A DNA stretch of 64,000 nt from Bacillota bacterium (GCA_030691505.1 JAUYEG010000063.1:1-64000), one strand, 5' to 3'. Positions 1 through 64,000 are shown, counted from the stretch's first letter. Notes: generated by a model not told the origin, from the sequence alone. Translations and numbers: made by a program.

Positions 1-220
1 CACCCCGGAGGCTGTGGACCAGTACCTCCGCGCCTCGACCGGGTCCTGATGCTGAGGTACTACCGGCTTCCCAAGAGCGCCATCTGCCGGGTCACGGGGC
101 ACAACCCGAGCTGATCGACGAACACCTGGCCCTGGCCTGGCGGACAAGCACTTCGGCACCGAGGAGGCGCTGACAGGATACCCGACGAATCGGGGAATCG
201 ACTTGGAAGTGGTTGGTTAG
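1..220 (+). pseudogene. Frameshifted remnant of a DUF1670-like protein
   Basis: Three overlapping reading frames join into one plausible C-terminal half. Frame 2 from base 2 reads TPEAVDQYLR. Frame 1 then reads LDRVLMLRYYRLPKSAICRV and TGHNPS and stops. Further frames give LIDEHLALA and then DKHFGTEEALTGYPTNRGID, ending at the TAG at 218-220. The pattern (EAV..YL.DF.RV, then a helix-turn-helix-like I...TGH.P.L..E.L.LA..) resembles proteins I remember as DUF1670, often associated with mobile DNA in Clostridia. The 5' end lies outside the window. At least two frameshifts make it non-functional. The family name is recollection and has not been searched. Confidence 0.45.
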
Positions 221-221
221 C

Positions 222-1640
222 TCATCTAGCGGTGGTTGGAGACACATCTTCCCGGAGGTATCCATCAATGGAGGCGGCGGCTACTTTCCCCGCACCCATA
301 GCGCTTATTACTGTGGCTGCCCCGGTGGCAACATCACCGCCTGCCCAGACTTTAGGCTTAGTAGTCTGCCCGTTTTTCTTGTCTACAACCACCGTACCCT
401 CAGAGGTAGTAGCTAATCCCTCGGTTGTGGAAGGCACTAACGGATTGGGGGTAGTCCCCAGCGCGACCACAACAGTGTCAACATCCATGACGAACTCACT
501 GCCAGGCTTCGGTATGGGTCGGCGCCGGCCGCTGGCATCTGGCTCGCCTAGCTCCATTTCAATGCATTCCATGGCAGAGACCCAACCACGTCCATCACCC
601 AAGAACCTTAATGGATTAGTCAGCATCTTAAATACAATTCCTTCCTCTTGGGCATTGTCCACCTCTTCGGCACGTGCCGGCATCTCAGCCCTGGAGCGGC
701 GGTAGATAACATAAACCCGGTCAGCGCCCAGCCTAAGGGCACAGCGCGCAGAATCCATTGCCACATTACCGCCGCCAATCACGGCAATACGCCTTCCCAT
801 GGGTACGGGTGTGTCATACTCCTCGCGGAGGTAAGCTTTCATCAGGTTCACCCGGGTAAGGAACTCGTTGGCGGAATAGACTCCAGTAAAGTTCTCCCCC
901 GGAATGCGCAAGAACATAGGTAGTCCTGCTCCAGTTCCCAGAAACACGGCGTCGTATCCGTTGCTCAAGAGCTCGTCCACGCTCATCACTTTGCCTATTA
1001 CTGCGTCAAGCCTGATTTCGACCCCCCAAGACCTGACGTAGTTCACTTCCGATTGCACAATGGCCTTAGGCAATCTGAACTCAGGAATGCCATACATCAG
1101 AACTCCGCCGGCTACATGCAGAGCCTCGAAAACGGTCACCTGATGTCCCATCTTGGCCAGGTCGGCGGCACAGGTCAAACCTGCCGGTCCCGATCCCACC
1201 ACCGCAACCTTCTTACCCGAAGATGGCGCTATGTCAACGACTAGTCTAGCAGAACCCGCTTGCTGCTGTTCCCAGTCGGCAACATAACGTTCTAAACGCC
1301 CGACGGCTATCGGAGCCCCCCTCTTTCCCAGAACACAAACCTCTTCACACTGTGTCTCCTGAGGACACACCCGACCACAGATTCCGGGAAGGCTGTTCTT
1401 GCTCTTGAGTATCTTCACCGCTTCAGGCATGTTGCCCTGACGTAATGCCTTGATGAAGTCGGGTATATCCACATTTACCGGACAGCCTCCGACGCAAGGG
1501 CGTTTGGGGCACTGGATGCACCGATTGGCTTCATGCGTAGCCTGCTCAGCGTTGTAACCCAGGGCCACTTCGTCAAAGTTCCTAGCCCTGACATGAGACT
1601 CCTGTCTCGGCATCTCCACACGGTTTAGATCCAGTTTTGC
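222..1640 (-). CDS. nfnB: NfnB-type NADPH:ferredoxin oxidoreductase / GltD-like flavoprotein
   Basis: Large subunit of the NADH-dependent reduced ferredoxin:NADP+ oxidoreductase type, homologous to the glutamate synthase small chain. With a GTG start at 1640 (Shine-Dalgarno AAAGGAG seven bases upstream) it is 472 aa, the usual length. An upstream extension to 1787 is open but runs through nfnA and is rejected. Cys42, 45, 50 and 54 and a second CGRVCPQETQCEEVC group are the N-terminal [4Fe-4S] ligands. GSGPAGL (about residue 147) and IGGGNVAMD are the two dinucleotide-binding motifs. It lies 19 bp after nfnA and shares that gene's lower GC. With FdhA upstream, it probably passes formate electrons to NADP and ferredoxin, which is an inference. 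A stand-alone glutamate synthase subunit is less likely because nfnA is adjacent. Confidence 0.85.
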   Translation of the reverse strand, partial: AKLDLNRVEMPRQESHVRARNFDEVALGYNAEQATHEANRCIQCPKRPCVGGCPVNVDIPDFIKALRQGNMPEAVKILKSKNSLPGICGRVCPQETQCEEVCVLGKRGAPIAVGRLERYVADWEQQQAGSARLVVDIAPSSGKKVAVVGSGPAGLTCAADLAKMGHQVTVFEALHVAGGVLMYGIPEFRLPKAIVQSEVNYVRSWGVEIRLDAVIGKVMSVDELLSNGYDAVFLGTGAGLPMFLRIPGENFTGVYSANEFLTRVNLMKAYLREEYDTPVPMGRRIAVIGGGNVAMDSARCALRLGADRVYVIYRRSRAEMPARAEEVDNAQEEGIVFKMLTNPLRFLGDGRGWVSAMECIEMELGEPDASGRRRPIPKPGSEFVMDVDTVVVALGTTPNPLVPSTTEGLATTSEGTVVVDKKNGQTTKPKVWAGGDVATGAATVISAMGAGKVAAASIDGYLREDVSPTTAR

Positions 1641-1659
1641 CACAGTGCTTCTCCTTTGC

Positions 1660-2499
1660 CTACCATTGTCCGCAGTACTGGCATCGGTATGCTGTTGCCA
1701 CTTCTTCGAGACGAACCGGGTAGGTACAGCGACGCGCCATAAGAAGATTCCAATCGACCTCATGCCCGTCGAATTCGGGTCCATCAACGCAAGCGAATTT
1801 GGTATTACCGCCTACGGAAACCCGACACGCTCCGCACATCCCGGTGCCGTCAACCATAACCGGGTTTAAACTGACCACGGTCTTTATGCCAAATTCCTTC
1901 GTAACAGCGGACACCAGCTTCATCATGCAAACTGAGCCAACGACGAATGCCCTGTTGATAGGCTGACCCTCATCAAGCAGGCGTCTTAAGGGTTCGATGA
2001 CCCAACCCGGCTCTCCGTAAGAGCCATCGGACGTGGTCGCGATCAAGGTGTCACTGGCTTTGCTGAGACGGTCGATCCCAAACAGGTCGGTCTTGGTCGG
2101 TGCTGAGATTATGGACCTTACTTTGTTGCCTGCCTCACGCAACGCACGAGCGATAGGCACAATGGTAGCCATGCCATACCCCATAGCTACGCAGGCGACA
2201 TTGACAAAGTTGTCAATCTCAGCTGGCTTACCCAAGGGGCCCACGAAGTGTGCCACTGAGTCGCCCTTCTTAAGTCGACCCAGCTTACCGGTAGTTGTGC
2301 CAACTTCGCTTACCACGATTGAAATGCTGCCTTTCTCGTGATCCCAGTCAGCAATAGTAAGTGGGATACGCTCTCCTTTCTCGTCCACCATGAGAATAAC
2401 GAACTGCCCGGGCTGAGCTTTTCTGGCGACAAACGGAGCCTCGACCTCAAGGAGGTGCACCGTTGGTGTTAGATCTTCCCTACGCAAAATCCTATACAT
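1660..2499 (-). CDS. nfnA: NfnA-type ferredoxin-NADP reductase subunit
   Basis: Small FAD/[2Fe-2S] subunit that pairs with NfnB; the family is also annotated as sulfide dehydrogenase or DHOD electron-transfer subunit. At 279 aa it is full length. PGQFVIL and ERIPLTIADWD (residues 31-54) form the FAD site. VAMGYGMATIVPIARAL occupies the nucleotide-binding position, where a glycine-rich GxATG/GxxVGIAP pattern is commoner. MCGACR with CVDGPEFDG near the C-terminus gives the [2Fe-2S] ligands, and the final CQYCGQW is cysteine-rich. The ATG at 2499 overlaps the end of fdhA by 8 bp, so the two are translationally coupled. A truncated paralogue lies at 7166-7385. Base composition is clearly lower in GC than in the spo, gcv or tad genes. 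Confidence 0.85.
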   Translation of the reverse strand: MYRILRREDLTPTVHLLEVEAPFVARKAQPGQFVILMVDEKGERIPLTIADWDHEKGSISIVVSEVGTTTGKLGRLKKGDSVAHFVGPLGKPAEIDNFVNVACVAMGYGMATIVPIARALREAGNKVRSIISAPTKTDLFGIDRLSKASDTLIATTSDGSYGEPGWVIEPLRRLLDEGQPINRAFVVGSVCMMKLVSAVTKEFGIKTVVSLNPVMVDGTGMCGACRVSVGGNTKFACVDGPEFDGHEVDWNLLMARRCTYPVRLEEVATAYRCQYCGQW

Positions 2500-5167
2500 G
2501 TGCAGTCTCCACCATTCTCTTCACTTGCACAGCGCACACCTTGTATTCCGGGATTTTGGCTACAGGATCAAGCGCATGATTGGTAAGCATATTGACTGGG
2601 CTTTCGGCAAAATGGAAGGTCATGGAGACCACCCCCGGGGGCACAGCCTCTGTCACTCTTGCCTTGGCAACGACTTCACCTCGTCGTGAAAGCACTTTGA
2701 TCAGTTCACTATCCTCAATTCCTAGCCTCTGGGCGTCTGTGGGATTTATCTCCACCTGCTCCTCTTTGCTCAACCTGTTTAGACCATCTATCCGGCGAGT
2801 CAATGTTCCCGTGTGGAAATGATACAGATTACGCCCAGTGGTCAGAATGAATGGGAACTCTCCATCCGGGAGCTCCAAAGAAGGTTTATAGGTCAATGGC
2901 ATGAACCTGCCTTTTCCACGGGCAAAGCTTTCCTTATGCAGGAACGGTGTGCCGGGATGATCTGCGCTAGGGCAAGGCCACTGCAAGCTCTTCCTCTCCA
3001 GACGCCGGTAGGAAATGCCAGCATAGATAGGCGTAAGTTGGGAGATTTCCTCCAGAATCTCAGAAGGATGCTTATACTCAAAACCTTGGCCACCCATTTT
3101 TTGGGCGATTTGGCACGTAATCCACCAGTCGGGTTTTGAGTCACCGATTTCACTAATTGCTTTTCGAATTCGCTGTACACGACGCTCAGTATTAGTAAAG
3201 GTGCCATCCTTTTCCGCAAAACTGCACGCCGGTAAGACCACGTCAGCTTTCCTGGCTGTTTCAGAGAGGAAAATATCCTGAACTACGAGGAACTCGAGTT
3301 TATCCAGCGAGTTGATAACTTGCTGGATGTCAGGTTCGCTCAGTGCTGGATTTTCACCAATCAGATAGATTGCTTTGATCTGTCCCTGTTGAACAGCTTC
3401 GGACATCTCAACTAAAGTAAGCCCCGGGCTGGGGTTCAGGCGGCATCCCCAAGCAGACTCAAACTTAGCCCGGATGGCTCCTTCGGCTACCCGCTGATAG
3501 CCAGTTAGGAAATCAGGGAGAGCACCCACATCGCAAGAGCCCTGCACGTTGTTGTGACCGCGGAGTGGGTTCACCCCTGATGATGGCTTACCTACGTTGC
3601 CTGTAAGCATTGCGAGGTTAGCTATTGCCAGTACGTTGTCTGTACCATGTGAGTGCTGTGTGATGCCCATAGCGTAGAGAATGCTGGCTGGCTTGGTGGT
3701 GGCGAACATTCTTGCTGCTTGGACAACCAGCTCGCCAGGTACTCCGGTGATCCTCTCAACAAAGTCAAGGCTAAAGCCCTCAAGAGAGGTGCGAAACGCC
3801 TCGAAGTTCTCACAACGCTCCTGGATAAAGGTTTCGTCCTGCAATCCTTCATCGACGATGACACGCATCATACCCATAAGCAGAACAACATCACTTCCCG
3901 GTGAATGCCGCAGCCAGAGGTCAGCTAATTCAACGAGCTCTATTTGCTTTGGGTTGACAACGATGAGCTGCCCACCCCGGCGTATTGCCTTCTTAACCTC
4001 TAGTGCAATTACAGGGTGAGCAACAGTGGTATTAGTGCCAATGGCTAGGATGCAGGCAGCCTCTCCAATTTCAGCAATACAGTTAGTCATCGCGCCGCTG
4101 CCAAAGCTCTGAGCCAGTCCCACTACAGTAGGAGCATGGCAGAGTCGAGCACAATGGTCGATATTGTTCGTGTGAAGTACCACCCGACCGAGCTTTTGAG
4201 CTACATAGTTATCCTCGTTAGTGCATTTGGCGGAGGAAACAACCGCCACCTGTTCACCAGAATATCGGGCGAGGGTGCTTGCCACGACATCCAAAGCCTC
4301 ATCCCAATCGACCTCTACTAGTGTGCCATTCCGTCTTATTAAGGGGCGTGTGAGACGGTCACGGTGATGAACAAACTCAGCAATGCCGAAGCGTCCTTTG
4401 ACACACGCCTGCCCGTGGTTTGCCGGGCCATCAGGGTCAGGCATCGCTTGAGTGACCTTCCCACTTCGTATCTCCAAATTCAGCTGGCAACCAACCCCGC
4501 AATAGGGACAGACAGTGGTGACTACCTGTTCTGGCAGTCCTCTTTGTGCTCTGCCAAACAAGGCTCCGGTGGGACATATATCTACGCAAGCACCACAAAA
4601 CTTGCACCCCGAATCTTCAAGTGAACGGTTTAGTGGCGTGCCTACCGAAAGTCCCTTTTCATTAAGTGAGAAGTATATCGCCTTATTGCCACGAAGCTCA
4701 TGACAGACCCTAACGCAGCGACCACAACGTATACACAGGTTATAGTCTCGGTTGAAGAAAATGCCCTCTTCTCTTAGACGTGTATCTTGCGGGATGAGAG
4801 GCAGCCTCACTTGCTCGAGTCCAATATGGGCAGCTGCCTCTTGTAGCTCGCACCGCAGATTGGCTGGGCAGACGAGGCATGTCTGAGGGTGTTCGCTTAA
4901 GATGCACTCCAAAAGGGTACGACGGAATTCGCGTATGCAAGGCGTGTCTGTTTGGACTACCATTCCTTCGGCTGCGGGCAGGGTACAAGAACATGGCAAT
5001 CCGCGCATTCCCTTTACTTCAACAGCGCAAAGACGGCAGTCGCCAGAAGGAGAGATGGCCGGGTGATAACAAAGCGACGGGATATAGATACCCGCTGCCC
5101 TTGCTACCTCAAGTACTGTCATACCGCCTTTAGCTTTGACAGCCTTACCGTTTATGACGAGCTTCAT
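2492..5167 (-). CDS. fdhA: Formate dehydrogenase alpha subunit, cysteine type
   Basis: Molybdo- or tungstopterin catalytic subunit of a cytoplasmic formate dehydrogenase, 891 aa, a normal length for the FdhA form with an NuoG-like N-terminus. In order it has a [2Fe-2S] domain (Cys33, 44, 47, 59), a His-Cys cluster segment HPQTCLVCPANLRC, two [4Fe-4S] motifs (CIRCGRCVRVC and CKFCGACVDIC), the pterin-proximal CPYCGVGC motif, then the molybdopterin and dinucleotide-binding domains. At the metal-ligand position the motif is HCARLCHAPTV with Cys343 encoded by TGC, so this is not a selenoprotein. The ATG at 5167 follows GAGGG. It overlaps nfnA by 8 bp, which suggests an FdhA-NfnAB formate:NADP/ferredoxin enzyme (inference). 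GC is low; the line 3301-3360 is 47% by count. No convincing promoter was seen before mobile-element debris begins at 5222. Confidence 0.9.
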   Translation of the reverse strand: MKLVINGKAVKAKGGMTVLEVARAAGIYIPSLCYHPAISPSGDCRLCAVEVKGMRGLPCSCTLPAAEGMVVQTDTPCIREFRRTLLECILSEHPQTCLVCPANLRCELQEAAAHIGLEQVRLPLIPQDTRLREEGIFFNRDYNLCIRCGRCVRVCHELRGNKAIYFSLNEKGLSVGTPLNRSLEDSGCKFCGACVDICPTGALFGRAQRGLPEQVVTTVCPYCGVGCQLNLEIRSGKVTQAMPDPDGPANHGQACVKGRFGIAEFVHHRDRLTRPLIRRNGTLVEVDWDEALDVVASTLARYSGEQVAVVSSAKCTNEDNYVAQKLGRVVLHTNNIDHCARLCHAPTVVGLAQSFGSGAMTNCIAEIGEAACILAIGTNTTVAHPVIALEVKKAIRRGGQLIVVNPKQIELVELADLWLRHSPGSDVVLLMGMMRVIVDEGLQDETFIQERCENFEAFRTSLEGFSLDFVERITGVPGELVVQAARMFATTKPASILYAMGITQHSHGTDNVLAIANLAMLTGNVGKPSSGVNPLRGHNNVQGSCDVGALPDFLTGYQRVAEGAIRAKFESAWGCRLNPSPGLTLVEMSEAVQQGQIKAIYLIGENPALSEPDIQQVINSLDKLEFLVVQDIFLSETARKADVVLPACSFAEKDGTFTNTERRVQRIRKAISEIGDSKPDWWITCQIAQKMGGQGFEYKHPSEILEEISQLTPIYAGISYRRLERKSLQWPCPSADHPGTPFLHKESFARGKGRFMPLTYKPSLELPDGEFPFILTTGRNLYHFHTGTLTRRIDGLNRLSKEEQVEINPTDAQRLGIEDSELIKVLSRRGEVVAKARVTEAVPPGVVSMTFHFAESPVNMLTNHALDPVAKIPEYKVCAVQVKRMVETAHV

Positions 5168-5221
5168 TGCTTTACCCTCGAATCTGCCTCAGTTTTTCTT
5201 CGCCGTCCAGTTGCGGCAGCC

Positions 5222-5623
5222 CTAGCGCAGCGGCTCGCTAACATAGCCGCGAGCTCCGTCGATCCGCTGACGCGTCCTGCTCAGGCTGGAGTGGTCCGGC
5301 GTCATCTAGGCCAGGCATAGCCCAGTAACTCCCGCAGCCCCAGGCTGTCCCGAGACCGCCAAGCGATGCCCCGTTCGCCGTCGATGCCCTCAAAGAAGCC
5401 GATCAGCAGCATGCGGAAGTAGGCTCCAGGCGCAATGCTCGGACGGCCGATCGTCTCGTGGTAGAACCTGGCGCACAGCCCTTCCACAAAACCGTCAAAG
5501 CCATGCTTTGTCAAGCAGTTGATTCAGCCGCTCATAGAAGGGGTGACCCTTGGACTCCGGCAGATCGGCTGTGGCAATCCATGTGTCCGCTTGCCGCTTC
5601 CGCTTTCGTTTGCCCATCGCCAT
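5222..5623 (-). pseudogene. IS1182-type (DUF772) transposase N-terminal remnant
   Basis: Three frames reconstruct the first third of a DDE transposase. ATG at 5623 or 5617 opens MGKRKRKRQADTWIATADLP and continues to LLDK. A frameshift leads into the frame with KHGFDGFVEGLC, GRPSIAPGAYFRMLLIGFFE and LGLRELLGYA. A second shift restores TPDHSSLSRTRQRID before a stop at 5222. These are the conserved N-terminal signatures of IS1182/IS5-like elements. Two frameshifts and loss of the catalytic domain make it dead. It lies just upstream of fdhA on the same strand, so it marks the right edge of the low-GC block. Confidence 0.75.
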
Positions 5624-5695
5624 CGTTCCCGTCCCCCCTCAACGAGTACTACTACACCCCGTGCGGCATTGCCTTTTTCAACGGGGCTGCTCACT

Positions 5696-5710
5696 GTGCT
5701 ATATTAGCAC
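5696..5710. repeat. Short palindrome GTGCTA-TAT-TAGCAC
   Basis: A 6-bp perfect inverted repeat with a 3-bp centre. It lies in the gene-free stretch 5624-5832 between the IS1182-type and IS21-type remnants. It could be the remains of an element end or an operator; nothing else recognisable was seen in that stretch. Confidence 0.35.
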
Positions 5711-5832
5711 GCTTTTCTGCTTTGTCGACGATCAAGCAATTCGCCCAGGGGTCGATCAAGAAATTCTCCCACCCCTGACGGGTGATGGGAATTCCATCAG
5801 CCTGTGGCGGTCACCTCCTGTGTAGACGCCAG

Positions 5833-6277
5833 CTATCCAAGGAGCGCGGTCGCGCTCGGGCGTTTGCGCGACCTGTAGCTCGGACCGTCCATCAGCACGT
5901 GGTGTGAGGCGTTGACCAGCCTGTCGAGCGCGCCTTCAGCCACCGACCGGCCCACAGATGAGTACCGACTCCTGGCGCTCCAGGAACCGCAGGGTGGCCA
6001 GATCCCGGATCATGGCGGCGGGGGCCCGAGGGTTGGCCCGGAAATCGAAATCCACGATGGTCTTCAACTCCTCGAAGCGTGCTTTGGCCACGCGGCGCGC
6101 CAGAGCGCCCTGCCCGCGGCAACCGGCCTCGTCCTCCAGGATCAGGGCAAGGAACCCCAGATAGCCCAGCTGCGCACGCTGGGCCTGCTCAAGACGCTGC
6201 TCCAAGGTGGCTAGAATGCCGCTGAGCTTGAGCCCCTTCAGTGTGCGTTCCAACTGGTGAACCCGCATGTCGGTCAC
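5833..6277 (-). pseudogene. istB: IstB helper ATPase with internal deletion
   Basis: From ATG 6277 the protein begins MTDMRVHQLERTLKGLKLSG and proceeds normally to ESVLICGPVGG, the Walker A lead-in. It then stops at 5936. In a shifted frame the sequence resumes with EGALDRLVNASHHVLMDGPS and YRSRKRP, the typical IstB C-terminus, ending at TAG 5833-5835. The AAA+ core between Walker A and the C-terminus is missing, so the gene has suffered a deletion of more than 100 codons rather than a simple stop mutation. IS21 ATPase function must be lost. Confidence 0.8.
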
Positions 6278-7165
6278 CTCCGTGTGTCAAGTGTGAAGGC
6301 CTGTGTGCCGCGCAGATAGGCGCCAGCCCCCGCCTTGTGGGCGGATTCCGGCAGGGTGTAAGCGTCCAGCCCGGCGACGAGAATCCTCTTGACCGTGCGA
6401 TAGGCCGGATCACCGAAGGCCAACGCCCGGGTGCAGGCCGCGTCGAGGCGGGCTGCGCCGTAGGTCCGCTCCAGGCGGATAATGCCCTGCGCTTGGCGCA
6501 GGTGGGCAAGCGTTTCGACCGCAAGCACCCGGAGCATGACCTCGTGGACGTTCGGGCCCAACTCTCTGGCCCTGTGCAGGCACACCTGGGGTGTGTGCTC
6601 AAAGAACGCCACCGGGTCGGGCGGCAGGTCGTTGTGATCCGTCGTGCGCTCCCGGTCAAACCGGCGCAACTGCGTTTTGACCAGATCTCCGTCATGATAG
6701 AACTCCACGAGACGATCCGTAAGCCGGACGTCCAGGCGGCGGCCGCGGAACGTGTGCGGAACGGAGTAGAGCGCCCTGGCCACCGAGCAGTGGGCATCCG
6801 GGCCGACTTTGGCTGTCGTCCAGGTATGAAACTGGAAAAGCTCTTCCGGCAATAGCGCCATGACCGCTTTCTCATCTGCCTCGTAGACTTCGAACGGTTT
6901 CCGGTGTGTGGTGCCGTGGATGCGCAGCCCAGCCACCTCCAGGCACGAGCGCGGGGCCGCCTTGTTCATTGCCTCCAGGCTGAGGAATCGCTGTCCGCGC
7001 CAGAAGCTGTCGCGGATATAGGAGTACGGGCGTTCCACGCGGGGCTCGTCCTTTGGGATGCCCCTGACGGGCCGGGTCAATTGGAAACCCATAGTGGGTC
7101 GCGAGCTCGGCATATGCCTTGTTGAGCGTCGGGGTCGTAGAGGTCCGGCTTGACCCCTCCGCCCC
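6274..7165 (-). pseudogene. istA: IstA transposase, N-terminally truncated and frameshifted
   Basis: The main open part, 6274-7113, covers the C-terminal half of an IS21 transposase: PKDEPRVERPYSYIRDSF, a conserved IHGTTHRKPFEVYE stretch and the C-terminal IstA domain. Upstream sequence in other frames gives TLNKAYAELATHYGFPIDP and VKPDLYDP, the region just before it in normal IstA, separated by two frameshifts. The helix-turn-helix and most of the DDE catalytic core are absent. The ATGA overlap with istB at 6274-6277 is the normal IS21 arrangement. Confidence 0.75.
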
Positions 7166-7385
7166 CCAGGTCCTGCGTCGTCTTGCCCACCTCTTGAAAG
7201 GCGAGGGTCAGTGTTCCCGCCGCGCTGTCGAAGTCGGCGATGGTCAGCGGGATGCGCTCCCCAACCGGACCGTGCCGGAGGATAACGAACTGTCCCGGCT
7301 TGACGCTCCTGGCCACCAACGGAGCCTCAACGATAAACTCCTTTGTGACCGGCGTGAGAACGCGTTTACGTAGGATTCTGTACAT
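7166..7385 (-). pseudogene. Truncated second nfnA (N-terminal FAD-domain fragment)
   Basis: ATG 7385 opens MYRILRKRVLTPVTKEFIVE and continues through PGQFVIL and ERIPLTIADFD to EVGKTTQDLGG. The fragment aligns end to end with the first ~74 residues of the intact nfnA at 1660-2499, with most residues shared. The frame then runs into IS21 istA sequence (VKPDLYDP). Unlike the intact copy, this fragment is high in GC like the chromosome around it, so it is probably the resident gene, broken by the IS21 insertion or a deletion. It lies 110 bp downstream of nusB. Confidence 0.75.
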
Positions 7386-7495
7386 CGCGGCCGCTTCGCC
7401 CCCCCATCCTGTGCTCAAACCAGGCATGGACAAGCCCTCTACCTGGCCAATTGTGAAGCCGCAAACAACTGCGGTCTCTTCGCCACCGGCGGGGT

Positions 7496-7963
7496 CTATT
7501 CCTGTTTAAGCAGCTCTTGCCGTGAGGAGTCGGGCGGCGATGGCGGCCCGGCAATGAGCCCGTCACCGACGGCGGGACTACGGGCGATTGAGCCCAGCAC
7601 ACCGTTTACGAAGCGCCCGGATTCGGGCGTGCCGTAGGATTTGGCCAGCGCCACGGCCTCATTGATGATCGCCCCGACCGGGTTTGTGGAAAACAGCAGC
7701 TCATAGGCGGCCAAACGCAGTACGGCGCGGTCGGTTGCGGCCATCTGCAGCATAGTCCAGCCTTGCATGGAAGAAAGGATCGCCGCATCAACTGCAACCA
7801 GGTGGTCCACCGTGCCTTGGAGGATTTCCCGGGCAAACTCCGCATCGGCTGAGGGGCGCATGCCGGCGCGCGCCTTCTCGAGTGCATCGGCGATCTGCAT
7901 TTGACCCTGTTCGACCATGAACAGGGCCCTGAGCGCCAATTCGCGGCCGGTGCGCCGGCTCAT
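7496..7963 (-). CDS. nusB: Transcription antitermination factor NusB
   Basis: RNA-binding antitermination factor acting on rRNA operons with NusE/S10. The ATG at 7963 gives 155 aa, a normal NusB length. An earlier in-frame opening to 8077 only overlaps the DUF2273 gene and is rejected. RRTGRELALRALFMVEQG at the N-terminus, and NEAVALAKSYGTPESGRFVNGVLGSIAR (residues about 103-130, described by its NEAV.LAK.YG and FVNGVL motifs), are the family signatures. The C-terminal ~25 residues are proline/glycine-rich and unconserved. It closes the spoIIIA-asp23-amaP run, a common order in Peptococcaceae. Confidence 0.93.
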   Translation of the reverse strand: MSRRTGRELALRALFMVEQGQMQIADALEKARAGMRPSADAEFAREILQGTVDHLVAVDAAILSSMQGWTMLQMAATDRAVLRLAAYELLFSTNPVGAIINEAVALAKSYGTPESGRFVNGVLGSIARSPAVGDGLIAGPPSPPDSSRQELLKQE

Positions 7964-7985
7964 GCCGCAACCCGCCCAACGGCCG

Positions 7986-8219
7986 TCATTGTTCGTTGCC
8001 CGGCGGGAGGATGCGGTCGAGTACGTCCACCAGGTTTTCCTTGTGGTCGTCCATGCGCTTGCCGATCCAGAAACCAACGAAAACGCAGGCCATCACGAAG
8101 AGTGACCACAGGAAGCCGACCCACATGATCAGCAGCGCGACCAGCAGCCCGATAACGGAGCCGATCAGCTTCCCCCGGTGGCTTTCGAGGACCTCCCGAC
8201 CCATGTCGCGGAAGCTCAC
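7986..8219 (-). CDS. DUF2273 small membrane protein
   Basis: A 77-aa protein with two close hydrophobic stretches (about residues 18-34 and 37-52, GKLIGSVIGLLVALLIMWVG onward), a short basic FWIGKRMD linker and an acidic tail. This matches the DUF2273 family, which is almost always encoded beside Asp23/AmaP genes in Firmicutes. The function is unknown; a membrane role with the alkaline-shock proteins is inferred from neighbourhood. It lies 12 bp after amaP and 22 bp before nusB. Confidence 0.8.
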   Translation of the reverse strand: MSFRDMGREVLESHRGKLIGSVIGLLVALLIMWVGFLWSLFVMACVFVGFWIGKRMDDHKENLVDVLDRILPPGNEQ

Positions 8220-8231
8220 GGCTGACCCCCC

Positions 8232-8786
8232 CTACTCAACCCGGCCGCGCCTGGTCTCGTTGGTGATGTTCTGGACCATGACCTTGACCTCGGTAACCTC
8301 AACACCCACGACATTGCGGGTGTAGTCGGTGACAGCCTGCTGGATCTCCCTGGCCGTCTCCGGGACGTTGACCTCGGGACTCACCACGCCGCGGACGCGT
8401 ACGCCCAAGCCGCCGGGGGTTGGAAACACCGAAGCGCGTACATCCCGGACACCTTTCAGCGAACGGGCCACTTTCGTGACCAGGTTTTCAACCGCGGAAA
8501 GGGAGATGCGCACCTCGCCCATGTCCGTCTGGTGGATCAACGTCTGCCACGGCCGGTCGCGCCGGAAACCGAAATACAGGAACCGCAGGCTGACGATGAG
8601 CGACAGCGAGGACAGCACGCCGATAAGCCAGCGCCCATTGTAGTTGGTAAACCGGAGGACTTCCCACAGGTAGTTGACCGGCGCCAGCCAACCCAGGGCC
8701 GCCATTGCGAGGAACAGGAAGGAGATCACGGCCACCGCGAGCGTGAACAAAGCCAGGACAACCCGGTCGAAAACGCCCACCCTCAT
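8232..8786 (-). CDS. amaP: Alkaline-shock membrane anchor AmaP
   Basis: Membrane protein that in Staphylococcus anchors Asp23. The likely start is ATG 8786 (184 aa, MRVGVFDRVVLALFTLAVAV); a GTG at 8804 is the alternative. Two transmembrane segments (about residues 8-32 and 50-68) are followed by a soluble Asp23-like domain with VENLVTKVARSLKGVRDVRA and VEVTEVKVMVQNI. It sits between asp23 and the DUF2273 gene, the standard order. It probably positions the Asp23 protein at the membrane during envelope stress or growth. Confidence 0.85.
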   Translation of the reverse strand: MRVGVFDRVVLALFTLAVAVISFLFLAMAALGWLAPVNYLWEVLRFTNYNGRWLIGVLSSLSLIVSLRFLYFGFRRDRPWQTLIHQTDMGEVRISLSAVENLVTKVARSLKGVRDVRASVFPTPGGLGVRVRGVVSPEVNVPETAREIQQAVTDYTRNVVGVEVTEVKVMVQNITNETRRGRVE

Positions 8787-8854
8787 CACCGTCCAGGGGC
8801 CCACCAGCCAGAGCCCGAGATTGCCGCGGCCGGCCCTGACGGCCGGAGCGGTCT

Positions 8855-9253
8855 CTAGTCGCGCAGCCTGGTTTCCTCTTCTCTGCCGGTCTCGTTGTGA
8901 AAGGAGACCCCCGCCACGTGCACGTTGACCTCAACGACCTGCAACCCGGTCATGCTCTCCACTGCACGCTTGACGTTCTCCTGCACCAGCCGCGCGACCT
9001 CCGGAATGCGCACACCGTATTCCAGGACCACGAAAAGATCAAGTGCGGCCTGGCGCTCGCCGACCTCTACTTTGACACCTTTCGAGAAGCTCTTCTTACC
9101 CAGCATCTCCCCAAGACCACTAACTACACCGCCGCTCATGGATGCGACGCCTTCGACCTCGGCGGCGGCAATACCGGCAATCACGCCGACAACCTCATCG
9201 GCGATCTTGACTGAACTTTTGGGAGCTTCTCCGGCGGGCTCATCGCGATCCAC
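8855..9253 (-). CDS. Asp23/Gls24 family alkaline shock protein
   Basis: Small envelope-stress-associated protein. The best start is GTG 9253, six bases after GGAGGTG, giving 132 aa; the TTG at 9268 overlaps that Shine-Dalgarno. Conserved features are IADEVVGVIAGIAAAEVEGV, a GVKVEVGE strand, LFVVLEYGVRIPEVA, and the C-terminal VVEVNVHVAGV. The following gene is its membrane anchor amaP. The 211-bp gap between spoIIIAH and this gene suggests it may have its own promoter, but none was convincing. Confidence 0.9.
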   Translation of the reverse strand: MDRDEPAGEAPKSSVKIADEVVGVIAGIAAAEVEGVASMSGGVVSGLGEMLGKKSFSKGVKVEVGERQAALDLFVVLEYGVRIPEVARLVQENVKRAVESMTGLQVVEVNVHVAGVSFHNETGREEETRLRD

Positions 9254-9464
9254 CTGCTTCACCTCCAAGCACTGTGGGCCGCGCCCGACCCCTGACCTGA
9301 CAACACTCTTCTACCATCGCGGCAGGCTGGATAGCAAGCAATAGGGATTCTTCTCCTCCGCGCGGCAGGCTCCTGCGTGAACCCGGGCCGGACCGCGCGC
9401 GAACGGGACGCCGGAAGCCTGGCGCCCCGGCCATGGGATCCGCCCGGCACGTTCCCGGAGCCCG

Positions 9465-10034
9465 TCACTGCGCCCGGGATAGGATGTTGATCTCCTTGGG
9501 CGCCAGTCCGGTCCCCCGGATAATGATGTCCCCCACCTGGGCCACGTCGCCCCGGCTCAAGCTCGCCGCCTTGACAACCGCGGTGCACTGCGTTTCCCGC
9601 AGAAAGATAATGCAGTCGGCGAAGCCCTTGGCCTTGACCAGGCCTTCGAGTTCCAGTTCCTTGCCGATCTGCTTGGTGATCGCAAGCCACTGGTCCGCCG
9701 CCGTTCTCCTCGCGTCCTCGGGCACCTGCTTGTTGTTGATGAGGTCCCTGAGGGTTTCGAGCTGCTCAGCGCGGGTCCGCTCGCGGTCCAGGCGGAAATC
9801 CACAAAGAAGTCGGTCTGACCGGCCGCGGGCTCCTGATCGCCCGTGCCGGCACCGGGTGTCTTCCCGGCGGCCGGATCGGTCGGGGTACCGCCTCCCGGC
9901 GGCTGGACGTCCCAGGTCAGCAGATAGCGCAGGACGCCCTGCTCCTGCGCGGCCGCATACGTCAGGGCCACCGCCGCCAACAGCAGCACCGCACTGATCG
10001 CCAAAACCCTCTTCTTGCGCAGGACCATCAGCAT
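9465..10034 (-). CDS. spoIIIAH: Stage III sporulation protein AH
   Basis: Mother-cell membrane component of the SpoIIIA-SpoIIQ feeding channel; the family's extracellular domain binds forespore SpoIIQ and resembles the EscJ/PrgK ring fold. ATG 10034 follows GGGGAGG by seven bases and gives 189 aa, somewhat short for the family. One N-terminal transmembrane helix (about residues 10-28) is followed by a proline/glycine linker. The ring domain contains DFRLDRERTRAEQLETLRDL near residue 78 and ends ...GLAPKEINILSRAQ. The stop of spoIIIAG lies five bases upstream of its start. Confidence 0.92.
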   Translation of the reverse strand: MLMVLRKKRVLAISAVLLLAAVALTYAAAQEQGVLRYLLTWDVQPPGGGTPTDPAAGKTPGAGTGDQEPAAGQTDFFVDFRLDRERTRAEQLETLRDLINNKQVPEDARRTAADQWLAITKQIGKELELEGLVKAKGFADCIIFLRETQCTAVVKAASLSRGDVAQVGDIIIRGTGLAPKEINILSRAQ

Positions 10035-10038
10035 CGGA

Positions 10039-10737
10039 CTACCTCCCCATGGGCAAAACAGTGATCTTATGAGCCGGCAAAGGAAAGAGCGCCTGTACAG
10101 CGCGCACCATGTCCAGCCGCACGCGCGACGCTCCAGCTCCCTCGGCCAAAACCAGGATCCCGGATACGGCCGGCCTCTGCTCTTCGGCAACCAGCGCACG
10201 TTCGCCGTAGCTGTCATCCCTCAGAATCACGGGCTGTCGGGTCGATGTGGTTTCGACGACCGTACGGACCCCGCCCGAGGCGTCCTTCTCATCGGTCGTC
10301 CTGCTATCGCTGGTCGTGTTGTGCCCGAAGACGTAGATCGGCCCGTGCTCGAGCGACACCGATACACGCACGCGGCCCGCCCCCTGGATCTCAGAGAGCA
10401 GCGATTCGAGTTCACGCGCCAGGGCCTGTTCGTATTCGCGGCTCGAGGTACCCCCGGTGCCCGCGGCCGAGGCTGTGAGGGATCCGTCGCCCGAGCCGGA
10501 AGCCAGCGAAGTGCCGGCAGCGACCGCGGCATTTGCGGGAGCCAGCGGCGCCCTCCATCCGGTCAGCCCCTGCCACAGGCCTCCTGCCGCCCAGAGCAGG
10601 ACGAGTGCAAAGACCCCCCAGACCAGCCAGCGCGCCGCGCGTTGCGTATGTCGGCCCGCCGCGTTCGGGCCCCGCCCGGGTGCCGAGCCCGTTTCAAAAC
10701 TATGCGCAAGCTGTTCGATCATTCCGTTCCAGGCCAT
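10039..10737 (-). CDS. spoIIIAG: Stage III sporulation protein AG
   Basis: SpoIIIAG forms the large ring of the mother cell-forespore channel. The 232-aa protein has a basic N-terminus, one transmembrane segment (about residues 36-56, ARWLVWGVFALVLLWAAGG), a glycine/serine linker, and a ring-building domain with YEQALARELESLLSEIQGAG and RVRVSVSLEHGP. It ends in the conserved VRAVQALFPLPAHKITVLPM. ATG 10737 has a GGGGAGG site. It is 15 bp downstream of spoIIIAF. Confidence 0.92.
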   Translation of the reverse strand: MAWNGMIEQLAHSFETGSAPGRGPNAAGRHTQRAARWLVWGVFALVLLWAAGGLWQGLTGWRAPLAPANAAVAAGTSLASGSGDGSLTASAAGTGGTSSREYEQALARELESLLSEIQGAGRVRVSVSLEHGPIYVFGHNTTSDSRTTDEKDASGGVRTVVETTSTRQPVILRDDSYGERALVAEEQRPAVSGILVLAEGAGASRVRLDMVRAVQALFPLPAHKITVLPMGR

Positions 10738-10752
10738 GTCCGGCCACCTCCC

Positions 10753-11409
10753 CTAGCGGGGCATCGATACTTCAACGGCTGCGGGGTCCAGCCGGTACAG
10801 CCCCGCCAACTGCGCGCGCAGCGCCTGACCGATCGCGGCCAGCGCCGCGGTCCGCGCCGCCGACACGTCCACGGCCCCTGCCCCTCCTGGGCCGCTGCCC
10901 CCGCCACCGGTCCCGGCGGCCGTTTCGCCGCCGCCGCTCTGTCCTTGCTGCCCGTTCTCCTGGATCCACCCGGCCACGAGCCGTTCGGGCACCCGGCTCA
11001 CCCTGACCCGGAGCCGCTGCGGAGAGCCGGGCCAGCCGGACGTCACCTTGAGGTCGACGTCAACGCTTACCCCGGCCGCCTCGATGCCCAGGCTCGTGGC
11101 AACGAGGCGCACTATGTGGTCGCGCACCTGAGCCTCGTACGCCCCGTCGGCGACCGGAAACAGCGACCCGCTGCCCACGAAGGTGTACCCCTGTCCGGAG
11201 GTCCGCACGGATCTGAGATCGCCACCGGGCAGGGAAACGGCGATCTGCAGATACCCCATCAGGGGCTTGAGCAGGGCCAGCAGGACCAACAGGCCCATCA
11301 CCAGACGGGCGAAGCGCCGGAAATCGCCCTGCGGCAGGGCCATTTCCAGCACGGCGGCGAGGGCGATGATCAGCACCAGATCGCGTGCCCAGGCAGACAG
11401 CGCCTGCAT
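10753..11409 (-). CDS. spoIIIAF: Stage III sporulation protein AF
   Basis: Membrane component of the SpoIIIA complex, 218 aa. Two N-terminal transmembrane helices (about residues 8-26 and 33-53) are followed by an extracellular ring-like domain with V.V.VDLKV at its core. A glycine-rich, low-complexity stretch lies around residues 155-180. The start at 11409 is ATG (MQALSAWARDLVLIIALAAV). It is 13 bp after spoIIIAE. Confidence 0.9.
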   Translation of the reverse strand: MQALSAWARDLVLIIALAAVLEMALPQGDFRRFARLVMGLLVLLALLKPLMGYLQIAVSLPGGDLRSVRTSGQGYTFVGSGSLFPVADGAYEAQVRDHIVRLVATSLGIEAAGVSVDVDLKVTSGWPGSPQRLRVRVSRVPERLVAGWIQENGQQGQSGGGETAAGTGGGGSGPGGAGAVDVSAARTAALAAIGQALRAQLAGLYRLDPAAVEVSMPR

Positions 11410-11422
11410 GTCCCCAGCCCCC

Positions 11423-12640
11423 TCAGCGCATCATGACCGCCGCGTTGCCGGCGCCCATGATCATGACTATACTCACGAACCACGCCAGCCCCGTGCCGCA
11501 CACCGCCAGCAGCATCAGCCCGAGGCAGTTGGCGATCCCGTCAAGGCACGCGACGATCTGCGGCCCCGCGATCGGCTCGGCCAGAGCCGCCGCGATCCGG
11601 TAGATCAGAACCAGTGCGCCCACCTTGAGCGCAGGCAGCGCGGTTATCACGAAAACGGCTATCGCCCCGGCGATGCCCACCGCGTTCTTGAGGACGAGCG
11701 AGCCCCCGATCACCATCTCAAACGCGTCGCCGAACATCTTGCCGATGATCGGGATGAAACTTGTAGCCAGGAACTTGCCCGTCCGCATCGCCACCCCGTC
11801 CGCGACGGAGCCGGCGGCCGACTGCACCGTCATAACCCCGAGAAAAACCGTCATGGAGACGCCGAGCACCGTGATCGCGATCTGCCTGCACACGGACGCC
11901 GCGGCGGTGACCTTGATCTCCCCCCCGAGGGTGCTGACGATCTCGCAGGCCGCGGCGACGATAACCAGGGGAACCACCACACCGGATGAAACGCTGGCGA
12001 TGAAGTAGGTCGCAAACAGCATCCACGGAGAAAAGAGGCCCGCGGTCACGACGGCGCCCACCCCGATCAGCAGGCTCAGAAGGACGGGGAGGATGGCCCG
12101 CATGAAGTCGACCGTCAGCTGGATGTGCCCGCGAGTTGCCTCGACTCCCGTCCTCAGGCCGCTGATCGCCAGCCCGGCCAGCACGACGGCAGTGACCAGG
12201 TAGGCCGCCCGCGCCACGGATTCGCTGCCAAACGAGGTCCGCAGCGCGGTGAGCACTCCCAGCAGCGCCATCAGGGCAACCAGCCTGCCGAGCAAGTGCA
12301 GGTTGACGACCACCTCCCGCGCGAAGTAGGCCGCCAGCGCGGATCCCAGGGCCCGGAGGTTGGGACCGTCCCCGGTGCCGCGGATCATTCCGATCACGTC
12401 GCGCACCCCGAGCTTGGGCAGATCCACGCCCAGTTCGCGCTGGAGGTTTCTGAGCAACTCCTCGACCTCGGTGAGCGGACCCTGGGGGATCTCGATTCCA
12501 GCGACCGTCGTATCCGTCCCTACCGGCCCTGCGGCCGCCGCCCAAGGGGCCGCATCCGCCGCCGCGGCCGCCGGTCCAAGGCACACGGCCAGCCCTATTG
12601 CCAGAGCAGTAATCACCGCCATCCGGACCCGCATGGTCAT
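11423..12640 (-). CDS. spoIIIAE: Stage III sporulation protein AE
   Basis: Polytopic membrane protein of the SpoIIIA complex, proposed in the family to be a transporter-like core. ATG 12640 overlaps the spoIIIAD stop as ATGA, fixing the start and giving 405 aa. It has an N-terminal signal-like segment ending in AAAAADAAP, a short soluble region (PLTEVEELLRNLQRELGVDL), then about eight hydrophobic helices. SFIPIIGKMFGDAFEMVIGG is the best conserved stretch. An open frame extends upstream to 12763 but lies inside spoIIIAD. Confidence 0.92.
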   Translation of the reverse strand: MTMRVRMAVITALAIGLAVCLGPAAAAADAAPWAAAAGPVGTDTTVAGIEIPQGPLTEVEELLRNLQRELGVDLPKLGVRDVIGMIRGTGDGPNLRALGSALAAYFAREVVVNLHLLGRLVALMALLGVLTALRTSFGSESVARAAYLVTAVVLAGLAISGLRTGVEATRGHIQLTVDFMRAILPVLLSLLIGVGAVVTAGLFSPWMLFATYFIASVSSGVVVPLVIVAAACEIVSTLGGEIKVTAAASVCRQIAITVLGVSMTVFLGVMTVQSAAGSVADGVAMRTGKFLATSFIPIIGKMFGDAFEMVIGGSLVLKNAVGIAGAIAVFVITALPALKVGALVLIYRIAAALAEPIAGPQIVACLDGIANCLGLMLLAVCGTGLAWFVSIVMIMGAGNAAVMMR

Positions 12641-13023
12641 GGCAAGAGCCTCAGCACGACCTCGACGACGGCTGTGACGACCGGGACGGCAAAGACCATG
12701 ATCAGCACCTTGCCCGCCAGCTCGACCTTGCTCGCGAGAGCCCCTTCGCCGGCGTCGCGGCAAATCTGCGAACCAAACTCAGCGAGGTATGCCACCCCGA
12801 TTACCCGCAGCACCGTGTCGAGGTAAAAGCGCTCGACCTTTGCCCTTCCGGCGAGATCGGCAAGGGCCGTCACGGCCTGTCCCAAGGGGCCCAGCATCTG
12901 CAGCACGAGCATGGCCCCCGCGGCAGCCCCGACCAGCATGGCCAGTTCCGGACGCTCCTGGCGAAGAACGACGACCAGGACCACCGCGATGAAGGCAAAG
13001 GCCACGACCCGAGCGATATCCAT
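12637..13023 (-). CDS. spoIIIAD: Stage III sporulation protein AD
   Basis: Small polytopic membrane protein of the SpoIIIA complex. ATG 13023 gives 128 aa starting MDIARVVAFAFIAVVLVVVL, which lines up with known family starts; a GTG at 13032 would add three residues. Hydrophobic segments lie at about residues 3-22, 30-48, 72-88 and 103-125, with the conserved AYLAEFGSQICRDAGEGALA between the last two. It is coupled to spoIIIAE by a 4-bp overlap. Confidence 0.92.
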   Translation of the reverse strand: MDIARVVAFAFIAVVLVVVLRQERPELAMLVGAAAGAMLVLQMLGPLGQAVTALADLAGRAKVERFYLDTVLRVIGVAYLAEFGSQICRDAGEGALASKVELAGKVLIMVFAVPVVTAVVEVVLRLLP

Positions 13024-13036
13024 TAGGCCCACCCGC

Positions 13037-13231
13037 CTACAACCGGAACATGACCCGCACGCTGGAGAATAGGTCGGTGATGAGTTTGATGACCATGCTC
13101 AGAACGACAACCACGCCCACGAGGGTGAGCAGTTGGGCCATTTCCTCCCTATCCATCTTGCGTAGGACGATGCACAGGATGGCCACCAGCATGCCGACCC
13201 CTGCGATCTTGAAGATGATGTCGATTTCCAT
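13037..13231 (-). CDS. spoIIIAC: Stage III sporulation protein AC
   Basis: A 64-aa protein with two transmembrane helices (about residues 5-22 and 34-54) joined by RKMDREEMAQL, matching SpoIIIAC in size and topology. It is part of the mother-cell SpoIIIA membrane complex. It lies 5 bp before the spoIIIAD stop-start region and is separated from spoIIIAB by 128 bp that contain an unusual tandem repeat. Confidence 0.92.
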   Translation of the reverse strand: MEIDIIFKIAGVGMLVAILCIVLRKMDREEMAQLLTLVGVVVVLSMVIKLITDLFSSVRVMFRL

Positions 13232-13260
13232 GCCTGTCCCCCCGGTTGTGTGGACTCCGC

Positions 13261-13359
13261 CGTTCCTGGCCCGTTCCTGGCCCGTCCCTGGCCCGTCCCT
13301 GGCCCGTCCCTGACCCGTCCCTGACCCGTCCCTGACCCGTCCCTGACCCGTCTCTGACC
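13261..13359. repeat. 11-bp tandem repeat, nine units, inside the spoIIIA operon
   Basis: Nine contiguous 11-bp units fill 13261-13359: two of CGTTCCTGGCC, two of CGTCCCTGGCC, four of CGTCCCTGACC and one of CGTCTCTGACC. The last unit abuts the spoIIIAB stop codon. Variants are grouped by position, as expected for local slippage or unit duplication. The repeat widens a normally tight intergenic junction to 128 bp. Confidence 0.95.
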
Positions 13360-13881
13360 CTAGAACACCAGCAGCACCATGCCCAATCCCGCGAGTCCCC
13401 CCAGGTATGACCAGAGCCGTCCGTTGCGCCGCGCTTCCTCGGCCGCCTGCGAATGGCGTTCGTCGAGCATCTCCCGGACAAGCGCCAGGTGCGCGGCCTG
13501 GTCCGCGGGATCGCTTTGCCCCAGGCAGCTGGCCAGCGAGGCCAGGATCCCGCGGTCCTCCTCGTTCAGGGCCAGCTGCGCGGACGTCGCCTCCAGCGCG
13601 GCAAGCCAGGCCTCACGGGCAGAGGCCACGCCGGCAAGCTCCCTTGCCATGGCCGCGAACAGCACGCCGCCCGCCCCCAGGTCCAAAGCCGCCAACCGCC
13701 CGAAGGCCGACCCGAGCGTCGTGCGACCGTAGACCACCTCCGTCTCGAGGGCCCTGAGCGAGGAACGGAGCTCCCGCAGCTGGCGCTGGCGGTCGACGTA
13801 CTGCAGCCCGTACAGGCTACCGGCCCGGTAGAAGGCGAACGTCGCCACACCGGCGAGCAACAGACGGATGTACAGCGTCAT
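13360..13881 (-). CDS. spoIIIAB: Stage III sporulation protein AB
   Basis: Membrane-associated SpoIIIA component whose cytoplasmic part resembles type II secretion F proteins. The 173-aa sequence has transmembrane helices at each end (about residues 6-22 and 155-172) around a helical domain containing LRELRSSLRALETEVVYGRT. ATG 13881 overlaps the spoIIIAA stop by 4 bp. Its stop codon directly touches the 11-bp tandem repeat. Confidence 0.92.
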   Translation of the reverse strand: MTLYIRLLLAGVATFAFYRAGSLYGLQYVDRQRQLRELRSSLRALETEVVYGRTTLGSAFGRLAALDLGAGGVLFAAMARELAGVASAREAWLAALEATSAQLALNEEDRGILASLASCLGQSDPADQAAHLALVREMLDERHSQAAEEARRNGRLWSYLGGLAGLGMVLLVF

Positions 13882-14891
13882 TCGGCCGTCCCTCCGGCCG
13901 CGCGCCGCACCGGTAACCCTATGGGCTCCATTGTCCGCCCGTCGAGGACGCCCGCCACCGAACCCGGCACCGGGACGCGGTTGAGGAACACCAGGCGGGC
14001 GAAATCCCCTCTTGCCAGCAGCTCCGCAGTTGTGGGCCGCGCCCGCAGATCAGCCAGGTCCCAGCCGTGCGCCGTGGCGATTACGGCTACGCCGCAGTTC
14101 GCGGCCTCCTCGATCGCGGCGACGTCCTCGGCTCGGCCGATCTCATCAGTCGCCAGGATATCCGGCGACATGGAACGCAAGGCCAGGATCATCCCTAGCG
14201 CCTTTGGGCAGGCGTCAAGAACGTCTGTGCGCAGACCCACATCGCGTGTTGGGATGCCCTGCCAGCATCCCGCGAGTTCAGATCGCTCATCGATCAGGGC
14301 CACGCGTTGAGGTGGAACACGCAGCCGGGGAATGCCATCGCTGAGCTGGCGGACGGCGTCGCGGAGCACGGTCGTCTTCCCGCAGCGAGGCGGCGAGACC
14401 AGCAGTGTGCTGGATATTCTGCAGTCGGGACCTTCGGTCAGAAACGGCAGGACCCGGTCCGCGGCGCCCTTGACCTCCCTCGCCAGCCGCAGGCAAAACG
14501 AGCCGGGATGGCGAAGCCCGCGTAGCTGCCCACCGTCTACGACGGCCCTGCCGGCCATTCCAAGGCGGTGACCGCCGGGCAGCGTCAGATAGCCAGAACT
14601 CAGCTGCTCCTGCAAGGCGTAGACCGAACCTCGGGTGGCCAGGTCAAGGGTGAGGGCGGCGTCGTCAGGCGTGAAAACGAGGGGGGCGTCCCCGTCGGCG
14701 CAGATTCCGCCGCTGCGGGCCAGCCAGGCTTCGCCTCTAGCCAGGCCGAGCATCACGGGGCGCCCGACCCGCATCCGGATCTCCTCCACCCCGGACCACA
14801 CCGTGGCCTCAACCTGGCTGAGGGCCGCGGCCACCCGCGGGGGGAGATAGGGGCCTAGCTCCGGCAGTGCCGGCACGATGGCTGTGGGCAA
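13878..14891 (-). CDS. spoIIIAA: Stage III sporulation protein AA, ATPase
   Basis: Secretion-type ATPase of the SpoIIIA channel, 337 aa. Walker A is SPPRCGKTT (about residue 168) and a Walker B-like segment is DILATDEIGRAED. EEIRMRVGRPV and SGYLTLPGGHRLGMAGRAV are typical N-terminal signatures. The start is TTG 14891, preceded by GGAGAGGAT. It is the first gene of the spoIIIA operon, and a possible sigma-E promoter is visible 24-52 bp upstream, as expected for mother-cell expression. Confidence 0.93.
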   Translation of the reverse strand: MPTAIVPALPELGPYLPPRVAAALSQVEATVWSGVEEIRMRVGRPVMLGLARGEAWLARSGGICADGDAPLVFTPDDAALTLDLATRGSVYALQEQLSSGYLTLPGGHRLGMAGRAVVDGGQLRGLRHPGSFCLRLAREVKGAADRVLPFLTEGPDCRISSTLLVSPPRCGKTTVLRDAVRQLSDGIPRLRVPPQRVALIDERSELAGCWQGIPTRDVGLRTDVLDACPKALGMILALRSMSPDILATDEIGRAEDVAAIEEAANCGVAVIATAHGWDLADLRARPTTAELLARGDFARLVFLNRVPVPGSVAGVLDGRTMEPIGLPVRRAAGGTAE

Positions 14892-14914
14892 CCCTATCCT
14901 CTCCCCCGACCAGG

Positions 14915-14943
14915 CATGTACAAACGCTGGGTAGAGGATATTG
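14915..14943 (-). promoter_or_regulatory. Possible sigma-E promoter for spoIIIAA
   Basis: On the minus strand CAATATC (14937-14943) is followed after 14 bp by TGTACATG (14915-14922). The spacing and ATAT / TACA cores resemble the sigma-E consensus (-35 ATATT-like, -10 CATACA-like), and sigma-E drives spoIIIA in Bacillus. The match is imperfect. Confidence 0.45.
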
Positions 14944-14963
14944 GGACAAGGGGTGGTTTATAA

Positions 14964-15003
14964 CCGGGGCCCCGTGGCGCGGATTGCGCGCCCGCGGCCC
15001 CGG
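14964..15003 (-). terminator. GC-rich hairpin after the CD1247-type gene
   Basis: Outer arms CCGGGGCC (14964-14971) and GGCCCCGG (14996-15003) are perfectly complementary, and an inner GGCGCG/CGCGCC pair extends the stem. It begins four bases after the stop of the gene at 15008 and is followed on the minus strand by TTATAAA, only a weak T-tract. It separates that gene from the spoIIIA operon. Confidence 0.55.
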
Positions 15004-15007
15004 CGTG

Positions 15008-15589
15008 CTAGAAGTCGCCCGACTCCTTGGTTGGGTAGGGCAGGTCGGTTAGCTCGTCCTCTGGCTCGACATAGGTCACGGCGTCGGGTTCCGTCACCCC
15101 GAAAGTGGTGCCGCATTGCGGGCAGGAGAGCATGACCAGGGTCAACCCGCTCCCGGTGGTCCGCCGCGATTCGCTCGTGCCCCCGTCGCTCATCTGAACG
15201 GTTTCGCCGCACGTAGGACACGTGAAGACGTCTGTGCGGAAGCCGGATGCGCGGAGCGGCTTCCCCCGGTAGGGGGCGAGGTTGTCGTCATCCGTGGTGG
15301 TCAGTATCAGTGTTTCTTCGTCATCCTTGTCGCCTTCGTCATCTTCGTCATCTTCGTCGTCGAGGTCGCCCGAAAACTCTTCCTCCAGGTCTTGCAGGTC
15401 AGCGTCAAGGACGTCGACATAGGCCTCCAGGTCCTCCTGCTCCGACGCCAGGGACACTATCCCGTCGGCCATTTCGCCGACGACCTGAAGCATATGCGCG
15501 ATCATCTTGCCTTCCTTGCTGGCCGTGTCGAGGGCCAGCCCTTCTGACAAGCCCTTGAGGTATTCGACCCTCCCACGCAGATCCTTCAT
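15008..15589 (-). CDS. CD1247-type protein with acidic linker and zinc ribbon
   Basis: A 193-aa protein. The N-terminal ~75 residues form a predicted helical domain (MKDLRGRVEYLKGLSEGLAL, then two acidic helices) as in proteins annotated 'CD1247 N-terminal domain-containing'. A long Asp/Glu stretch (about residues 76-95) leads to a C-terminal zinc ribbon, CPTCG...CPQCG, and an acidic tail. The function is unknown. It is common next to efp/pepP and spoIIIA in Clostridia. ATG 15589 follows AAAGGAG. A promoter about 140 bp upstream and a terminator hairpin after it suggest a single-gene unit. Confidence 0.8.
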   Translation of the reverse strand: MKDLRGRVEYLKGLSEGLALDTASKEGKMIAHMLQVVGEMADGIVSLASEQEDLEAYVDVLDADLQDLEEEFSGDLDDEDDEDDEGDKDDEETLILTTTDDDNLAPYRGKPLRASGFRTDVFTCPTCGETVQMSDGGTSESRRTTGSGLTLVMLSCPQCGTTFGVTEPDAVTYVEPEDELTDLPYPTKESGDF

Positions 15590-15730
15590 GTGGCGGCTCC
15601 TTTCGCTACCGGGATGGACGACGACCGGGGACACCGCGAGCAAGCTTGCTGGACCAAGAAACGCGGTAAAACCCCGGTCGCACGGTCGACGGCCACCCAC
15701 TGCTCGGCGACTCGGCGGTCCGTCGCAGTT

Positions 15731-15759
15731 CTATTATTCTCCGTCATGCTGGCGGTAAA
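15731..15759 (-). promoter_or_regulatory. Putative sigma-A promoter for the CD1247-type gene
   Basis: Minus-strand TTTACC (15754-15759), 17 bp, then TAATAG (15731-15736). This gives a leader of about 135 nt before ATG 15589. Confidence 0.45.
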
Positions 15760-15775
15760 CGCATCGCCGCGTGCG

Positions 15776-15793
15776 GGGCCGCCAATGCGGCCC
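15776..15793 (-). terminator. Hairpin downstream of efp
   Basis: GGGCCGC (15776-15782) and GCGGCCC (15787-15793) form a perfect 7-bp stem with a 4-nt loop, about 28 bp after the efp stop. There is no T-tract. It may separate efp from the CD1247-type gene. Confidence 0.35.
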
Positions 15794-15820
15794 GCCCGCG
15801 GCGAAACCAAAAACGCCGGG

Positions 15821-16378
15821 CTATACCCTTACGAGATACTGGCCGGTACGGGTGTCGACCCGAAGAACGTCGCCCTGGTTGATGAAAAGCGGAACGTGCA
15901 CGACCAGGCCGGTCTCGAGCTTGGCCGGCTTGGTGCCGCCCGAGGCCGTGTCGCCGCGGACGCCGGGGTCGGTTTCTATGACCTCAAGCTCAACGGAGTT
16001 GGGCAACTCGACGCCGATCATCCTGTCTTTGTGGCGGACGGCGATGACACCGAGGCCCTCCTTGAGGAAGTTGACCTGCCCGCCGAGCTCATCGGCAGAA
16101 AGAGCCAGCTGCTCGAAGCTTTCGTTATCCAGAAACGAGAACTCACCCGCCGTCCGGTAGAGGTACTGCATCTCCCGCCGCTCGAGGTGCGCCCGCGGAA
16201 GCTTCTCGCCGGCGCGGAAAGTGCGCTCGCTGACCGACCCGGTCTCGACGTTCCGGAGCTTGGAGCGGACAAAGGCGGATCCCTTGCCGGGCTTGACGTG
16301 CAGGAACTCTATGACCGCCCACACTTGCCCGTCGAGTTCAATGGTCATTCCGTTGCGCAGATCGTTGGTAGAGATCAC
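15821..16378 (-). CDS. efp: Elongation factor P
   Basis: Translation factor that relieves ribosome stalling at polyproline. GTG 16378 follows a GGGGGG Shine-Dalgarno and gives 185 aa beginning with the classic MISTNDLRNGMTIELDG; a TTG two codons earlier is less likely. The KOW-like domain loop carries HVKPGKGSAFVRSK with the modifiable lysine. RTFRAGEKLPRAHLERREMQ and the C-terminal DPGVRGDTASGGTKPAKLET are EF-P signatures. It lies 11 bp after the Xaa-Pro peptidase gene, a widespread pairing. Confidence 0.96.
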   Translation of the reverse strand: MISTNDLRNGMTIELDGQVWAVIEFLHVKPGKGSAFVRSKLRNVETGSVSERTFRAGEKLPRAHLERREMQYLYRTAGEFSFLDNESFEQLALSADELGGQVNFLKEGLGVIAVRHKDRMIGVELPNSVELEVIETDPGVRGDTASGGTKPAKLETGLVVHVPLFINQGDVLRVDTRTGQYLVRV

Positions 16379-16389
16379 AGGCAACCCCC

Positions 16390-17487
16390 CTACAGCAGCT
16401 CGATGAGTTCCTTGGTCGAATCGGTCAATACACGGCAGCCGTCCCCGGTCACAGCGACGAGGTCCTCGATGCGCACACCGCCCCAGCCCGGCAGGTAGAC
16501 GCCCGGCTCGACCGAGGTGACCATGCCCGGCTGCAGGATCGAGTCACTCAATGGGGACAGGCGGGGCCCCTCGTGAATCGCGATACCCACGCCGTGCCCC
16601 AGTCCGTGCCCGAAGTGGTCACCGTGCCCGGCGTCCCGGATAATGGCGCGCGCCGCCTCGTCCGCCGCGCGGCCGCCGGCCCCCGGGGCGACGGCCCCGA
16701 GCCCGGCCAGTTGAGCGCGCAGAACGAGATCATAGAGACGCCGCTGCTCGGGACTGGCCCTGCCGATCACCACCGTCCGGGTGATGTCCGAGCAGTAACC
16801 GTCGACCAGCGCCCCGAAATCCATCGTGACAAAGTCGCCCGCGGCGAGTCTGCGGTCGGAAGCCCGCCCGTGGGGGAGCGATGAACGCGGGCCGGACGCC
16901 ACGATGGTGTCAAACGCCGGACGGCTAGCGCCCCCCTGCCGCATATGGTGCTCCAGCTCGGCGGCTACCTCGAACTCGCGGACGCCCGGGCGGAGGACCC
17001 CGCTCTCGAGCACCTTGCGCAAGGCGCCTTCCGAACAAGCCGCCGCCCGTGCGATGATCTCGATCTCGGCAGGCTCCTTGACCAGGCGCAGCTGCTCGAC
17101 GACGCCACACAGCGGTGTGAGGCGGACACCCGGGACGGCCGCCTGCATGGCCTGAAGGTCGGCCACGCTGAGGTGGTCAGCCTCGAACCCCAGGTGAGTA
17201 AGGCCCAGCGCGCAAGCGCGCTCCGCCAACGTCTCAAACCAGGGGGAACCGTGACGCACTACCTCAAAGGCGGGCGCCTGCTGCGCGGCCTGCTCCGTAT
17301 ACCGGAAGTCAGTCAAGAGAAGAGCATGTTGGAGCGAGACCAGGACATATCCTGAGCTGCCGGTAAAGCCCGTGAGATAGAAGCGATTCTCAGGCCGGGT
17401 CACCACCAGCCCCTCGACCGGGCCTCCCTGGGGCGCCTCCGTCGCGGCCAGCACACGACGCAGGTGCTCAAGCCTTTGACCCTGCAC
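16390..17487 (-). CDS. Xaa-Pro aminopeptidase (M24B)
   Basis: Cytoplasmic dinuclear-metal peptidase removing N-terminal residues before proline. GTG 17487, preceded by GGTGAGGAT, gives 365 aa; an opening to 17544 has no ribosome site. A creatinase-like N-terminal domain is followed by the pita-bread domain with metal ligands in MDFGALVDGYCSDITRTV, GHGLGHGVGIAIHEGP, SVEPGVYLPGWGGVRIED and the preceding H in PHGRASD. It is transcribed with efp. Confidence 0.92.
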   Translation of the reverse strand: MQGQRLEHLRRVLAATEAPQGGPVEGLVVTRPENRFYLTGFTGSSGYVLVSLQHALLLTDFRYTEQAAQQAPAFEVVRHGSPWFETLAERACALGLTHLGFEADHLSVADLQAMQAAVPGVRLTPLCGVVEQLRLVKEPAEIEIIARAAACSEGALRKVLESGVLRPGVREFEVAAELEHHMRQGGASRPAFDTIVASGPRSSLPHGRASDRRLAAGDFVTMDFGALVDGYCSDITRTVVIGRASPEQRRLYDLVLRAQLAGLGAVAPGAGGRAADEAARAIIRDAGHGDHFGHGLGHGVGIAIHEGPRLSPLSDSILQPGMVTSVEPGVYLPGWGGVRIEDLVAVTGDGCRVLTDSTKELIELL

Positions 17488-17591
17488 ATCCTCACCCCCC
17501 GGCATCACACCTAGCATCATACCAGAAACACCCGGCGGTGCCATCGCATCCCCCCGCCGGCCGGCCCATGGCTGCTAGCAGTGCCTGGTCG

Positions 17592-19004
17592 CTAGCGGCG
17601 CCGGGTCGCGAGGTGGATCGGCTGCGAATGGATCCCGTGCGCCGCCTCCATGACCGCCTCCGACAGCGTCGGGTGAGCGTGGATAAGTATGTTGGACATG
17701 TCCTCGGCCGAGGCCCCGAGGCTGATCGCGATCGACCCCTCGTGAATCAGGTCGGTGGCCCGCGGGCCCAATATGTGCAGTCCAAGCAGCTTGCCGTCCG
17801 TCGCAGCGACCATCTTGACCAGGCCTTCGGTTTCGCCCATGGCCATCGCCCGGCCGTTGGCCGAGAACGGGAACTTGCTGACCTTGATCTCCACGCCGGC
17901 GTCCTTGGCCCCCTTCTCCGTGAGGCCGACCGACGCTACCTCCGGAATCGAAAACACGCACTGCGGGATGGCCTTGTAGTTGATCCTCACGTCACGGCCG
18001 GCGATATTGTCCGCGGCCACGACGCCTTCCGCCGATGCCACCGGGGCCAGCCAGTGACGGCCGCACACGTCGCCGACGGCGTAGATGCCGGGCACGTTCG
18101 TGAGCATACGGTCGTCGGTCTTGATGCCGTGCCGGTCATAGGCCACGCCCAGGCGGTCAAGCTCCAGGCCGCCGAAGTTGGGGACACGCCCCATGGCCAC
18201 GAGGATCTGGTCGGCCTCGAAAACGGCCTCGCGGCTCTCCTCGCCCTTGCGCTCCTCCGCGATCAGCACCTTACGGCCGTTCGGCCGGGTCTCGATCGAT
18301 TTCATGAAGATGCCGGTGCTGACATTGATGCCCTTGCGCTTTAGCATCGGCAGCAGCCGCTGGCTGAGTTCCGGATCGATCGGCGGCAGGATCCCCGCGG
18401 ACCGCTTGACGCAGGTGACGTTGCTGCCGAATGCGTTGTATATGCACGCGAATTCGATCCCCAGCACGCCGCCGCCAATGACCAGAAGGTCTCCGGGGAT
18501 CTCCTTTGGCGAGAGGGCATCGGTGCTGCCGATGGTCTCCGCCCACTGGGACTCGGGAACCGGAGGCATCTGCGGCTTCGAGCCGGTTGCGATGATGATG
18601 TTGCGGGTGGCCAGTTCCTGCTCGCCGCCTGACGCGAGCGAGACGGTGACCCGGCCGGGCCCGGCGATGCCCGCCCGGCCGCCGTAGAAGTCAACGCCGT
18701 TTGAGCGCAGCAACGTCGCGACGCCGCCGGTCAGGTTGCGGACAACCCCGTCCTTGCGCTCCACGACGGCGGCAAGGTCGAGCTCCACAGAACCGGTCCT
18801 GATGCCATACTCGGAGGCATGCTTCATCTCCTGGTACAACTCGGCGCTGCGGACCAGCGTCTTTGTCGGAATGCAGCCGCGGTTGAGACAGGTGCCACCC
18901 ACGCGGTCCATTTCGGCCAGAGCCGTCCGGCAACCCATCTGGGCTGCCCTGATCGCGGCCACGTACCCACCGGGGCCCCCGCCGATCACAACCACGTCGT
19001 ACAT
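17592..19004 (-). CDS. lpdA: Dihydrolipoyl dehydrogenase
   Basis: FAD disulfide reductase (E3/L protein) that reoxidises the dihydrolipoyl arm of GcvH with NAD+. At 470 aa it is full length. It has GGGPGGYVAAIRAAQMG, the redox disulfide in GGTCLNRGCIPTK (Cys39/Cys44), an internal NAD site VIGGGVLGIEFA and the catalytic HAHPTLSEAV with the His-Glu pair. It is the last gene of the glycine cleavage run, 5 bp after lipM, so it is likely dedicated to GcvH. Confidence 0.95.
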   Translation of the reverse strand: MYDVVVIGGGPGGYVAAIRAAQMGCRTALAEMDRVGGTCLNRGCIPTKTLVRSAELYQEMKHASEYGIRTGSVELDLAAVVERKDGVVRNLTGGVATLLRSNGVDFYGGRAGIAGPGRVTVSLASGGEQELATRNIIIATGSKPQMPPVPESQWAETIGSTDALSPKEIPGDLLVIGGGVLGIEFACIYNAFGSNVTCVKRSAGILPPIDPELSQRLLPMLKRKGINVSTGIFMKSIETRPNGRKVLIAEERKGEESREAVFEADQILVAMGRVPNFGGLELDRLGVAYDRHGIKTDDRMLTNVPGIYAVGDVCGRHWLAPVASAEGVVAADNIAGRDVRINYKAIPQCVFSIPEVASVGLTEKGAKDAGVEIKVSKFPFSANGRAMAMGETEGLVKMVAATDGKLLGLHILGPRATDLIHEGSIAISLGASAEDMSNILIHAHPTLSEAVMEAAHGIHSQPIHLATRRR

Positions 19005-19009
19005 CTAGA

Positions 19010-19885
19010 CTACCTCCTCATCGTCCATTCGCTAGTCTTGTACTTCTCGCGGCAGAGCCGCCGGGCCATCTCTCTCTCGCGAGCGGAGTATCCGGCGCTC
19101 ACCAGGTACAGGGACAGCGCGCGGGCCATCCCGCAGGCCAGCGCTCGCTGCACCTCGCGCCGGGAAGGACGCCGCCCCATTTCCGCCTCAAGGCTCGTCA
19201 CACGGCGGCCGAGCGTGGCCGCAAGCTCGTCGCGGTCCCGGCGTGTCCCGGAACGCAGCAGTCCCGCCAGCCTGGCCCTGTCAAAACCGACGAGAAGCGA
19301 GCCGTGCTGCAACAGGGCCCCTCCCTGCCTGGTCTGAGCGCTCCCGATGATTTTCCTGCCGCCGACCAGCGTCTCGTACCATGAAGGGGAGTCAAAGCAG
19401 GCCGACTGCATACCGTCGCCTGGCGCACGCCGCGCGTGCCCCCCGTTCCCCCCGTACCGCTCGCGCCCCGTTGCGCCGGCGCCATCGCCGCGGACCGCCG
19501 GCGTGGCCAGCTCTCCATGCAGCCCCAGGTAGGCCAACGCCTGCAGGATGCCGCCGCTCAGCAAGCGGTATGTCTCCAGCACGCTCCCCGGCATCATCGC
19601 CTGGGGGATGACGATGCTGTAGGTCACCTCATCATCGTGGAAAACGGCCCGCCCGCCCGTCGGCCGCCTGACCACGGGGACGCCGTCCGCGGCGCAGGCC
19701 TCCAGGTCCACCTCGGCCGCCGCCCGCTGAAAGTAGCCGAGCGAGATGGTCGGCCTGGCCCAACCGTAGAGCCGGAGCGTCGGCGGACCCGCCCCCTGTC
19801 CGACCAGTTGCAGCATCGCCTCGTCAACAGCCATGTTCATCGGACCGGAGCGCGGACGGTCGAAGATGGCCCGCCAGAGCATCAT
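19010..19885 (-). CDS. lipM: Octanoyltransferase LipM
   Basis: Biotin/lipoate ligase-fold protein. ATG 19885 overlaps the upstream radical SAM stop as ATGA and gives 291 aa. It resembles LipM, which moves octanoate from acyl carrier protein to GcvH, more than ATP-dependent LplA. RLYGWARPTISLGYFQ, VVRRPTGGRAVFHDDEVTYS and especially SACFDSPSWYE (catalytic Cys at about residue 163) and GRKIIGSAQTRQGGALLQHG follow the LipM pattern. A glycine/arginine-rich insertion at about residues 131-160 precedes the catalytic Cys and is unusual. Its place between two radical SAM genes and lpdA in the gcv operon fits octanoylation of GcvH. A ligase activity cannot be excluded from sequence alone. Confidence 0.85.
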   Translation of the reverse strand: MMLWRAIFDRPRSGPMNMAVDEAMLQLVGQGAGPPTLRLYGWARPTISLGYFQRAAAEVDLEACAADGVPVVRRPTGGRAVFHDDEVTYSIVIPQAMMPGSVLETYRLLSGGILQALAYLGLHGELATPAVRGDGAGATGRERYGGNGGHARRAPGDGMQSACFDSPSWYETLVGGRKIIGSAQTRQGGALLQHGSLLVGFDRARLAGLLRSGTRRDRDELAATLGRRVTSLEAEMGRRPSRREVQRALACGMARALSLYLVSAGYSAREREMARRLCREKYKTSEWTMRR

Positions 19886-20919
19886 CGGGGCGGGCGCTCC
19901 ACGCGGATTTCGTCCTCCGGGTTGCGCGGCCGCGCGTTGGCGGCAGCGTCCTGGCCGGCGAGGCCGATTACGAGGCCGACCGCCTCGCGAGCCTCGGCGA
20001 CGCCCAGCGGCCGGGCGTAGTTGTACGGCACTTTCCCGGGCCGCTCGTTGTAGTAAGGACGGTTGCACCCGGGGCAGCCGCTGGTGCGGAACGCCGCACC
20101 GTCGCCTAGCAGTTCCGCGAGCCTTTCGGCGCTCATGCCCTGTCCCATGCCGGCGAGCTCCCCGCCGGCATCGAAAACCAGCTGCTCCGCGCGGCGCTCC
20201 CCCAGCCGCAGCAGATGCGCGGCGGCCTGCAGCCGCCGGAAACTCGACAGATCGGGGGCCCTCCGCGCCTCCAGAGCCGTGCCCGGCACCGGCGTGAAAG
20301 CAAACAGCCCAACGAGTATGCCACGGTCCAGACACCACTGCAGCTGGGTCAAAAGGTCCCTTTCGGTCTCCCCCAGGCCCGCGATCAGGTGCGTGCTCAC
20401 CCGGCCGGGATACGCCTCGGCGGCTCGGGCCAGAAGCTCCCGGGCGGCCTCAAACGACCCGCCCTTTGTCTGGGCGTAGATGTCCCCGGTTGCGGCGTCA
20501 AGCGCCAGCCCCACACGTTGCAGCCCCGAAGCCAGCAGGGCCTCCAGGGATTGGAGGTCGCGGATGTATACGGACGCGGAGACCGGTACGCCCGCCAGGT
20601 CGCAGAGCAACGGCACAAGCTCGGCGAGCTGGCGCGAGGCGTCCTCGCCGGCGACGGTCTGAACGCAGAGGCGCAGCAGCAGGCCCTGCCGGCAGGCGGC
20701 GACAAGCGCGGGGAGCACGTCCGCCAGTTCGTATTCGGGCCAGGTTACTCTCGAGAGACGGCCGGAGCCGGCCAGACTGCCCCGGGCCTGGGCGCAGAAA
20801 GCGCAGTTGCGCGGGCACTGGTCGCCGATCATCAGGTATCCGGTGGTCGGGGCGTCCTTGCCCCCGCCCCCGCGCAGCCCAAGCATTGCCGCCGTGCCGG
20901 CTGAAACTCTCAGACGCAC
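19882..20919 (-). CDS. Radical SAM protein, probable LipS1 of a split lipoyl synthase
   Basis: GTG 20919 overlaps the previous gene by 10 bp and gives 345 aa. The radical SAM motif is CPRNCAFC (Cys35, 39, 42) followed by AQARG, a BioB-like context. A TIM-barrel follows, with QTVAGEDASRQL, a THLIAGLGETERDLL segment and FTPVPGTALE. The C-terminal motif SGCPGCNRPYYNERPG adds cysteines for an auxiliary cluster. This architecture, next to a second radical SAM gene and a LipM-like gene, matches the LipS1/LipS2 pair shown in an archaeon and later bacteria to insert sulfur into octanoyl groups in place of LipA. BioB proper is unlikely: no biotin genes are near. Which of the two is S1 is a guess based on the CPxCNRPYYNE tail. 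Confidence 0.7.
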   Translation of the reverse strand: MRLRVSAGTAAMLGLRGGGGKDAPTTGYLMIGDQCPRNCAFCAQARGSLAGSGRLSRVTWPEYELADVLPALVAACRQGLLLRLCVQTVAGEDASRQLAELVPLLCDLAGVPVSASVYIRDLQSLEALLASGLQRVGLALDAATGDIYAQTKGGSFEAARELLARAAEAYPGRVSTHLIAGLGETERDLLTQLQWCLDRGILVGLFAFTPVPGTALEARRAPDLSSFRRLQAAAHLLRLGERRAEQLVFDAGGELAGMGQGMSAERLAELLGDGAAFRTSGCPGCNRPYYNERPGKVPYNYARPLGVAEAREAVGLVIGLAGQDAAANARPRNPEDEIRVERPPR

Positions 20920-21815
20920 AGCACGCAGCACTCCTCGCCGTACTCGGGCGTGAGCCCGCGGGCCGCGGCCTCCGCCAGCGCGGCCGGGGCAGGCTGAACT
21001 ATCCACTGGACGCCGGCCCACACGGCGAGAGGATCAAGACGCGAGCGATACGCGCCGCCGGGCCTCATGCAGCCCAGGCCGATCGGCGTCCGCGGGAGAA
21101 GTGCGCGGGCCCCGGCCATCAGGCGTGCCACCTCGAGCGCCTCGGGCGGCGACGCGGCCGCCAGCCGCGTGCCGGGCGTGGGGACAAAGACAATGAACAC
21201 CAGCGCTCGCGGATTACGCCCGGCAAGCAACTCCAGGGCTCGCCGCTCTCCCCGCAGCCGGCCGCCGTGCATGCCCACCAGAACATGCGGGATGACGGCG
21301 GTATGCCTTTGCAGCACATCCAGCGTCGTGACATAGTCCTCGACGCGCCGGTTGAGACCGAGAACCTCATTGATCGTCGCGTCGTCCCCGACGAGGTCAA
21401 ACGACACCGAATCGGCAAGATCCCTCAGCGCAACGGCCTCATGTTCGCCGACCAGGCCGACGTGGAAATTGAGCCGTCCGCGCCGCCTGAGCTCCCGTAG
21501 TTCGGGGAGGTGGTCCATGAACGGCACCGTACCGAGGCCGGGCTGGCACCCCCCGCTGATCAAGAAGCTCCGGGCCTCGCGGACACGCGGCGTGGCCGCG
21601 GCCATCGCCTCGTCGAGCGTAATCATCTGGTGCAGGTAGTGCCCTCCGCAGTGCGCGCAGTCCATGGCGCACGTGGGCCCGGTCAAACTGACGGCGACGG
21701 TGTGCGAAGGGCGCGCGATGCCGATCGTCGCCGGAAAGACCGCGGCGCGCAGCGTCCACGCCCTATCAAGCTCGGCGGCGAGTTCCGCGCTGACGTTGGT
21801 TGCGGTTGCCTCCAT
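20910..21815 (-). CDS. Radical SAM protein, probable LipS2 of a split lipoyl synthase
   Basis: ATG 21815, preceded by GAGGGGGACAAG, gives 301 aa. The [4Fe-4S]-SAM motif is CAMDCAHC (Cys49, 53, 56) in SLTGPTCAMDCAHCGGHYL. Barrel features include SGGCQPGLGTVPF, NFHVGLVGEHEAVAL, SFDLVGDDATINEVLG and the cysteine-rich end EECCVLCV, a likely auxiliary-cluster site. It lies downstream of gcvPB after a 110-bp gap with a strong hairpin, and overlaps the second radical SAM gene. No LipA-type gene (CXXXXXC plus CXXXCXXC) occurs in the window. Role by context: with the next gene, conversion of octanoyl-GcvH to lipoyl-GcvH. Confidence 0.7.
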   Translation of the reverse strand: MEATATNVSAELAAELDRAWTLRAAVFPATIGIARPSHTVAVSLTGPTCAMDCAHCGGHYLHQMITLDEAMAAATPRVREARSFLISGGCQPGLGTVPFMDHLPELRELRRRGRLNFHVGLVGEHEAVALRDLADSVSFDLVGDDATINEVLGLNRRVEDYVTTLDVLQRHTAVIPHVLVGMHGGRLRGERRALELLAGRNPRALVFIVFVPTPGTRLAAASPPEALEVARLMAGARALLPRTPIGLGCMRPGGAYRSRLDPLAVWAGVQWIVQPAPAALAEAAARGLTPEYGEECCVLCV

Positions 21816-21853
21816 CTTGTCCCCCTCTGGCAGACAGCCGTGGCGCAATGGGA

Positions 21854-21878
21854 GGGGCGCCCATTGCCCGGGCGCCCC
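21854..21878 (-). terminator. Perfect 9-bp hairpin between gcvPB and the lipoyl genes
   Basis: GGGGCGCCC (21854-21862) and GGGCGCCCC (21870-21878) are exact reverse complements around a 7-nt loop. No T-run follows. It may attenuate read-through or protect the upstream mRNA, lowering expression of the cofactor genes relative to gcvTHP. Confidence 0.5.
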
Positions 21879-21925
21879 CCGCACCGTATGCGATAGCCTT
21901 GGCTCCGGGACCCGCCCGGAAAGGG

Positions 21926-23389
21926 CTACCCGTCCTTGCGCCAGCGCAGGTTGGGCTTGCGGTTGGCCGTGATCTCGTCCAGCCTGCCGACCGGCGTGGT
22001 ATGCGGGGAGTCCTTGACCTTGTCCGGCTCCTCGGCGGTCTCGCGGTCGATCTCCTTAAGCACTCTGATATAGCGGTCCAGCGTTTCTTTGCTTTCCGTC
22101 TCCGTCGGCTCGATCATCATGGCCTCGTCGACGATCAGCGGGAAGTAGTTGGTCGGCGGGTGCATGCCGAAGTCCAGCGTCCGCTTGCTGATATCGAGAG
22201 TCCGCACTCCGGAGCGGTTTTTTTGCCAGTTGCCGGACAGCACGAATTCGTGCTTGCAGTACCGGTCGTACGGCAACAGGTAGTGCTTCTTGAGCTCCGC
22301 CATCAGGTAGTTGGCGTTGAGGACCGCGTCCTCCGTAACCCGCTTGAGCCCCGCGGCGCCCATTTCGCGGATGTAGGTGTAGGCCTTGATGGCCACGCCC
22401 ACATTTCCGTACAGGCTGCGGACCTTGCCGATGCTCTGCGGGCGGTTGTAGTCGAGGAAGTACCGCTGGCCGTCAAACTCGACCGTTGGAACAGGCAGGA
22501 ACGCGGCCAGGCGCTCCTTGACGCCGACGGGCCCGGATCCCGGCCCGCCGCCGCCATGCGGCGTGGCGAACGTCTTGTGTAGGTTAAAGTGCATGACGTC
22601 AAACCCCATGTCGCCCGGGCGGGTCCAGCCGAGCGTGCCGTTGGCGTTGGCCCCGTCGTAGTACAGGAGCCCCCCCGCCTGATGGACCATCCTGGCGATG
22701 ATATGGATGTTCTCGTCCGCCAGTCCCAGCGTGTTGGGGTTTGTCAGCATCAGCGCGGCCACGTTGTGGTCAAGCTCCGCCCGCAGGGCGTCGAGGTCCA
22801 CGCCGCCCCGGGCGTCCGACTTGACCTCGACCATGACGCAGCCGTTCATCACGGCGGTGGCCGGGTTGGTGCCGTGGCCGGAGTCGGGAATGATGACCTT
22901 GTTGCGGTGCCCCTGGCCCATGGAGACCAGGTAGGCGCGAATAATCGACAGGCCGGCAAACTCGCCGTGCGCACCCGCCGCGGGCTGGAGCGTGAAGCGA
23001 TCCATGCCCCCAATCTCGCACAGGTCGCGTTGCAGGTCGTACATCAACTTGAGCAGGCCCTGCACGGCCTCCTGCGGTGTGTACGGGTGCACATGGGCAA
23101 ATCCGGGGAGATTGGCCATGTCCTCGTTGATCTTCGGGTTGTACTTCATGGTGCACGAACCAAGCGGGTAGAAGTCAACGTCCACGCCATGGTTGAGATG
23201 TGACAACCGTACGAAGTGGCGGACGACGTCGACCTCGGACACCTCCGGCAGTTCCGGGGGCGCCTCGCGGACCGCGCCCGGGGGCAGCAGCGCCGAGAGA
23301 TCCTTGGACGGCACGTCGAGCTCCGGCAGGGAGTACGCCGTGCGCCCGGGGGCCGAGAGCTCGAAGATCAGCGGTTCGAGGCGGTTCAT
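21926..23389 (-). CDS. gcvPB: Glycine dehydrogenase (decarboxylating) subunit 2
   Basis: PLP-carrying half of the split P-protein, 487 aa. The PLP lysine sits in [20 protein letters not shown]. The N-terminus has [17 protein letters not shown] and the mid-region [14 protein letters not shown]. It decarboxylates glycine and passes the aminomethyl group to lipoyl-GcvH together with GcvPA. ATG 23389 overlaps the gcvPA stop by 4 bp. Length and order are typical for Firmicutes. Confidence 0.97.
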
Positions 23390-24732
23390 CTCGCAATCAC
23401 CTCCAGGGCCGACACGAGTGCGTCGATTTCGGCGCGGGTCCGCCGCTCGGTTACCGCGAACATCGCCAGCCCCTGGTACTCGGGATAAAACGCCCCGACA
23501 TCAAGCGGACCAAGGAACTTGCGCTCGAACAGGGCGCTCTGAAGCTGCGCCGGCGGCACCGGCGTCCGGACCACGAACTCGCTCCAGAACGGCGAGGCGA
23601 ATGCCGGCGAGAAACCGGGAAGCGCCGTGATCCGCTCGTAGGCGTAGTGAGCCTTCTGGATGCATTGCGCGGCAACTTCGCGCAGACCCTGTTTGCCCAT
23701 CACCGACATGTAGACGCATGCCGCCAGCGCGCACAGCGCCTCGTTGGAGCAGATGTTGGAAGTTGCCTTTTCGCGCCGGATGTGCTGTTCGCGCGTCTGC
23801 AGAGTGAGTACGAACGCCCGCTGCCCGCGCGTGTCCACGGTCATGCCGGAAAGGCGTCCGGCCATGCGCCGCTGGTACTTCTCCAGGCAGGCGAAGAACC
23901 CCAGGTACGGTCCGCCGAAACCGAGCGGAAGGCCCAGGGGCTGGCCTTCGCCGCAGACGACATCGGCACCGAACTCCCCCGGCGGCCTGAGCAACGCGAG
24001 GGAGATCGGGTTGGCCACGACCACAAACAGGGCGCCCTTCTCGTGGGCCGCTTTTGCCAGCTCGGCAAGAGGCTCCACAACCCCCAGGAAGTTGGGGTAC
24101 TGCACGATCAGACAGGCGGTCTTGTCGGTAACCAGCGTGGCGGCAGAGGCCGGGTCGGTCGTGCCGTCCGCGAGCAGCGCCGCCTCGTGGAACGTGACCC
24201 CCTGCCCCGCGGTGTAGGTCTTGCAGACCGTCCGCGTCTCGGGATGCACGCCCCGGGAGATGACAACCTGGTTGCGGCGGTTTGTGGCCATGGCCAGCAG
24301 AATCGCCTCGGCTGCCGCCGACGCCCCGTCGTACATGGAGGCGTTGGCGACATCCATCCCCGTCAGCTCGGCGATCATCGTCTGGTATTCATAGATGCTC
24401 TGCAGCGTGCCCTGGCTGACCTCCGGCTGGTAGGGGGTGTAGGCCGTGTAGAACTCGTTGCGCATGATCAGGTGCGGGATGACGGACGGGATGTAGTGGT
24501 CATAGGCCCCGCCGCCGGCAAAACAGGCGTAGTCATTAACGGTGGCGTTGGCCGCGGCCAGCGACCCCAGGTGCGCTCGCAGCTGTGACTCCGCCATCGG
24601 CGCAGGCAGGTTGAGCTCGCGGCCAAGGCGCGTCGGTTCGGCGATGTCGGCAAAGAGCTCGCCGATGTCCTTGGCCCCGATGGCCGCGAGCATGGCCCGG
24701 CGGTCCTGATCGGTGTTGGGAAGGTACCGCAT
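23386..24732 (-). CDS. gcvPA: Glycine dehydrogenase (decarboxylating) subunit 1
   Basis: Non-PLP half of the split P-protein, 448 aa, opening [20 protein letters not shown]. The conserved [35 protein letters not shown] and [20 protein letters not shown] segments are all present. It pairs with GcvPB. Its start lies 1 bp after the gcvH stop, so the operon is tightly coupled. Confidence 0.97.
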
Positions 24733-24733
24733 T

Positions 24734-25135
24734 TTAGTGGTGCCCCGCCTTGGCCTCTTCCTCAGCGTGCTTCTGGTAGGCCGCGACGTCCATCAGGTTG
24801 GCGAACTCACCCTTGTCGGCGATCTCGACCTTCATGATCCAGCCCGCACCGTGCGGATCGGCGTTGATCGTTCCGGGTTCGTCGTTGAGCTTGTCGTTGA
24901 CGGCGACAACCTTGCCGCCGACCGGGGAGTAACAGTCGGAAACGGCCTTGACCGACTCCACGACTCCAAAGGGCTCACCCTGCTTGACTTCCCCGCCCAC
25001 CTCGGGCAGCTCGACGAAGACGATGTCGCCCAGCTGGTCCTGAGCGTAGTTGGTGAGACCGACGATGCCCATGTTGCCCTCTACCTTGATGTACTCATGG
25101 CTCTTGGTGTACTTGTAGTCCGCCGGGTATGCCAT
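24734..25135 (-). CDS. gcvH: Glycine cleavage system H protein
   Basis: Lipoyl carrier protein, 133 aa from ATG 25135. Lys63 in VVESVKAVSD is the lipoylation site. YTKSHEYIKVEGNMGIVGLT and LNDEPGTINADPHGAGWIMK are standard. A histidine- and lysine-rich tail ends it. It is the substrate for the lipM and radical SAM genes downstream and shuttles the aminomethyl group between GcvP, GcvT and LpdA. An upstream open extension to 25468 overlaps gcvT and is not real. Confidence 0.97.
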   Translation of the reverse strand: MAYPADYKYTKSHEYIKVEGNMGIVGLTNYAQDQLGDIVFVELPEVGGEVKQGEPFGVVESVKAVSDCYSPVGGKVVAVNDKLNDEPGTINADPHGAGWIMKVEIADKGEFANLMDVAAYQKHAEEEAKAGHH

Positions 25136-25154
25136 TGCGATACGCCTCCCTCTA

Positions 25155-26267
25155 TCACTTCTTGGGCCGTCTATAGAATGGCATCTTGACGACTTTGGCC
25201 CGCAGGGCCTTGCCGCGGATGCCCACTTGGATCTCGGTGCCGATCGCGGAAAGGGACGGCGGCACGTAGCCCATGGCGATGTTGCGCCCCAGGGTCGGCG
25301 AGTACATGCCGGAGGTGACGTAGCCGATCTCGTTTCCACCCTGAAGCAGCGGGTGACCGTGCCGCGCGATGCCGCGGTCGACCATCTCCAGGCCGACGAG
25401 CACCTTGGCGAGGCCGCGCTGCTGGCGTTCCATGAGGCCCGCGCGCCCGATAAACTCCGGTTTGTCAAGACTCACGAAACGGGCCAGCCGTGCCTCAAGC
25501 GGGGAGGTTTCGGCGTCAAGCTCCTGACCGTAGAGCGGCATGCCGGCCTCAAAACGCAGGCTGTCGCGGGCTCCCAGGCCGATCGGCTTGATCCCGAAGT
25601 CATCGCCTGCCTCCATGAGGGCTTCCCACAGCGCGGGGCCGTCCTCCGGGCTGCACATGATCTCAAAACCGTCCTCACCGGTATAGCCGGTGCGGGAGAT
25701 CATGACCCGGATCCCGGCCACCTCGGCGGCGGGGATCACGTGGTAGTAGCCCAAGGCGCCAAGATCGGCGCGGGTGAGCTTTTGCAGCGTGGCCTGAGCG
25801 TACGGTCCCTGCAGGGCCACCTCGCCCGTGGCGGCTGAGATGTCCTTGACCTCGACCTGATACCCGCCGGCGTGCTCCTTAAGCCAGGCGACGTCCTTTT
25901 CGGCGTTGGAGGCGTTGATGACCAGGTAGTAGTCATTGTCCCTCAGCTTGGTGACCATCAGGTCGTCGACGACGCCGCCGCTAGGATAGAGCAGATGGGT
26001 GTAGAAAACCTGGTTTACCTTCATGGGTGTCAGATCGCGGGAGACCATGTGCTGGAGGTACGAAAGCGCCTGCGGACCCTTGATCGTCGCCTCCCCCATG
26101 TGGGAGACATCGAACAGCCCGATCTGGTCGCGCACCGTTTGGTGCTCGTCGAGGATACCGGAAAACTGAACCGACAACGCCCAGCCGCCGAAATCCACGA
26201 CCTTGCCCCCGTACTTCAGATGCATGGGGTAGAACGGTGTCTTCTTGAGTCCCTCGTGCTGGTCCAA
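25155..26267 (-). CDS. gcvT: Glycine cleavage system T protein (aminomethyltransferase)
   Basis: Transfers the methylene group from aminomethyl-GcvH to tetrahydrofolate. TTG 26267 with GGAGGAGGT six bases upstream gives 370 aa (MDQHEGLKKTPFYPMHLKYG). DFGGWALSVQFSGILDEH, DVSHMGEATIKGPQAL, GYTGEDGFEIM and GLGARDSLRFEAGMPLYGQE are diagnostic, including the catalytic Asp in GARDSLR. It is the first gene of the operon, directly after the tandem glycine riboswitch. Confidence 0.96.
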   Translation of the reverse strand: MDQHEGLKKTPFYPMHLKYGGKVVDFGGWALSVQFSGILDEHQTVRDQIGLFDVSHMGEATIKGPQALSYLQHMVSRDLTPMKVNQVFYTHLLYPSGGVVDDLMVTKLRDNDYYLVINASNAEKDVAWLKEHAGGYQVEVKDISAATGEVALQGPYAQATLQKLTRADLGALGYYHVIPAAEVAGIRVMISRTGYTGEDGFEIMCSPEDGPALWEALMEAGDDFGIKPIGLGARDSLRFEAGMPLYGQELDAETSPLEARLARFVSLDKPEFIGRAGLMERQQRGLAKVLVGLEMVDRGIARHGHPLLQGGNEIGYVTSGMYSPTLGRNIAMGYVPPSLSAIGTEIQVGIRGKALRAKVVKMPFYRRPKK

Positions 26268-26431
26268 TGGTCCACCTCCTCCCATTTAGTGCGGCCCCTG
26301 ACGGTCGGGTGGGCACGCCAAAAGGGCGGTTAGCGCTTTGGGCAGGACCAGAGCTATCAACTAGCATGCCCAGGCTCCGCCGTTGCCCTTTGCCCCTCTG
26401 GCGCCCTGCCGGACCGGTCCCTCGAAAAGCC

Positions 26432-26481
26432 AAAGGACAGGGAACCAAGCGCTGCCATGCGCGCTGTGTGCCCTGTCCTTT
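26432..26481 (-). terminator. Riboswitch expression-platform terminator
   Basis: In the minus-strand transcript AAAGGACAGGG (26471-26481) is perfectly complementary to CCCTGTCCTTT (26432-26442), giving an 11-bp stem followed by GGCTTTTC. The 5' arm is the conserved AAAGGACAG at the 3' edge of the second glycine aptamer, so aptamer folding and terminator folding are mutually exclusive. That predicts glycine switches the operon on. Confidence 0.75.
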
Positions 26482-26704
26482 CACCTGAGAGATTGACTCC
26501 AGGGGCCACGGACCCTGGCTGCTTCCCCTTTGGTGCCCCCACCCCACCGGGCAGGCCGGCCGATCGGCCGGGCTGCGGCTGTGGGACGAGGCTCTCTCCA
26601 GAGCTGCGTCGGACGACAGTCCTTGTACCTGAGAGTTTCGCCCCTCTGGCAAGGGGTTTGCTCCTTCGGTCGCCCTCGCGGGCCGTCTCCCGTCGCCGTC
26701 ATCC
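26471..26704 (-). ncRNA. Tandem glycine riboswitch
   Basis: Two glycine aptamers in series upstream of gcvT. Aptamer I (about 26611-26704): closing stem GGATGAC/GTCGTCC, CGAAGGAGCAAAC, then GAAACTCTCAGGTACAAGGAC. Aptamer II (about 26471-26605): ACCAAAGGGGAAGCAG and TCTCTCAGGTGAAAGGACAG. These are the hallmark conserved cores (AAGGRGCAA / CUCUCAGGYAMAAGGACNG). The leader from the predicted start site to gcvT is about 460 nt. It most likely senses glycine for catabolism by the downstream glycine cleavage operon. Confidence 0.93.
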
Positions 26705-26736
26705 GCTCGTCTGATGCTATTGTGCTTACCGTGCTT

Positions 26737-26765
26737 AGTGTATCAGGGGCAACCCGGCTTGCCAA
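26737..26765 (-). promoter_or_regulatory. Sigma-A promoter of the glycine cleavage operon
   Basis: Minus-strand TTGGCA (26760-26765), exactly 17 bp, then TACACT (26737-26742). It lies just upstream of the first glycine aptamer, with a start site expected near 26730. Confidence 0.7.
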
Positions 26766-26861
26766 GTGGTCCGGTCCATCCATGTCCCAATTGGACTTGC
26801 CGCCTGGCGCACCCGTATAAGGCGGCTCGGGACTATCAGAATACAGCCGGGGGGTGAACTC

Positions 26862-27407
26862 GTGAGGCAACGAACGCTCATCGCAACGGGGAGTCTCTTG
26901 CTGCTCATTGCCGCCGGCAGCCTTGTCACCGGCAGGTACCTGGCCGCCGCGCCCCGCCTGCCCGCTCCCGCGCTGGACTCGCTGGTGGCTCACGCGGCGG
27001 CGGTGAGGGGTGTGCCGGCGGCGGGCCTACGGCTGCTCGAGGTGCGCCGGATCGGCCCGGACATAGCGGTGATCTACCGGACAGGCCAGCAACCCGGCGC
27101 CGCGTTGCTCACGGGCGGCCGCGAGGAGTGGACCGTATCGGCCGAGGCCGGCGATCCGGGCCCGCTTGCGGTCGCCGCCGGTAGAGTCGGAGCTGCCGAC
27201 CTGGTGGCCAACGACCTGCACATCGTATTCCTGGCCATCGGGGACGCTCGGGTCGGCCAGGTGTTTGTACGCTTTCCGGATGACGGCATGGTCCTCAAAG
27301 CGCCCCGACACGGGGATTACTCAATAGTGTGGCGACCCGCCGCAAGCGTCCCGTCAGGTTTCGTCATCGAAACCTACGACCGGCGCGGGATGCGCCTCAA
27401 TCGCTAG
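26862..27407 (+). CDS. Secreted or membrane-anchored protein of unknown function
   Basis: GTG 26862, preceded by GGGGGGTGAACTC, gives 181 aa. The N-terminus (VRQRTLIATGSLLLLIAAGS) is a signal peptide or anchor helix. The remaining ~150 residues are predicted extracytoplasmic and rich in beta-type sequence (RRIGPDIAVIYRTGQQPGAA, VFVRFPDDGMV, YSIVWRPAASVPSGFVIETY). I recognise no family or motif. It is divergent from the gcv operon. TATAAG at about 26815 could be a -10 element, but spacing to TTGGAC (19 bp) is poor. Confidence 0.65.
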   Translation: MRQRTLIATGSLLLLIAAGSLVTGRYLAAAPRLPAPALDSLVAHAAAVRGVPAAGLRLLEVRRIGPDIAVIYRTGQQPGAALLTGGREEWTVSAEAGDPGPLAVAAGRVGAADLVANDLHIVFLAIGDARVGQVFVRFPDDGMVLKAPRHGDYSIVWRPAASVPSGFVIETYDRRGMRLNR

Positions 27408-27654
27408 CCTTCGACACCGTGTCGCGGAAGGTCGCGGGCGGTCTCGCGCGGTTCGCCCGTTTCGACACCGCTGGCCGCACGCCCCGCCAATGTCGAATAA
27501 TGGCAACAATGGTCGAGTGGTTCTCGGCTGATCCGACAGGGAATGTTGGGACGGGCGGCCAATGTCATTTCGCTGTCGCCGCGTACCGCATGCGGTTGCG
27601 GCCATAAACAGTGGAACGGACAGCCGGTGACTCGTCTCGACGGGAGTGTTATCC

Positions 27655-28074
27655 GTGTCAACAATTCTGGTGATTGAAGGAGAGCCTGTTGCCGGGCTTT
27701 TGCGCGAGTTCCTGACGATCAAAGGCTTCACGGTCGTAACCGCCGGCGACCCAGAACGGGCCATCGAGGCCCTCCAGCGAAGGTCGCCGGATGCGGTGGT
27801 CGTCGACCCGTTTCACCTCGGACAAGCCCAGGGCGAGTTCCTTAGGCATATCCGCCTTCGGGCTAACCTCCGGCCGCTGCCCCTCGTGCTACTGAAGTCC
27901 ACCTGGCCGCCTCCCTCTGCCTATCGGGCGGTTGCGTCCGTCGCTTCGGCCGTGTTGCCCCAGCCGCTGCGGCTATCCCGGCTGGCCATCACGCTCGACA
28001 GCTGCCTCGCGGGGGATCAGGGCCACGGCTACGGCGACGGACGGCAGGCGCCCGTGGCCGCCCACCACGGGTAG
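27655..28074 (+). CDS. Orphan response-regulator receiver-like protein
   Basis: GTG 27655 gives 139 aa. Residues 1-115 fold like a CheY receiver: STILVIEGEPVAGLLREFLT at beta1-alpha1 (Glu-Gly-Glu where Asp-Asp is usual), PDAVVVDPF with the potential phospho-Asp, VLLKSTWPP with the conserved Lys and VLPQPLRLSRLAITLD at the end. There is no output domain, only ~20 low-complexity residues after it. No histidine kinase is nearby. It may be a degenerate receiver used for protein contacts. Confidence 0.6.
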   Translation: MSTILVIEGEPVAGLLREFLTIKGFTVVTAGDPERAIEALQRRSPDAVVVDPFHLGQAQGEFLRHIRLRANLRPLPLVLLKSTWPPPSAYRAVASVASAVLPQPLRLSRLAITLDSCLAGDQGHGYGDGRQAPVAAHHG

Positions 28075-28208
28075 ACCTCGCCAGCCTCCGCTGCCTGCCT
28101 GCCGCAATCCGGCCTCGCGCCGGGCCTCCCGCCCCCTGTAGCGGCGCCCCCGCGTGCTGTTATACTTAGGCCTTGGAAGCAGCCTAGTATCAGCCGGCTA
28201 CGGAAAGG

Positions 28209-28856
28209 ATGTCGCAATTGGGCTCTTCGAGGGATTCGGGATTCAGGAACGCCGGACGCGCCGGTGGAGGCAAGGGCAGGCGCCAGGCCGCGCCGGATAT
28301 CAACCTGCGAGATCCGTTCACTCTGACTATCCTGCTGTTGGTGCTGGTCATCGGCTTCGGCGCGGCCTACGCGCTGTGGTTGCGGACATGGCGGCTTGAC
28401 CAGGCCCGCGAGATGGATTGGTACGTAAACTCAAGCACCGTTCGGATCCGGGATTTCATGGCGCGCACCGAGGTATTCTTTCGCGACCGCAACGCCGCGT
28501 CGCTTGCACTCCTGACAGCCAGCGCCAACCGCCTTGAGGGCTGCCTGGTGCAGATTCCCCGGCGCGGGCCGGTCGAGTGGCGGGCCGAGATGGTGGGCCT
28601 GGCCGAGCAGCTTCGCTCGACCTTCGACGCCGAGCTCAGCGCTCGCCTCGCCAGCCCCGCTTCCGCGTTCGCCGCTCTCGCGGACCAGATGCCGGTCCTG
28701 CGCGACCGGATGCGCGAGATCGAGCAGGCCCTGAATACCACAGTCACCCGCGCCGGCAGCACCCCGCAGCGCACAAACTGGACCCCGGAGGTTGAGAGCC
28801 GGCTTCGCAATGCGATCGCGCAGGCCCGCAAAGCGCTCGACGATATTGCCAAATAG
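28209..28856 (+). CDS. Single-pass membrane protein with helical extracytoplasmic domain, unknown function
   Basis: ATG 28209 after GGAAAGG gives 215 aa. A basic, glycine-rich cytoplasmic tail (residues 1-37) precedes one transmembrane helix (about 38-60, FTLTILLLVLVIGFGAAYAL). A long predicted helical region follows, with many Arg/Glu/Ala heptad-like stretches (SSTVRIRDFMARTEVFFRDR, QMPVLRDRMREIEQALNTTV). I recognise no family. TATACT at 28161-28166 could be an extended -10. A strong terminator follows 28 bp after the stop, making it a single-gene unit. Confidence 0.65.
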   Translation: MSQLGSSRDSGFRNAGRAGGGKGRRQAAPDINLRDPFTLTILLLVLVIGFGAAYALWLRTWRLDQAREMDWYVNSSTVRIRDFMARTEVFFRDRNAASLALLTASANRLEGCLVQIPRRGPVEWRAEMVGLAEQLRSTFDAELSARLASPASAFAALADQMPVLRDRMREIEQALNTTVTRAGSTPQRTNWTPEVESRLRNAIAQARKALDDIAK

Positions 28857-28883
28857 GCTTTCCGGCAGGCGCCCACCATGGGC

Positions 28884-28920
28884 TGCGTCATCCAGATTTG
28901 TCTGGATGACGCATATTTTT
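28884..28920 (+). terminator. Rho-independent terminator
   Basis: TGCGTCATCCAGA (28884-28896) and TCTGGATGACGCA (28901-28913) form a perfect 13-bp stem with loop TTTG, followed by TATTTTT. It ends the transcript of the gene at 28209-28856. Confidence 0.92.
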
Positions 28921-28948
28921 CACCGCTCACGCATCCGTGACGCAGAAG

Positions 28949-28989
28949 GATAGTCCATTCCAGCCGCGGAATCACGTTGGATAGTCCAA
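28949..28989. promoter_or_regulatory. Paired GGATAGTCCA repeats, possible operator
   Basis: GGATAGTCCA occurs at 28949-28958 and 28980-28989, start-to-start 31 bp, close to three helical turns. Each is a small palindrome (GGA-TAG-TCC), and the second extends to TTGGA-TAG-TCCAA. They lie in the 277-bp gap before the four-gene membrane operon. No clear -35/-10 pair was seen there. Confidence 0.4.
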
Positions 28990-29197
28990 TGCACCCTCCG
29001 AGGGCGTCCGCCTGTGACACCGCCTTGGCGGCGGCCGCGGAACGCAGCAGCCCATCGCCGCTATCGCCGTCAACCAATGTCACACACCGCTCGCGCGGAT
29101 CCTGACGTTGGTGTACGTCCGGGAGGTGATTCGGAGCGCCGCCATACCAACACCACGGGTGCACTCAAGATGCTAATGCTTAGGGGGTGAACCTCGG

Positions 29198-29974
29198 TTG
29201 ATTACAGCAGGCAAGCAGTTCGTCTTCATGTTCTTCGCGTTTATGATCGTCGTGCTGCTCTACAGGATGGACCGCGCGAAGAAAGGCAACCTGCCCTGGA
29301 TTCGTCGCATCGCAGGTCTGCAGGCAATTGACGAAGCGGTGGGTCGAGCCACCGAACTCGGTACGCCGGTCTTCTACGTGCCCGGCCGCACTGAGATCAA
29401 CACCTCCGGCGCCGCCCAGACCATGGCCGGCCTGGAGATTCTCGGCCACGTCGCCGGCCTCACGGCCAAGTACGACACCGAGCTGATCACGGCCATCGCG
29501 GCCCCGAACGTGCAGCCGGTGGCGGAGGAAATCGTTCGTCAGGCCTACGTCGCCGCGGGCAAGGCCGAAGCGCTCAAGCCCGAGATGGTGCAATTCCTCA
29601 GCAACGAGCAGTTCGCGTTCGCCGCGGCGTGCCTCGCCATCATGAATAGGGAACACCCAGGCGCGGCGATCATGGTCGGCGAGTTCCAGGCGGAAACCAT
29701 GATGCTCGTTGAGGCGGCCGCCCAAACGGGCGCAATCACCATCTGCGGGACCAGCCGCGCGATTCAGATTCCGTTCTTTGTCGCGGCGGCGGACTACACG
29801 CTCATCGGCGAGGAGATGTTCGCCGGTGGCGCCTACCTTACCCGGGATCCGAACAAGCTTGGCTCCATCGCCGCCCTCGATGTAGGCAAGGTCCTGGGGA
29901 CTCTGATCATCCTGATCGGCGCGATCACGATGACGGCCGGCAACAAGAGCTTCCTCAACTTCATCAAGAAATAG
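29198..29974 (+). CDS. Membrane protein, DUF6754-like; first gene of an unknown four-gene operon
   Basis: TTG 29198 after AGGGGGTGAACC gives 258 aa. One transmembrane helix lies at each end (about residues 7-23 and 229-249), with a ~200-residue soluble domain between. That domain has alternating helix/strand character: LQAIDEAVGRATELGTPVFY, VPGRTEINTSGAAQTMAGLE, IMVGEFQAETMMLVEAAAQT and GAITICGTSRAIQIPFFVAA. I recall similar proteins as DUF6754, without searching. The function is unknown. It is followed at 21 bp by a polytopic membrane gene. Each of the four genes has its own strong Shine-Dalgarno and a TTG or GTG start. Confidence 0.7.
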   Translation: MITAGKQFVFMFFAFMIVVLLYRMDRAKKGNLPWIRRIAGLQAIDEAVGRATELGTPVFYVPGRTEINTSGAAQTMAGLEILGHVAGLTAKYDTELITAIAAPNVQPVAEEIVRQAYVAAGKAEALKPEMVQFLSNEQFAFAAACLAIMNREHPGAAIMVGEFQAETMMLVEAAAQTGAITICGTSRAIQIPFFVAAADYTLIGEEMFAGGAYLTRDPNKLGSIAALDVGKVLGTLIILIGAITMTAGNKSFLNFIKK

Positions 29975-29995
29975 GCGGCAAAGGAGGTGTCCTGA

Positions 29996-30622
29996 TTGCG
30001 TAAGGAGATACCGCTCGCGATAGCCTTCGTCACCGGGTTCGTGGTCCTGCTGGAGTACTTCTTCCTCCCGGCGGTTCCGGCCAGCAAGGCCTGGGCCACC
30101 ATGCTTCAGCAGTGGGGCATTGTTGTTTCCGGCTTCGCCATGTTCGTCGCGGCCACAAACCTCGTGCTCGTCAACGTCAAGAAGATGGACCCGAAACGCA
30201 ACAAGGAATGGTACAACCCCGTCTTGCTTTTGGTCTTTATGTTCGGAATGGCTTTCATCGGCCTGTTCGTCGGCGAACGCACCGCCACGTACCAGTTCCT
30301 TTTCACCAAGATGTATCAGCCTCTCGGAACGGCTATGTTCGCTCTGATGGTGTTCTTCATCGCGTCGGCCGCTCAGCGCGCGTTTCGCGCCAAGAGCGTT
30401 GAGGCCGCCCTGCTGCTCGCCGCAGGCATTATCGTCATGCTGGGCCGTGCACCGGTGGGCGAGCTGGCCGGCAGTTGGCTTCCCAATCTGACCAACTGGA
30501 TCATGAACTTCCCCAATGTGGCCGGTAACCGCGCGATCATGATGGGTGCCGCACTTGGCGCCACAGCGACCGCGTTCAGAGCCCTCGTCGGTATCGACCG
30601 GTCGTACCTCGGCGTCGACTGA
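29996..30622 (+). CDS. Polytopic membrane protein of the unknown four-gene operon
   Basis: TTG 29996 follows GGAGG by eight bases; 208 aa. Six likely transmembrane helices lie at about residues 6-25, 38-60, 75-93, 105-127, 134-150 and 178-195. A short charged loop, NVKKMDPKRNKEW, follows the second. No transporter or enzyme signature was seen. Its position between two single-domain membrane-anchored proteins suggests it is an integral subunit of the same complex (inference). Confidence 0.65.
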   Translation: MRKEIPLAIAFVTGFVVLLEYFFLPAVPASKAWATMLQQWGIVVSGFAMFVAATNLVLVNVKKMDPKRNKEWYNPVLLLVFMFGMAFIGLFVGERTATYQFLFTKMYQPLGTAMFALMVFFIASAAQRAFRAKSVEAALLLAAGIIVMLGRAPVGELAGSWLPNLTNWIMNFPNVAGNRAIMMGAALGATATAFRALVGIDRSYLGVD

Positions 30623-30646
30623 TTTCGAGGAAGGAGGTGCGGTAGA

Positions 30647-31474
30647 GTGGACTTACTTGTCAAGCTTGGTAATATAGACCGGCGCGTGATCTACATTCTC
30701 CTGATCCTGGCCACCCTGGTGCCGTTGGTGAGGCCGATCGGACTTCCGTTCTCGGTCTCTGAGGCGACCAAGAAGTTCTATGCGGCCGTGGAACAGGTGC
30801 CCGCCGGCGAGACCATACTGATGGCGATCGACTACTCGGTCGGCGGCGGACCCGACATTCACCCGCAGGGCCAGGCCGTCTTCCGGCACGCAATGGCAAG
30901 AGGCCTCAAAGTCGTGTTCGTGGCCTTCGTCACCGAGGGCACCGAGTTCGCGAACCAGATCATCGCCGAAGGCGAAAAGATGGCCGGCAAGACCTATGGC
31001 GTGGACTTCGTAAACCTCGGGTACGTGCCGGGCTCGGAGGTGGCTATTTCGGCCTTCGCGCAGGACGTTCTTAAGGTGTACCCCAAAGATGTGCGCGGCA
31101 ACGTTACCGCTGACCTTCCGATCATGCAGGGCATTGCCACTGTGGCCGACTTCGTGCTGGTCACCGAGTTCGCGACCGGCATCCCCGGCCCGTCCGAGTG
31201 GATCAAGCAGGTCGGGACAAGGTACAACGTACCGCTCGCGATCGGGGTCGTGACCGTCATGGGTCCGCAAACCACTCCTTACTACCAGGCCGGTCAGCTC
31301 GTTGGACTGCTTTCCGGGCTCAAGAGCGCGGCCGAGTATGAGGTTGCCATGAAGGCGCCCGGTCTCGCGACAGCGGCAATGGACGCTCAGTCGATTGACC
31401 ACATTGTGATCGTGCTCTTCATCATCCTGGGTAACATCGCCTATTTTGCCGGAAAAGGCAAGAAGGGGAGGTGA
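30647..31474 (+). CDS. Membrane-anchored alpha/beta protein of the unknown four-gene operon
   Basis: GTG 30647 after GGAGGTGCGGTAGA gives 275 aa. It has the same topology as the first gene: a transmembrane helix at about 13-32, a ~200-residue soluble domain, and a helix at about 250-268. The soluble part looks Rossmann-like, with alternating strands and helices: TILMAIDYSVGGGPDIHPQG, GLKVVFVAFVTEGTEFANQI, VDFVNLGYVPGSEVAI and VPLAIGVVTVMGPQTTPYYQ. It could be a distant paralogue of the first gene. No known catalytic motif was identified. Confidence 0.68.
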   Translation: MDLLVKLGNIDRRVIYILLILATLVPLVRPIGLPFSVSEATKKFYAAVEQVPAGETILMAIDYSVGGGPDIHPQGQAVFRHAMARGLKVVFVAFVTEGTEFANQIIAEGEKMAGKTYGVDFVNLGYVPGSEVAISAFAQDVLKVYPKDVRGNVTADLPIMQGIATVADFVLVTEFATGIPGPSEWIKQVGTRYNVPLAIGVVTVMGPQTTPYYQAGQLVGLLSGLKSAAEYEVAMKAPGLATAAMDAQSIDHIVIVLFIILGNIAYFAGKGKKGR

Positions 31475-31480
31475 TCGGCC

Positions 31481-32080
31481 GTGACAAGTGACATCGGCAT
31501 CTGGGTAGCAGCGATTTGCACCCTGGCGATGTTTTCCTTCCTGTGGAAGGAAAACTCGATCTTCAGGTCTTTCCAGCACATCTATGTGGGCATCGCCGCC
31601 GGGTACGGCATGGTGCGGCAATGGCAGGCAATCAACAACATGGCCATCACACCCTTGCTGACCAAGGGCGTCACCACGTGGATTGTCCCGATCATTCTGG
31701 GCGTGCTGCTGTTTGCACGGTTCTTCAAGAGCATCGCGTATCTGTCCCGCTGGTCGGTGGCCTTCCTGATCGGTATTGGCGGTGCGCTCTCGATCAAGAT
31801 CCTGGAGACCGAGTTCATCCGCCAGGCCCAGGCCACGTTCGTCCCGATGAACAGCTTCAACAACATCGTCCTGGTGCTGGGCACCGTGGCCGGCCTGTGC
31901 TACTTCTACTTCACTATCAAGCCCTCGACAGCCCTCCTCGGCGTTGCCAAGCTCGGCCGGTACGTTCTCATGATCTCGTTCGGCGCCGGCTTCGGAAACG
32001 CGGTCATGGGCCGTGTCTCGCTCCTGATCAGCAGAATGCAGTTCCTTTTCGGCCAGTGGATCTACCTGATCAAGATGTAG
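31481..32080 (+). CDS. Polytopic membrane protein, last gene of the unknown operon
   Basis: GTG 31481 follows GGGGAGGTGATCGGCC; 199 aa. About six hydrophobic segments (residues roughly 5-21, 30-46, 63-80, 86-102, 121-142, 150-175). Its N-terminus (TSDIGIWVAAICTLAMFSFL) is not a cleaved signal. It pairs with the second gene as a presumptive second membrane subunit. It begins 6 bp after the third gene. No family recognised. Confidence 0.65.
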   Translation: MTSDIGIWVAAICTLAMFSFLWKENSIFRSFQHIYVGIAAGYGMVRQWQAINNMAITPLLTKGVTTWIVPIILGVLLFARFFKSIAYLSRWSVAFLIGIGGALSIKILETEFIRQAQATFVPMNSFNNIVLVLGTVAGLCYFYFTIKPSTALLGVAKLGRYVLMISFGAGFGNAVMGRVSLLISRMQFLFGQWIYLIKM

Positions 32081-32108
32081 CGTAGCCTCGAGACTTGTCA
32101 GCAGCGAA

Positions 32109-32134
32109 CCGGGGGCCCCGCAGGGGGCCCCCGG
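32109..32134. terminator. Strong GC hairpin between convergent genes
   Basis: CCGGGGGCCC (32109-32118) and GGGCCCCCGG (32125-32134) are perfect complements with a 6-nt loop. It lies between the end of the four-gene operon (32080) and the convergent coat gene (stop 32172). It lacks a T-tract but probably serves both strands. Confidence 0.7.
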
Positions 32135-32171
32135 CGCATTCCCGTCCCGGTCTCGACCCGATAGCCCCGGC

Positions 32172-32450
32172 CTAGCCGGGCATGTTGCGGTGCTTGCTCT
32201 GCGCCTGCGACACTTCCTGATCGCTCGCCTGCTTGACCTGATACCAACCCCGCTGGCTTGCCGCCTGGAACAGCTTGGCCTGCAGCTGGTGGTCCTCCTG
32301 CAGGACATTGAGCAGGTCCGACCGCAGCTCGTCGCTCGAAGCCTCGTTGGCATACGTGTCCGCGGTGCTCGCCAGGAACTTCTGGGTGGACAGGCTGTCC
32401 TCAACGATCTCGCGTTCGCTCATCCCGTCACTGCCCGGATTTGCCGCCAT
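32172..32450 (-). CDS. CotF-type spore coat protein
   Basis: ATG 32450 after AGGAGG gives 92 aa; a GTG one codon earlier is possible. The helical, Gln/Asp/Glu-rich sequence with IVEDSLSTQKFLASTADTYA, LRSDLLNVLQEDHQLQAKLF and the tail RGWYQVKQASDQEVSQAQ follows the coat F family. It is an outer spore-layer or spore-associated protein by family. It lies 11 bp after a second small gene of similar type. Confidence 0.8.
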   Translation of the reverse strand: MAANPGSDGMSEREIVEDSLSTQKFLASTADTYANEASSDELRSDLLNVLQEDHQLQAKLFQAASQRGWYQVKQASDQEVSQAQSKHRNMPG

Positions 32451-32461
32451 CACAACACCTC

Positions 32462-32647
32462 CTAGCGCAGGTGGCGCAAGAGAGTGTTGTAATGCTCGCG
32501 CTGCCGCCGTGACAGGTCAAGAAACACGTCACGCAGCGCGGGGTCGGTAACCTGGTTGGCATAGGCCTGGTACTTGGCGACAGTGCACTGCTTCTGAGAA
32601 AGCAAGTCCTCCAGGGCCGACAGTTCTTTGCTGGTCCTTTGGGCCAC
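32462..32647 (-). CDS. Small coat-F/ferritin-like helical protein
   Basis: GTG 32647, eight bases after GGAGG, gives 61 aa; the GTG at 32656 overlaps the ribosome site. The sequence (ELSALEDLLSQKQCTVAKYQ, YANQVTDPALRDVFLDLSRR, QREHYNTLLRHL) forms two helices like the first half of CotF or ferritin-like coat proteins. It is probably co-transcribed with the coat gene that follows and has the same spore role. Confidence 0.65.
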   Translation of the reverse strand: MAQRTSKELSALEDLLSQKQCTVAKYQAYANQVTDPALRDVFLDLSRRQREHYNTLLRHLR

Positions 32648-32691
32648 AGCGCTCACCTCCGGACCATATCATGCCCGTGGGCGCCTGCTCT

Positions 32692-33891
32692 CTACCCTCT
32701 CACCACAAATTCCTCCTTCATGGCCCGGACCAGATCGGGAGACGTGAGGATACGCAGCGCTGTCAGCGCGAGCGTCTTGGCCCCCAGGACCATCCCATCG
32801 TGGCCGCGCGGGCTGACCGCGCACGCCGCGAACTCGCGGGAGTGCCCGGGCACATACTCGTCGCTGATCGAGATGTAGGGGTGGACCGACGGGACAACCT
32901 GGCTGACGTTGCCCATGTCCGTTGACCCCGACCCGCGCCGGGGCGAAGCCTGCAGCGGCGCCCCGAGCGTTCCCAGCGCGTCCGCGAACGCGCCCGCCAG
33001 AGCCTCGTTGGTGATCATGTTCTGATAAGGGTGCGCGGTCGCCCGCCAGCCCATCTTGGCCCCGGTCGCCTGCGCCGCGCCGCGCGCGCAGTTCTTGACC
33101 TTCTCGACCACCTCTTTGAGGTATCCCGCATCAGCGGCGCGGGCGTACATGCGGATTTCGGCGTACTCCGGCACTATGTTGGGGGATACGCCGCCTTTAG
33201 TGATGATGCCGTGGATACGAACGTCAGGGGTCAGATGCTGGCGCAGGGCATTGACCGCATTAAAGGTGAGCAGTGCGGCGTCCAGGGCGTTGATCCCCTC
33301 GTGCGGGATCGCCGCCGCGTGTGCGGGCTTGCCACGGAAAGTGATCTCGAAGGCCTCCCTGGCCAGAGAGGGCATCGAAAGGATGTTGCCCGTCGATGAG
33401 TGGACCATCATCGCCGCATCCACGCCCTCAAATGCGCCGGCGGAAACCAGCACGACCTTGCCCCCTGCCCCGTCGACCGCGCCCTCCTCCGCTGGCGAGC
33501 CAAAAACCAGCAGCCGCCCGGGCCAGGCATCGCGGCACTGCGCCAGAGCAAGCGCGGCGCCGGTGCTCATCACGCCGTGCAGGTTGTGCCCGCAGGCATG
33601 TCCGATGTCCGGCAGCGCATCGTACTCGGCCAGCAGCGCGACGGTGGGGCCCGGCCCGGAGCCCTGCATCGCCGCACGGAAAGCGGTGGGCATCCCCGCG
33701 TACGGCCTCTGCACTTCGAAACCGGCCTGCTCCAGCACCGACGCGTGCCAGGCCGAGGCCTTCTCCTCTTGAAATCCGAGCTCCGGCGTGTTGCCGATCC
33801 GGTCGCTGAGGGCGACCAGTCCGTCGCGCGCGGCGTCGACGGCGGCGATCAGCCGTGCGGGCGCCGCGCCTTCGGTCTCATTAGCGGTCAA
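32692..33891 (-). CDS. M20-family amidohydrolase / peptidase
   Basis: Zinc-dependent amidohydrolase of the AbgB/HipO-like M20 group, 399 aa. TTG 33891 follows GGAGGT. EYDALPDIGHACGHNLHGVM holds the first metal ligands, FGSPAEEGAVDGAGGKV the catalytic Glu pair, and a dimerisation insert (FRGKPAHAAAIPHEGINALD) is typical. GSGSTDMGNVSQVVPSVHPY and SDEYVPGHSREFA complete the metal site. The substrate is unknown; p-aminobenzoyl-glutamate or N-acyl amino acids are usual for the group. It is divergent from hisH. Confidence 0.88.
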   Translation of the reverse strand: MTANETEGAAPARLIAAVDAARDGLVALSDRIGNTPELGFQEEKASAWHASVLEQAGFEVQRPYAGMPTAFRAAMQGSGPGPTVALLAEYDALPDIGHACGHNLHGVMSTGAALALAQCRDAWPGRLLVFGSPAEEGAVDGAGGKVVLVSAGAFEGVDAAMMVHSSTGNILSMPSLAREAFEITFRGKPAHAAAIPHEGINALDAALLTFNAVNALRQHLTPDVRIHGIITKGGVSPNIVPEYAEIRMYARAADAGYLKEVVEKVKNCARGAAQATGAKMGWRATAHPYQNMITNEALAGAFADALGTLGAPLQASPRRGSGSTDMGNVSQVVPSVHPYISISDEYVPGHSREFAACAVSPRGHDGMVLGAKTLALTALRILTSPDLVRAMKEEFVVRG

Positions 33892-34083
33892 ATTGCTGCA
33901 CCTCCAAGATGAATTGTACCCAAAGGTTCGCCACCGGAGAGGAACGTTCCCGCCGCCGCCGACGCGGCCCAGGCACGCCCCGGTTGCTTCAACATGCTAC
34001 CGAAAAGAAGGGAAACCGGCGGCGCATGCCCAAGTAAGCACGACCATCGCGAAGGCCGGAGGACGGGCGAAGGGGAGTGGCAG

Positions 34084-34701
34084 ATGGCGTCACGGGTAGC
34101 CGTCGTTGACTACGGTCGCGGAAACGTTCACAGCGTGATCAAGGCCCTGCTATACTTGGGCGCCCGGGCCGAGCTGGTCGGGGCGCCGGAGATGCTGGAG
34201 CGCTTTGACGAGGCCGTCGTTCCCGGGGTCGGGGCCTTCGCCGACGCGATGGCACGCCTTGACAGGACGGGGATGGCGGGCGCGCTACGCTCCTTCGCGG
34301 CCAGCCAACGGCCTCTGCTTGGGATCTGTCTCGGCATGCAGGTCCTCTTGAGCACGGGCCGGGAGGGCGGCGTGACCCCGGGACTCGACATTATCCCGGG
34401 AACCGTCGAGCCGCTGCCGGGCGGCGACCGCAAGTTGCCCCACATCGGCTTTAACTCCGTGCGGTGGGACCGTCCCTCGGCGCTCGGGCGCGGAATCCCC
34501 AGCGAAACCCACTTCTACTTCGTCCATTCCTACGCCGCGTTTTGCGCAGACCAACGCGACCGGCTGGGCAGCACGGAGTACGGCCTGCTTTTCGCGGCGG
34601 CTATCGAGCGTGGCAACGTTCTCGGCACCCAGTTTCATCCCGAAAAGAGCGGCCAGGCCGGCCTGGCGCTGCTGGCCAACTTTGTCGCCATGGGGGGTTA
34701 G
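34084..34701 (+). CDS. hisH: Imidazole glycerol phosphate synthase glutaminase subunit
   Basis: Class I glutamine amidotransferase supplying ammonia to HisF, 205 aa from ATG 34084. VPGVGAFADAMARLD, the nucleophile Cys82 in LLGICLGMQVL, and the His-Glu pair in GTQFHPEKSG are present. VVDYGRGNVHSV opens the protein. It is 6 bp before hisF. No other his genes are in the window, so these two stand apart from any his operon here. An in-frame upstream opening from 33994 lacks a ribosome site. Confidence 0.94.
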   Translation: MASRVAVVDYGRGNVHSVIKALLYLGARAELVGAPEMLERFDEAVVPGVGAFADAMARLDRTGMAGALRSFAASQRPLLGICLGMQVLLSTGREGGVTPGLDIIPGTVEPLPGGDRKLPHIGFNSVRWDRPSALGRGIPSETHFYFVHSYAAFCADQRDRLGSTEYGLLFAAAIERGNVLGTQFHPEKSGQAGLALLANFVAMGG

Positions 34702-34707
34702 CCGGTA

Positions 34708-35502
34708 ATGCCTCTGGCGAAACGCATCATCCCCTGTCTCGATGTCCAAGACGGCCGGGTCGTTAAGGGAATCAGCTTCGCCGGGCTGATCGATGCGGGC
34801 GATGCCGCCGGGCTTGCCGCGCGCTATGATGCCGAAGGGGCCGACGAACTGGCCTTTCTCGACATCGCCGCCACACGTGAGGGCCGGCGCACATTCACCG
34901 GCCTGCTGTCGCGGGTGGCCGACCGCGTCTTTATCCCGCTTACCGCGGGCGGCGGCGTGACCTCGGCTGACGATGCCGGGCGCCTCCTCCGCGCCGGCGC
35001 GGACAAGGTGACGGTCAACACGGCGGCGGTGTCCAGCCCCCACCTCCTCAGCGAGATAGCTGAGCGCTTCGGACGCCAGTGCGTGGTGCTGGCCGTGGAC
35101 GCGGCAAGTCGCGGCCCTGACCGGTGGGAGGTCTTCACCCACGGCGGGACGAGGCCCACCGGGCTCGACGCCGTCGAGTGGGCGGCGCGGGCGGCCGCCC
35201 TTGGCGCCGGCGAAATCCTCCTGACGAGCATCGACCAGGACGGACGGCAGGGCGGATACGACCTGCGGCTGACGCGCGTGGTTGCGGAGGCGGTCGGCGT
35301 GCCCGTGATCGCGTCGGGCGGCGCCGGCTCGCCGTCCGACGTGGTTTCGGTGCTGGGCGCCGGCGGCGCCGACGCTGCCCTGCTTGCTTCGCTGCTCCAT
35401 TTTCGCCAGGCGACAATCGCCCAGCTCAAAACGGCGATGGCGGCAGCGGGTCTGCCTGTTCGACCGGAGCCGCGGCTCGGCACGGGCGGCGCGGTGGTAT
35501 AA
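34708..35502 (+). CDS. hisF: Imidazole glycerol phosphate synthase cyclase subunit
   Basis: Beta/alpha barrel that turns PRFAR plus ammonia into imidazole glycerol phosphate and AICAR, 264 aa. [15 protein letters not shown] contains the catalytic Asp12 and [20 protein letters not shown] the second Asp. [20 protein letters not shown] and [13 protein letters not shown] are conserved. It sits 6 bp after hisH, forming a complete synthase pair. The alternative, a HisHF homologue used in sugar amination, is less likely since both catalytic aspartates and the barrel motifs look canonical. Confidence 0.94.
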
Positions 35503-35533
35503 TCAGGCGGACACATCGAGTGAGGTGGTGCGC

Positions 35534-36640
35534 TTGGCCAAGCCGGCCGCACGGCTCTTCAGGATGCGCGATGTCCTGGCGGCAGTCGTTCTTAGCGTGC
35601 TGGGCCTGCTGGCCGTGGTCCGCTTCACGCAGGGCGGCCTGGATTTCAGCGCCCTCCAGCGGATCCGCCTGCCGTACATACTTGCCTGCTTCGGCCTGGT
35701 GCTGCTCGACTGGCTGCTTGAGGCATGCCGCCTGATGCTGCTCAGCCATGCGATCGGCCAAAGGCTGTCGGCCGCAGGAGCGCTGCGGACCGTCTTCCAG
35801 GGCGCCTTCTTTGCGCGCATCACCCCGTTCACATCGGGCGGCGAGCCCTTTCAGATCTACGCCCTGAACCGCGGCGGCGTGCCGCTTGGGCACGCCACCG
35901 CCGTGATCGCGATGAAGTCCCTGCTCAACGGCGTCGCCCGTGTGTGTCTCGCGATCGCCATACCGGCGTGGGTGTTGCTGACGGCCCACGGATGGGAGCT
36001 CGGCCAGATCACCAGCACAGCGCTGACCGTCGGCATCGCGGTGTACATGGTCATTTTCGTGATGTTTGTACTCGTCTTCGTGTTCCGGGCCCGTGCCAGG
36101 GGCTGGCTGGCGTCGGTCGCGCGCTGGCCGGCGCTCACACGGCTGGTCTCACGGGACCGCCTCGGGTCCGCGCTAAACCGCCTGGACGAGCACTACGTTG
36201 CTTTCCTCGGCGCGCTGCAGCATTTCGGCAGGGAACGCCGCGGCACCGTCGTGCTCGTCGGGATGTTGTCCTTCGCGAGCTGGGCCGCGGTCATGGCCGT
36301 GCCGGTCGTCCTGGTCCGGGCGCTCGGCGGGGCTTCACCGGTTGCGGAAATCGCCGCCACGGCAATCATCTTTTACCTGGCGGTCAACTACGCGCCCACT
36401 CCAGGATCGAGCGGGGCTTCGGAGGTGGGGTTCGCCGCCCTCTTCGCGCGGTTCGTGCCACTGCCGCTGCTCGGTGTGTTGGTGCTTGCCTGGCGGCTGT
36501 TTACGCACTACTTCGGACTGCTGCTTGGGCTGGCGGTAACGTCCGCGACGCTTGCGCGCCGCGGCGTCCAGCCCGAGGACCCGCGACGGGAGGCGCCGGT
36601 CGAAACCGAAGCGCCTCAGCCATCCGGGTACTCTCCTTAG
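35534..36640 (+). CDS. UPF0104 / lysylphosphatidylglycerol synthase TM-region protein
   Basis: Polytopic membrane protein, 368 aa from TTG 35534 after GAGGTGG; GTG 35528 is an alternative. About eight transmembrane helices and the conserved FFARITPFTSGGEPFQIYAL and NYAPTPGSSGASEVGF motifs mark the UPF0104 (AglD/MprF flippase-like) family. The soluble lysyl transferase domain of MprF is absent, so it is a flippase-like transporter of unknown lipid or glycolipid. Its stop overlaps the convergent yhaM stop by 4 bp. Confidence 0.85.
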   Translation: MAKPAARLFRMRDVLAAVVLSVLGLLAVVRFTQGGLDFSALQRIRLPYILACFGLVLLDWLLEACRLMLLSHAIGQRLSAAGALRTVFQGAFFARITPFTSGGEPFQIYALNRGGVPLGHATAVIAMKSLLNGVARVCLAIAIPAWVLLTAHGWELGQITSTALTVGIAVYMVIFVMFVLVFVFRARARGWLASVARWPALTRLVSRDRLGSALNRLDEHYVAFLGALQHFGRERRGTVVLVGMLSFASWAAVMAVPVVLVRALGGASPVAEIAATAIIFYLAVNYAPTPGSSGASEVGFAALFARFVPLPLLGVLVLAWRLFTHYFGLLLGLAVTSATLARRGVQPEDPRREAPVETEAPQPSGYSP

Positions 36641-37641
36641 ACCTGGCCGCGTTCTCTGCCTGATCGTCCCGCTGCGGCCCCGTCGCGGGGCGCAAACCCG
36701 CCGTAGACCGACCGGTTGAGCAGTCGATCATACTGCGACCAGGCGCTGTCGCCGCAGGCGGCCAGCAACTGCTCGAACTGCTTAAGCCTGGCGCTGGTCA
36801 GGTCCGCCAGATGCAGGGCCATGGCCTCCATGGTCTGCGGGACGATCGGCGCGCCGTTTTCCATTTCGCCGTGGTGTGATAGGAGAATGTGCGTCAGGTG
36901 CGCGGCGAGATCGGGCGGGAAACCAGGCTGGCTTGACAGGGCCTGATCGAGCAACCGCAGCCCGACGGCCACATGGCCGACGAGGCGGCCCTCATCCGTG
37001 AGCTCGATGGTCTCGCTGACCGAATACTCGCGGACCTTACCGAGGTCATGCAGGAGCGCGGCCGTGATGAGCAGGTCGCGCTGGAGCGCCGGGAACATCG
37101 CGCAATAGGCCTCGCACAGTGCGGCGACCTCCAGGCTGTGCTCGAGAAGTCCGCCAGGATAGGCGTGATGCACAACCTTTGCCGCCGGAGCCGCCGCGAA
37201 CGCCTCGCCGGTCTCCCCCGAATCCAGCACCGCGCCGCCTAGGCCGCGCAGCGCGGGGTCGGTGATGCCGGCGATGACCCCGGCAAGCCGCGGCCGGAGA
37301 TCCGCCAGGTCAACCGGAGCCTGCGGCACGAGCTCCGCGAGCAGGGCGGGCGTCGGGTCCTCGATCAGCGTGGCCTGGTACACGGAGATCTGTGCCTCGC
37401 CCCTGTAGTCCTCGGCTTTGCCGCGGACGCTCACCACGCGTTTTTCGCGCAGGGTCGCGGCCACGGCTGCCGCATTGTTCCACACGCGGCCCTGGATCTG
37501 CCCCGTCTTGTCGACGAGGACCAGGCTCAGATACTCACCAGACCCGCCGCGCAGGGGGCGCAACGACATCTGGGCCAGGATGAACTCGGTTTCAACCGGA
37601 TCTTGGGGCCGGATATCCCGCGCATACTGCTCCTTGCTCAT
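36637..37641 (-). CDS. yhaM: YhaM-type 3'-5' exoribonuclease
   Basis: 334 aa from ATG 37641 (MSKEQYARDIRPQDPVETEF) after GGGAGGGG. An N-terminal OB-fold (DKTGQIQGRVWNNAAAVA, VVSVRGKAEDYRGEAQISVY) is followed by an HD phosphohydrolase domain with HHAYPGGLLEHSLEVA, LLHDLGKVREY and LLSHHGEMENGAP, the metal-binding His/Asp set. The order and spacing match YhaM/CBF1. It acts in mRNA decay and DNA metabolism by family. It is head-to-tail with argH, 90 bp apart. Confidence 0.9.
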   Translation of the reverse strand: MSKEQYARDIRPQDPVETEFILAQMSLRPLRGGSGEYLSLVLVDKTGQIQGRVWNNAAAVAATLREKRVVSVRGKAEDYRGEAQISVYQATLIEDPTPALLAELVPQAPVDLADLRPRLAGVIAGITDPALRGLGGAVLDSGETGEAFAAAPAAKVVHHAYPGGLLEHSLEVAALCEAYCAMFPALQRDLLITAALLHDLGKVREYSVSETIELTDEGRLVGHVAVGLRLLDQALSSQPGFPPDLAAHLTHILLSHHGEMENGAPIVPQTMEAMALHLADLTSARLKQFEQLLAACGDSAWSQYDRLLNRSVYGGFAPRDGAAAGRSGRERGQV

Positions 37642-37731
37642 CGCAACCCCTCCCGCGGGATGGTTTCGCAGCGGGACGGGATGCCACCTGCCCCGGCCGC
37701 GGGCGAGGCGGAACAACCGCGGGATCCGGAC

Positions 37732-39216
37732 CTACTCCTCCCTGTTCACCGCAACCCAGGACCCGGCGCCCGCCGGCTGGTCCATGAGCCTGTGGGCCAG
37801 CGCCAACTGCTCCCGGACCTGCCCGGACGCGGTGCCCATGGGCGACCGCCTGCGCTCGACACAGGCCTCCGGAGAGAGCACGGCAAACACATCCGGGCCG
37901 AACAGCGGGCTTAGGGCCTTCAGCTCGTCCAGCGGCAGCCGTGCCAGCACCAGGCCCCGGGCGGCGGCGACGGCCACCGCCCGGCCCGCGACGGCGTGCG
38001 CATCGCGGAACGGGAGCCCGCGCGCGGCGAGGTAGTCGGCCAGGTCGGTCGCGTTGGTGAAGTCGTTCTCCACCCCGGCGAGCATCGGCCCCGGCAAAAA
38101 GCGGCTGGTCTCCAGCGCAGCCGCCGCGATGCGCAGGCAAGACCTGACCGTGTCCAGCGCGTCAAACGTGCCCTCCTTGTCCTCCTGCATGTCCGTGTTG
38201 TAGGTCAGCGGCAGCCCCTTGAGCACCGTCAGGACACCGACCAGGCTCCCGACCACCCGGCCGGATTTGCCCCGCAGCAGCTCGCCGATGACCGGGTTCC
38301 TCTTCTGCGGCATGATACTCGACCCGGTGGTGTAGGCATCGTCCATCGCAAGATAGCCAAACTCAGCGGTGGACCAGAGGACCAGCTCCTCGCCGAGGCG
38401 CGACAGGTGCACGGAGATGAGCGCGCAACACGAGAGGGTTTCGACGATGAAATCGCGGTCCGAAACGGCGTCCATGCTATTGGCGTACCGCCGGCCGAAA
38501 CCAAGTTCGCGCGCCACCTGGTCGGGGTCGAGCGGGAAGGTCGTTCCCGCCAGGGCGCCCGCGCCGAGGGGCATCATGTCGGCGCGGTGCCGCGCACCGG
38601 CGAGCCGCTCACGGTCGCGCTGGAACATGAAGAAGTACGCCATCAGATGGTGCCCCAGCCGCACCGGCTGGGCCCGCTGCAGGTGGGTATAGCCGGGCAG
38701 GATCAACTGCCCGTTGGCCTCGGCCTGGCCGACCAGCGCGCGCTGCAGCGCCACTAGGTCGCCGTCCAGGCCGTCGACGGCCTCGCGGACATAAAGGTGC
38801 ATATCCAGGGCCACCTGGTCGTTGCGGCTCCGCCCCGTGTGCAGCTTGCCGCCCGCCGCCCCGATCTTCTCGCGCAGCCTGGCCTCGATGTTCATGTGCA
38901 CGTCCTCCAGGTCGAGCCGCCATGGAAAGCCGCCCGCCTCGATCTCCGCCGAAATCTCCGCGAGGCCGGCGGTTATCGCGTCGCACTCCGCGGCGCTGAT
39001 GATCCCCTGCCGGGCAAGCATGCGGGCGTGGGCCGTGCTTCCCGCAATGTCCTGGCGCCAGAGCCGCCGGTCAAAAGGCAATGAGGCCGTGAACGACTCC
39101 ACCTCGGGGGCTGTTTCCGCGGTGTAGCGCCCGCCCCAGGGCTTGGCGCTGCCCTGGGGCGGATTCTGGCTCTTGGCCGTCGGGCCGACGGTGCCGCCGC
39201 CGGAGTCGCGGCTCAA
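37732..39216 (-). CDS. argH: Argininosuccinate lyase
   Basis: Last step of arginine synthesis, 494 aa. TTG 39216 overlaps the argG stop (TTGA) by 4 bp and has AGGAG upstream. Signatures include [60 protein letters not shown] and the superfamily loop [20 protein letters not shown]. The N-terminus has ~25 non-conserved residues before PWGGRY. It is co-transcribed with argG. Confidence 0.96.
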
Positions 39217-40511
39217 GCTGACTCCTGGCCGCCGGCCCCGGCCCCCGCGGGGTGGCCGGTTGCCTCCAGGCCCGAGGCCGCGGTTTGAGCGCGGCAGGGC
39301 TGCGCCTTGGTGGACTCCGCCTTGGACCTGGCCATCCTGGCCGCAATCCGTGTCGGCAATCCCCAGACCTCGATGAATCCGACAGCGGCCGCGTGGTTGA
39401 ACGCATCCTCGCGGTCATACGTCGCGAGAGCGAAGTCGTAGAGCGAAAACGGCGACTTGCGGCCCACCACCACAGCCTGTCCGCGGTGCAGCTTGACGCG
39501 AATCGTGCCCGTCACGTTTTCCTGGGTCTTGTCGATGAACGCATCCATCGCCTCGCGCAAGGGCGAGTACCAGAGCCCGTAGTAGAGCAGTTCCGCGTAT
39601 TTGTCCTCCAGCGTGCGCTTGAAGTGCGCAACCTCGCGGGGAAGCGTCAGGTCCTCCAGGTCGCGGTGCGCGGCGAGCAGGGTGACCGCCGCCGGCGCCT
39701 CATATATCTCGCGCGACTTGATCCCGACCAGGCGGTTCTCGACATGGTCGACCCGGCCGACGCCGTGCTCGCCGGCGATCCGGTTGAGGTCGCCGACCAG
39801 GGTCACGGGGTCGAGCGCCTTTCCGTCGAGCGAAACCGGAACGCCCTGCTCGAACCCAATCTCAACGTAGGCGGGCTCGGACGGGCAGTCCCCGACCGAC
39901 CGGGTCATCACGTAGATCTCCTCGGGCGGCTCCGCCCACGGATCCTCGAGCACGCCGCACTCGATGCTCCGCCCCCAGAGGTTAGAGTCAATGCTATACG
40001 GGGTTTTCTTGGCCGTCGGGACCGGGATGCCCCGCTCGGCGGCGTAGTCCATCTCGTCGTCGCGGGACATCGGCCACTCCCGGACCGGCGCCACAACCTT
40101 GAGGTGCGGCGCAAGCGCGGCGGCCGAGACGTCAAACCTGACCTGGTCGTTGCCCTTGCCCGTGCAGCCGTGGGCGATGGCGCCGGCGCCGACACGCTCG
40201 GCGATCTCGACCAACAGCTTGGTGATCAGCGGCCGGGAGAGGGCCGACGCGAGGGTGTATTCGCCCTCATAGACGGCGTTGGCTTTGAGGGCCCGGAAGG
40301 CAAACTCGCGAAGGAACTCCTCCCGCGCATCGACGGCGTAGGCGGCGACGGCCCCGACATTGAGGGCGCGCCGGCGGATGGCTTCTACGTCCGATCCCTG
40401 GCCGACGTCAACCGTCAGGGTGATGACCTCGTAGCCGTACTTTTCCTCCAGCCACTTCACGGCCACCGAAGTGTCCAGGCCGCCGGAATAGGCGAGCACT
40501 ACCTTTGGCAA
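39213..40511 (-). CDS. argG: Argininosuccinate synthase
   Basis: ATP-dependent condensation of citrulline and aspartate, 432 aa. The real start is TTG 40511 after GGGGGG ([20 protein letters not shown]). The N-type PP motif is [26 protein letters not shown] and [15 protein letters not shown]-like segments ([20 protein letters not shown]) and MPRTKKTPYS-equivalent [20 protein letters not shown] are conserved. The last ~35 residues beyond the core are alanine/glutamine-rich. A promoter with a perfect -10 lies about 80 bp upstream. Confidence 0.96.
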
Positions 40512-40590
40512 GACGGTTCCCCCCTGGCCGCCTGGTCTGGTCCGGGCCCGCTGGGTCCGGGTCGGGGAAGCATGGCAGCCTATGCGGATA

Positions 40591-40620
40591 ATTATACGGT
40601 TCATCGAAATACCTATGCAA
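40591..40620 (-). promoter_or_regulatory. argG: Sigma-A promoter of argGH
   Basis: Minus-strand TTGCAT (40615-40620), 18 bp, then a perfect TATAAT (40591-40596). The AT-rich ATAATTAT over the -10 in otherwise GC-rich DNA could form part of an ArgR/AhrC box, but a full 18-bp consensus was not found. Confidence 0.7.
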
Positions 40621-40826
40621 GTGCCGCCGCACCGGAGTGCTGCGCTGGAGTTGCGGCCCCTTGTTGCTGATGCCCCCCGACGCCTGTCCCTTGAAGCAAG
40701 GAATCCGCTCCCGCAGGACAGAACCCCTGCCAGATGCGAAACAGCAGCTCCCCTGACCGGGGGGCCCGGGTGACGGAACGTCGTACGGAACGTACGGACG
40801 AGGATCTATGGGGTGAGGGATGCATT

Positions 40827-41408
40827 GTGACGAACTTGACCGTTGTCGGAGTGTCGGGCAGCCCGCGCGCCGGCGGCAACACGGAGACTCTGCTGCGGCA
40901 CACCCTCGGGGTGTGCGCGGCCGAGGGACTCAGTACGGATTTCATCAGCCTCCGAGGGCTCCGGATCGAGCCGTGCCGTGCCTGCCGGACGTGCTCTAGG
41001 AGCAAAGTGTGCGCCGTGACCGACGACGTGCCGGCCATCTTTGATCGCCTGGCGGCGGCTGATGCCTTTATCCTCGCGGCGCCAGTCTATTTCTCGGGGA
41101 CGGCCGGGCAAATGAAGTGCTTGATCGACCGCCTCGGCTATCTGAGCATGGCGCGGGGCCGGGTGTTCGAGCGCAAGGTGGGCGGCCCCATGGCGGTCGC
41201 GCGCCGGGCCGGCCAGAACTTCGCCCTGGCGGAGATGATGTTTTTCTTTCTGCACCAGGGGATGATCGTGCCGGGGTCAACCTACTGGAACATGGCCATC
41301 GGGCTGCACGAGGGCGACGTGAGCGAGGACGCGGAGGGGCTGCGGACGGCGGAGAACTTCGCCCGCAACCTGGCCTGGACGCTCAAGAAGCTGCGGGCCG
41401 CCGACTAG
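40827..41408 (+). CDS. Iron-sulfur flavoprotein / NADPH-dependent FMN reductase-like
   Basis: GTG 40827 after GAGGGATG gives 193 aa. GVSGSPRAGGNTETLL is the FMN phosphate loop. Cys50, 53, 56 and 62 (PCRACRTCSRSKVC) form the compact [4Fe-4S] motif of the Isf family. APVYFSGTAGQMKCLIDRLG is the flavodoxin-like active-site segment. By family it is an electron carrier or oxidoreductase that helps anaerobes with oxidative or redox stress; the partner is unknown. It overlaps the convergent membrane gene by 26 bp. Two ACGGAACGT repeats lie about 35-55 bp upstream. Confidence 0.87.
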   Translation: MTNLTVVGVSGSPRAGGNTETLLRHTLGVCAAEGLSTDFISLRGLRIEPCRACRTCSRSKVCAVTDDVPAIFDRLAAADAFILAAPVYFSGTAGQMKCLIDRLGYLSMARGRVFERKVGGPMAVARRAGQNFALAEMMFFFLHQGMIVPGSTYWNMAIGLHEGDVSEDAEGLRTAENFARNLAWTLKKLRAAD

Positions 41409-43299
41409 ACCCGCGCGGCCGGCCTCCGGACCTCCACCCTGCAATCTCGCCGGAGCGACGCCTGCCCAGCGCCATGTGCCACAAGCCAAACCACATCACC
41501 GCGGTGGCCGGCAGGCCCAGCGCAAGCGCGGGCGCCGGACCGAGCCCGGCCAGGCGCGCCAGACCCAAAGGGGCAAAGAGCAACCACCCCACGACGGCAT
41601 CAAGGCGGTGGGGCCGCGGTGGGCTGTACCCCGGCAGCTGGTCAGGAGCCAGGACCTCGGTGTCAATAAGCTGGATAACCGTGTCGTTGTCCGCCGGCGT
41701 GAGCCAGCCGGCCAGGAACTCCGGGTCGCGCCTGGCCCGCAGGAGCATGAATCCCTCCCGCTCCCATACAATCACGCCTTGGGCGCGCAGGCGGTCCACC
41801 GTGGCCGGCGGCCAGGGCGTAAAGTAAGCCGTGGGATTCTGGGTAAGCACGTACACCGGCCCTGGGGTTCCCATCCGCTCACGCAGCAGGTCTGCCGCGA
41901 GCACCGGGCGCCGGGCGAAGTATTCGGCCCAGTAGCGCACATCGGTCATGAAGACGCACAGCACGGCGTCGGCGGGGAGCTCCGTATCGAGCTCCCTCAG
42001 CGCCCCAACCTGGGCGGCGTCAAGCAGCGGGCTCGACGTGGCGATGGTGCCCCCCTGCAGGACCAGGCCAAACACGAGGGCTAGCACCGCTAGGACCCGC
42101 GTGGCGGTTCTGACCGGACCGGGCACCCACTGCGGGAGGCTCTCACCGGACGTGGCCAGGCACACCGCCGCCAGCGCCACTAGCGGGATGAATAGCTGGA
42201 TCTCAAACCGCCGGGCGGTCAGCCCGCCGAGTGAGGCCATGCCGACGAGCACCCCGATCCAGCACCCCATCGTCAGCCCTACCAACCCGGACCCAGGCTG
42301 CCCCGGAACGCCGGGCCGGCCCAGTTGCGCGGCGGCAATCGGCCAAAGCGGCAGATACCTGCAAAACAGCGAGAGCGAATCCCACGTGAAGACGTCCACC
42401 GCAGGAGGCCTTACCTGGCCCGTCCGCCCGAGGTAGGTCCCAAGATAGCGGAGGAAGGTCGGCAGCACCGAGCGCCCGAGGATGAGGCCGGCCCCGACCG
42501 CAAGGGCGGCGACGCCGGCAAACGCGATGGTCAGATTTCGCCGGCTGCGGCTGCCTGAAACCGCTGTGCCCGGCGGGGCAGGCCCGAGCCCGACGTTCGG
42601 TGCATTGTCGCCGCTGCCGCCGTTGGCGTTGTCCGGCGGCCGCAAGCCCGGACCGGGCCGTGGCTTGCCGGCCATCCACTGTGCGGCAGCGATTGGCCCC
42701 GCGAAGCCGGCCGCGACAAGCAGGGTGGCAGCCGCCCCGGGGTGACTGAGGGCCGCCAGCAGAACGAAAAGCGCGGAGGAACCCCACCGCCGCCTGCAGA
42801 GCTGGCGCAGCGCCAGGATCATGAAGACGTTGGCCACCGCGTTTTTGAACAGCCCTGACACAAAACAGAAAAACATGTACCCGAACCCGAGGGCTGAGCC
42901 CCAGGCCCCGGCGGTCGCCACTCCGGCGGCGGCTGGCCCGGCGGTCGCCGCGGCCGTCGTACGCGCACCGTACATCATGTCCTGCGCCAAAAGCCCGAGC
43001 ACGTAGACGGTCGCGGCCCCCCAGGCCGCGCTGGCGGCGACAAACGACAGCGGACCCGAGAGCAGCTTGGCAAAGGGGAGAAACACAAGGAAGGCAAGCG
43101 GGGGCTCGGAACCCCACGCCCAGCGGCCGGCAGCGAGGTGCTCCGAGCCAAGCAGGTAGTACGCCGCATCCGCCCCGCGCGGCGTGGGCAGACGCAGCTG
43201 CACGCCCAAAAAGACCAGGCCCGACAGGACCGCGAGCAAGGCAGGCGCGGCACGAAGCAAACGGCTGGTCGAGGGTAGTCGCATGGGGTGCTCCTTCAT
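41383..43299 (-). CDS. Large polytopic membrane protein, glycosyltransferase-39-like
   Basis: 638 aa from ATG 43299, preceded by GGGAGGAG. About ten to twelve transmembrane helices. The N-terminal loop with LPTPRGADAAYYLLGSEHLA, and an extracytoplasmic C-terminal region (RELDTELPADAVLCVFMTDV, RYWAEYFARRPVLAADLLRE), match dolichyl/undecaprenyl-linked sugar transferase membrane proteins in layout. The sequence motif is weak, so function is by architecture. It lies at the downstream end of a run with a priming sugar transferase, an epimerase and a GT4, so a role in surface polysaccharide or protein glycosylation is likely. Confidence 0.6.
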   Translation of the reverse strand: MKEHPMRLPSTSRLLRAAPALLAVLSGLVFLGVQLRLPTPRGADAAYYLLGSEHLAAGRWAWGSEPPLAFLVFLPFAKLLSGPLSFVAASAAWGAATVYVLGLLAQDMMYGARTTAAATAGPAAAGVATAGAWGSALGFGYMFFCFVSGLFKNAVANVFMILALRQLCRRRWGSSALFVLLAALSHPGAAATLLVAAGFAGPIAAAQWMAGKPRPGPGLRPPDNANGGSGDNAPNVGLGPAPPGTAVSGSRSRRNLTIAFAGVAALAVGAGLILGRSVLPTFLRYLGTYLGRTGQVRPPAVDVFTWDSLSLFCRYLPLWPIAAAQLGRPGVPGQPGSGLVGLTMGCWIGVLVGMASLGGLTARRFEIQLFIPLVALAAVCLATSGESLPQWVPGPVRTATRVLAVLALVFGLVLQGGTIATSSPLLDAAQVGALRELDTELPADAVLCVFMTDVRYWAEYFARRPVLAADLLRERMGTPGPVYVLTQNPTAYFTPWPPATVDRLRAQGVIVWEREGFMLLRARRDPEFLAGWLTPADNDTVIQLIDTEVLAPDQLPGYSPPRPHRLDAVVGWLLFAPLGLARLAGLGPAPALALGLPATAVMWFGLWHMALGRRRSGEIAGWRSGGRPRGSSRRPAAS

Positions 43300-43336
43300 G
43301 TGGTCTCCTCCCTGAGCATCGCGCAACCAGGGCAGG

Positions 43337-44005
43337 TCACCTGCCGCCTCCCCGCAGGACGACCAGAATGGTCCGGGCGAGCACCTCGAGGTCCATCGCC
43401 AGACAGGCCCGCGCCCGGTAGTCGAGGTCGTGGACCAGCTTCTCCCGGGCGGTGGCGTGATAGCTTTCCGCCACCTGCGCCGGGCCGGTCAGGCCGGGCA
43501 GGGTGGCGAAGCGCCCGGCGTAGCCCGGGATTTCGTCCATGAACTGCCTCACGAACACCGGCCGCTCGGGGCGCGGGCCGACAAGGCTCATCTCGCCGCG
43601 CAGCACACAGAGCAGTTGCGGAGTTTCATCCAGCCTCGACCGCCGCAGAAAGCGGCCGACCGGAGTGATGCGTGGATCGCCCGGGGAAGCGAAGACCGGC
43701 CCCGTCTCCGCCTCGGCGTCCCGGCGCATGGTTCTGAACTTGAGCACGGTTAACGGCCGCATGCCCTGTCCCAACCGCACCTGCCTGTACAGGACCGGGC
43801 GGCCCGAGCTGAGGGCGACCGCGGCTGCGGTAAGGGCGATGACCGGCAGGCCTAACAGGGTAAGCAGGGTCGCGCCGATCACGTCAAGCAGCCTCTTGCC
43901 GCGGCCGTGGCACCACGGGCTGACCGCCGGCCCGGCCGCCGGACCGACCGCCGTCGACGCCGACGCCGCTGCTTCTGAGAACCAACCGGGACTGGGCTCA
44001 GCCAC
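43337..44005 (-). CDS. Polyprenyl-phosphate sugar phosphotransferase (exopolysaccharide primer)
   Basis: Bacterial sugar transferase (WcaJ/PglC type) that loads the first sugar-phosphate onto undecaprenyl phosphate. GTG 44005 gives about 222 aa; it overlaps the epimerase end by 8 bp. RGKRLLDVIGATLLTLLGLP is the re-entrant membrane helix. VLKFRTMRRDAEAETGPVFA, RFLRRSRLDETPQLLCVLRG and EMSLVGPRPERPVF are the catalytic motifs. It acts at the inner face of the membrane. The proline/alanine-rich N-terminal ~35 residues are not conserved. Confidence 0.9.
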   Translation of the reverse strand: MAEPSPGWFSEAAASASTAVGPAAGPAVSPWCHGRGKRLLDVIGATLLTLLGLPVIALTAAAVALSSGRPVLYRQVRLGQGMRPLTVLKFRTMRRDAEAETGPVFASPGDPRITPVGRFLRRSRLDETPQLLCVLRGEMSLVGPRPERPVFVRQFMDEIPGYAGRFATLPGLTGPAQVAESYHATAREKLVHDLDYRARACLAMDLEVLARTILVVLRGGGR

Positions 44006-45011
44006 GCGACACGGCACCTCCGGTACCTGGCATCCTGACCCGTTCAAGGGAGCGGGCGGCCCGTGGATCGGCGGCGGCCCGCACCGCGGTAGGCTCCGCG
44101 CTCACGTGCCGCCACATGGCGAGTAGCCCCTCGGCCAGGGTGACGCGCGGCTTCCAACCCAGCACCGCCCCGGCCGCCGCCCGGTCGAGCGCACTGCGCA
44201 AGATGTCGCCCGCCGGCGGGGCGTGTTCCTGCACGCTCATCGTCGCCCCCGTGATCCGGCAGACGAGGACCGCCAAGTCGTGGAGGCTGGTTTCGACACC
44301 GGTGGAGATGTTGAGCGTCTCCCCTGTGAGCCGCGCGTCGAGCGCCAGCGCGATTGCCTCCACTACATCACTGACGTGTACGAAATCGCGTGTCCGCCTG
44401 CCGGCCGCTATGCGCAGCGGGGCACCCGTCCGGGCGGCATCAAGCCAGAGGGACATGACCCCTGGATCGTCCTTTTCCTCCTGGCCGGGGCCGTAGCAGT
44501 TGGCGAAACGCAGGACTGCGTACTCGAGGCCCCGCTCGACACCACAGCGGACCACCATTTGCTCACCGGCCGCTTTCGTCCAGCCGTAGGCTGATTGGGG
44601 CCGCGGAGGGGCGGTCTCGCGCATGGGGACGGCGGCGGACCCGTAGACGGCGGCCGAAGACGCGAAAATCATCCGCTGCGTGCCCGCGGCGGTGCAGGCC
44701 TCAATTACGTTAAGGGTTCCGAGGACGTTGTCCCGCAGGCCGCGGGACGGATCCCGTTCGAGGGCTCCGAGGCTGCTCTGTGCGGCCAGATGGATGACCG
44801 CGCGGGGCCGGAGGGCCCGGAAGTGGCTGCGGAAACGGGGGCCGGCGACATCGCAGGTCACCGCGTGGACGCCCGGCAGGCCGCGATAGGATCCCGCGGG
44901 CGGCCTGCGGTCAACCGCAACCACGGACCGACCCAAACGGGCAAGGTGCAACGCGAGGTGCTCTCCGATGAACCCGGCGGCGCCGGTGATCAGCACGGGA
45001 TCGTCAGCCAT
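43998..45011 (-). CDS. NAD-dependent nucleotide-sugar epimerase/dehydratase
   Basis: Extended short-chain dehydrogenase, 337 aa from ATG 45011. LITGAAGFIGEHLALHLARL is the NAD site, VIHLAAQSSLG and IFASSAAVYG follow, and the catalytic YGWTKAAGEQ (Tyr-x3-Lys) is intact. VLRFANCYGPGQ and RDFVHVSDVVEAIALAL are typical of UDP-glucose 4-epimerase-like members. The exact sugar is not predictable. It overlaps both neighbours by 8 bp, so the four genes from 46317 to 41383 form one coupled transcript. Confidence 0.9.
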   Translation of the reverse strand: MADDPVLITGAAGFIGEHLALHLARLGRSVVAVDRRPPAGSYRGLPGVHAVTCDVAGPRFRSHFRALRPRAVIHLAAQSSLGALERDPSRGLRDNVLGTLNVIEACTAAGTQRMIFASSAAVYGSAAVPMRETAPPRPQSAYGWTKAAGEQMVVRCGVERGLEYAVLRFANCYGPGQEEKDDPGVMSLWLDAARTGAPLRIAAGRRTRDFVHVSDVVEAIALALDARLTGETLNISTGVETSLHDLAVLVCRITGATMSVQEHAPPAGDILRSALDRAAAGAVLGWKPRVTLAEGLLAMWRHVSAEPTAVRAAADPRAARSLERVRMPGTGGAVSRG

Positions 45012-46317
45012 CGAGTGCCTCCGGAGTCCCTGAGTGTCCAGATTCTGAACACCGGGCAATGTCGTCCAAGAAGTCGGCTGCCCGCGACGTGTTGTGTAGC
45101 GAAAACCTGGTCTCGGCCCGCTTCCGCCCGGCCGCCCCCATCCGGCGGGCCAGGTCCGGCTGCGCGATAAGCGGCTCAAGCGCCCCGGCGACTGCGGCGG
45201 GGCCTGCGGATAGCTCGAACAGAAGCCCGGTCTCCCCGTGCACGACGGCCTCGTTCATCCCCGCGATCCGGGACGCGACCACCGGAAGGCCCGCGGCCAT
45301 GGCCTCGAGCACGGCAAGCGGCAGGCCTTCGGCCGAGGAGGGCAGCACAAAGACGTCGGCGGCCCGGAGAATCGCGGCTACATCCTGCCTGTGCCCCAGG
45401 AACGACACCTGAGCGCTGGCCTCGCGCGCGCCGCGAGACGCTGCCTCCAGGCGCCCCCGGAGAGGGCCGTCGCCAGCGAACGCGATGCTGACCGCGCGGC
45501 CGGCCCGGGACAACAGGGCGACGGCGGCGAGGGCGACATCGTGCCCCTTGCCAGGCACCATCCGCCCGGTGAGGACCAGCAACGGGGCTGGCGACGGCAG
45601 CCCAAGCCCGAGCTTGCGCCGGGCTGCGAACGCGGCGGGCGAGAACGGCCCCGGCCCCGGCTCACCGAGATCGACTCCGTTGCTGATCGCCGTCAGACGG
45701 GCGCGGGGGTACAGCCGCTGGTCGGCGACGCTGCGCCGCAAATCTTCGGAGACGCAGATCACGCCGGCGCACCACCGCCCGGTCAGCCGCTCGGCGGTGC
45801 GGAACACGGCAGCCGGCACTCCCCCGCGCCGGCCGGGCCCCCATGCCAGGCCGTGGCATGTGTGGACCACCAGGGGTGGGGGCGCTGCTGCAGGTGCGGG
45901 TACGGGCGCGGCTGCGCGGGCCACGGCATGGGCGGGCGTACGGGCGGGGATACGGACAGATGCGTGCACGGGGGATCGGCGGCTGCGGCGGGTGACAGCG
46001 ACGAACGCTGCCGCGCTGCGGCCGAGCACCCCGGCCTTCGAGCTGTGGGTATGAAGCACCGCAGGCGATATGTCGTCTAACAGGGCGGCAATCTCACGGA
46101 CGGCAAGCAGGTCGGCATAGGGTACAACGGATGGGCGCAGCCAACGTAACTGATGGGTCACCGCGCCAGTTGCTTTCGCTTTGAGAAACAGCTCCCCCCC
46201 GCCGCCGGCCGCCACATGGACCTGATGGCCGCGCGCGAGCAGCTCCGTCGTGATGGCCAGCACCTGCGCCTGAGCCCCGCCCCAGTCCGGCGAGGTGACC
46301 AGCTCCAGAATCCGCAC
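45004..46317 (-). CDS. Glycosyltransferase family 4
   Basis: GT-B fold transferase, 437 aa from GTG 46317 after GGAGGAG. The N-terminal domain begins MRILELVTSPDWGGAQAQVL and has HTHSSKAGVLGR. The C-terminal domain has the GRMVPGKGHDVALAA and FVLPSSAEGLPLAVLEAMAA motifs with the donor-binding Glu pair. An alanine/proline/arginine-rich insertion at about residues 110-145 is unusual. It is the first gene of the polysaccharide cluster. Confidence 0.9.
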   Translation of the reverse strand: MRILELVTSPDWGGAQAQVLAITTELLARGHQVHVAAGGGGELFLKAKATGAVTHQLRWLRPSVVPYADLLAVREIAALLDDISPAVLHTHSSKAGVLGRSAAAFVAVTRRSRRSPVHASVRIPARTPAHAVARAAAPVPAPAAAPPPLVVHTCHGLAWGPGRRGGVPAAVFRTAERLTGRWCAGVICVSEDLRRSVADQRLYPRARLTAISNGVDLGEPGPGPFSPAAFAARRKLGLGLPSPAPLLVLTGRMVPGKGHDVALAAVALLSRAGRAVSIAFAGDGPLRGRLEAASRGAREASAQVSFLGHRQDVAAILRAADVFVLPSSAEGLPLAVLEAMAAGLPVVASRIAGMNEAVVHGETGLLFELSAGPAAVAGALEPLIAQPDLARRMGAAGRKRAETRFSLHNTSRAADFLDDIARCSESGHSGTPEALDG

Positions 46318-46612
46318 CTTGCGGCGCTCCTCCTGCCGGAGAAGGTATGTGCCTGTGCCTTAAGTACGCGTTTCACGTTCCGGCTAGGTGTTATATCGGG
46401 AAGCAAGGCTTCCAGCGCAACCCGGCGGCGCGCAGAGGGCCAAGTTGAACTGGACCGGGGACATGAGGGGCGGCAAGCGGAGCGCGGTTGGGAGGCTGTG
46501 TGCCGTCGTAGTGCATGCACGCGGAAACCGGGCGACGCGGCCACGGCACCTGCTCTCTATTGAGCAGGTGCCGACGCTCATGTAATTAGAAACGGGCGGA
46601 TTGTGCCGCAGA

Positions 46613-46662
46613 CCTGTCCGCTTTTGAGCATCAGGCCGTCCTGATGGGCAAAAACGGGCAGG
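46613..46662. repeat. Long imperfect inverted repeat
   Basis: Left arm CCTG-TCCG-C-TTTTG-AG-CATCAGG (46613-46635), loop CCGT, right arm CCTGATG-GG-CAAAA-A-CGGG-CAGG (46640-46662). CATCAGG, TTTTG and CCTG pair perfectly with their partners, and only one or two bases mismatch between blocks. Confidence 0.7.
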
Positions 46663-46761
46663 CCCACCCTGCGTCTGCCTGATTGTGCCAGGTTGTGCCC
46701 CGGACTCGGTCCGGGGTAAGCGCGCAAGCGTCCTGACTCAGCCCCGCCAACCGGGGCACAG

Positions 46762-46812
46762 AAAAAGACCGGCAGCTCCTCGGCGTGGCCCTTGAGGAAG
46801 CACTGCCGGCCC
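46762..46812 (-). terminator. Terminator after the aspartoacylase-like gene
   Basis: In the minus-strand transcript CCGGCAG (complement of 46803-46809) and CTGCCGG (46769-46775) pair, with an inner TTCCTC/GAGGA pairing, and the stem is followed by TCTTTTT. It lies about 30-80 bp after the stop at 46844. Confidence 0.75.
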
Positions 46813-46843
46813 TTTTGAGTTGCGCATGTGCGGTGATGGCGAG

Positions 46844-47842
46844 CTACGACTGGTGATCGACCTGACCGGTCACCTTGCCCATCATCGCCGCCATGTCGCC
46901 CGTATGCAGGACGGGGTTCTCGGCGACCATGATGATCATGCCATCCATGGGCGCGCGGACCTCTTCGAGGACGGCGAAATCGCGTATACTATAGACCCTG
47001 CAGATCAGATCCCCTGTCCGAACCATATCTCCACCCGTGACCTCAAACAGCGCAGCCCCGCCACAGGCCACCTTGACCTGAGTAAGATGGCCTTGTGAGA
47101 CCACCCACTGCTTCTTTGGCAGCACCGGGCTGCCTGGAATCATTCCAAGGTGCTTGGCCACGTTGAGGACTCCGCGTAGCCCCTGCTCGATGCGCACCTT
47201 CTCGAACTTGCTGTTGCCGCCGAGCTCGGGGCATATCGCGGGGATCCCGGCGCCGTCGGCCGAGTTGCGCAGCTTGCCGGCAAATCGGGACCCCTGCCAA
47301 TCGGGATCCTTCTCCTCCTGCAGCAAGACCTCAACCCCAAAGACTTCAGCCAGCTCGCGGCTGCTCTGTTCGCCGCCCATGAATACGACGTGGGTGACCA
47401 GCGTCGAATTGCCGGTATGCAGGTCAATGAGGTAGTTGGCCTGCTTGATCGCGTTTTCCCAGAGAGCATAGGCCATGCGTTCGCTCATGCGCCCCTGGGC
47501 CTTGCCGGGCCATACGCGGTTCATGTTCTCGTTGTCGAAAGGAGTATGGCCCTGACGGTGGGTGAAGGCGACCACGTTGGCAACGGGCACCAGGATGAAC
47601 CGCCCCTTGAGTTTAGCCGGATCGAGCTCCTCGGTGACCAACCGGCGGATGACCTCCAGGCCGTTGATCTCCGAGCCATGGCACGCGGCCTCGACGTAGA
47701 CCGTAGGCCCGTCCCCTGCACCGTTTACCAGGATGAAAGGAATCTCCAGCGGCGTCCCGTCGGCGAAGCTGCCGACCGGCATGACCCCGCGGGCCACCTC
47801 TCCCGGCCTCGCGGCAACTCCGGCAACTGTTAGCATCCCCAT
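46844..47842 (-). CDS. Succinylglutamate desuccinylase/aspartoacylase-like hydrolase (M14)
   Basis: Zinc hydrolase of the AstE/AspA group, 332 aa from ATG 47842. AACHGSEINGLEVIRRLV carries the His and Glu zinc ligands, PFDNENMNRVWPG the substrate arginine region, YLIDLHTGNST the third ligand and CPELGGNS the catalytic Glu. A ~90-residue beta-rich C-terminal domain (VACGGAALFEVTGGDMVRTG, EEVRAPMDGMIIMVAENPV) is typical. The substrate is unknown; the absence of other ast genes argues against succinyl-arginine catabolism. A terminator follows. It may form a transcript with nothing else, as the HAD gene lies upstream in the other direction of reading only 64 bp away on the same strand. Confidence 0.88.
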   Translation of the reverse strand: MGMLTVAGVAARPGEVARGVMPVGSFADGTPLEIPFILVNGAGDGPTVYVEAACHGSEINGLEVIRRLVTEELDPAKLKGRFILVPVANVVAFTHRQGHTPFDNENMNRVWPGKAQGRMSERMAYALWENAIKQANYLIDLHTGNSTLVTHVVFMGGEQSSRELAEVFGVEVLLQEEKDPDWQGSRFAGKLRNSADGAGIPAICPELGGNSKFEKVRIEQGLRGVLNVAKHLGMIPGSPVLPKKQWVVSQGHLTQVKVACGGAALFEVTGGDMVRTGDLICRVYSIRDFAVLEEVRAPMDGMIIMVAENPVLHTGDMAAMMGKVTGQVDHQS

Positions 47843-47906
47843 ATACCTGCCCCCCATCTGAGTCATCCCCCCGGGTGGTACGGGAACCGAATTAGTGTGT
47901 CAGGCC

Positions 47907-48566
47907 TTAACTTCCTGCCTCGGCGGGCAGAAATGTCAGCAGTTGCTCCGGCGTCTCCAGCGTGGTGTCTGGCACGGCGCCCTCTCGCCGGAACGCCTCA
48001 GGGTCGTAGAGCCCCCACTTGGCCAGGGCGGCCTTCATCCCCGCCCGCTGCCCGGCCAGAATATCCCACGGGCTGTCGCCGACCATCAGGCAGCGGCGCG
48101 GGTCGACCCCGAGCAGCGCCGCCGCGCGAAGGCAAGGCTCAGGGTGTGGCTTGTGCTCAGTGGTGTCCTCCAGCGCGACCACAACGTCCACGAGCACATG
48201 TAAGCCGTGCAACTCGAGGTGGCGCCGCGCAAAGCGGGCCCCCTTAGATGTAACCACCGCAGTCTCGATGCCGCGTGTACGCAACTCCGCCAGCACCCCC
48301 GGCCAGGCGGGATAGGGTTTGATCAGGCTCTCGACCTGGTCGAAGTACCGCCGGTAGCTTGCCACAAGCCCATCCGCGCGCTCCTCGCCGGCGAGGGTGC
48401 GCATCTGCTCCCGCAGCGGACGGCCATATATGGCCAGCACCTCGTCCGGGTGCAGCTCCCGCTGGAGCTCGGTGCGAAACGTGTGCACAAAGGCTGCAAG
48501 AATGCTTTCCTTTGTGTCCACGAGGGTCTGGTCGAGGTCAAGCAGTACCGCGTCGAATGTGGCCAT
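47907..48566 (-). CDS. HAD-superfamily phosphatase, PpaX/Gph-like
   Basis: 219 aa from ATG 48566. DLDQTLVDTKESIL is motif I (nucleophile Asp), VVTSKGARFARRHL motif II (Thr/Ser), KPHPEPCLRAAALLGVDP motif III (Lys), and MVGDSPWDILAGQRAGMKAA motif IV. An alpha-helical cap occupies about residues 16-80. Similar to pyrophosphatase PpaX or phosphoglycolate phosphatase; the substrate cannot be told. It is followed at 64 bp by the aspartoacylase-like gene. An upstream open frame to 48791 overlaps the TadG-like gene and is rejected. Confidence 0.88.
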   Translation of the reverse strand: MATFDAVLLDLDQTLVDTKESILAAFVHTFRTELQRELHPDEVLAIYGRPLREQMRTLAGEERADGLVASYRRYFDQVESLIKPYPAWPGVLAELRTRGIETAVVTSKGARFARRHLELHGLHVLVDVVVALEDTTEHKPHPEPCLRAAALLGVDPRRCLMVGDSPWDILAGQRAGMKAALAKWGLYDPEAFRREGAVPDTTLETPEQLLTFLPAEAGS

Positions 48567-48691
48567 CAGGCCCAAGTCAACTCCCCGGTGGTGGTTCCTG
48601 GCTCCGACCCCAAGCGAGGCCCGGATGCCGCTCATGTTCGCGTACTCCGGCCGCCTGCCCTGCTCAGCCGCAACAGCCCGGAGGCGGCATC

Positions 48692-49207
48692 CTACCTGGG
48701 CACAACGCTGGCATCGGCGTGCGCGTTGATGTCCTGTGTCCACTGCACCGGTCCGACCCTTAGGTTGACCGGGAAACGCAGGACGACGCACACGGTCGGG
48801 TACTCGATCACTCTCCCGGTGATGGGGTCGCTTGCATCGGCGCCGGCCGGGTTAATCACGTGAACCTGTACGTCCAGTCCCGGCGGCAGCGGCCCCAGTG
48901 CCAGCACGATGTTCTCCCAGGCGTACTCCGAGGCACGGGCGGTCGCCTCCCCCGTAAGAAGGTGAAGCTTTCCCTGAGCAAGCTGGTCCAGGTCCAGGGC
49001 CTGAACTCCGGCCAGGGCGCCGAGATCCGCCGCCTGGTAGGCAATGTGACGATACCAGACCACCTGCCCGAGACTGAACAGAGCAGCCATCACCGCGAGT
49101 AGCGCGGGTAGAAACAAGACGGCGGCGGCAATGGCTGCTCCGCGTTCTGTGCGACCTATTCGGGCCAGGGAAAGCCCCGGCCTACGTGCCCGTCCGGACC
49201 TTCTCAC
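48692..49207 (-). CDS. TadG-like / TadE-like pilus-associated protein
   Basis: About 171 aa from GTG 49207, overlapping tadE by 26 bp; a later start is possible. One transmembrane helix (ERGAAIAAAVLFLPALLAVM at about residues 21-45) precedes an extracytoplasmic domain with YRHIAYQAADLGALAGVQAL, a typical TadG 'Flp' pattern with helical Ala-rich repeats. The acidic +5 residue of cleaved prepilins is replaced by Ala. It is the last gene of the tad operon. Role: probably a minor pseudopilin or surface anchor. Confidence 0.65.
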   Translation of the reverse strand: MRRSGRARRPGLSLARIGRTERGAAIAAAVLFLPALLAVMAALFSLGQVVWYRHIAYQAADLGALAGVQALDLDQLAQGKLHLLTGEATARASEYAWENIVLALGPLPPGLDVQVHVINPAGADASDPITGRVIEYPTVCVVLRFPVNLRVGPVQWTQDINAHADASVVPR

Positions 49208-49583
49208 TGCGGCTGGCAGCCTCCCCGCGCAGGATAACCCCGTGACCCAGGATGCTTCTCGCCACCGGCGTGCGCCAGCGATAGGCAACACGAACCGAGA
49301 CGGTGACCATCGTCCCGTAGGAGGCGGAGGCCGGCGAAATGTCGACCTCCGCCTCCTCCTCGATCAGGGAAGTCAGCCCCAGCTGACGTGCGATAGCCTG
49401 TCGGGCGCCCGGTGTGTCGCCACCGTCGATGGCAGCCCTGCGCGCCCCTTCGCGGGCAGCCGAGGCCACAAGTAGACGCACGTTGAGCGCCATGCCGAGC
49501 TCAACCGTGAGAAACAGAACTGTTGTGAGGACGCCGAGTATGAGCACGAATTCCGCGGTGACCGATCCTCTACGCCCCGCCAA
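49182..49583 (-). CDS. tadE: TadE-like pseudopilin
   Basis: About 133 aa from TTG 49583. The class III prepilin site RRG-SVTAEFVLILGVLTTVLF has Glu at +5 and Phe at +6, as prepilin peptidases require. The mid-region has NVRLLVASAAREGARRAAID, the TadE signature. It overlaps the flp gene by 14 bp and tadG-like by 26 bp. No prepilin peptidase gene is in the window. Confidence 0.8.
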   Translation of the reverse strand: MAGRRGSVTAEFVLILGVLTTVLFLTVELGMALNVRLLVASAAREGARRAAIDGGDTPGARQAIARQLGLTSLIEEEAEVDISPASASYGTMVTVSVRVAYRWRTPVARSILGHGVILRGEAASRSEKVRTGT

Positions 49584-49752
49584 GTTGCACCACGATCTCC
49601 TGGATCCGCTCAACGAGAACCGCACCAAGTTCCGTGAGCACACCGATGAGCACAATTACCACGAGCGCAAGCAACAGGGCGTACTCCGCCGTGGCGGCGC
49701 CACGCTGAGAGCGGAACAAGCACGCGATTCGCGACCTTAGGTACGAGATCAT
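49570..49752 (-). CDS. flp: Flp-type class IVb pilin
   Basis: 60-aa prepilin, ATG 49752 after AAAGGAG. Cleavage after Gly18 in SQRG-AATAEYALLLALVVIV leaves Glu at +5 and Tyr at +6, exactly the Flp motif, followed by a hydrophobic helix and a short amphipathic end. It is the major pilus subunit and is the only pilin gene seen in this window. It sits 41 bp after tadC. Confidence 0.9.
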   Translation of the reverse strand: MISYLRSRIACLFRSQRGAATAEYALLLALVVIVLIGVLTELGAVLVERIQEIVVQLGGA

Positions 49753-49793
49753 TATCCCATCTCCTTTCTGCCCTTAGAGGGCGGTACTGTGTC

Positions 49794-50675
49794 CTACCAG
49801 GCCGAACGCAGGAATGAAAGTACGCTCGGCAGCAACACGATGATCAGGATCGCCGGTAGGAAGAAGAACATCGCGCACAGGCTTAGGCGGGCCGGAAGCC
49901 CGTTGGCCCATCCGAGGTATTCCTGGCGCAGGCGGTCACGCGCCATTGAAGCTTGCCTGGCGAGGCCTGCGGTCAGGGGCAAGCCCAGAGCACGTGAGCG
50001 CTCAGCGGCGGCTGCAAGAGCCATGACTTCCTCCGCCTGAGCCAGTTCACCCCACCGCGCCAGGGCGCTCTCGCAGCTCACACCAGCTCGAATCTCCCGC
50101 ACGACCTCGCCGAGCTGACGGCCGAACGCCGCCCCCCGTTCCATGTCAGGATCGTCCGCCAAGGTCGACAGCGCTCGTTCGAGGCTCATGCCGGCCAGCA
50201 GACATAGGCGCAGACGGTGCAGGAAATGGGGCCACTGACGGCGGAGCAGGGCGCCATTTGCCCGGCCGCGGGTATCGACAAACCAGTCGACGCCGAATAG
50301 CCCGAACGCAGCAGCAACTGCGGCCCATGCCTGCAAGTCCACCCGCTTGATGGCCAGCCCGACCATGACGCCTACGACCGCGCAGCAGAGCGCGCTGACG
50401 AGTCGCAGAGAAAGGTAGGCCTCGGTCTCCAGTGCAAGCCCGGCCCGGGCCAGGCGAGCGCGCTGAGCGCGCGACCACTCGGCCGGCAGGAGCATCGCCA
50501 GCCGCCGTACGGCTGATCGATTCACTGCGCCCGATTCCCCCGCTCGGGCTCCAGGACGCCAACCGATCCTGATGCCGAATTCCCTGCGCTGCCCTCCAAA
50601 ACGGCTATCCAGCCATGCGAGCATCATCAGAAGGGCCATCACGAGCATGCACACCGGCAAAGTGGGGTGGCGCAT
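49794..50675 (-). CDS. tadC: Tad pilus platform protein TadC (first cluster)
   Basis: 293 aa, type II secretion F-domain membrane protein. Hydrophobic helices at about residues 5-22, 92-110, 115-133 and 265-288, with a central GspF-like cytoplasmic domain (LRLCLLAGMSLERALSTLAD, EVVREIRAGVSCESALARWG). It starts at 50675, directly after tadB. With TadB it forms the inner-membrane platform driven by TadA. Confidence 0.88.
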   Translation of the reverse strand: MRHPTLPVCMLVMALLMMLAWLDSRFGGQRREFGIRIGWRPGARAGESGAVNRSAVRRLAMLLPAEWSRAQRARLARAGLALETEAYLSLRLVSALCCAVVGVMVGLAIKRVDLQAWAAVAAAFGLFGVDWFVDTRGRANGALLRRQWPHFLHRLRLCLLAGMSLERALSTLADDPDMERGAAFGRQLGEVVREIRAGVSCESALARWGELAQAEEVMALAAAAERSRALGLPLTAGLARQASMARDRLRQEYLGWANGLPARLSLCAMFFFLPAILIIVLLPSVLSFLRSAW

Positions 50676-50676
50676 G

Positions 50677-51606
50677 TCACACCCCTGGCCGGAGGGAGTC
50701 GGGGGGCCGCTGCATCCGGGCGGTGGCGGCTATGCCGCACAGCCAGAGCACACCGCCCAGGAAGAGACCGTGCCTGCCCACGGGATCTTCCCTGAGGGGG
50801 GCGATCGCCCAGGGGTTGAACATAGCCATGTAGCCCAGGAGAGAGACGGGGATTAGTGCCAGAATCCACGCCGTCCACCTGGCTTCGCTTAGCTTGGCTG
50901 CAAGTTCCCGATGTGAGAGCAGCGCCTCATCAGCACGCTCAACTGCTTCTCCGAGCAGTTGGCCGAGGCTGCATTCGGTGTCGGCGTGCAGCCGGAGGGC
51001 ATCAAGCAGCAGGCGGTATTCCGGGCAACTGGCCACCTCATGGAGCCTGCTGAGCGCAGACACCAAAGGCTCACCGGCCGCGTGAGCTCGCAAGGCTACG
51101 CCAAGCATCTGCCGCAGCGGATCCTTAGCATGTTCGGCAGCAACGGACAGCGACCTGACTGCATTATCCCCGCCGGCGGTGGCCAACTGCATCTCCTGTA
51201 GGAGGGTGTGAGCCTGCCGGGCCAGAACCTCCCCTCGCCTACCGGTCACGTTGAGCCGCCACGCAATCAGAACGACCGGCCCTCCAGCCGCCGCCACCGA
51301 GGCGTGCCAGCCCCATAGCCCAAGAAGCTCGGCAAACCCGAGCCCGAGGACCGCGCTGAGCCCGAACAATGCCCAGAGTCCTGTTGAAGGCAGATCAAGC
51401 CCGAGATAGCGCTTGGCCCAACCGGCCATTCCACGCTGCAATCCGCTCTGCCCGGCGTGAGCGATGGTGGCCTGGGCAGCCTGCAGCCGTCCAACGAGTT
51501 CGTGAACCCGCATGCGGTGGACAGCCAGGCCCCAGGCCACCAGTACTAGCACGGATAGCCCAACGCAGCTGGCTGCCAGCGACGCCGCGAGGCCGGGGTC
51601 AAGCAC
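50677..51606 (-). CDS. tadB: Tad pilus platform protein TadB (first cluster)
   Basis: GspF-like membrane protein. GTG 51606, eight bases after GGAGG and overlapping tadA by 8 bp, gives 309 aa (an opening to 51747 lies inside tadA). Helices near residues 10-27, 85-120, 250-275 and 285-300 surround a soluble domain with LLQEMQLATAGGDNAVRSLS and LGVALRAHAAGEPLVSALSR. It is paired with tadC. Confidence 0.88.
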   Translation of the reverse strand: MLDPGLAASLAASCVGLSVLVLVAWGLAVHRMRVHELVGRLQAAQATIAHAGQSGLQRGMAGWAKRYLGLDLPSTGLWALFGLSAVLGLGFAELLGLWGWHASVAAAGGPVVLIAWRLNVTGRRGEVLARQAHTLLQEMQLATAGGDNAVRSLSVAAEHAKDPLRQMLGVALRAHAAGEPLVSALSRLHEVASCPEYRLLLDALRLHADTECSLGQLLGEAVERADEALLSHRELAAKLSEARWTAWILALIPVSLLGYMAMFNPWAIAPLREDPVGRHGLFLGGVLWLCGIAATARMQRPPDSLRPGV

Positions 51607-53014
51607 CGGGCACACCTCCGGAGAGCAACTCCCTCGCTGTGCGTAACAGGCCTGCGACAGCATGGACGGCTCCACGGCGGGTTGAACGGTGCTGCAGGTG
51701 ATGCAGTACGAGAACGGTCTCGGCCTGCCGCGGCGGGGGCCAGACACAAACCGTGACCGGATCAGCCCCGCGGCTCACGCCCGCCAGAACTGCTATCTCG
51801 GCCACTTGACGTTTCCCGGACTCGGAACGAGCCAGGTGAACCACAATGTCCAACGCGCTGGTGATCTGATCGCGGACGGCGGCCAGCACCACGTTGCCCG
51901 CGCTCATCAGGGCCAGCGTTTCCAGACGGAACAGGGCGTCCTGAGCGGAGTTGGCGTGGATTGTGCACATCGAGCCCGCATGACCCGTGTTGATTGCGCT
52001 CACGAAATCGTAGGCCGCTTCGTCACGGACTTCCCCCAGCACCAGCCTGTCTGGACGCATGCGCAGAGCATTGCGCACCAGTTGCCGGATCGTGACTTCA
52101 CCTAGCCCCTCCAGGTTCGCGGGCCTTGCTTCAAGGTTAACAGCATGGACAGATTCCAGGCGGAGTTCGGCCGCGTCCTCAATTGCCACGAGCCGCTCCT
52201 TGGCCTGCGGTACGAGGAGGCAGAGCGCGTTAAGCAATGTGGTCTTTCCCGATCCCGCTCCGCCCGATATCAGCAGGTTGAGTCGGCAGGCAACAACGGC
52301 TCGAAGCAACGATGCCACCTCATCCGTCAGGAGTTCCAGAGCTATCAACTCATCTACCGAGAGAGGCTGCTTTCGAAACCGTCTGATGGTGATCGTGCAG
52401 CCACCGGTTGCCAGAGGCGGAATTATGACGTTGAGGCGTGAGCCGTCCGGTAGCCGGGCGTCCACGAAGGGAATCAGGTTGTCTAGCCGGCGACCGAGCG
52501 GAGCCAGGATCCGCGCAACCGATTCGCGCACATGCTTCTCGTCGCGGTAGGAGAGGTCGCTTCTGCGCAGCACTCCTTCCCGCTCGAAGTAGATCTCGTT
52601 GGGGCGGTTGACCATGACGTCCGTGACCAGCGGATCGTCGAGAAGCGGTTCAATCGGACCGAATCCGGCGATTTCACGCACCGCTGTCTCGGCGAGCGCC
52701 TCTCTGGTCAGACCGTCGACCACAAGGTTGTCCTTACAGATGATTGCCGCGCACCCGCGGCGCAGGCCGCTGCGCCGTTCCTCGTGGTCCTGGCCGGGCT
52801 CCAACAGCTCCGCGTACTCGCGAAGCAGCGCCTGTCTGATTTGCTCCACCGCTCGCGCTGCATCCAGGCGCTCCCCTGAATCAGGCTGGGCGACCAGATC
52901 CGACAGGGACCCGCGCGGCATACGTCCAGATACCGGCCGTTGAGCAGGATCCTCAGCTGGTACCTGTTCCAGGCGCTCTCCCTGGATACGAAGGCGCTCG
53001 AGAAGGCCTGTCAT
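51599..53014 (-). CDS. tadA: Tad pilus secretion ATPase TadA (first cluster)
   Basis: CpaF-type hexameric ATPase, 471 aa from ATG 53014, overlapping the cpaE stop as ATGA. SGGAGSGKTTLLNALCLLVP is Walker A, ERLVAIEDAAEL the Asp box, RPDRLVLGEVRDEAAYDF Walker B, and HAGSMCTIHANSAQDALFRL the His box. The N-terminus of ~80 residues is specific. A paralogue with the same motifs starts at the right edge of the window. Confidence 0.95.
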   Translation of the reverse strand: MTGLLERLRIQGERLEQVPAEDPAQRPVSGRMPRGSLSDLVAQPDSGERLDAARAVEQIRQALLREYAELLEPGQDHEERRSGLRRGCAAIICKDNLVVDGLTREALAETAVREIAGFGPIEPLLDDPLVTDVMVNRPNEIYFEREGVLRRSDLSYRDEKHVRESVARILAPLGRRLDNLIPFVDARLPDGSRLNVIIPPLATGGCTITIRRFRKQPLSVDELIALELLTDEVASLLRAVVACRLNLLISGGAGSGKTTLLNALCLLVPQAKERLVAIEDAAELRLESVHAVNLEARPANLEGLGEVTIRQLVRNALRMRPDRLVLGEVRDEAAYDFVSAINTGHAGSMCTIHANSAQDALFRLETLALMSAGNVVLAAVRDQITSALDIVVHLARSESGKRQVAEIAVLAGVSRGADPVTVCVWPPPRQAETVLVLHHLQHRSTRRGAVHAVAGLLRTARELLSGGVPGA

Positions 53015-54234
53015 CCGCGGTACCTTTCTCCGGCCCATGGCAGGGCTTGCCCGCGCCCCCGGCGGGTTTCCGGCTTCCATGGTAGCGAAAAGCGGCGCCG
53101 TCCCGGTTGGATGGCGTCCGGCCAGACGTGCGTCACCAACCCCTCGAGCGCACGAGCCAGCGGGCTGCGGGGGGTGGCGAGAACCGTGGGGCGGCCGCGA
53201 AATGCCTCCAGGTCCGCACGGTGACCGATATCAGGCAGCACGGCACATGGTTCCATCCCCAGGAGGTCCGATGAATCGCGTATGGAGAGCGGACCACGCC
53301 GGCCAACCCGGTTGAGAACCAGGCAGAGCCGCTCGCGCACGGGGTAGTTAAGCCTCTTGAGCAACTCGACTGTTACCCGTGCCTGCCTGACCGCGCCAGG
53401 GCACAGGGTGGATACGAGAACTACTCGCGATGAATCCTCGAGTGCCGTGTAGAGCAGGTCGCTATCGGCATCTGACGGGGTATCAACGACGACGCACTTG
53501 GCTGACCCTCGGGCCGACTGCACAATAGACCGGACCAGTGTCTCATCGGCCAGGGACGCCAGCTCGGGCCGCGCTGGAGCAGCCCACAAGCTTAGGGGCA
53601 GCTCGGGGCTTAGCGCCACCCACTCGGCCCGCCCCGGTTGCCCTTTGTGCGCACAGGCCTGCACCAGGTCAAGCGCCGGCGTCATGCCAAGTCTCAGAGA
53701 AAGGTCGCCTGATTCGAAATCCAGATCCACAGCGGCGACCTGGATGCCCAGGGAAGCGAGCCGTGATGCGAGGTTACCGGCAACCATGGTCTTGCCCACA
53801 CCTCCCTTGGAGCCCATCACAAGGACGACCATTTGCCGAGCTGGGGCCCCAACTGGCTGGGGCTGCGGATCTTGGGACCCGGACCAGGGGTGCGATGAGG
53901 GCCCTGGACTCAACACGCGCGTGACCATTCCCTGGAAACGTATCGCGAAGGACGGATCTCCATCGGCGACAACCCAAACTTCCGGGGGTGAGGCGCCCAG
54001 GGTGCCAAGGTTGCGGACCGCATCCCAGCCATCCACTGCATCCACAAGACGTTGGGAAACAACCAGGACGTCGACTCCCAGGCGTGCAGCCAGTGGTACC
54101 GCAAGATCGAAGCGGTCAAGCTGTCCGGCGCAGGCAAGGCCGGTTGGAAGCGGCGAGCCCTGGGGAAGAACCGCGAACGCCGTGCGGGGTGCGGTTGGAA
54201 CGCCCCCGGCTGAGCTGACCCGCCCGGTTCTCAT
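53011..54234 (-). CDS. cpaE: CpaE/TadZ pilus localisation ATPase
   Basis: 407 aa from ATG 54234, overlapping cpaB as ATGA. An atypical receiver-like N-terminal domain (~110 residues; no canonical phosphorylation motif apparent) is followed by a MinD/ParA ATPase: GSKGGVGKTMVAGNLASRLA with the deviant Walker A, AAVDLDFESGDLSLRLGM and KCVVVDTPSDADSDLLY. It targets the Tad machine to a cell site by family. Confidence 0.85.
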   Translation of the reverse strand: MRTGRVSSAGGVPTAPRTAFAVLPQGSPLPTGLACAGQLDRFDLAVPLAARLGVDVLVVSQRLVDAVDGWDAVRNLGTLGASPPEVWVVADGDPSFAIRFQGMVTRVLSPGPSSHPWSGSQDPQPQPVGAPARQMVVLVMGSKGGVGKTMVAGNLASRLASLGIQVAAVDLDFESGDLSLRLGMTPALDLVQACAHKGQPGRAEWVALSPELPLSLWAAPARPELASLADETLVRSIVQSARGSAKCVVVDTPSDADSDLLYTALEDSSRVVLVSTLCPGAVRQARVTVELLKRLNYPVRERLCLVLNRVGRRGPLSIRDSSDLLGMEPCAVLPDIGHRADLEAFRGRPTVLATPRSPLARALEGLVTHVWPDAIQPGRRRFSLPWKPETRRGRGQALPWAGERYRG

Positions 54235-54902
54235 CGCGGGATCACTTCCCCATGGTTCGCTGTGGGCTCGTCCAGCGAATGCCTGGTACCCCTGACCACG
54301 AGGTAGACGTGACCGCACGAAAGGGCCAGAGCAATCGACTCGACCTGATGATCCGGGACCGCCAAAAGGGCACCGCCCAGACCCGCCTTGGACCCCGCGC
54401 CTGTCAACGGGTTTCCACGCTCATCCCGTAGCTCAAGTACGGGGAGGTCAAGAGCAAGGCGGTAGGCCACTGGATCGCTCCGGCCGGAGGTCACCGCAAC
54501 GAGATCAACACGGTCTCCAGGCCCTATGCCGCTTCCGGCCGCCCGGGCAAACCCGGCGGCCACGAACATCGCCCTCTGCGAGGGCTCCAAGCCAAAAACG
54601 TATCGACCCTCAAATCCCAGGTCAGTGCGGGAGGCGTGCAATTGCTCCCCCGCGAAAATCGTCTGGGTCACCGTCCGGCCCAGAGCGTGTGACGCCAAAC
54701 GGAGAGCATCGGGGTGCAAGGCTTCCACGGGGAGATAGCAGATTCGGATGTCCCCGGGTCCGATAACTTCGCGTGGATGCAGGTCACGGGTTGTGACAAG
54801 CACCGGCGATCGCTGGTCCAGGGCACGCAAGTACCCGTAGGTCAATACACCACCAGCCAGGGCCAAGCCCACACCCAAGATCAGGAACCACCGGCTACGC
54901 AA
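54231..54902 (-). CDS. cpaB: CpaB/RcpC SAF-domain pilus assembly protein
   Basis: TTG 54902 directly after GAGGAGGTG gives 223 aa; an ATG at 54947 lacks a good ribosome site. One N-terminal transmembrane helix is followed by a SAF domain (LVTTRDLHPREVIGPGDIRI, HALGRTVTQTIFAGEQLHAS) and an extracytoplasmic RcpC-like region. First gene of the tad operon. The region up to the divergent SLH gene is about 200 bp and holds the operon's promoter. Confidence 0.85.
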   Translation of the reverse strand: MRSRWFLILGVGLALAGGVLTYGYLRALDQRSPVLVTTRDLHPREVIGPGDIRICYLPVEALHPDALRLASHALGRTVTQTIFAGEQLHASRTDLGFEGRYVFGLEPSQRAMFVAAGFARAAGSGIGPGDRVDLVAVTSGRSDPVAYRLALDLPVLELRDERGNPLTGAGSKAGLGGALLAVPDHQVESIALALSCGHVYLVVRGTRHSLDEPTANHGEVIPR

Positions 54903-54971
54903 ACCCGCACCTCCTCGCGGGACTAGGCTACATCCAATTTCTGCCATCGCGCAAGCCCCTCACTGCCACAA

Positions 54972-54988
54972 CGAAACGACATGTTTCG
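54972..54988. promoter_or_regulatory. Palindrome in the tad / SLH divergent promoter region
   Basis: CGAAAC (54972-54977), GACAT, GTTTCG (54983-54988): a perfect 6-bp inverted repeat with a 5-bp spacer. It lies between two divergently transcribed units, a natural place for a shared operator. Confidence 0.4.
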
Positions 54989-55105
54989 ACGAATGAGCTC
55001 TAACCTGAGGGACGTCTCGCCTGGCAGTTGATGTCGAGCGGAATCGCTGGACTCCATCTCCCGACGGAGCTATCATCATTCCATAATCTGGGAGGCGATG
55101 ACGCG

Positions 55106-55996
55106 TTGGGGCGGCGAAGAGGGGCACTGGGGCTGGCTGTTCTGGTCGCGTTGTTGGTTCACGCCGCGATCTCCTGCCGGGCATCCGCCGGCGCCGTCCA
55201 CACGGCGGTGGAACTCGGGCTTCTGCCCGCATGCGCGATTGACCTTGCGCCGGATATGCCCGTGACGAGGTCCCTCTGGGGGATCATGCTGTACGACACG
55301 CTGGCCGCCTGGCTGCCGCCTGGGCCTTCAGGATCTCAGTGCCGGGACCTGCCCAGGGACGGTGACGGCGACGTACTGGCGGCCCTGGTGGGCGCCGGGT
55401 GGATTGACCTCGCGGGGACACGGAGTTTCCTTCCATTCAGGCCCGTGACCCGGGATCAGGCCCTGCTTTCGCTGGCGGCGGCGTTCAGAGCGGCAGGCCA
55501 ACGCACGGCAGCGCCCACGGCGACCCGATCGGGCACGCCTGCGGTGCCGCGGGAGCTGGCGCTACTGTTGGCGATGGACGCGCCCGCCGACGGCTCCCGG
55601 CCCCTCGGCCTCACCCAGGCCGCAGCCCTTCTGAGCAAGGCGGTCCAGTTGCTGCAGCCCCCTGTGGATGCGCCGACCCCCGCTTCTGCTGTCCAGCGGT
55701 ATCTGAGTAATCTCGGGCAAGCGCTTGAGAGCGGGTCTATGTGCCCTCCGCTGCTTCCGGTCTGCGGGTCGGCGGCGGCCAACCTGGCCCGCAACTCAGG
55801 CCGGCTTGCAACCGGCCGCTATTCTCTCCAGTTGTCTGCGCTGGACGTTATTCGAGTTGACCGCGCAGGTTTGCTCGCGGTGGTGACGGCAAGGCGGCGG
55901 ATGATCGTGAGCACCGGCGGCGCCGCACAAGAGAGCGACATCACCGACGTCTTCCGGCTCCGGCTGACTCCAGCCGGTTGGAGTATCTACAGATAG
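55106..55996 (+). CDS. Secreted protein with a degenerate SLH-like region
   Basis: TTG 55106 (after GGGAGGCGATGACGCG) gives 296 aa; an ATG at 55028 is the alternative. The N-terminal LGRRRGALGLAVLVALLVHA is a signal peptide. The region VHTAVELGLLPACAIDLAPD and WIDLAGTRSFLPFRPVTRDQ with LSLAAAFRAAG follows the SLH repeat pattern (helix, G-I/L, F.P...VTR.E/Q). The last ~100 residues are unassigned and start with VQRYLSNLGQALESGSMCPP. It lies 12 bp before a second SLH protein. The start is not certain. Confidence 0.6.
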   Translation: MGRRRGALGLAVLVALLVHAAISCRASAGAVHTAVELGLLPACAIDLAPDMPVTRSLWGIMLYDTLAAWLPPGPSGSQCRDLPRDGDGDVLAALVGAGWIDLAGTRSFLPFRPVTRDQALLSLAAAFRAAGQRTAAPTATRSGTPAVPRELALLLAMDAPADGSRPLGLTQAAALLSKAVQLLQPPVDAPTPASAVQRYLSNLGQALESGSMCPPLLPVCGSAAANLARNSGRLATGRYSLQLSALDVIRVDRAGLLAVVTARRRMIVSTGGAAQESDITDVFRLRLTPAGWSIYR

Positions 55997-56008
55997 GAGG
56001 TTTCGATC

Positions 56009-57346
56009 TTGACGGGACGTGCGAGGGCCCGGTCCCTCGCGGTTCTTCTGGTAGGCGTGGCTCTTGCCCTGGGGGTGCTGCCCTGCCGGGCTGCGCTGGC
56101 CAACTGGACGTTCGGCCCGGAGTACGAGGTCCGGGTTGAAACGTTCGAATACCGCAACGCCTGGTATCTGAGACATGTCTATTGGCGTCCGGCGTACCTC
56201 AACGGGGTGTACCAGTTTGACGAGTTCACCCACAACGTGGACGTCTACCAAGGACCGCTTATGTCCTATGGCCCCCCGGACGTGGCTGGCCAGAGCATCG
56301 AGTATTGCGATGCGCCGCATGCCAGCCTGGTCGTTCGCTACCACCGGGCCGTCTACCGGTACGGACAGCTTGCGGGCTATGAGGACCTGCCCGACCTTAC
56401 ACGGGTCGAGGATGTCTGCAGTCAGTATCAAGGCCAAGAGTTCGCCCAAAGCGCCGTGGTGGTTCAGGTGGGCGGCACAACGATGCTGAGAGTCACCTAC
56501 TCCTACCCCATCTACCACGCAAATCCGGGGTACGGGGCATTCACGGTTGGCTATGGGCAAAGGGAAGAGCTGACCCCGATGGCGGGGAATGCCGCCGGCT
56601 CGGCCGGCGGGGCGGGCACTCCGCTCGTTTCCGCACCTTCACCCGATGCAGCCGGGTATTTGGATGTGGCACTCCGGCAACTCGACACCGTCGAGCAGTT
56701 TGATGACTTCGCGCTGGTTGCATCCAACTCGTACGCTCAGGACATCAAGGACGCATTCAGCCTTGGCCTCATCGTTGGGAAGTACGATGAGACACGCCAA
56801 TACTTTGACCCCAACGCGGCGATCACAGCTGGCGAGATGATCAACATCCTGGCCCGCAACCTCGGGGCTACGTCGACAACCCAGGGCGGGGAGGCAGCCG
56901 CCTATCTGACCGGGCTCGGCGTGAGCCTGCCGTCCACCCTTGACGGGGCTTTGTCGCTGGCCGCTCTTGAGTCCCTGGCGAGTCAGATATCAAATCTTGA
57001 TCAGGCCGGTAAGGCCGACCTCCTGGTTCTGCGGCATGTTCTTGAGGGGACTCTCGTCGCCGACGTAGACGGGGGCATCAGCCGCGCCCATGCCGTCGCC
57101 ATGTACCGGCCGCCGAAAAGCCCTGCCCCCGGCGGCACTGCAGTTCTGCCCCCTTCGGGTGGGGGCGGCCAGGGCGCATGGGAGCCTCCGCACACAGCGC
57201 CTGGCACCGCCGACTCCGGATCCGGGCCGCCGCCGTGGGTTTCAGAACCTCTGCTTCCTGGCGGCCTGCCGCCTGACACCGGTCTACCGGGGTCTGCCCC
57301 ATCTCCGCCAGGCTGGGGCGAGGTGATCTTCATCCTGTCGGACTAG
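56009..57346 (+). CDS. Secreted SLH-domain protein, possible cell-wall or surface protein
   Basis: TTG 56009 follows AGGAGG by eight bases; 445 aa. A signal peptide (ARSLAVLLVGVALALGVLPC) precedes a Tyr/Val-rich beta domain (about residues 35-190: FGPEYEVRVETFEYRNAWYL, YSYPIYHANPGYGAFTVGYG). A clear SLH repeat follows, YAQDIKDAFSLGLIVGKYDE to ITAGEMINILARNLG, then a second partial one, and a proline-rich tail. The N-terminal domain is not recognised. Encoded with another SLH-like protein and facing the tad operon, it may anchor to the cell-wall polymer. A terminator hairpin follows. Confidence 0.72.
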   Translation: MTGRARARSLAVLLVGVALALGVLPCRAALANWTFGPEYEVRVETFEYRNAWYLRHVYWRPAYLNGVYQFDEFTHNVDVYQGPLMSYGPPDVAGQSIEYCDAPHASLVVRYHRAVYRYGQLAGYEDLPDLTRVEDVCSQYQGQEFAQSAVVVQVGGTTMLRVTYSYPIYHANPGYGAFTVGYGQREELTPMAGNAAGSAGGAGTPLVSAPSPDAAGYLDVALRQLDTVEQFDDFALVASNSYAQDIKDAFSLGLIVGKYDETRQYFDPNAAITAGEMINILARNLGATSTTQGGEAAAYLTGLGVSLPSTLDGALSLAALESLASQISNLDQAGKADLLVLRHVLEGTLVADVDGGISRAHAVAMYRPPKSPAPGGTAVLPPSGGGGQGAWEPPHTAPGTADSGSGPPPWVSEPLLPGGLPPDTGLPGSAPSPPGWGEVIFILSD

Positions 57347-57412
57347 ACACGCCAGCAGGCATGCCTGATCCGGGGCCTATGTAAGATGCCGGCAGATATC
57401 CAGGAATGACTA

Positions 57413-57443
57413 TGCGGGCCGGCGGTTTCCCCGCCGGCCCGCA
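57413..57443. terminator. Bidirectional terminator
   Basis: TGCGGGCCGGCGG (57413-57425) and CCGCCGGCCCGCA (57431-57443) are perfect 13-bp complements with a 5-nt loop. It sits between the convergent SLH gene and thrC. Confidence 0.85.
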
Positions 57444-57512
57444 TTCACACCACACACACTCTGTCTCAGTAACCCAAAGGCACTGCGCAGCCGCGACGCG
57501 CTCCGCCTCGGC

Positions 57513-58718
57513 CTACAGCACTATCTCCTCGTCCGGGTTGAGCACGGGCAGCTCCGGACGCACGATATCCGGGTACTTGATGCCTGCGCCGGTATTAAGG
57601 ATGACGACCTTGTCTTCGGGCTGGATATAGCCCGTTTGGACCAGACGCCGCGCCGCCGCGATCGCCGCCCCGCCCTCCGGGCAGATAAACATGCCCTCGG
57701 TCAGCGCGGTAAGCTTCACGCCCTCCATGATCTCCTCGTCGCTGACTGCAACCGCCGTCCCTCCGGTCTCGCGGATGGCCTGGAGGACCAGGAAGTCGCC
57801 CAGGGCCTTGGGGACGCGGATGCCGCCGGCAAACGTCTTGGCGCCGGTATGGAACTCCGAGCTCTCCTTGCCCTCCTGATAGGCGCGCACGATGGGCATG
57901 CAGCCCTCCGCCTGCACGGCGACGAGCTTGGGCGGCTTGTCCTTGACCCATCCCATCTGGATGAGCTCCTGGTATGCCTTCCAGATACCGATCAGGCCGA
58001 CGCCGCCGCCCGTGGGATAGATGACGACGTCCGGGGCTCCCCAATCAAAATCCTCCGCGATTTCAAGTCCCATAGTCTTCTTGCCCTCGATGCGGTACGG
58101 CTCCTTTAGCGTGGCCACATCGAACCACTCGTACTTCGCGGCTGCTTTGGAGATCATGCGGCCAGCATCGCTGATGAGCCCCCGCACGAGCCAGGTCTTG
58201 GCCCCGCTGAGGACGCATTCGAGCATGGCGACCCGCTCGGCGTCCACCGGCATGGCGATGAAAGCTTCGATGCCCGCCCGGGCGGCATAGCAGGACCAGG
58301 CTCCGCCCGCATGTCCGGCCGTAGGCATCGCGATTTTGCCGATCCCGAGCTCCTTACACCGCGAGATGCCGCAGGACGCGCCGCGGGACTTGAATGTGCC
58401 GGTCGGGTTTAGGCCCTCATCTTTGATCTGCAGGTGTTCCAGGCCGAGCGCCTTGCCGAGCCTGCCGGCGGTCAGCATGGGCGTGGACCCCTCGCCCAGG
58501 CTGACGATGTTCTCCTCGCGGGCAACAGGCAGGAACTCCCGGTACCGCCACATGCCGGGCGGGCGCTTCTTGATCTCCCGGCGGCTGATTCCCCGCCCCA
58601 TGTCGTCAAGGTCGTACCGGACAAGCAGTGGCGCACCGCACTGGCAAGTGTTGTTGGGCCGGAACGGAGCGTAACTCCGCTGGCATTTGGGGCATTCGAG
58701 ATGCGAAATATAGGTCAT
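57513..58718 (-). CDS. thrC: Threonine synthase
   Basis: PLP enzyme converting O-phosphohomoserine to threonine, 401 aa from ATG 58718 after GGAGGG. The PLP lysine is in NPTGTFKSRGAS. An N-terminal zinc ribbon (CPKCQRSYAPFRPNNTCQCG) precedes the fold-II PLP core. VSLGEGSTPMLTAGRLG and YPTGGGVGLIGIWKAYQE are characteristic. No other threonine genes are near. A PLP lyase of different specificity cannot be excluded. Confidence 0.9.
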   Translation of the reverse strand: MTYISHLECPKCQRSYAPFRPNNTCQCGAPLLVRYDLDDMGRGISRREIKKRPPGMWRYREFLPVAREENIVSLGEGSTPMLTAGRLGKALGLEHLQIKDEGLNPTGTFKSRGASCGISRCKELGIGKIAMPTAGHAGGAWSCYAARAGIEAFIAMPVDAERVAMLECVLSGAKTWLVRGLISDAGRMISKAAAKYEWFDVATLKEPYRIEGKKTMGLEIAEDFDWGAPDVVIYPTGGGVGLIGIWKAYQELIQMGWVKDKPPKLVAVQAEGCMPIVRAYQEGKESSEFHTGAKTFAGGIRVPKALGDFLVLQAIRETGGTAVAVSDEEIMEGVKLTALTEGMFICPEGGAAIAAARRLVQTGYIQPEDKVVILNTGAGIKYPDIVRPELPVLNPDEEIVL

Positions 58719-58795
58719 TGGCGACCCTCCTGAGGTACGATACGGTGGAATTCCAGCACTGGCATTGAGTAGCTGCAATTCCTCACGTAACGCCG

Positions 58796-60943
58796 CTAAT
58801 CCTGCCTGTCAGGCGCTCCGCTGCCAGGTTTGCTGCATTGCTTGATCCGTACCATGCAGTCGTAGTAGACCGCGCCCAACCCGATATCGCTGAGCCCCGC
58901 GGACGTTAGTATGTTTGCCGATGCAGGCAACTCCCCGTCGCCGCCCAATCCACCTCCGCCGAGAATCATGGCCACGTCGTCACGCCACGGGTCGGGCTCG
59001 CATCTGACCACCGCTGGCAGTTCGCCTGCCCGTGAGACCACGCGGCAGTGGCCTCCGTCGGTTACGCCCGCGGCTGCCGCCGCACGGGCGCTGACGTGCA
59101 CCTCCGGCACCCGCCCGGAGCCCGCGCAGCCGCCACCGCTCCGCCCCTCGTCCGCGGCGCCGCGTCGCGCGTGCTGAAACTGCGAATGCAGCGTAAGCCG
59201 GTGCTGCGGCGAGATCAGCCACAGCGGCCACGAGCCGCCGGCCTCTTCCGGTGTTTCCTCGACATGCCCGCCGCCTCCCGGCATCGCCGCCCGGGCGTGG
59301 CCGTACCGGACCCCCTGGGCGGGCTCACCCGGGAAATGATACAGGCCGTCTTTCGTCGCAAAGACCCCATCCGCCCACGGCACTGCCTTGGCCAGCGGGT
59401 TGCGAAACCATGAGCCGCGGTGGGCCTCGCCGATGGCGTGGGGTGCCAGCGGGGCGAGAGCGTCCCGGATCCAGGCGGCCGCGGGGCGATCGATCCAATC
59501 CCCAAGCCCGAGCCGCCGGGCAAGCTCCGACCATATGGCCCGCTCGCTCCGCACACCCGCCGGCGCGCTAACCGCACCAAGCGACCACATCGGATATTCA
59601 TGCCAGTATCCGGCAAAGAAGTCCTCTTCCTCCAACCCGCTGGCGCAGGGCAAGACGACGTCCGCCAGGCGGGCGGTATCGGTGATCACAAGGTCAAGAA
59701 CGACCTTAAACGGCACACTCGCCAGCGCCCGCGCCGCCTGACCCGCATCCGGAAGCTGGGCCGCGGGGTTTGACCGCTCGATGACGGCCACTGCCACCGG
59801 GGGATCGGCAAGCAAACCAAGCTGGGTGGCAATCAAAGCTCTGGGCAGCCTGCGGCCGGTACCGCCGCCTGTCCGCAAATGGGGTGCCCGCCCGGCCCCC
59901 ATGCCCGGCCCCGGCTCCAGCTGCGCAACAGAGAGCACGCCGAGCCCAGACCCGAAGTTTGCATAGCTTACCCCGCCGCCGCTGATTCCGGTGTTCCCCG
60001 CGACCGCGGCCAGAGCATCGATGGCCCGGACGTTCCACCCCCCGTGCCGGTGGCGCTGCATTCCGTATCCCATCAGGATGGCGCCTGGATGGTGTGTGGA
60101 GTACATCTCGGCTAGCGCCGTCCACTCGGCCTCCGCAATGCCGGTTGCCAGCCGTACCTCGTCGGCCCCGAGAGCCAGCGCAGCACGGGCGTACTCATCG
60201 AAACCGCTGGTCCTGCGTGATAGAAAACCGCCGGCGGCTCTGCCGCCGCGGATGAGCGCAGCGGTCATGGCCATCGCCAGCAAGCCGTCGCTGCCCGGTC
60301 GCGGGGCCAGATGCCAGTCGGCGTGGCGCGCCGTCTCAGTCGGCAATGGGTCTATGACCACGAGCCGTGCGCCCCTGGCCCGAGCCCTGGCCAAGAACGG
60401 CAACAGGTGAGGGTTGGTGTGCCAGGGATTGCGGCGCCACCAGATGATGATCAGCCGCGAAAATTCGACGTCGGACGGGGCGTGAGCCAGTATGCCGCCG
60501 AAGTCCTCGGTGTGGGCCGCCAGGCCGGCCGGCCAGCACAGGCTGCCCGACACGGTGGTGACTTCACCAAGAAGCCCGAAGAGGCGTCTTCCGAGGTCCT
60601 TGAGGAGCCCCGTTCCCCCGGAATCGTGGTAGTGAAGGATGCTCTCGGGGCCGAACCGGTCCAGCGCATCACGTAGCCTCCCGGCCACGAGGTCGAGGGC
60701 ATCGTCCCATGTGGCTGGCTCCAACCCGCCGCCGCGCCTGACAAGGGGCGTCAGGAGCCGGCGTGGGGAGCTGAGCCTTTCTGCCTGGAGTCTTGCCTTG
60801 GGGCAGGCAACACCGCGGGTGATGGGGTGGTCCGGGTCTCCCCGCACCCCTCTGACGCGGTCGCCGTCCACCGCAAAAAGCAGGCTGCAGGAGTCAAAGC
60901 AACTCAGCGGGCACGCGCAGCGTCGCTCCTCAGCGCCCACCAA
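58796..60943 (-). CDS. Molybdopterin oxidoreductase, unknown substrate
   Basis: DMSO-reductase superfamily catalytic subunit, 715 aa, TTG 60943 or GTG 60940. A [4Fe-4S] site is formed by Cys11, 15, 19 and 47 (CPLSCFDSC...VACPKAR). The metal-ligand region reads TVSGSLCWPAGLAAHTEDFG, where neither a clear Ser nor Sec is in the usual spot; a Cys is nearby. LIIIWWRRNPWHTNPHLLPF, ARLVVIDPLPTETARHADWH, and the C-terminal dinucleotide-binding domain are present. No iron-sulfur or membrane subunit lies beside it, and there is no Tat signal, so it is a soluble orphan. Stop and neighbouring starts overlap loosely. Confidence 0.82.
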   Translation of the reverse strand: MVGAEERRCACPLSCFDSCSLLFAVDGDRVRGVRGDPDHPITRGVACPKARLQAERLSSPRRLLTPLVRRGGGLEPATWDDALDLVAGRLRDALDRFGPESILHYHDSGGTGLLKDLGRRLFGLLGEVTTVSGSLCWPAGLAAHTEDFGGILAHAPSDVEFSRLIIIWWRRNPWHTNPHLLPFLARARARGARLVVIDPLPTETARHADWHLAPRPGSDGLLAMAMTAALIRGGRAAGGFLSRRTSGFDEYARAALALGADEVRLATGIAEAEWTALAEMYSTHHPGAILMGYGMQRHRHGGWNVRAIDALAAVAGNTGISGGGVSYANFGSGLGVLSVAQLEPGPGMGAGRAPHLRTGGGTGRRLPRALIATQLGLLADPPVAVAVIERSNPAAQLPDAGQAARALASVPFKVVLDLVITDTARLADVVLPCASGLEEEDFFAGYWHEYPMWSLGAVSAPAGVRSERAIWSELARRLGLGDWIDRPAAAWIRDALAPLAPHAIGEAHRGSWFRNPLAKAVPWADGVFATKDGLYHFPGEPAQGVRYGHARAAMPGGGGHVEETPEEAGGSWPLWLISPQHRLTLHSQFQHARRGAADEGRSGGGCAGSGRVPEVHVSARAAAAAGVTDGGHCRVVSRAGELPAVVRCEPDPWRDDVAMILGGGGLGGDGELPASANILTSAGLSDIGLGAVYYDCMVRIKQCSKPGSGAPDRQD

Positions 60944-60999
60944 GCGACCCCCGATCCGTGCGCAGCGCTACCGGCACCACAGGTATCTTCGGTTCGGGT

Positions 61000-61431
61000 T
61001 CAGCGACCGTAATCCTGTTCCGGCCGGCAAGCCGCGGCTGGCACGCCGCAGGCGCCGTCTGCGCACACCGGCTCAAGGCGTAGCTGGTCGCCGCAAGCAG
61101 TACCTGTCCCGGCGATCGTCCCGGCCGGCAGTTCGAGGCACGAGAACGCCCCGGCGACCGGAATCGCCGTGCGCCAGGGCGCGAGCGACGGGTGGCATGC
61201 CACGACGATATGTTTTCTGTCCAGAAAGAGAATGTCGATGGGATAGCGCATGCCCATCGTGTGCACGCCATTGGCCGGCACCAGCCAGAGGCCTTCACCT
61301 TGTTTCAGAGGCGGACCGATGAGGAGTCCGGCCAGCCTGGACGCAAACGAATCGGCAATGCGCGCCTTCTGGGCGAGACCTGTCCCGCGCGAGCTGTTGA
61401 CAAGCCCGACGAGCCGCGAGCTAACTTGCAC
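61000..61431 (-). CDS. DUF192 (UPF0127) protein
   Basis: 143 aa, GTG 61431 right after GGAGGTGTTCC. ARIADSFASRLAGLLIGPPL, GLWLVPANGVHTMGMRYPID and ILFLDRKHIVVACHPSLAPW are the DUF192 core. The last ~30 residues are cysteine-containing and family-unusual (CGDQLRLEPVCADGACGVPA). It overlaps the end of tadC of the second cluster by 11 bp and so is translated with it. The function is unknown, and no signal peptide is evident. Confidence 0.85.
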   Translation of the reverse strand: MQVSSRLVGLVNSSRGTGLAQKARIADSFASRLAGLLIGPPLKQGEGLWLVPANGVHTMGMRYPIDILFLDRKHIVVACHPSLAPWRTAIPVAGAFSCLELPAGTIAGTGTACGDQLRLEPVCADGACGVPAAACRPEQDYGR

Positions 61432-62344
61432 GGAACACCTCCATCAGGTGCACCGCAAGCGGCGCGAATAGAACGATGAAGATCGTCGGCAGGATGAAGA
61501 AGACCAGCGGGAAGAGCATCTTGATGGGCATCTTCATCGCCCGTTCCTGGGCCCGCTGCCTCCGCCGGTAGCGCATCTGATCGGCCTGGATGCGCAGCAC
61601 CTGCGCGAGGCTGACCCCAAGCTGCTCCGCCTGGATCAGCGAGGCGACGAAGGTCTTCATATCTTCGAGGTCGGCCCGCCGGCTGAGCCCCCGCAAGGCC
61701 TCGACCCGGGGCCGCCCCAGCTTGACCTCCTTGATATACTCCTGGAACTCCTCGCCCACCGGCCCCTTGAACTTCTCCGCCACCTTCTGAATCGCCGCGT
61801 CGAAACCGAGTCCGGCCTCAACCGAGATGGTGAGCAGGTCGAGCACATCGGGAAGGCCGTGTTCGATCGCTTGGCGCCGCTTGTTGACCTTCCCCCCGAG
61901 CCACAGGTCGGGGAGGACGTATCCGGCGAAGGTGAAACCGATCACGGTCGCCATGTTCCGCCCGACGCTCGTCCCCTGCCCCACCATGGCCATCAGCACA
62001 CCGAACACAAGCATGACCGTGAGCAGGAGGAACCGGACCGCGAACAGCGAGCCAACCTCCATGGGCCGGCCGGCCCGAAGCAGCTTGTCCTCCGCCCTCC
62101 GGCGCACGCTCACCGGCGCAAACCGCAGCAGCTGGGACCGCAGCGAGGCTACGGCCGGGCCCAGGACACGCTGGCTAAAGGGCTGCGCGAGTTCCTGGTC
62201 TTCCAGCGCCAGAGGATCCTGGCGTCCGGGACGCACCGCGCTGACCCGCCGGTTGACCGCCCGCTCGCGCGCCGAAGGACCAAAGACCAGACTGGCCAAA
62301 GCCGCCACGCTTCCAAAGATAAGCACCAGGAAAAGCCTCTCCAC
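61421..62344 (-). CDS. Tad pilus platform protein TadC (second cluster)
   Basis: 307 aa from GTG 62344. GspF-like: transmembrane segments at about residues 3-20, 103-122, 130-146 and 276-296; the soluble part has AIEHGLPDVLDLLTISVEAG and LGVSLAQVLRIQADQMRYRR. A closer match to canonical TadC than the first-cluster copy. Lies 39 bp after tadB and overlaps the DUF192 gene. Confidence 0.9.
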   Translation of the reverse strand: MERLFLVLIFGSVAALASLVFGPSARERAVNRRVSAVRPGRQDPLALEDQELAQPFSQRVLGPAVASLRSQLLRFAPVSVRRRAEDKLLRAGRPMEVGSLFAVRFLLLTVMLVFGVLMAMVGQGTSVGRNMATVIGFTFAGYVLPDLWLGGKVNKRRQAIEHGLPDVLDLLTISVEAGLGFDAAIQKVAEKFKGPVGEEFQEYIKEVKLGRPRVEALRGLSRRADLEDMKTFVASLIQAEQLGVSLAQVLRIQADQMRYRRRQRAQERAMKMPIKMLFPLVFFILPTIFIVLFAPLAVHLMEVFRAS

Positions 62345-62383
62345 GTCTCTGCCCCTCCCCTTGCGGGCTCGGCGGGCCCGGGC

Positions 62384-63385
62384 CTAGAACTTGACGTTCA
62401 CGATCCGCGAGATGACGAAAAGCCCCAGTATCTGCATCACGAGCGCAACGCCCATCGCGGCCCACCCCATGGGATGAGTGTAGAGGGGACGCATGAACTC
62501 GGGATTGATTGCGCTGACCAGAAAGACCAGGGCGATGGGAATACCCGCCACAACCCAGCCGGAGAGCCGCCCCGAGGCGGTGAGCGTTCCGATTTCGGCC
62601 GCCAGGCGCGCACGCTCACGAATTGTGCTGGTGATGTTGTCCAGCACCTCGGAGAGGTTTCCACCTATTTGCCGTTGGGTGAGGATGGCCGTGATCGCCA
62701 GGTCGAGGTGGTCGCTCTGGACCCGCTGGGCGAGGTTCTCCAGGGCCGTTTCGACGGGGATGTTCACGCGCGTCTCACGCAGGACAAACTCAAACTCCCG
62801 CGAGATCGGCATTGGCATTTCCTTGGCCACCACGTCCATGGCCTGCAGAAAGGAGTAGCCTGAACGAAGCGAGTTGCTAACCAGAGTAAGTGAGTCCGCC
62901 AGCTGCGCATCGAGGGCCTTGCGGCGCCTGCCCAATCTCATCGTCAGGTACAGGAACGGGCCGGCGATCCCCCCCAGACCCAGGGTGATCGACAACACCG
63001 CCCGGTTGGCCACCCAACCGGTCAACAGCCCAAAGGCCCCGGCTCCCGCGGACAGAAGGACAAACTCCGCTACCTGCAGCTTGAGATCGGCCCTGCGCAG
63101 GCGGACAGCAAGCCGGCCCCCGAGCCGCCGACCGGCCATCCGGTCGCTGACCCGGCCCAGGGGGGAGCGCTTCCTGAGCTTGCCGGCTGGTGCGCCGCTT
63201 TCTTCCTCCCGGCCGGGTTCGATTTCGGCGAGGATGTCGGCAACCTTGCTGGGCTGCCGGGTGCTGCGGAGAACTTTGGTAATACGCCGGTCCACGTGTG
63301 CGTACGGGCGCTCCACCATCGTCGCCGCCGCAAGCGTCACTCCCAGAACAACAAGAAAGACAACCGCGAGGAGCCCGTAAGACAA
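62384..63385 (-). CDS. Tad pilus platform protein TadB (second cluster)
   Basis: 333 aa from TTG 63385 after GAGGGGG. GspF-like domain with [20 protein letters not shown] and [20 protein letters not shown]. Hydrophobic segments lie at about residues 5-22, 108-147 and 275-330. It is encoded directly after tadA and before tadC; together they form a minimal motor-platform set. Confidence 0.9.
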
Positions 63386-63389
63386 CTGC

Positions 63390-64000
63390 CTACCCCCTCT
63401 GCGCCACCCGGGACGTGCCCGAGGCGAACCTCTCCCGCGCGTTCATTGGCTCGGGCGCGGCCTCAATAGTCGAGAAGATATCCTGGGGCAGCACCACACC
63501 CGACATCTCCAGGCGGTCGATGAACCCGGGGACGACCCCCGTGGGCCGGAAACTGCCGAGGACTTTCCCGTCCGCGCTGAAACCGGTTTGCTTGAACAGG
63601 AAAATGTCCTGGAGGAGGATCACGTCTCCCTCCATCCCCTGCACCTCGGTGATGTGCGTGATCTTGCGCGATCCGTCCTTGAGCCGGCTCTGCTGGACGA
63701 TGAGGTCAACCGCCGCCGCGACCTGCTCTCTGATTGCCTTCACCGGCAGATCCACGCCGGCCATGAGCACCATTGTCTCGAGACGGGCCAGCATGTCCCG
63801 CGGGGCATTGGCATGGCCGGTGGTGAGGCTCCCGTCGTGTCCGGTGTTCATCGCCTGGAGCATATCTAGCGCCTCCCCGCTGCGCACCTCACCGACGACG
63901 ATGCGGTTGGGGCGCATCCGGAGCGCGTTGCGGACCAGCTGGCGCACGGTGATCTCGCCACGACCCTCAAGGTTTTGCGGCCGGGTTTCCAGCGACACGA
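63390..64000 (-). CDS. Tad pilus secretion ATPase TadA (second cluster), partial
   Basis: C-terminal ~200 residues only; the gene continues past the right edge. [20 protein letters not shown], the Walker B region [19 protein letters not shown], the His box [20 protein letters not shown] and the C-terminal [20 protein letters not shown] are all present. These match TadA/CpaF better than GspE. It differs clearly from the first-cluster TadA, so the two are not recent duplicates. It runs 5 bp before tadB. Confidence 0.92.

Follow-up and report, generated by a model that had tools for sequence, protein, structure and literature searches.

What do four consecutive genes for membrane proteins, packed into less than 3 kb of a Bacillota genome, make together, and is the product a known system? 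The locus lies in the window, a 64,000-nucleotide stretch of a Bacillota bacterium (GCA_030691505.1, JAUYEG010000063.1:1-64000), and an earlier note had proposed it as a candidate for an undescribed system. The genes, here called P1 to P4, and the hairpins that flank them are as follows.

28884-28913, plus strand: terminator-like hairpin 5' of the operon, 13-bp perfect stem with T-rich tail (hairpin scan)
29198-29974, plus strand: P1, DUF6754 protein of 258 aa, start TTG (ORF; PF20539 match)
29996-30622, plus strand: P2, 208 aa, start TTG, predicted six-helix membrane protein without family (ORF and topology)
30647-31474, plus strand: P3, 275 aa, start GTG, predicted helix, alpha/beta domain and helix, without family (ORF and topology)
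31481-32080, plus strand: P4, 199 aa, start GTG, predicted six- or seven-helix membrane protein without family (ORF and topology)
32109-32134, strand not assigned: GC-rich hairpin 3' of the operon, 11-bp perfect stem without T tract (hairpin scan)

The gene calls of the earlier note stand. The four genes lie on one strand, use TTG or GTG starts, are separated by 21, 24 and 6 bp, and are each preceded by a purine-rich Shine-Dalgarno sequence (aggggg, aaaggagg, gaaggagg and ggggagg before P1, P2, P3 and P4, respectively). They are real genes, because about 100 homologous cassettes, among the matches listed, keep the same order. The insulating hairpins fared less evenly. The upstream terminator does have a perfect 13-bp stem and a T-rich tail (the stem is followed by TATTTTTC), but such sites are no commoner than chance, with 3 found by the scan versus 3.3 in shuffles, so the hairpin is distinguished solely by its perfect stem. 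The downstream hairpin, given as 10 bp, is present with an 11-bp perfect stem and lacks a T tract. On the 5' side of the terminator-like hairpin lie a response-regulator-like receiver ORF (27646-28074, plus strand; PF00072, E 1.6e-5, below cut-off) and a gene for a single-helix protein (28209-28856, plus strand), neither of which is conserved with the cassette.

The four genes travel as one unit. Scanning representative genomes with a P1 profile gave at least 580 stretches, at least 570 of them confirmed, from at least 80 loci. At least about 100 complete cassettes were extracted from the loci listed and the window's genome, with the order P1-P2-P3-P4 invariant; the few exceptions among the matches listed can apparently be put down to frameshifts, split genes or contig ends, and in the loci listed two or three cassettes often stand in tandem. 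Carriers among the matches listed include Bacillota, WOR-3, Zixibacteria, Cloacimonadota, Fermentibacterota and others, the loci coming mostly from metagenome-assembled genomes, for which binning errors may lie behind some of the taxon labels (an archaeon, a Puniceispirillum, an Armatimonadetes bin). One contig labelled as a Methanomethylicota archaeon, a label that may be such an error, has a gene resembling a carboxylase alpha subunit by eye (oxaloacetate decarboxylase/pyruvate carboxylase type; L047:8243-9646, plus strand) directly 5' of P1-P4.

In one fixed set of 300 genomes of the window's phylum, P1 occurs in 25, P3 and P4 in 24 each, and P2 in 23 plus one borderline partial match, the genomes being the same throughout (P1 versus P3, Fisher p 1e-34). 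No convincing independent homologue of any of the four families appeared in these 300 genomes, and the cassette is absent from 14 well-known control genomes. The neighbourhood check suggested in the earlier note came out in favour of its proposal: the order is the same in nearly every locus uncut by a contig end, and the separate occurrence of homologues in other contexts, which would have told against it, was not convincingly seen. Pairwise identities of P1 to P4 are correlated across cassettes among the matches listed (Spearman 0.69-0.76), the correlation being far weaker among the copies in the window's genome (0.02-0.57). A mobile-element origin was rejected, no relative being found in viral contigs or plasmids.

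P1 belongs to DUF6754 over the full domain, as the earlier note had labelled it (PF20539, residues 6-254, E 2.2e-79, 266.7 bits with a gathering cut-off of 27). For P2, P3 and P4 there is no Pfam or NCBIfam family above cut-off, and none of the four proteins matches a solved structure in the PDB by sequence, profiles included. Topology predictions, which are based on hydropathy and charge averages, give P1 and P3 a soluble domain with a single membrane helix at each end, P2 six helices and P4 six or seven, in line with the expectation that genes 2 and 4 encode about six-helix proteins. The idea that genes 1 and 3 are alike holds for this common layout but goes no further: the two are without detectable homology, and the membrane is predicted to separate their domains, with that of P1 in the cytoplasm (positive charge flanks the domain side) and that of P3 outside (charged ends inside). 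P2 is predicted N-in/C-in and P4 N-out, that is, in opposite orientations. Origin as duplicated pairs was rejected for P1/P3 (hhalign probability 2%) and for P2/P4 (profile-comparison probability 10%).

The AlphaFold models of P1 and P3 are confident (pLDDT 93.8 and 95.1), and as modelled the two domains are Rossmann-like alpha/beta folds without a close solved relative; Foldseek returned no real match for either (query TM at most about 0.37, the hits being generically Rossmann-like), and a viral library gave none. Median pairwise identity falls from P1 (0.49) through P2 (0.40) and P4 (0.38) to P3 (0.35) over about 100 cassettes among the matches listed. None of Pfam, NCBIfam, PDB sequence, Foldseek and PADLOC revealed a clear likeness to a transporter or enzyme complex already characterised, which the earlier note had raised as grounds for abandoning the idea; the anti-phage defence models of PADLOC match neither P1-P4 nor the partner proteins A, B, D and Q described below. 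From fixed order and co-occurrence we infer that P1-P4 are four subunits of one inner-membrane complex, comprising the two soluble-domain and two membrane subunits that the earlier note envisaged.

The unit is larger than the four genes first proposed. Clustering of neighbours revealed two strong partners, A and B, in 25 of the 80 loci listed. A, of about 620 aa, covers the whole MutL profile PF13941 (E about 1e-120) and keeps the phosphate-1, phosphate-2 and adenosine motifs of ASKHA proteins (ATDcGSTTTK, VDIGGATTD and GSGGvLSHAPRR), so that profile and motifs together place it in PF13941 and the ASKHA superfamily. It falls under the equivalog cut-off of NCBIfam GlmL (NF040745; E 5e-65, 220.1 and 214.2 bits, cut-off 475) and under that of Or-4. 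B, of about 375 aa, is a barrel-sandwich/KOW protein with weak similarity to RnfC_N, biotinyl-lipoyl and KOW domains, and is 48-60% identical to the reference across phyla. Two small genes accompany A and B: D (90-140 aa) and Q (about 165 aa, two helices), whose products look membrane-associated.

In four single-copy Bacillota genomes the operon reads D-P1-P2-P3-P4-A-B, while A-B-(P1-P4)n or P1-P4-A-B is found in Zixibacteria, Fermentibacterota, Sumerlaeota, Muiribacteria, Riflebacteria and Symbiobacterium. The window's genome has A and B away from the window, on five contigs, with one A-B pair forming a fusion protein of 1148 aa and, on contig C14, a fusion of Q to an FHA domain (L137:5230-6102, minus strand; PF00498, E 4e-7) beside A and B. 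B is present in 24 of the 300 Bacillota genomes: 23 have B and P1, two P1 only, one B only and 274 neither (Fisher p 5e-31). The P1-positive genomes without detectable B are G019, which is 78% complete, and G095, whose cassette is strongly diverged (L147:5513-8268, minus strand), lacks a detectable A-B and has one in-frame TGA in the P4 frame. The genome with B only, G009, belongs to the same genus as G160, which has the complete operon; it retains a shorter A (469 aa, L148), a state as after loss of the rest of the system.

On another contig of the window's genome (L142, contig C13) a separate GlmL-type gene stands beside one resembling an aminomutase subunit, and probably represents the conventional role of this ATPase family there. 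In many Bacillota (seven loci) the A-B or P1-P4 locus adjoins tsaE-tsaB-rimI-tsaD, which suggests one ancestral location.

The cassettes are multiple and old. The window's genome holds nine (nine P2 and nine P4 genes), with P1 identities among them of 27-57%; one of the nine adjoins mreB/mreC/PBP2/rodA. The closest relatives of the window's cassette, among the matches listed, are in Fermentithermobacillaceae MAGs (three loci; P1 identity 60-64%). A concatenated tree groups each of the three tandem cassettes of one Zixibacteria locus with a cassette from a different genome, and the paralogues are therefore old and have been kept apart. Each B-positive genome, by comparison, has about one top-scoring B (above 460 bits) for its one to nine cassettes, and cassettes to B number 7 to 1 and 6 to 1 in WOR-3, 5 to 1 in Zixibacteria and 2 to 1 in Coatesbacteria, with one WOR-3 genome at 4 to 0. 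More distant A-B pairs exist, several in the window's genome and others in some other genomes. It is inferred that one A-B module is common to all cassettes of a genome, although the distant pairs leave strict sharing unproven.

Gene context was also considered as a guide to substrate. By eye, M20, M24 and amidohydrolase genes adjoin many Bacillota cassettes, including that of the window (32695-33891), and a transporter of peptides or amino-acid derivatives was entertained. It was rejected, as neither family tallies nor a flank test gave enrichment: peptidase or amidohydrolase genes lie in 15 of 96 flanks of Bacillota cassettes versus 22 of 178 background windows (p 0.28). Without enrichment over background, no substrate class follows from context. 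A glycine cleavage operon lies on the minus strand of the window (gcvP-type genes 21929-24732, further genes to 26285), preceded on its 5' side by a glycine riboswitch aptamer (26607-26702, minus strand; RF00504, 56.9 bits); gcvP is about 4.5 kb from P1-P4. In Fermentibacterota and a few relatives (ten loci) glycine cleavage genes precede a D-A-B-P1-P4 cluster, after which, by sequence reading, a receptor-like gene and ExbB/ExbD-like genes often stand. A functional link to glycine cleavage was set aside, being absent in most loci.

The best explanation, to which we would give a probability of about 0.4, is a modular membrane complex whose diverged cassettes are served by a common ASKHA ATPase and which most likely acts as a transporter. 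Counted in its favour are the fixed order, the co-occurrence, the linkage and fusion of A and B, the copy-number asymmetry, the ASKHA motifs, the ancient paralogues, and the placing of the most conserved domain (P1) and the least conserved one (P3) on opposite sides of the membrane. In such a transporter P3 would bind or sense a cassette-specific ligand outside and so give each cassette its specificity, and the shared A-B module would dock inside on the cytoplasmic domain of P1, which is strongly conserved. A, on binding or hydrolysing ATP, would then drive a conformational change by which the ligand is moved through P2 and P4, the predicted membrane core. The system would be a primary transporter with an ECF-like modular economy and an ASKHA ATPase in place of an ABC ATPase. 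Against this reading, ASKHA ATPases are not known to power transporters, the flanking genes point to no substrate class, more distant A-B pairs exist in the window's genome, and two P1-positive genomes have no detectable B. The bolder proposal, a new class of primary active transporter in which interchangeable four-subunit units are energised by one ASKHA-fold (hexokinase/actin/Hsp70-type) module rather than by an ABC, P-type or rotary ATPase, is speculative and should be regarded as doubtful.

Alternatively, P1-P4 could be a membrane-bound enzyme complex with P1 (cytoplasm) and P3 (outside) as catalytic or ligand-processing subunits, which A-B would use ATP to reactivate or assemble, much as the ASKHA reactivases do for coenzyme B12 mutases. 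The nearest named relatives of A, below cut-off, are the GlmL/MutL accessory proteins of B12-dependent mutases; one A-B for many complexes fits a maintenance role; and many polar positions of P1 are invariant (R50, E53, Q138, R151, E166, E172, D199, E205, E206 and D228). This alternative is unlikely, however, given that no cofactor motif is conserved, no Cys or His being conserved at 95% in B or D and none invariant in P2 or P4, that the confident P1 model matches no enzyme, and that no conserved enzyme partner stands beside the cassettes of distant phyla in the loci listed.

Another alternative is a machine for envelope biogenesis, secretion or surface organisation, in which A-B would be an actin-like or assembly ATPase inside, and P3 and the P1 extensions would act on the envelope outside. 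In diderm phyla (Zixibacteria, WOR-3, Fermentibacterota and others) P1 carries an N-terminal signal-peptide-like stretch and a weak fn3-like domain, an extension that agrees with the predicted outside location of its N-terminus; gaps of 400-1200 bp between cassettes, suspected of holding a separate gene, proved to be this extension of P1 itself. In a goat rumen bacterium (L060:8282-10702, plus strand) the extension is large and PQQ-propeller-like (PF13360, E 6e-5). The receptor-like and ExbB/ExbD-like genes of Fermentibacterota, the PorV/PorQ-like genes near cassettes in several loci (by sequence reading), the cassette beside mreB/mreC/PBP2/rodA, the membrane-associated look of D and Q, and the Q-FHA fusion point the same way. 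These contexts are lineage-specific, though, and their association with the cassettes is putative; cassettes occur also in monoderm Bacillota without P1 extensions. An envelope machine is a rather poor prospect.

Improbable, too, is a transmembrane signalling complex in which P3 senses outside, P1 signals inside and A-B reads the state. Predicted domains on both sides of the membrane, the many diverged copies, the FHA-Q fusion and the response-regulator-like ORF 5' of the window's operon are consistent with signalling, but two polytopic subunits exceed the needs of a sensor, the conserved set includes no kinase, cyclase or output domain, and no regulator is a conserved neighbour in the loci listed. 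Membership in the Rnf/Nqr-like ion-translocating redox complexes, hinted at by weak RnfC_N and NQRA_N matches in B (best E 7e-7) and by a six-helix pair, P2 and P4, in predicted opposite orientations, was rejected and is largely refuted, as B, P2 and P4 lack conserved cysteines for iron-sulphur clusters and P1-P4 have no detectable similarity to any Rnf or Nqr subunit (Pfam, PDB).

Whichever reading prevails, many phyla of uncultured bacteria carry a fixed multi-gene membrane system for which no function has been described; a genome may hold as many as nine ancient copies, and of the four core proteins three belong to no family. An ASKHA-run transporter would be a new way of powering transport; whatever the function, the system explains dozens of hypothetical membrane proteins per genome in the carrier groups and offers a defined, testable gene set. 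The candidacy of the locus as an undescribed system has held up, with no family for P2-P4 and no characterised relative found.

How does the system compare with those already known? Its one named core family, DUF6754 (PF20539), has P1 as a full-length member and is itself without assigned function; no paper naming either DUF6754 or PF20539 was found in a literature search covering papers outside subscription. The A-B pair appears to be undescribed. P1-P4 fail membership in every transporter and redox complex tested, and, on that literature, P1-P4 with A-B are rated a new kind of system. With Rnf and Nqr they share paired six-helix subunits and the weak barrel-sandwich similarity of B to RnfC_N/NqrA_N, and differ in lacking Fe-S and flavin motifs as well as homologous subunits. 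With MutL/GlmL (PF13941, NF040745), accessory to B12-dependent glutamate and ornithine mutases, the likeness lies in A, which matches the whole profile and the ATPase motifs; A differs in its length (about 620 versus about 460 aa), in scoring under the GlmL and Or-4 cut-offs, and in being partnered by B and P1-P4 rather than by a mutase. ECF transporters (group II) have no sequence similarity to the system and use an ABC ATPase, of which the conserved set here contains none, the linked ATPase being ASKHA-type and the cassettes four-subunit; the putative likeness, by analogy only, is that of one conserved ATPase module per genome, here the one with the top-scoring B alongside more distant A-B pairs, which would energise many membrane units.
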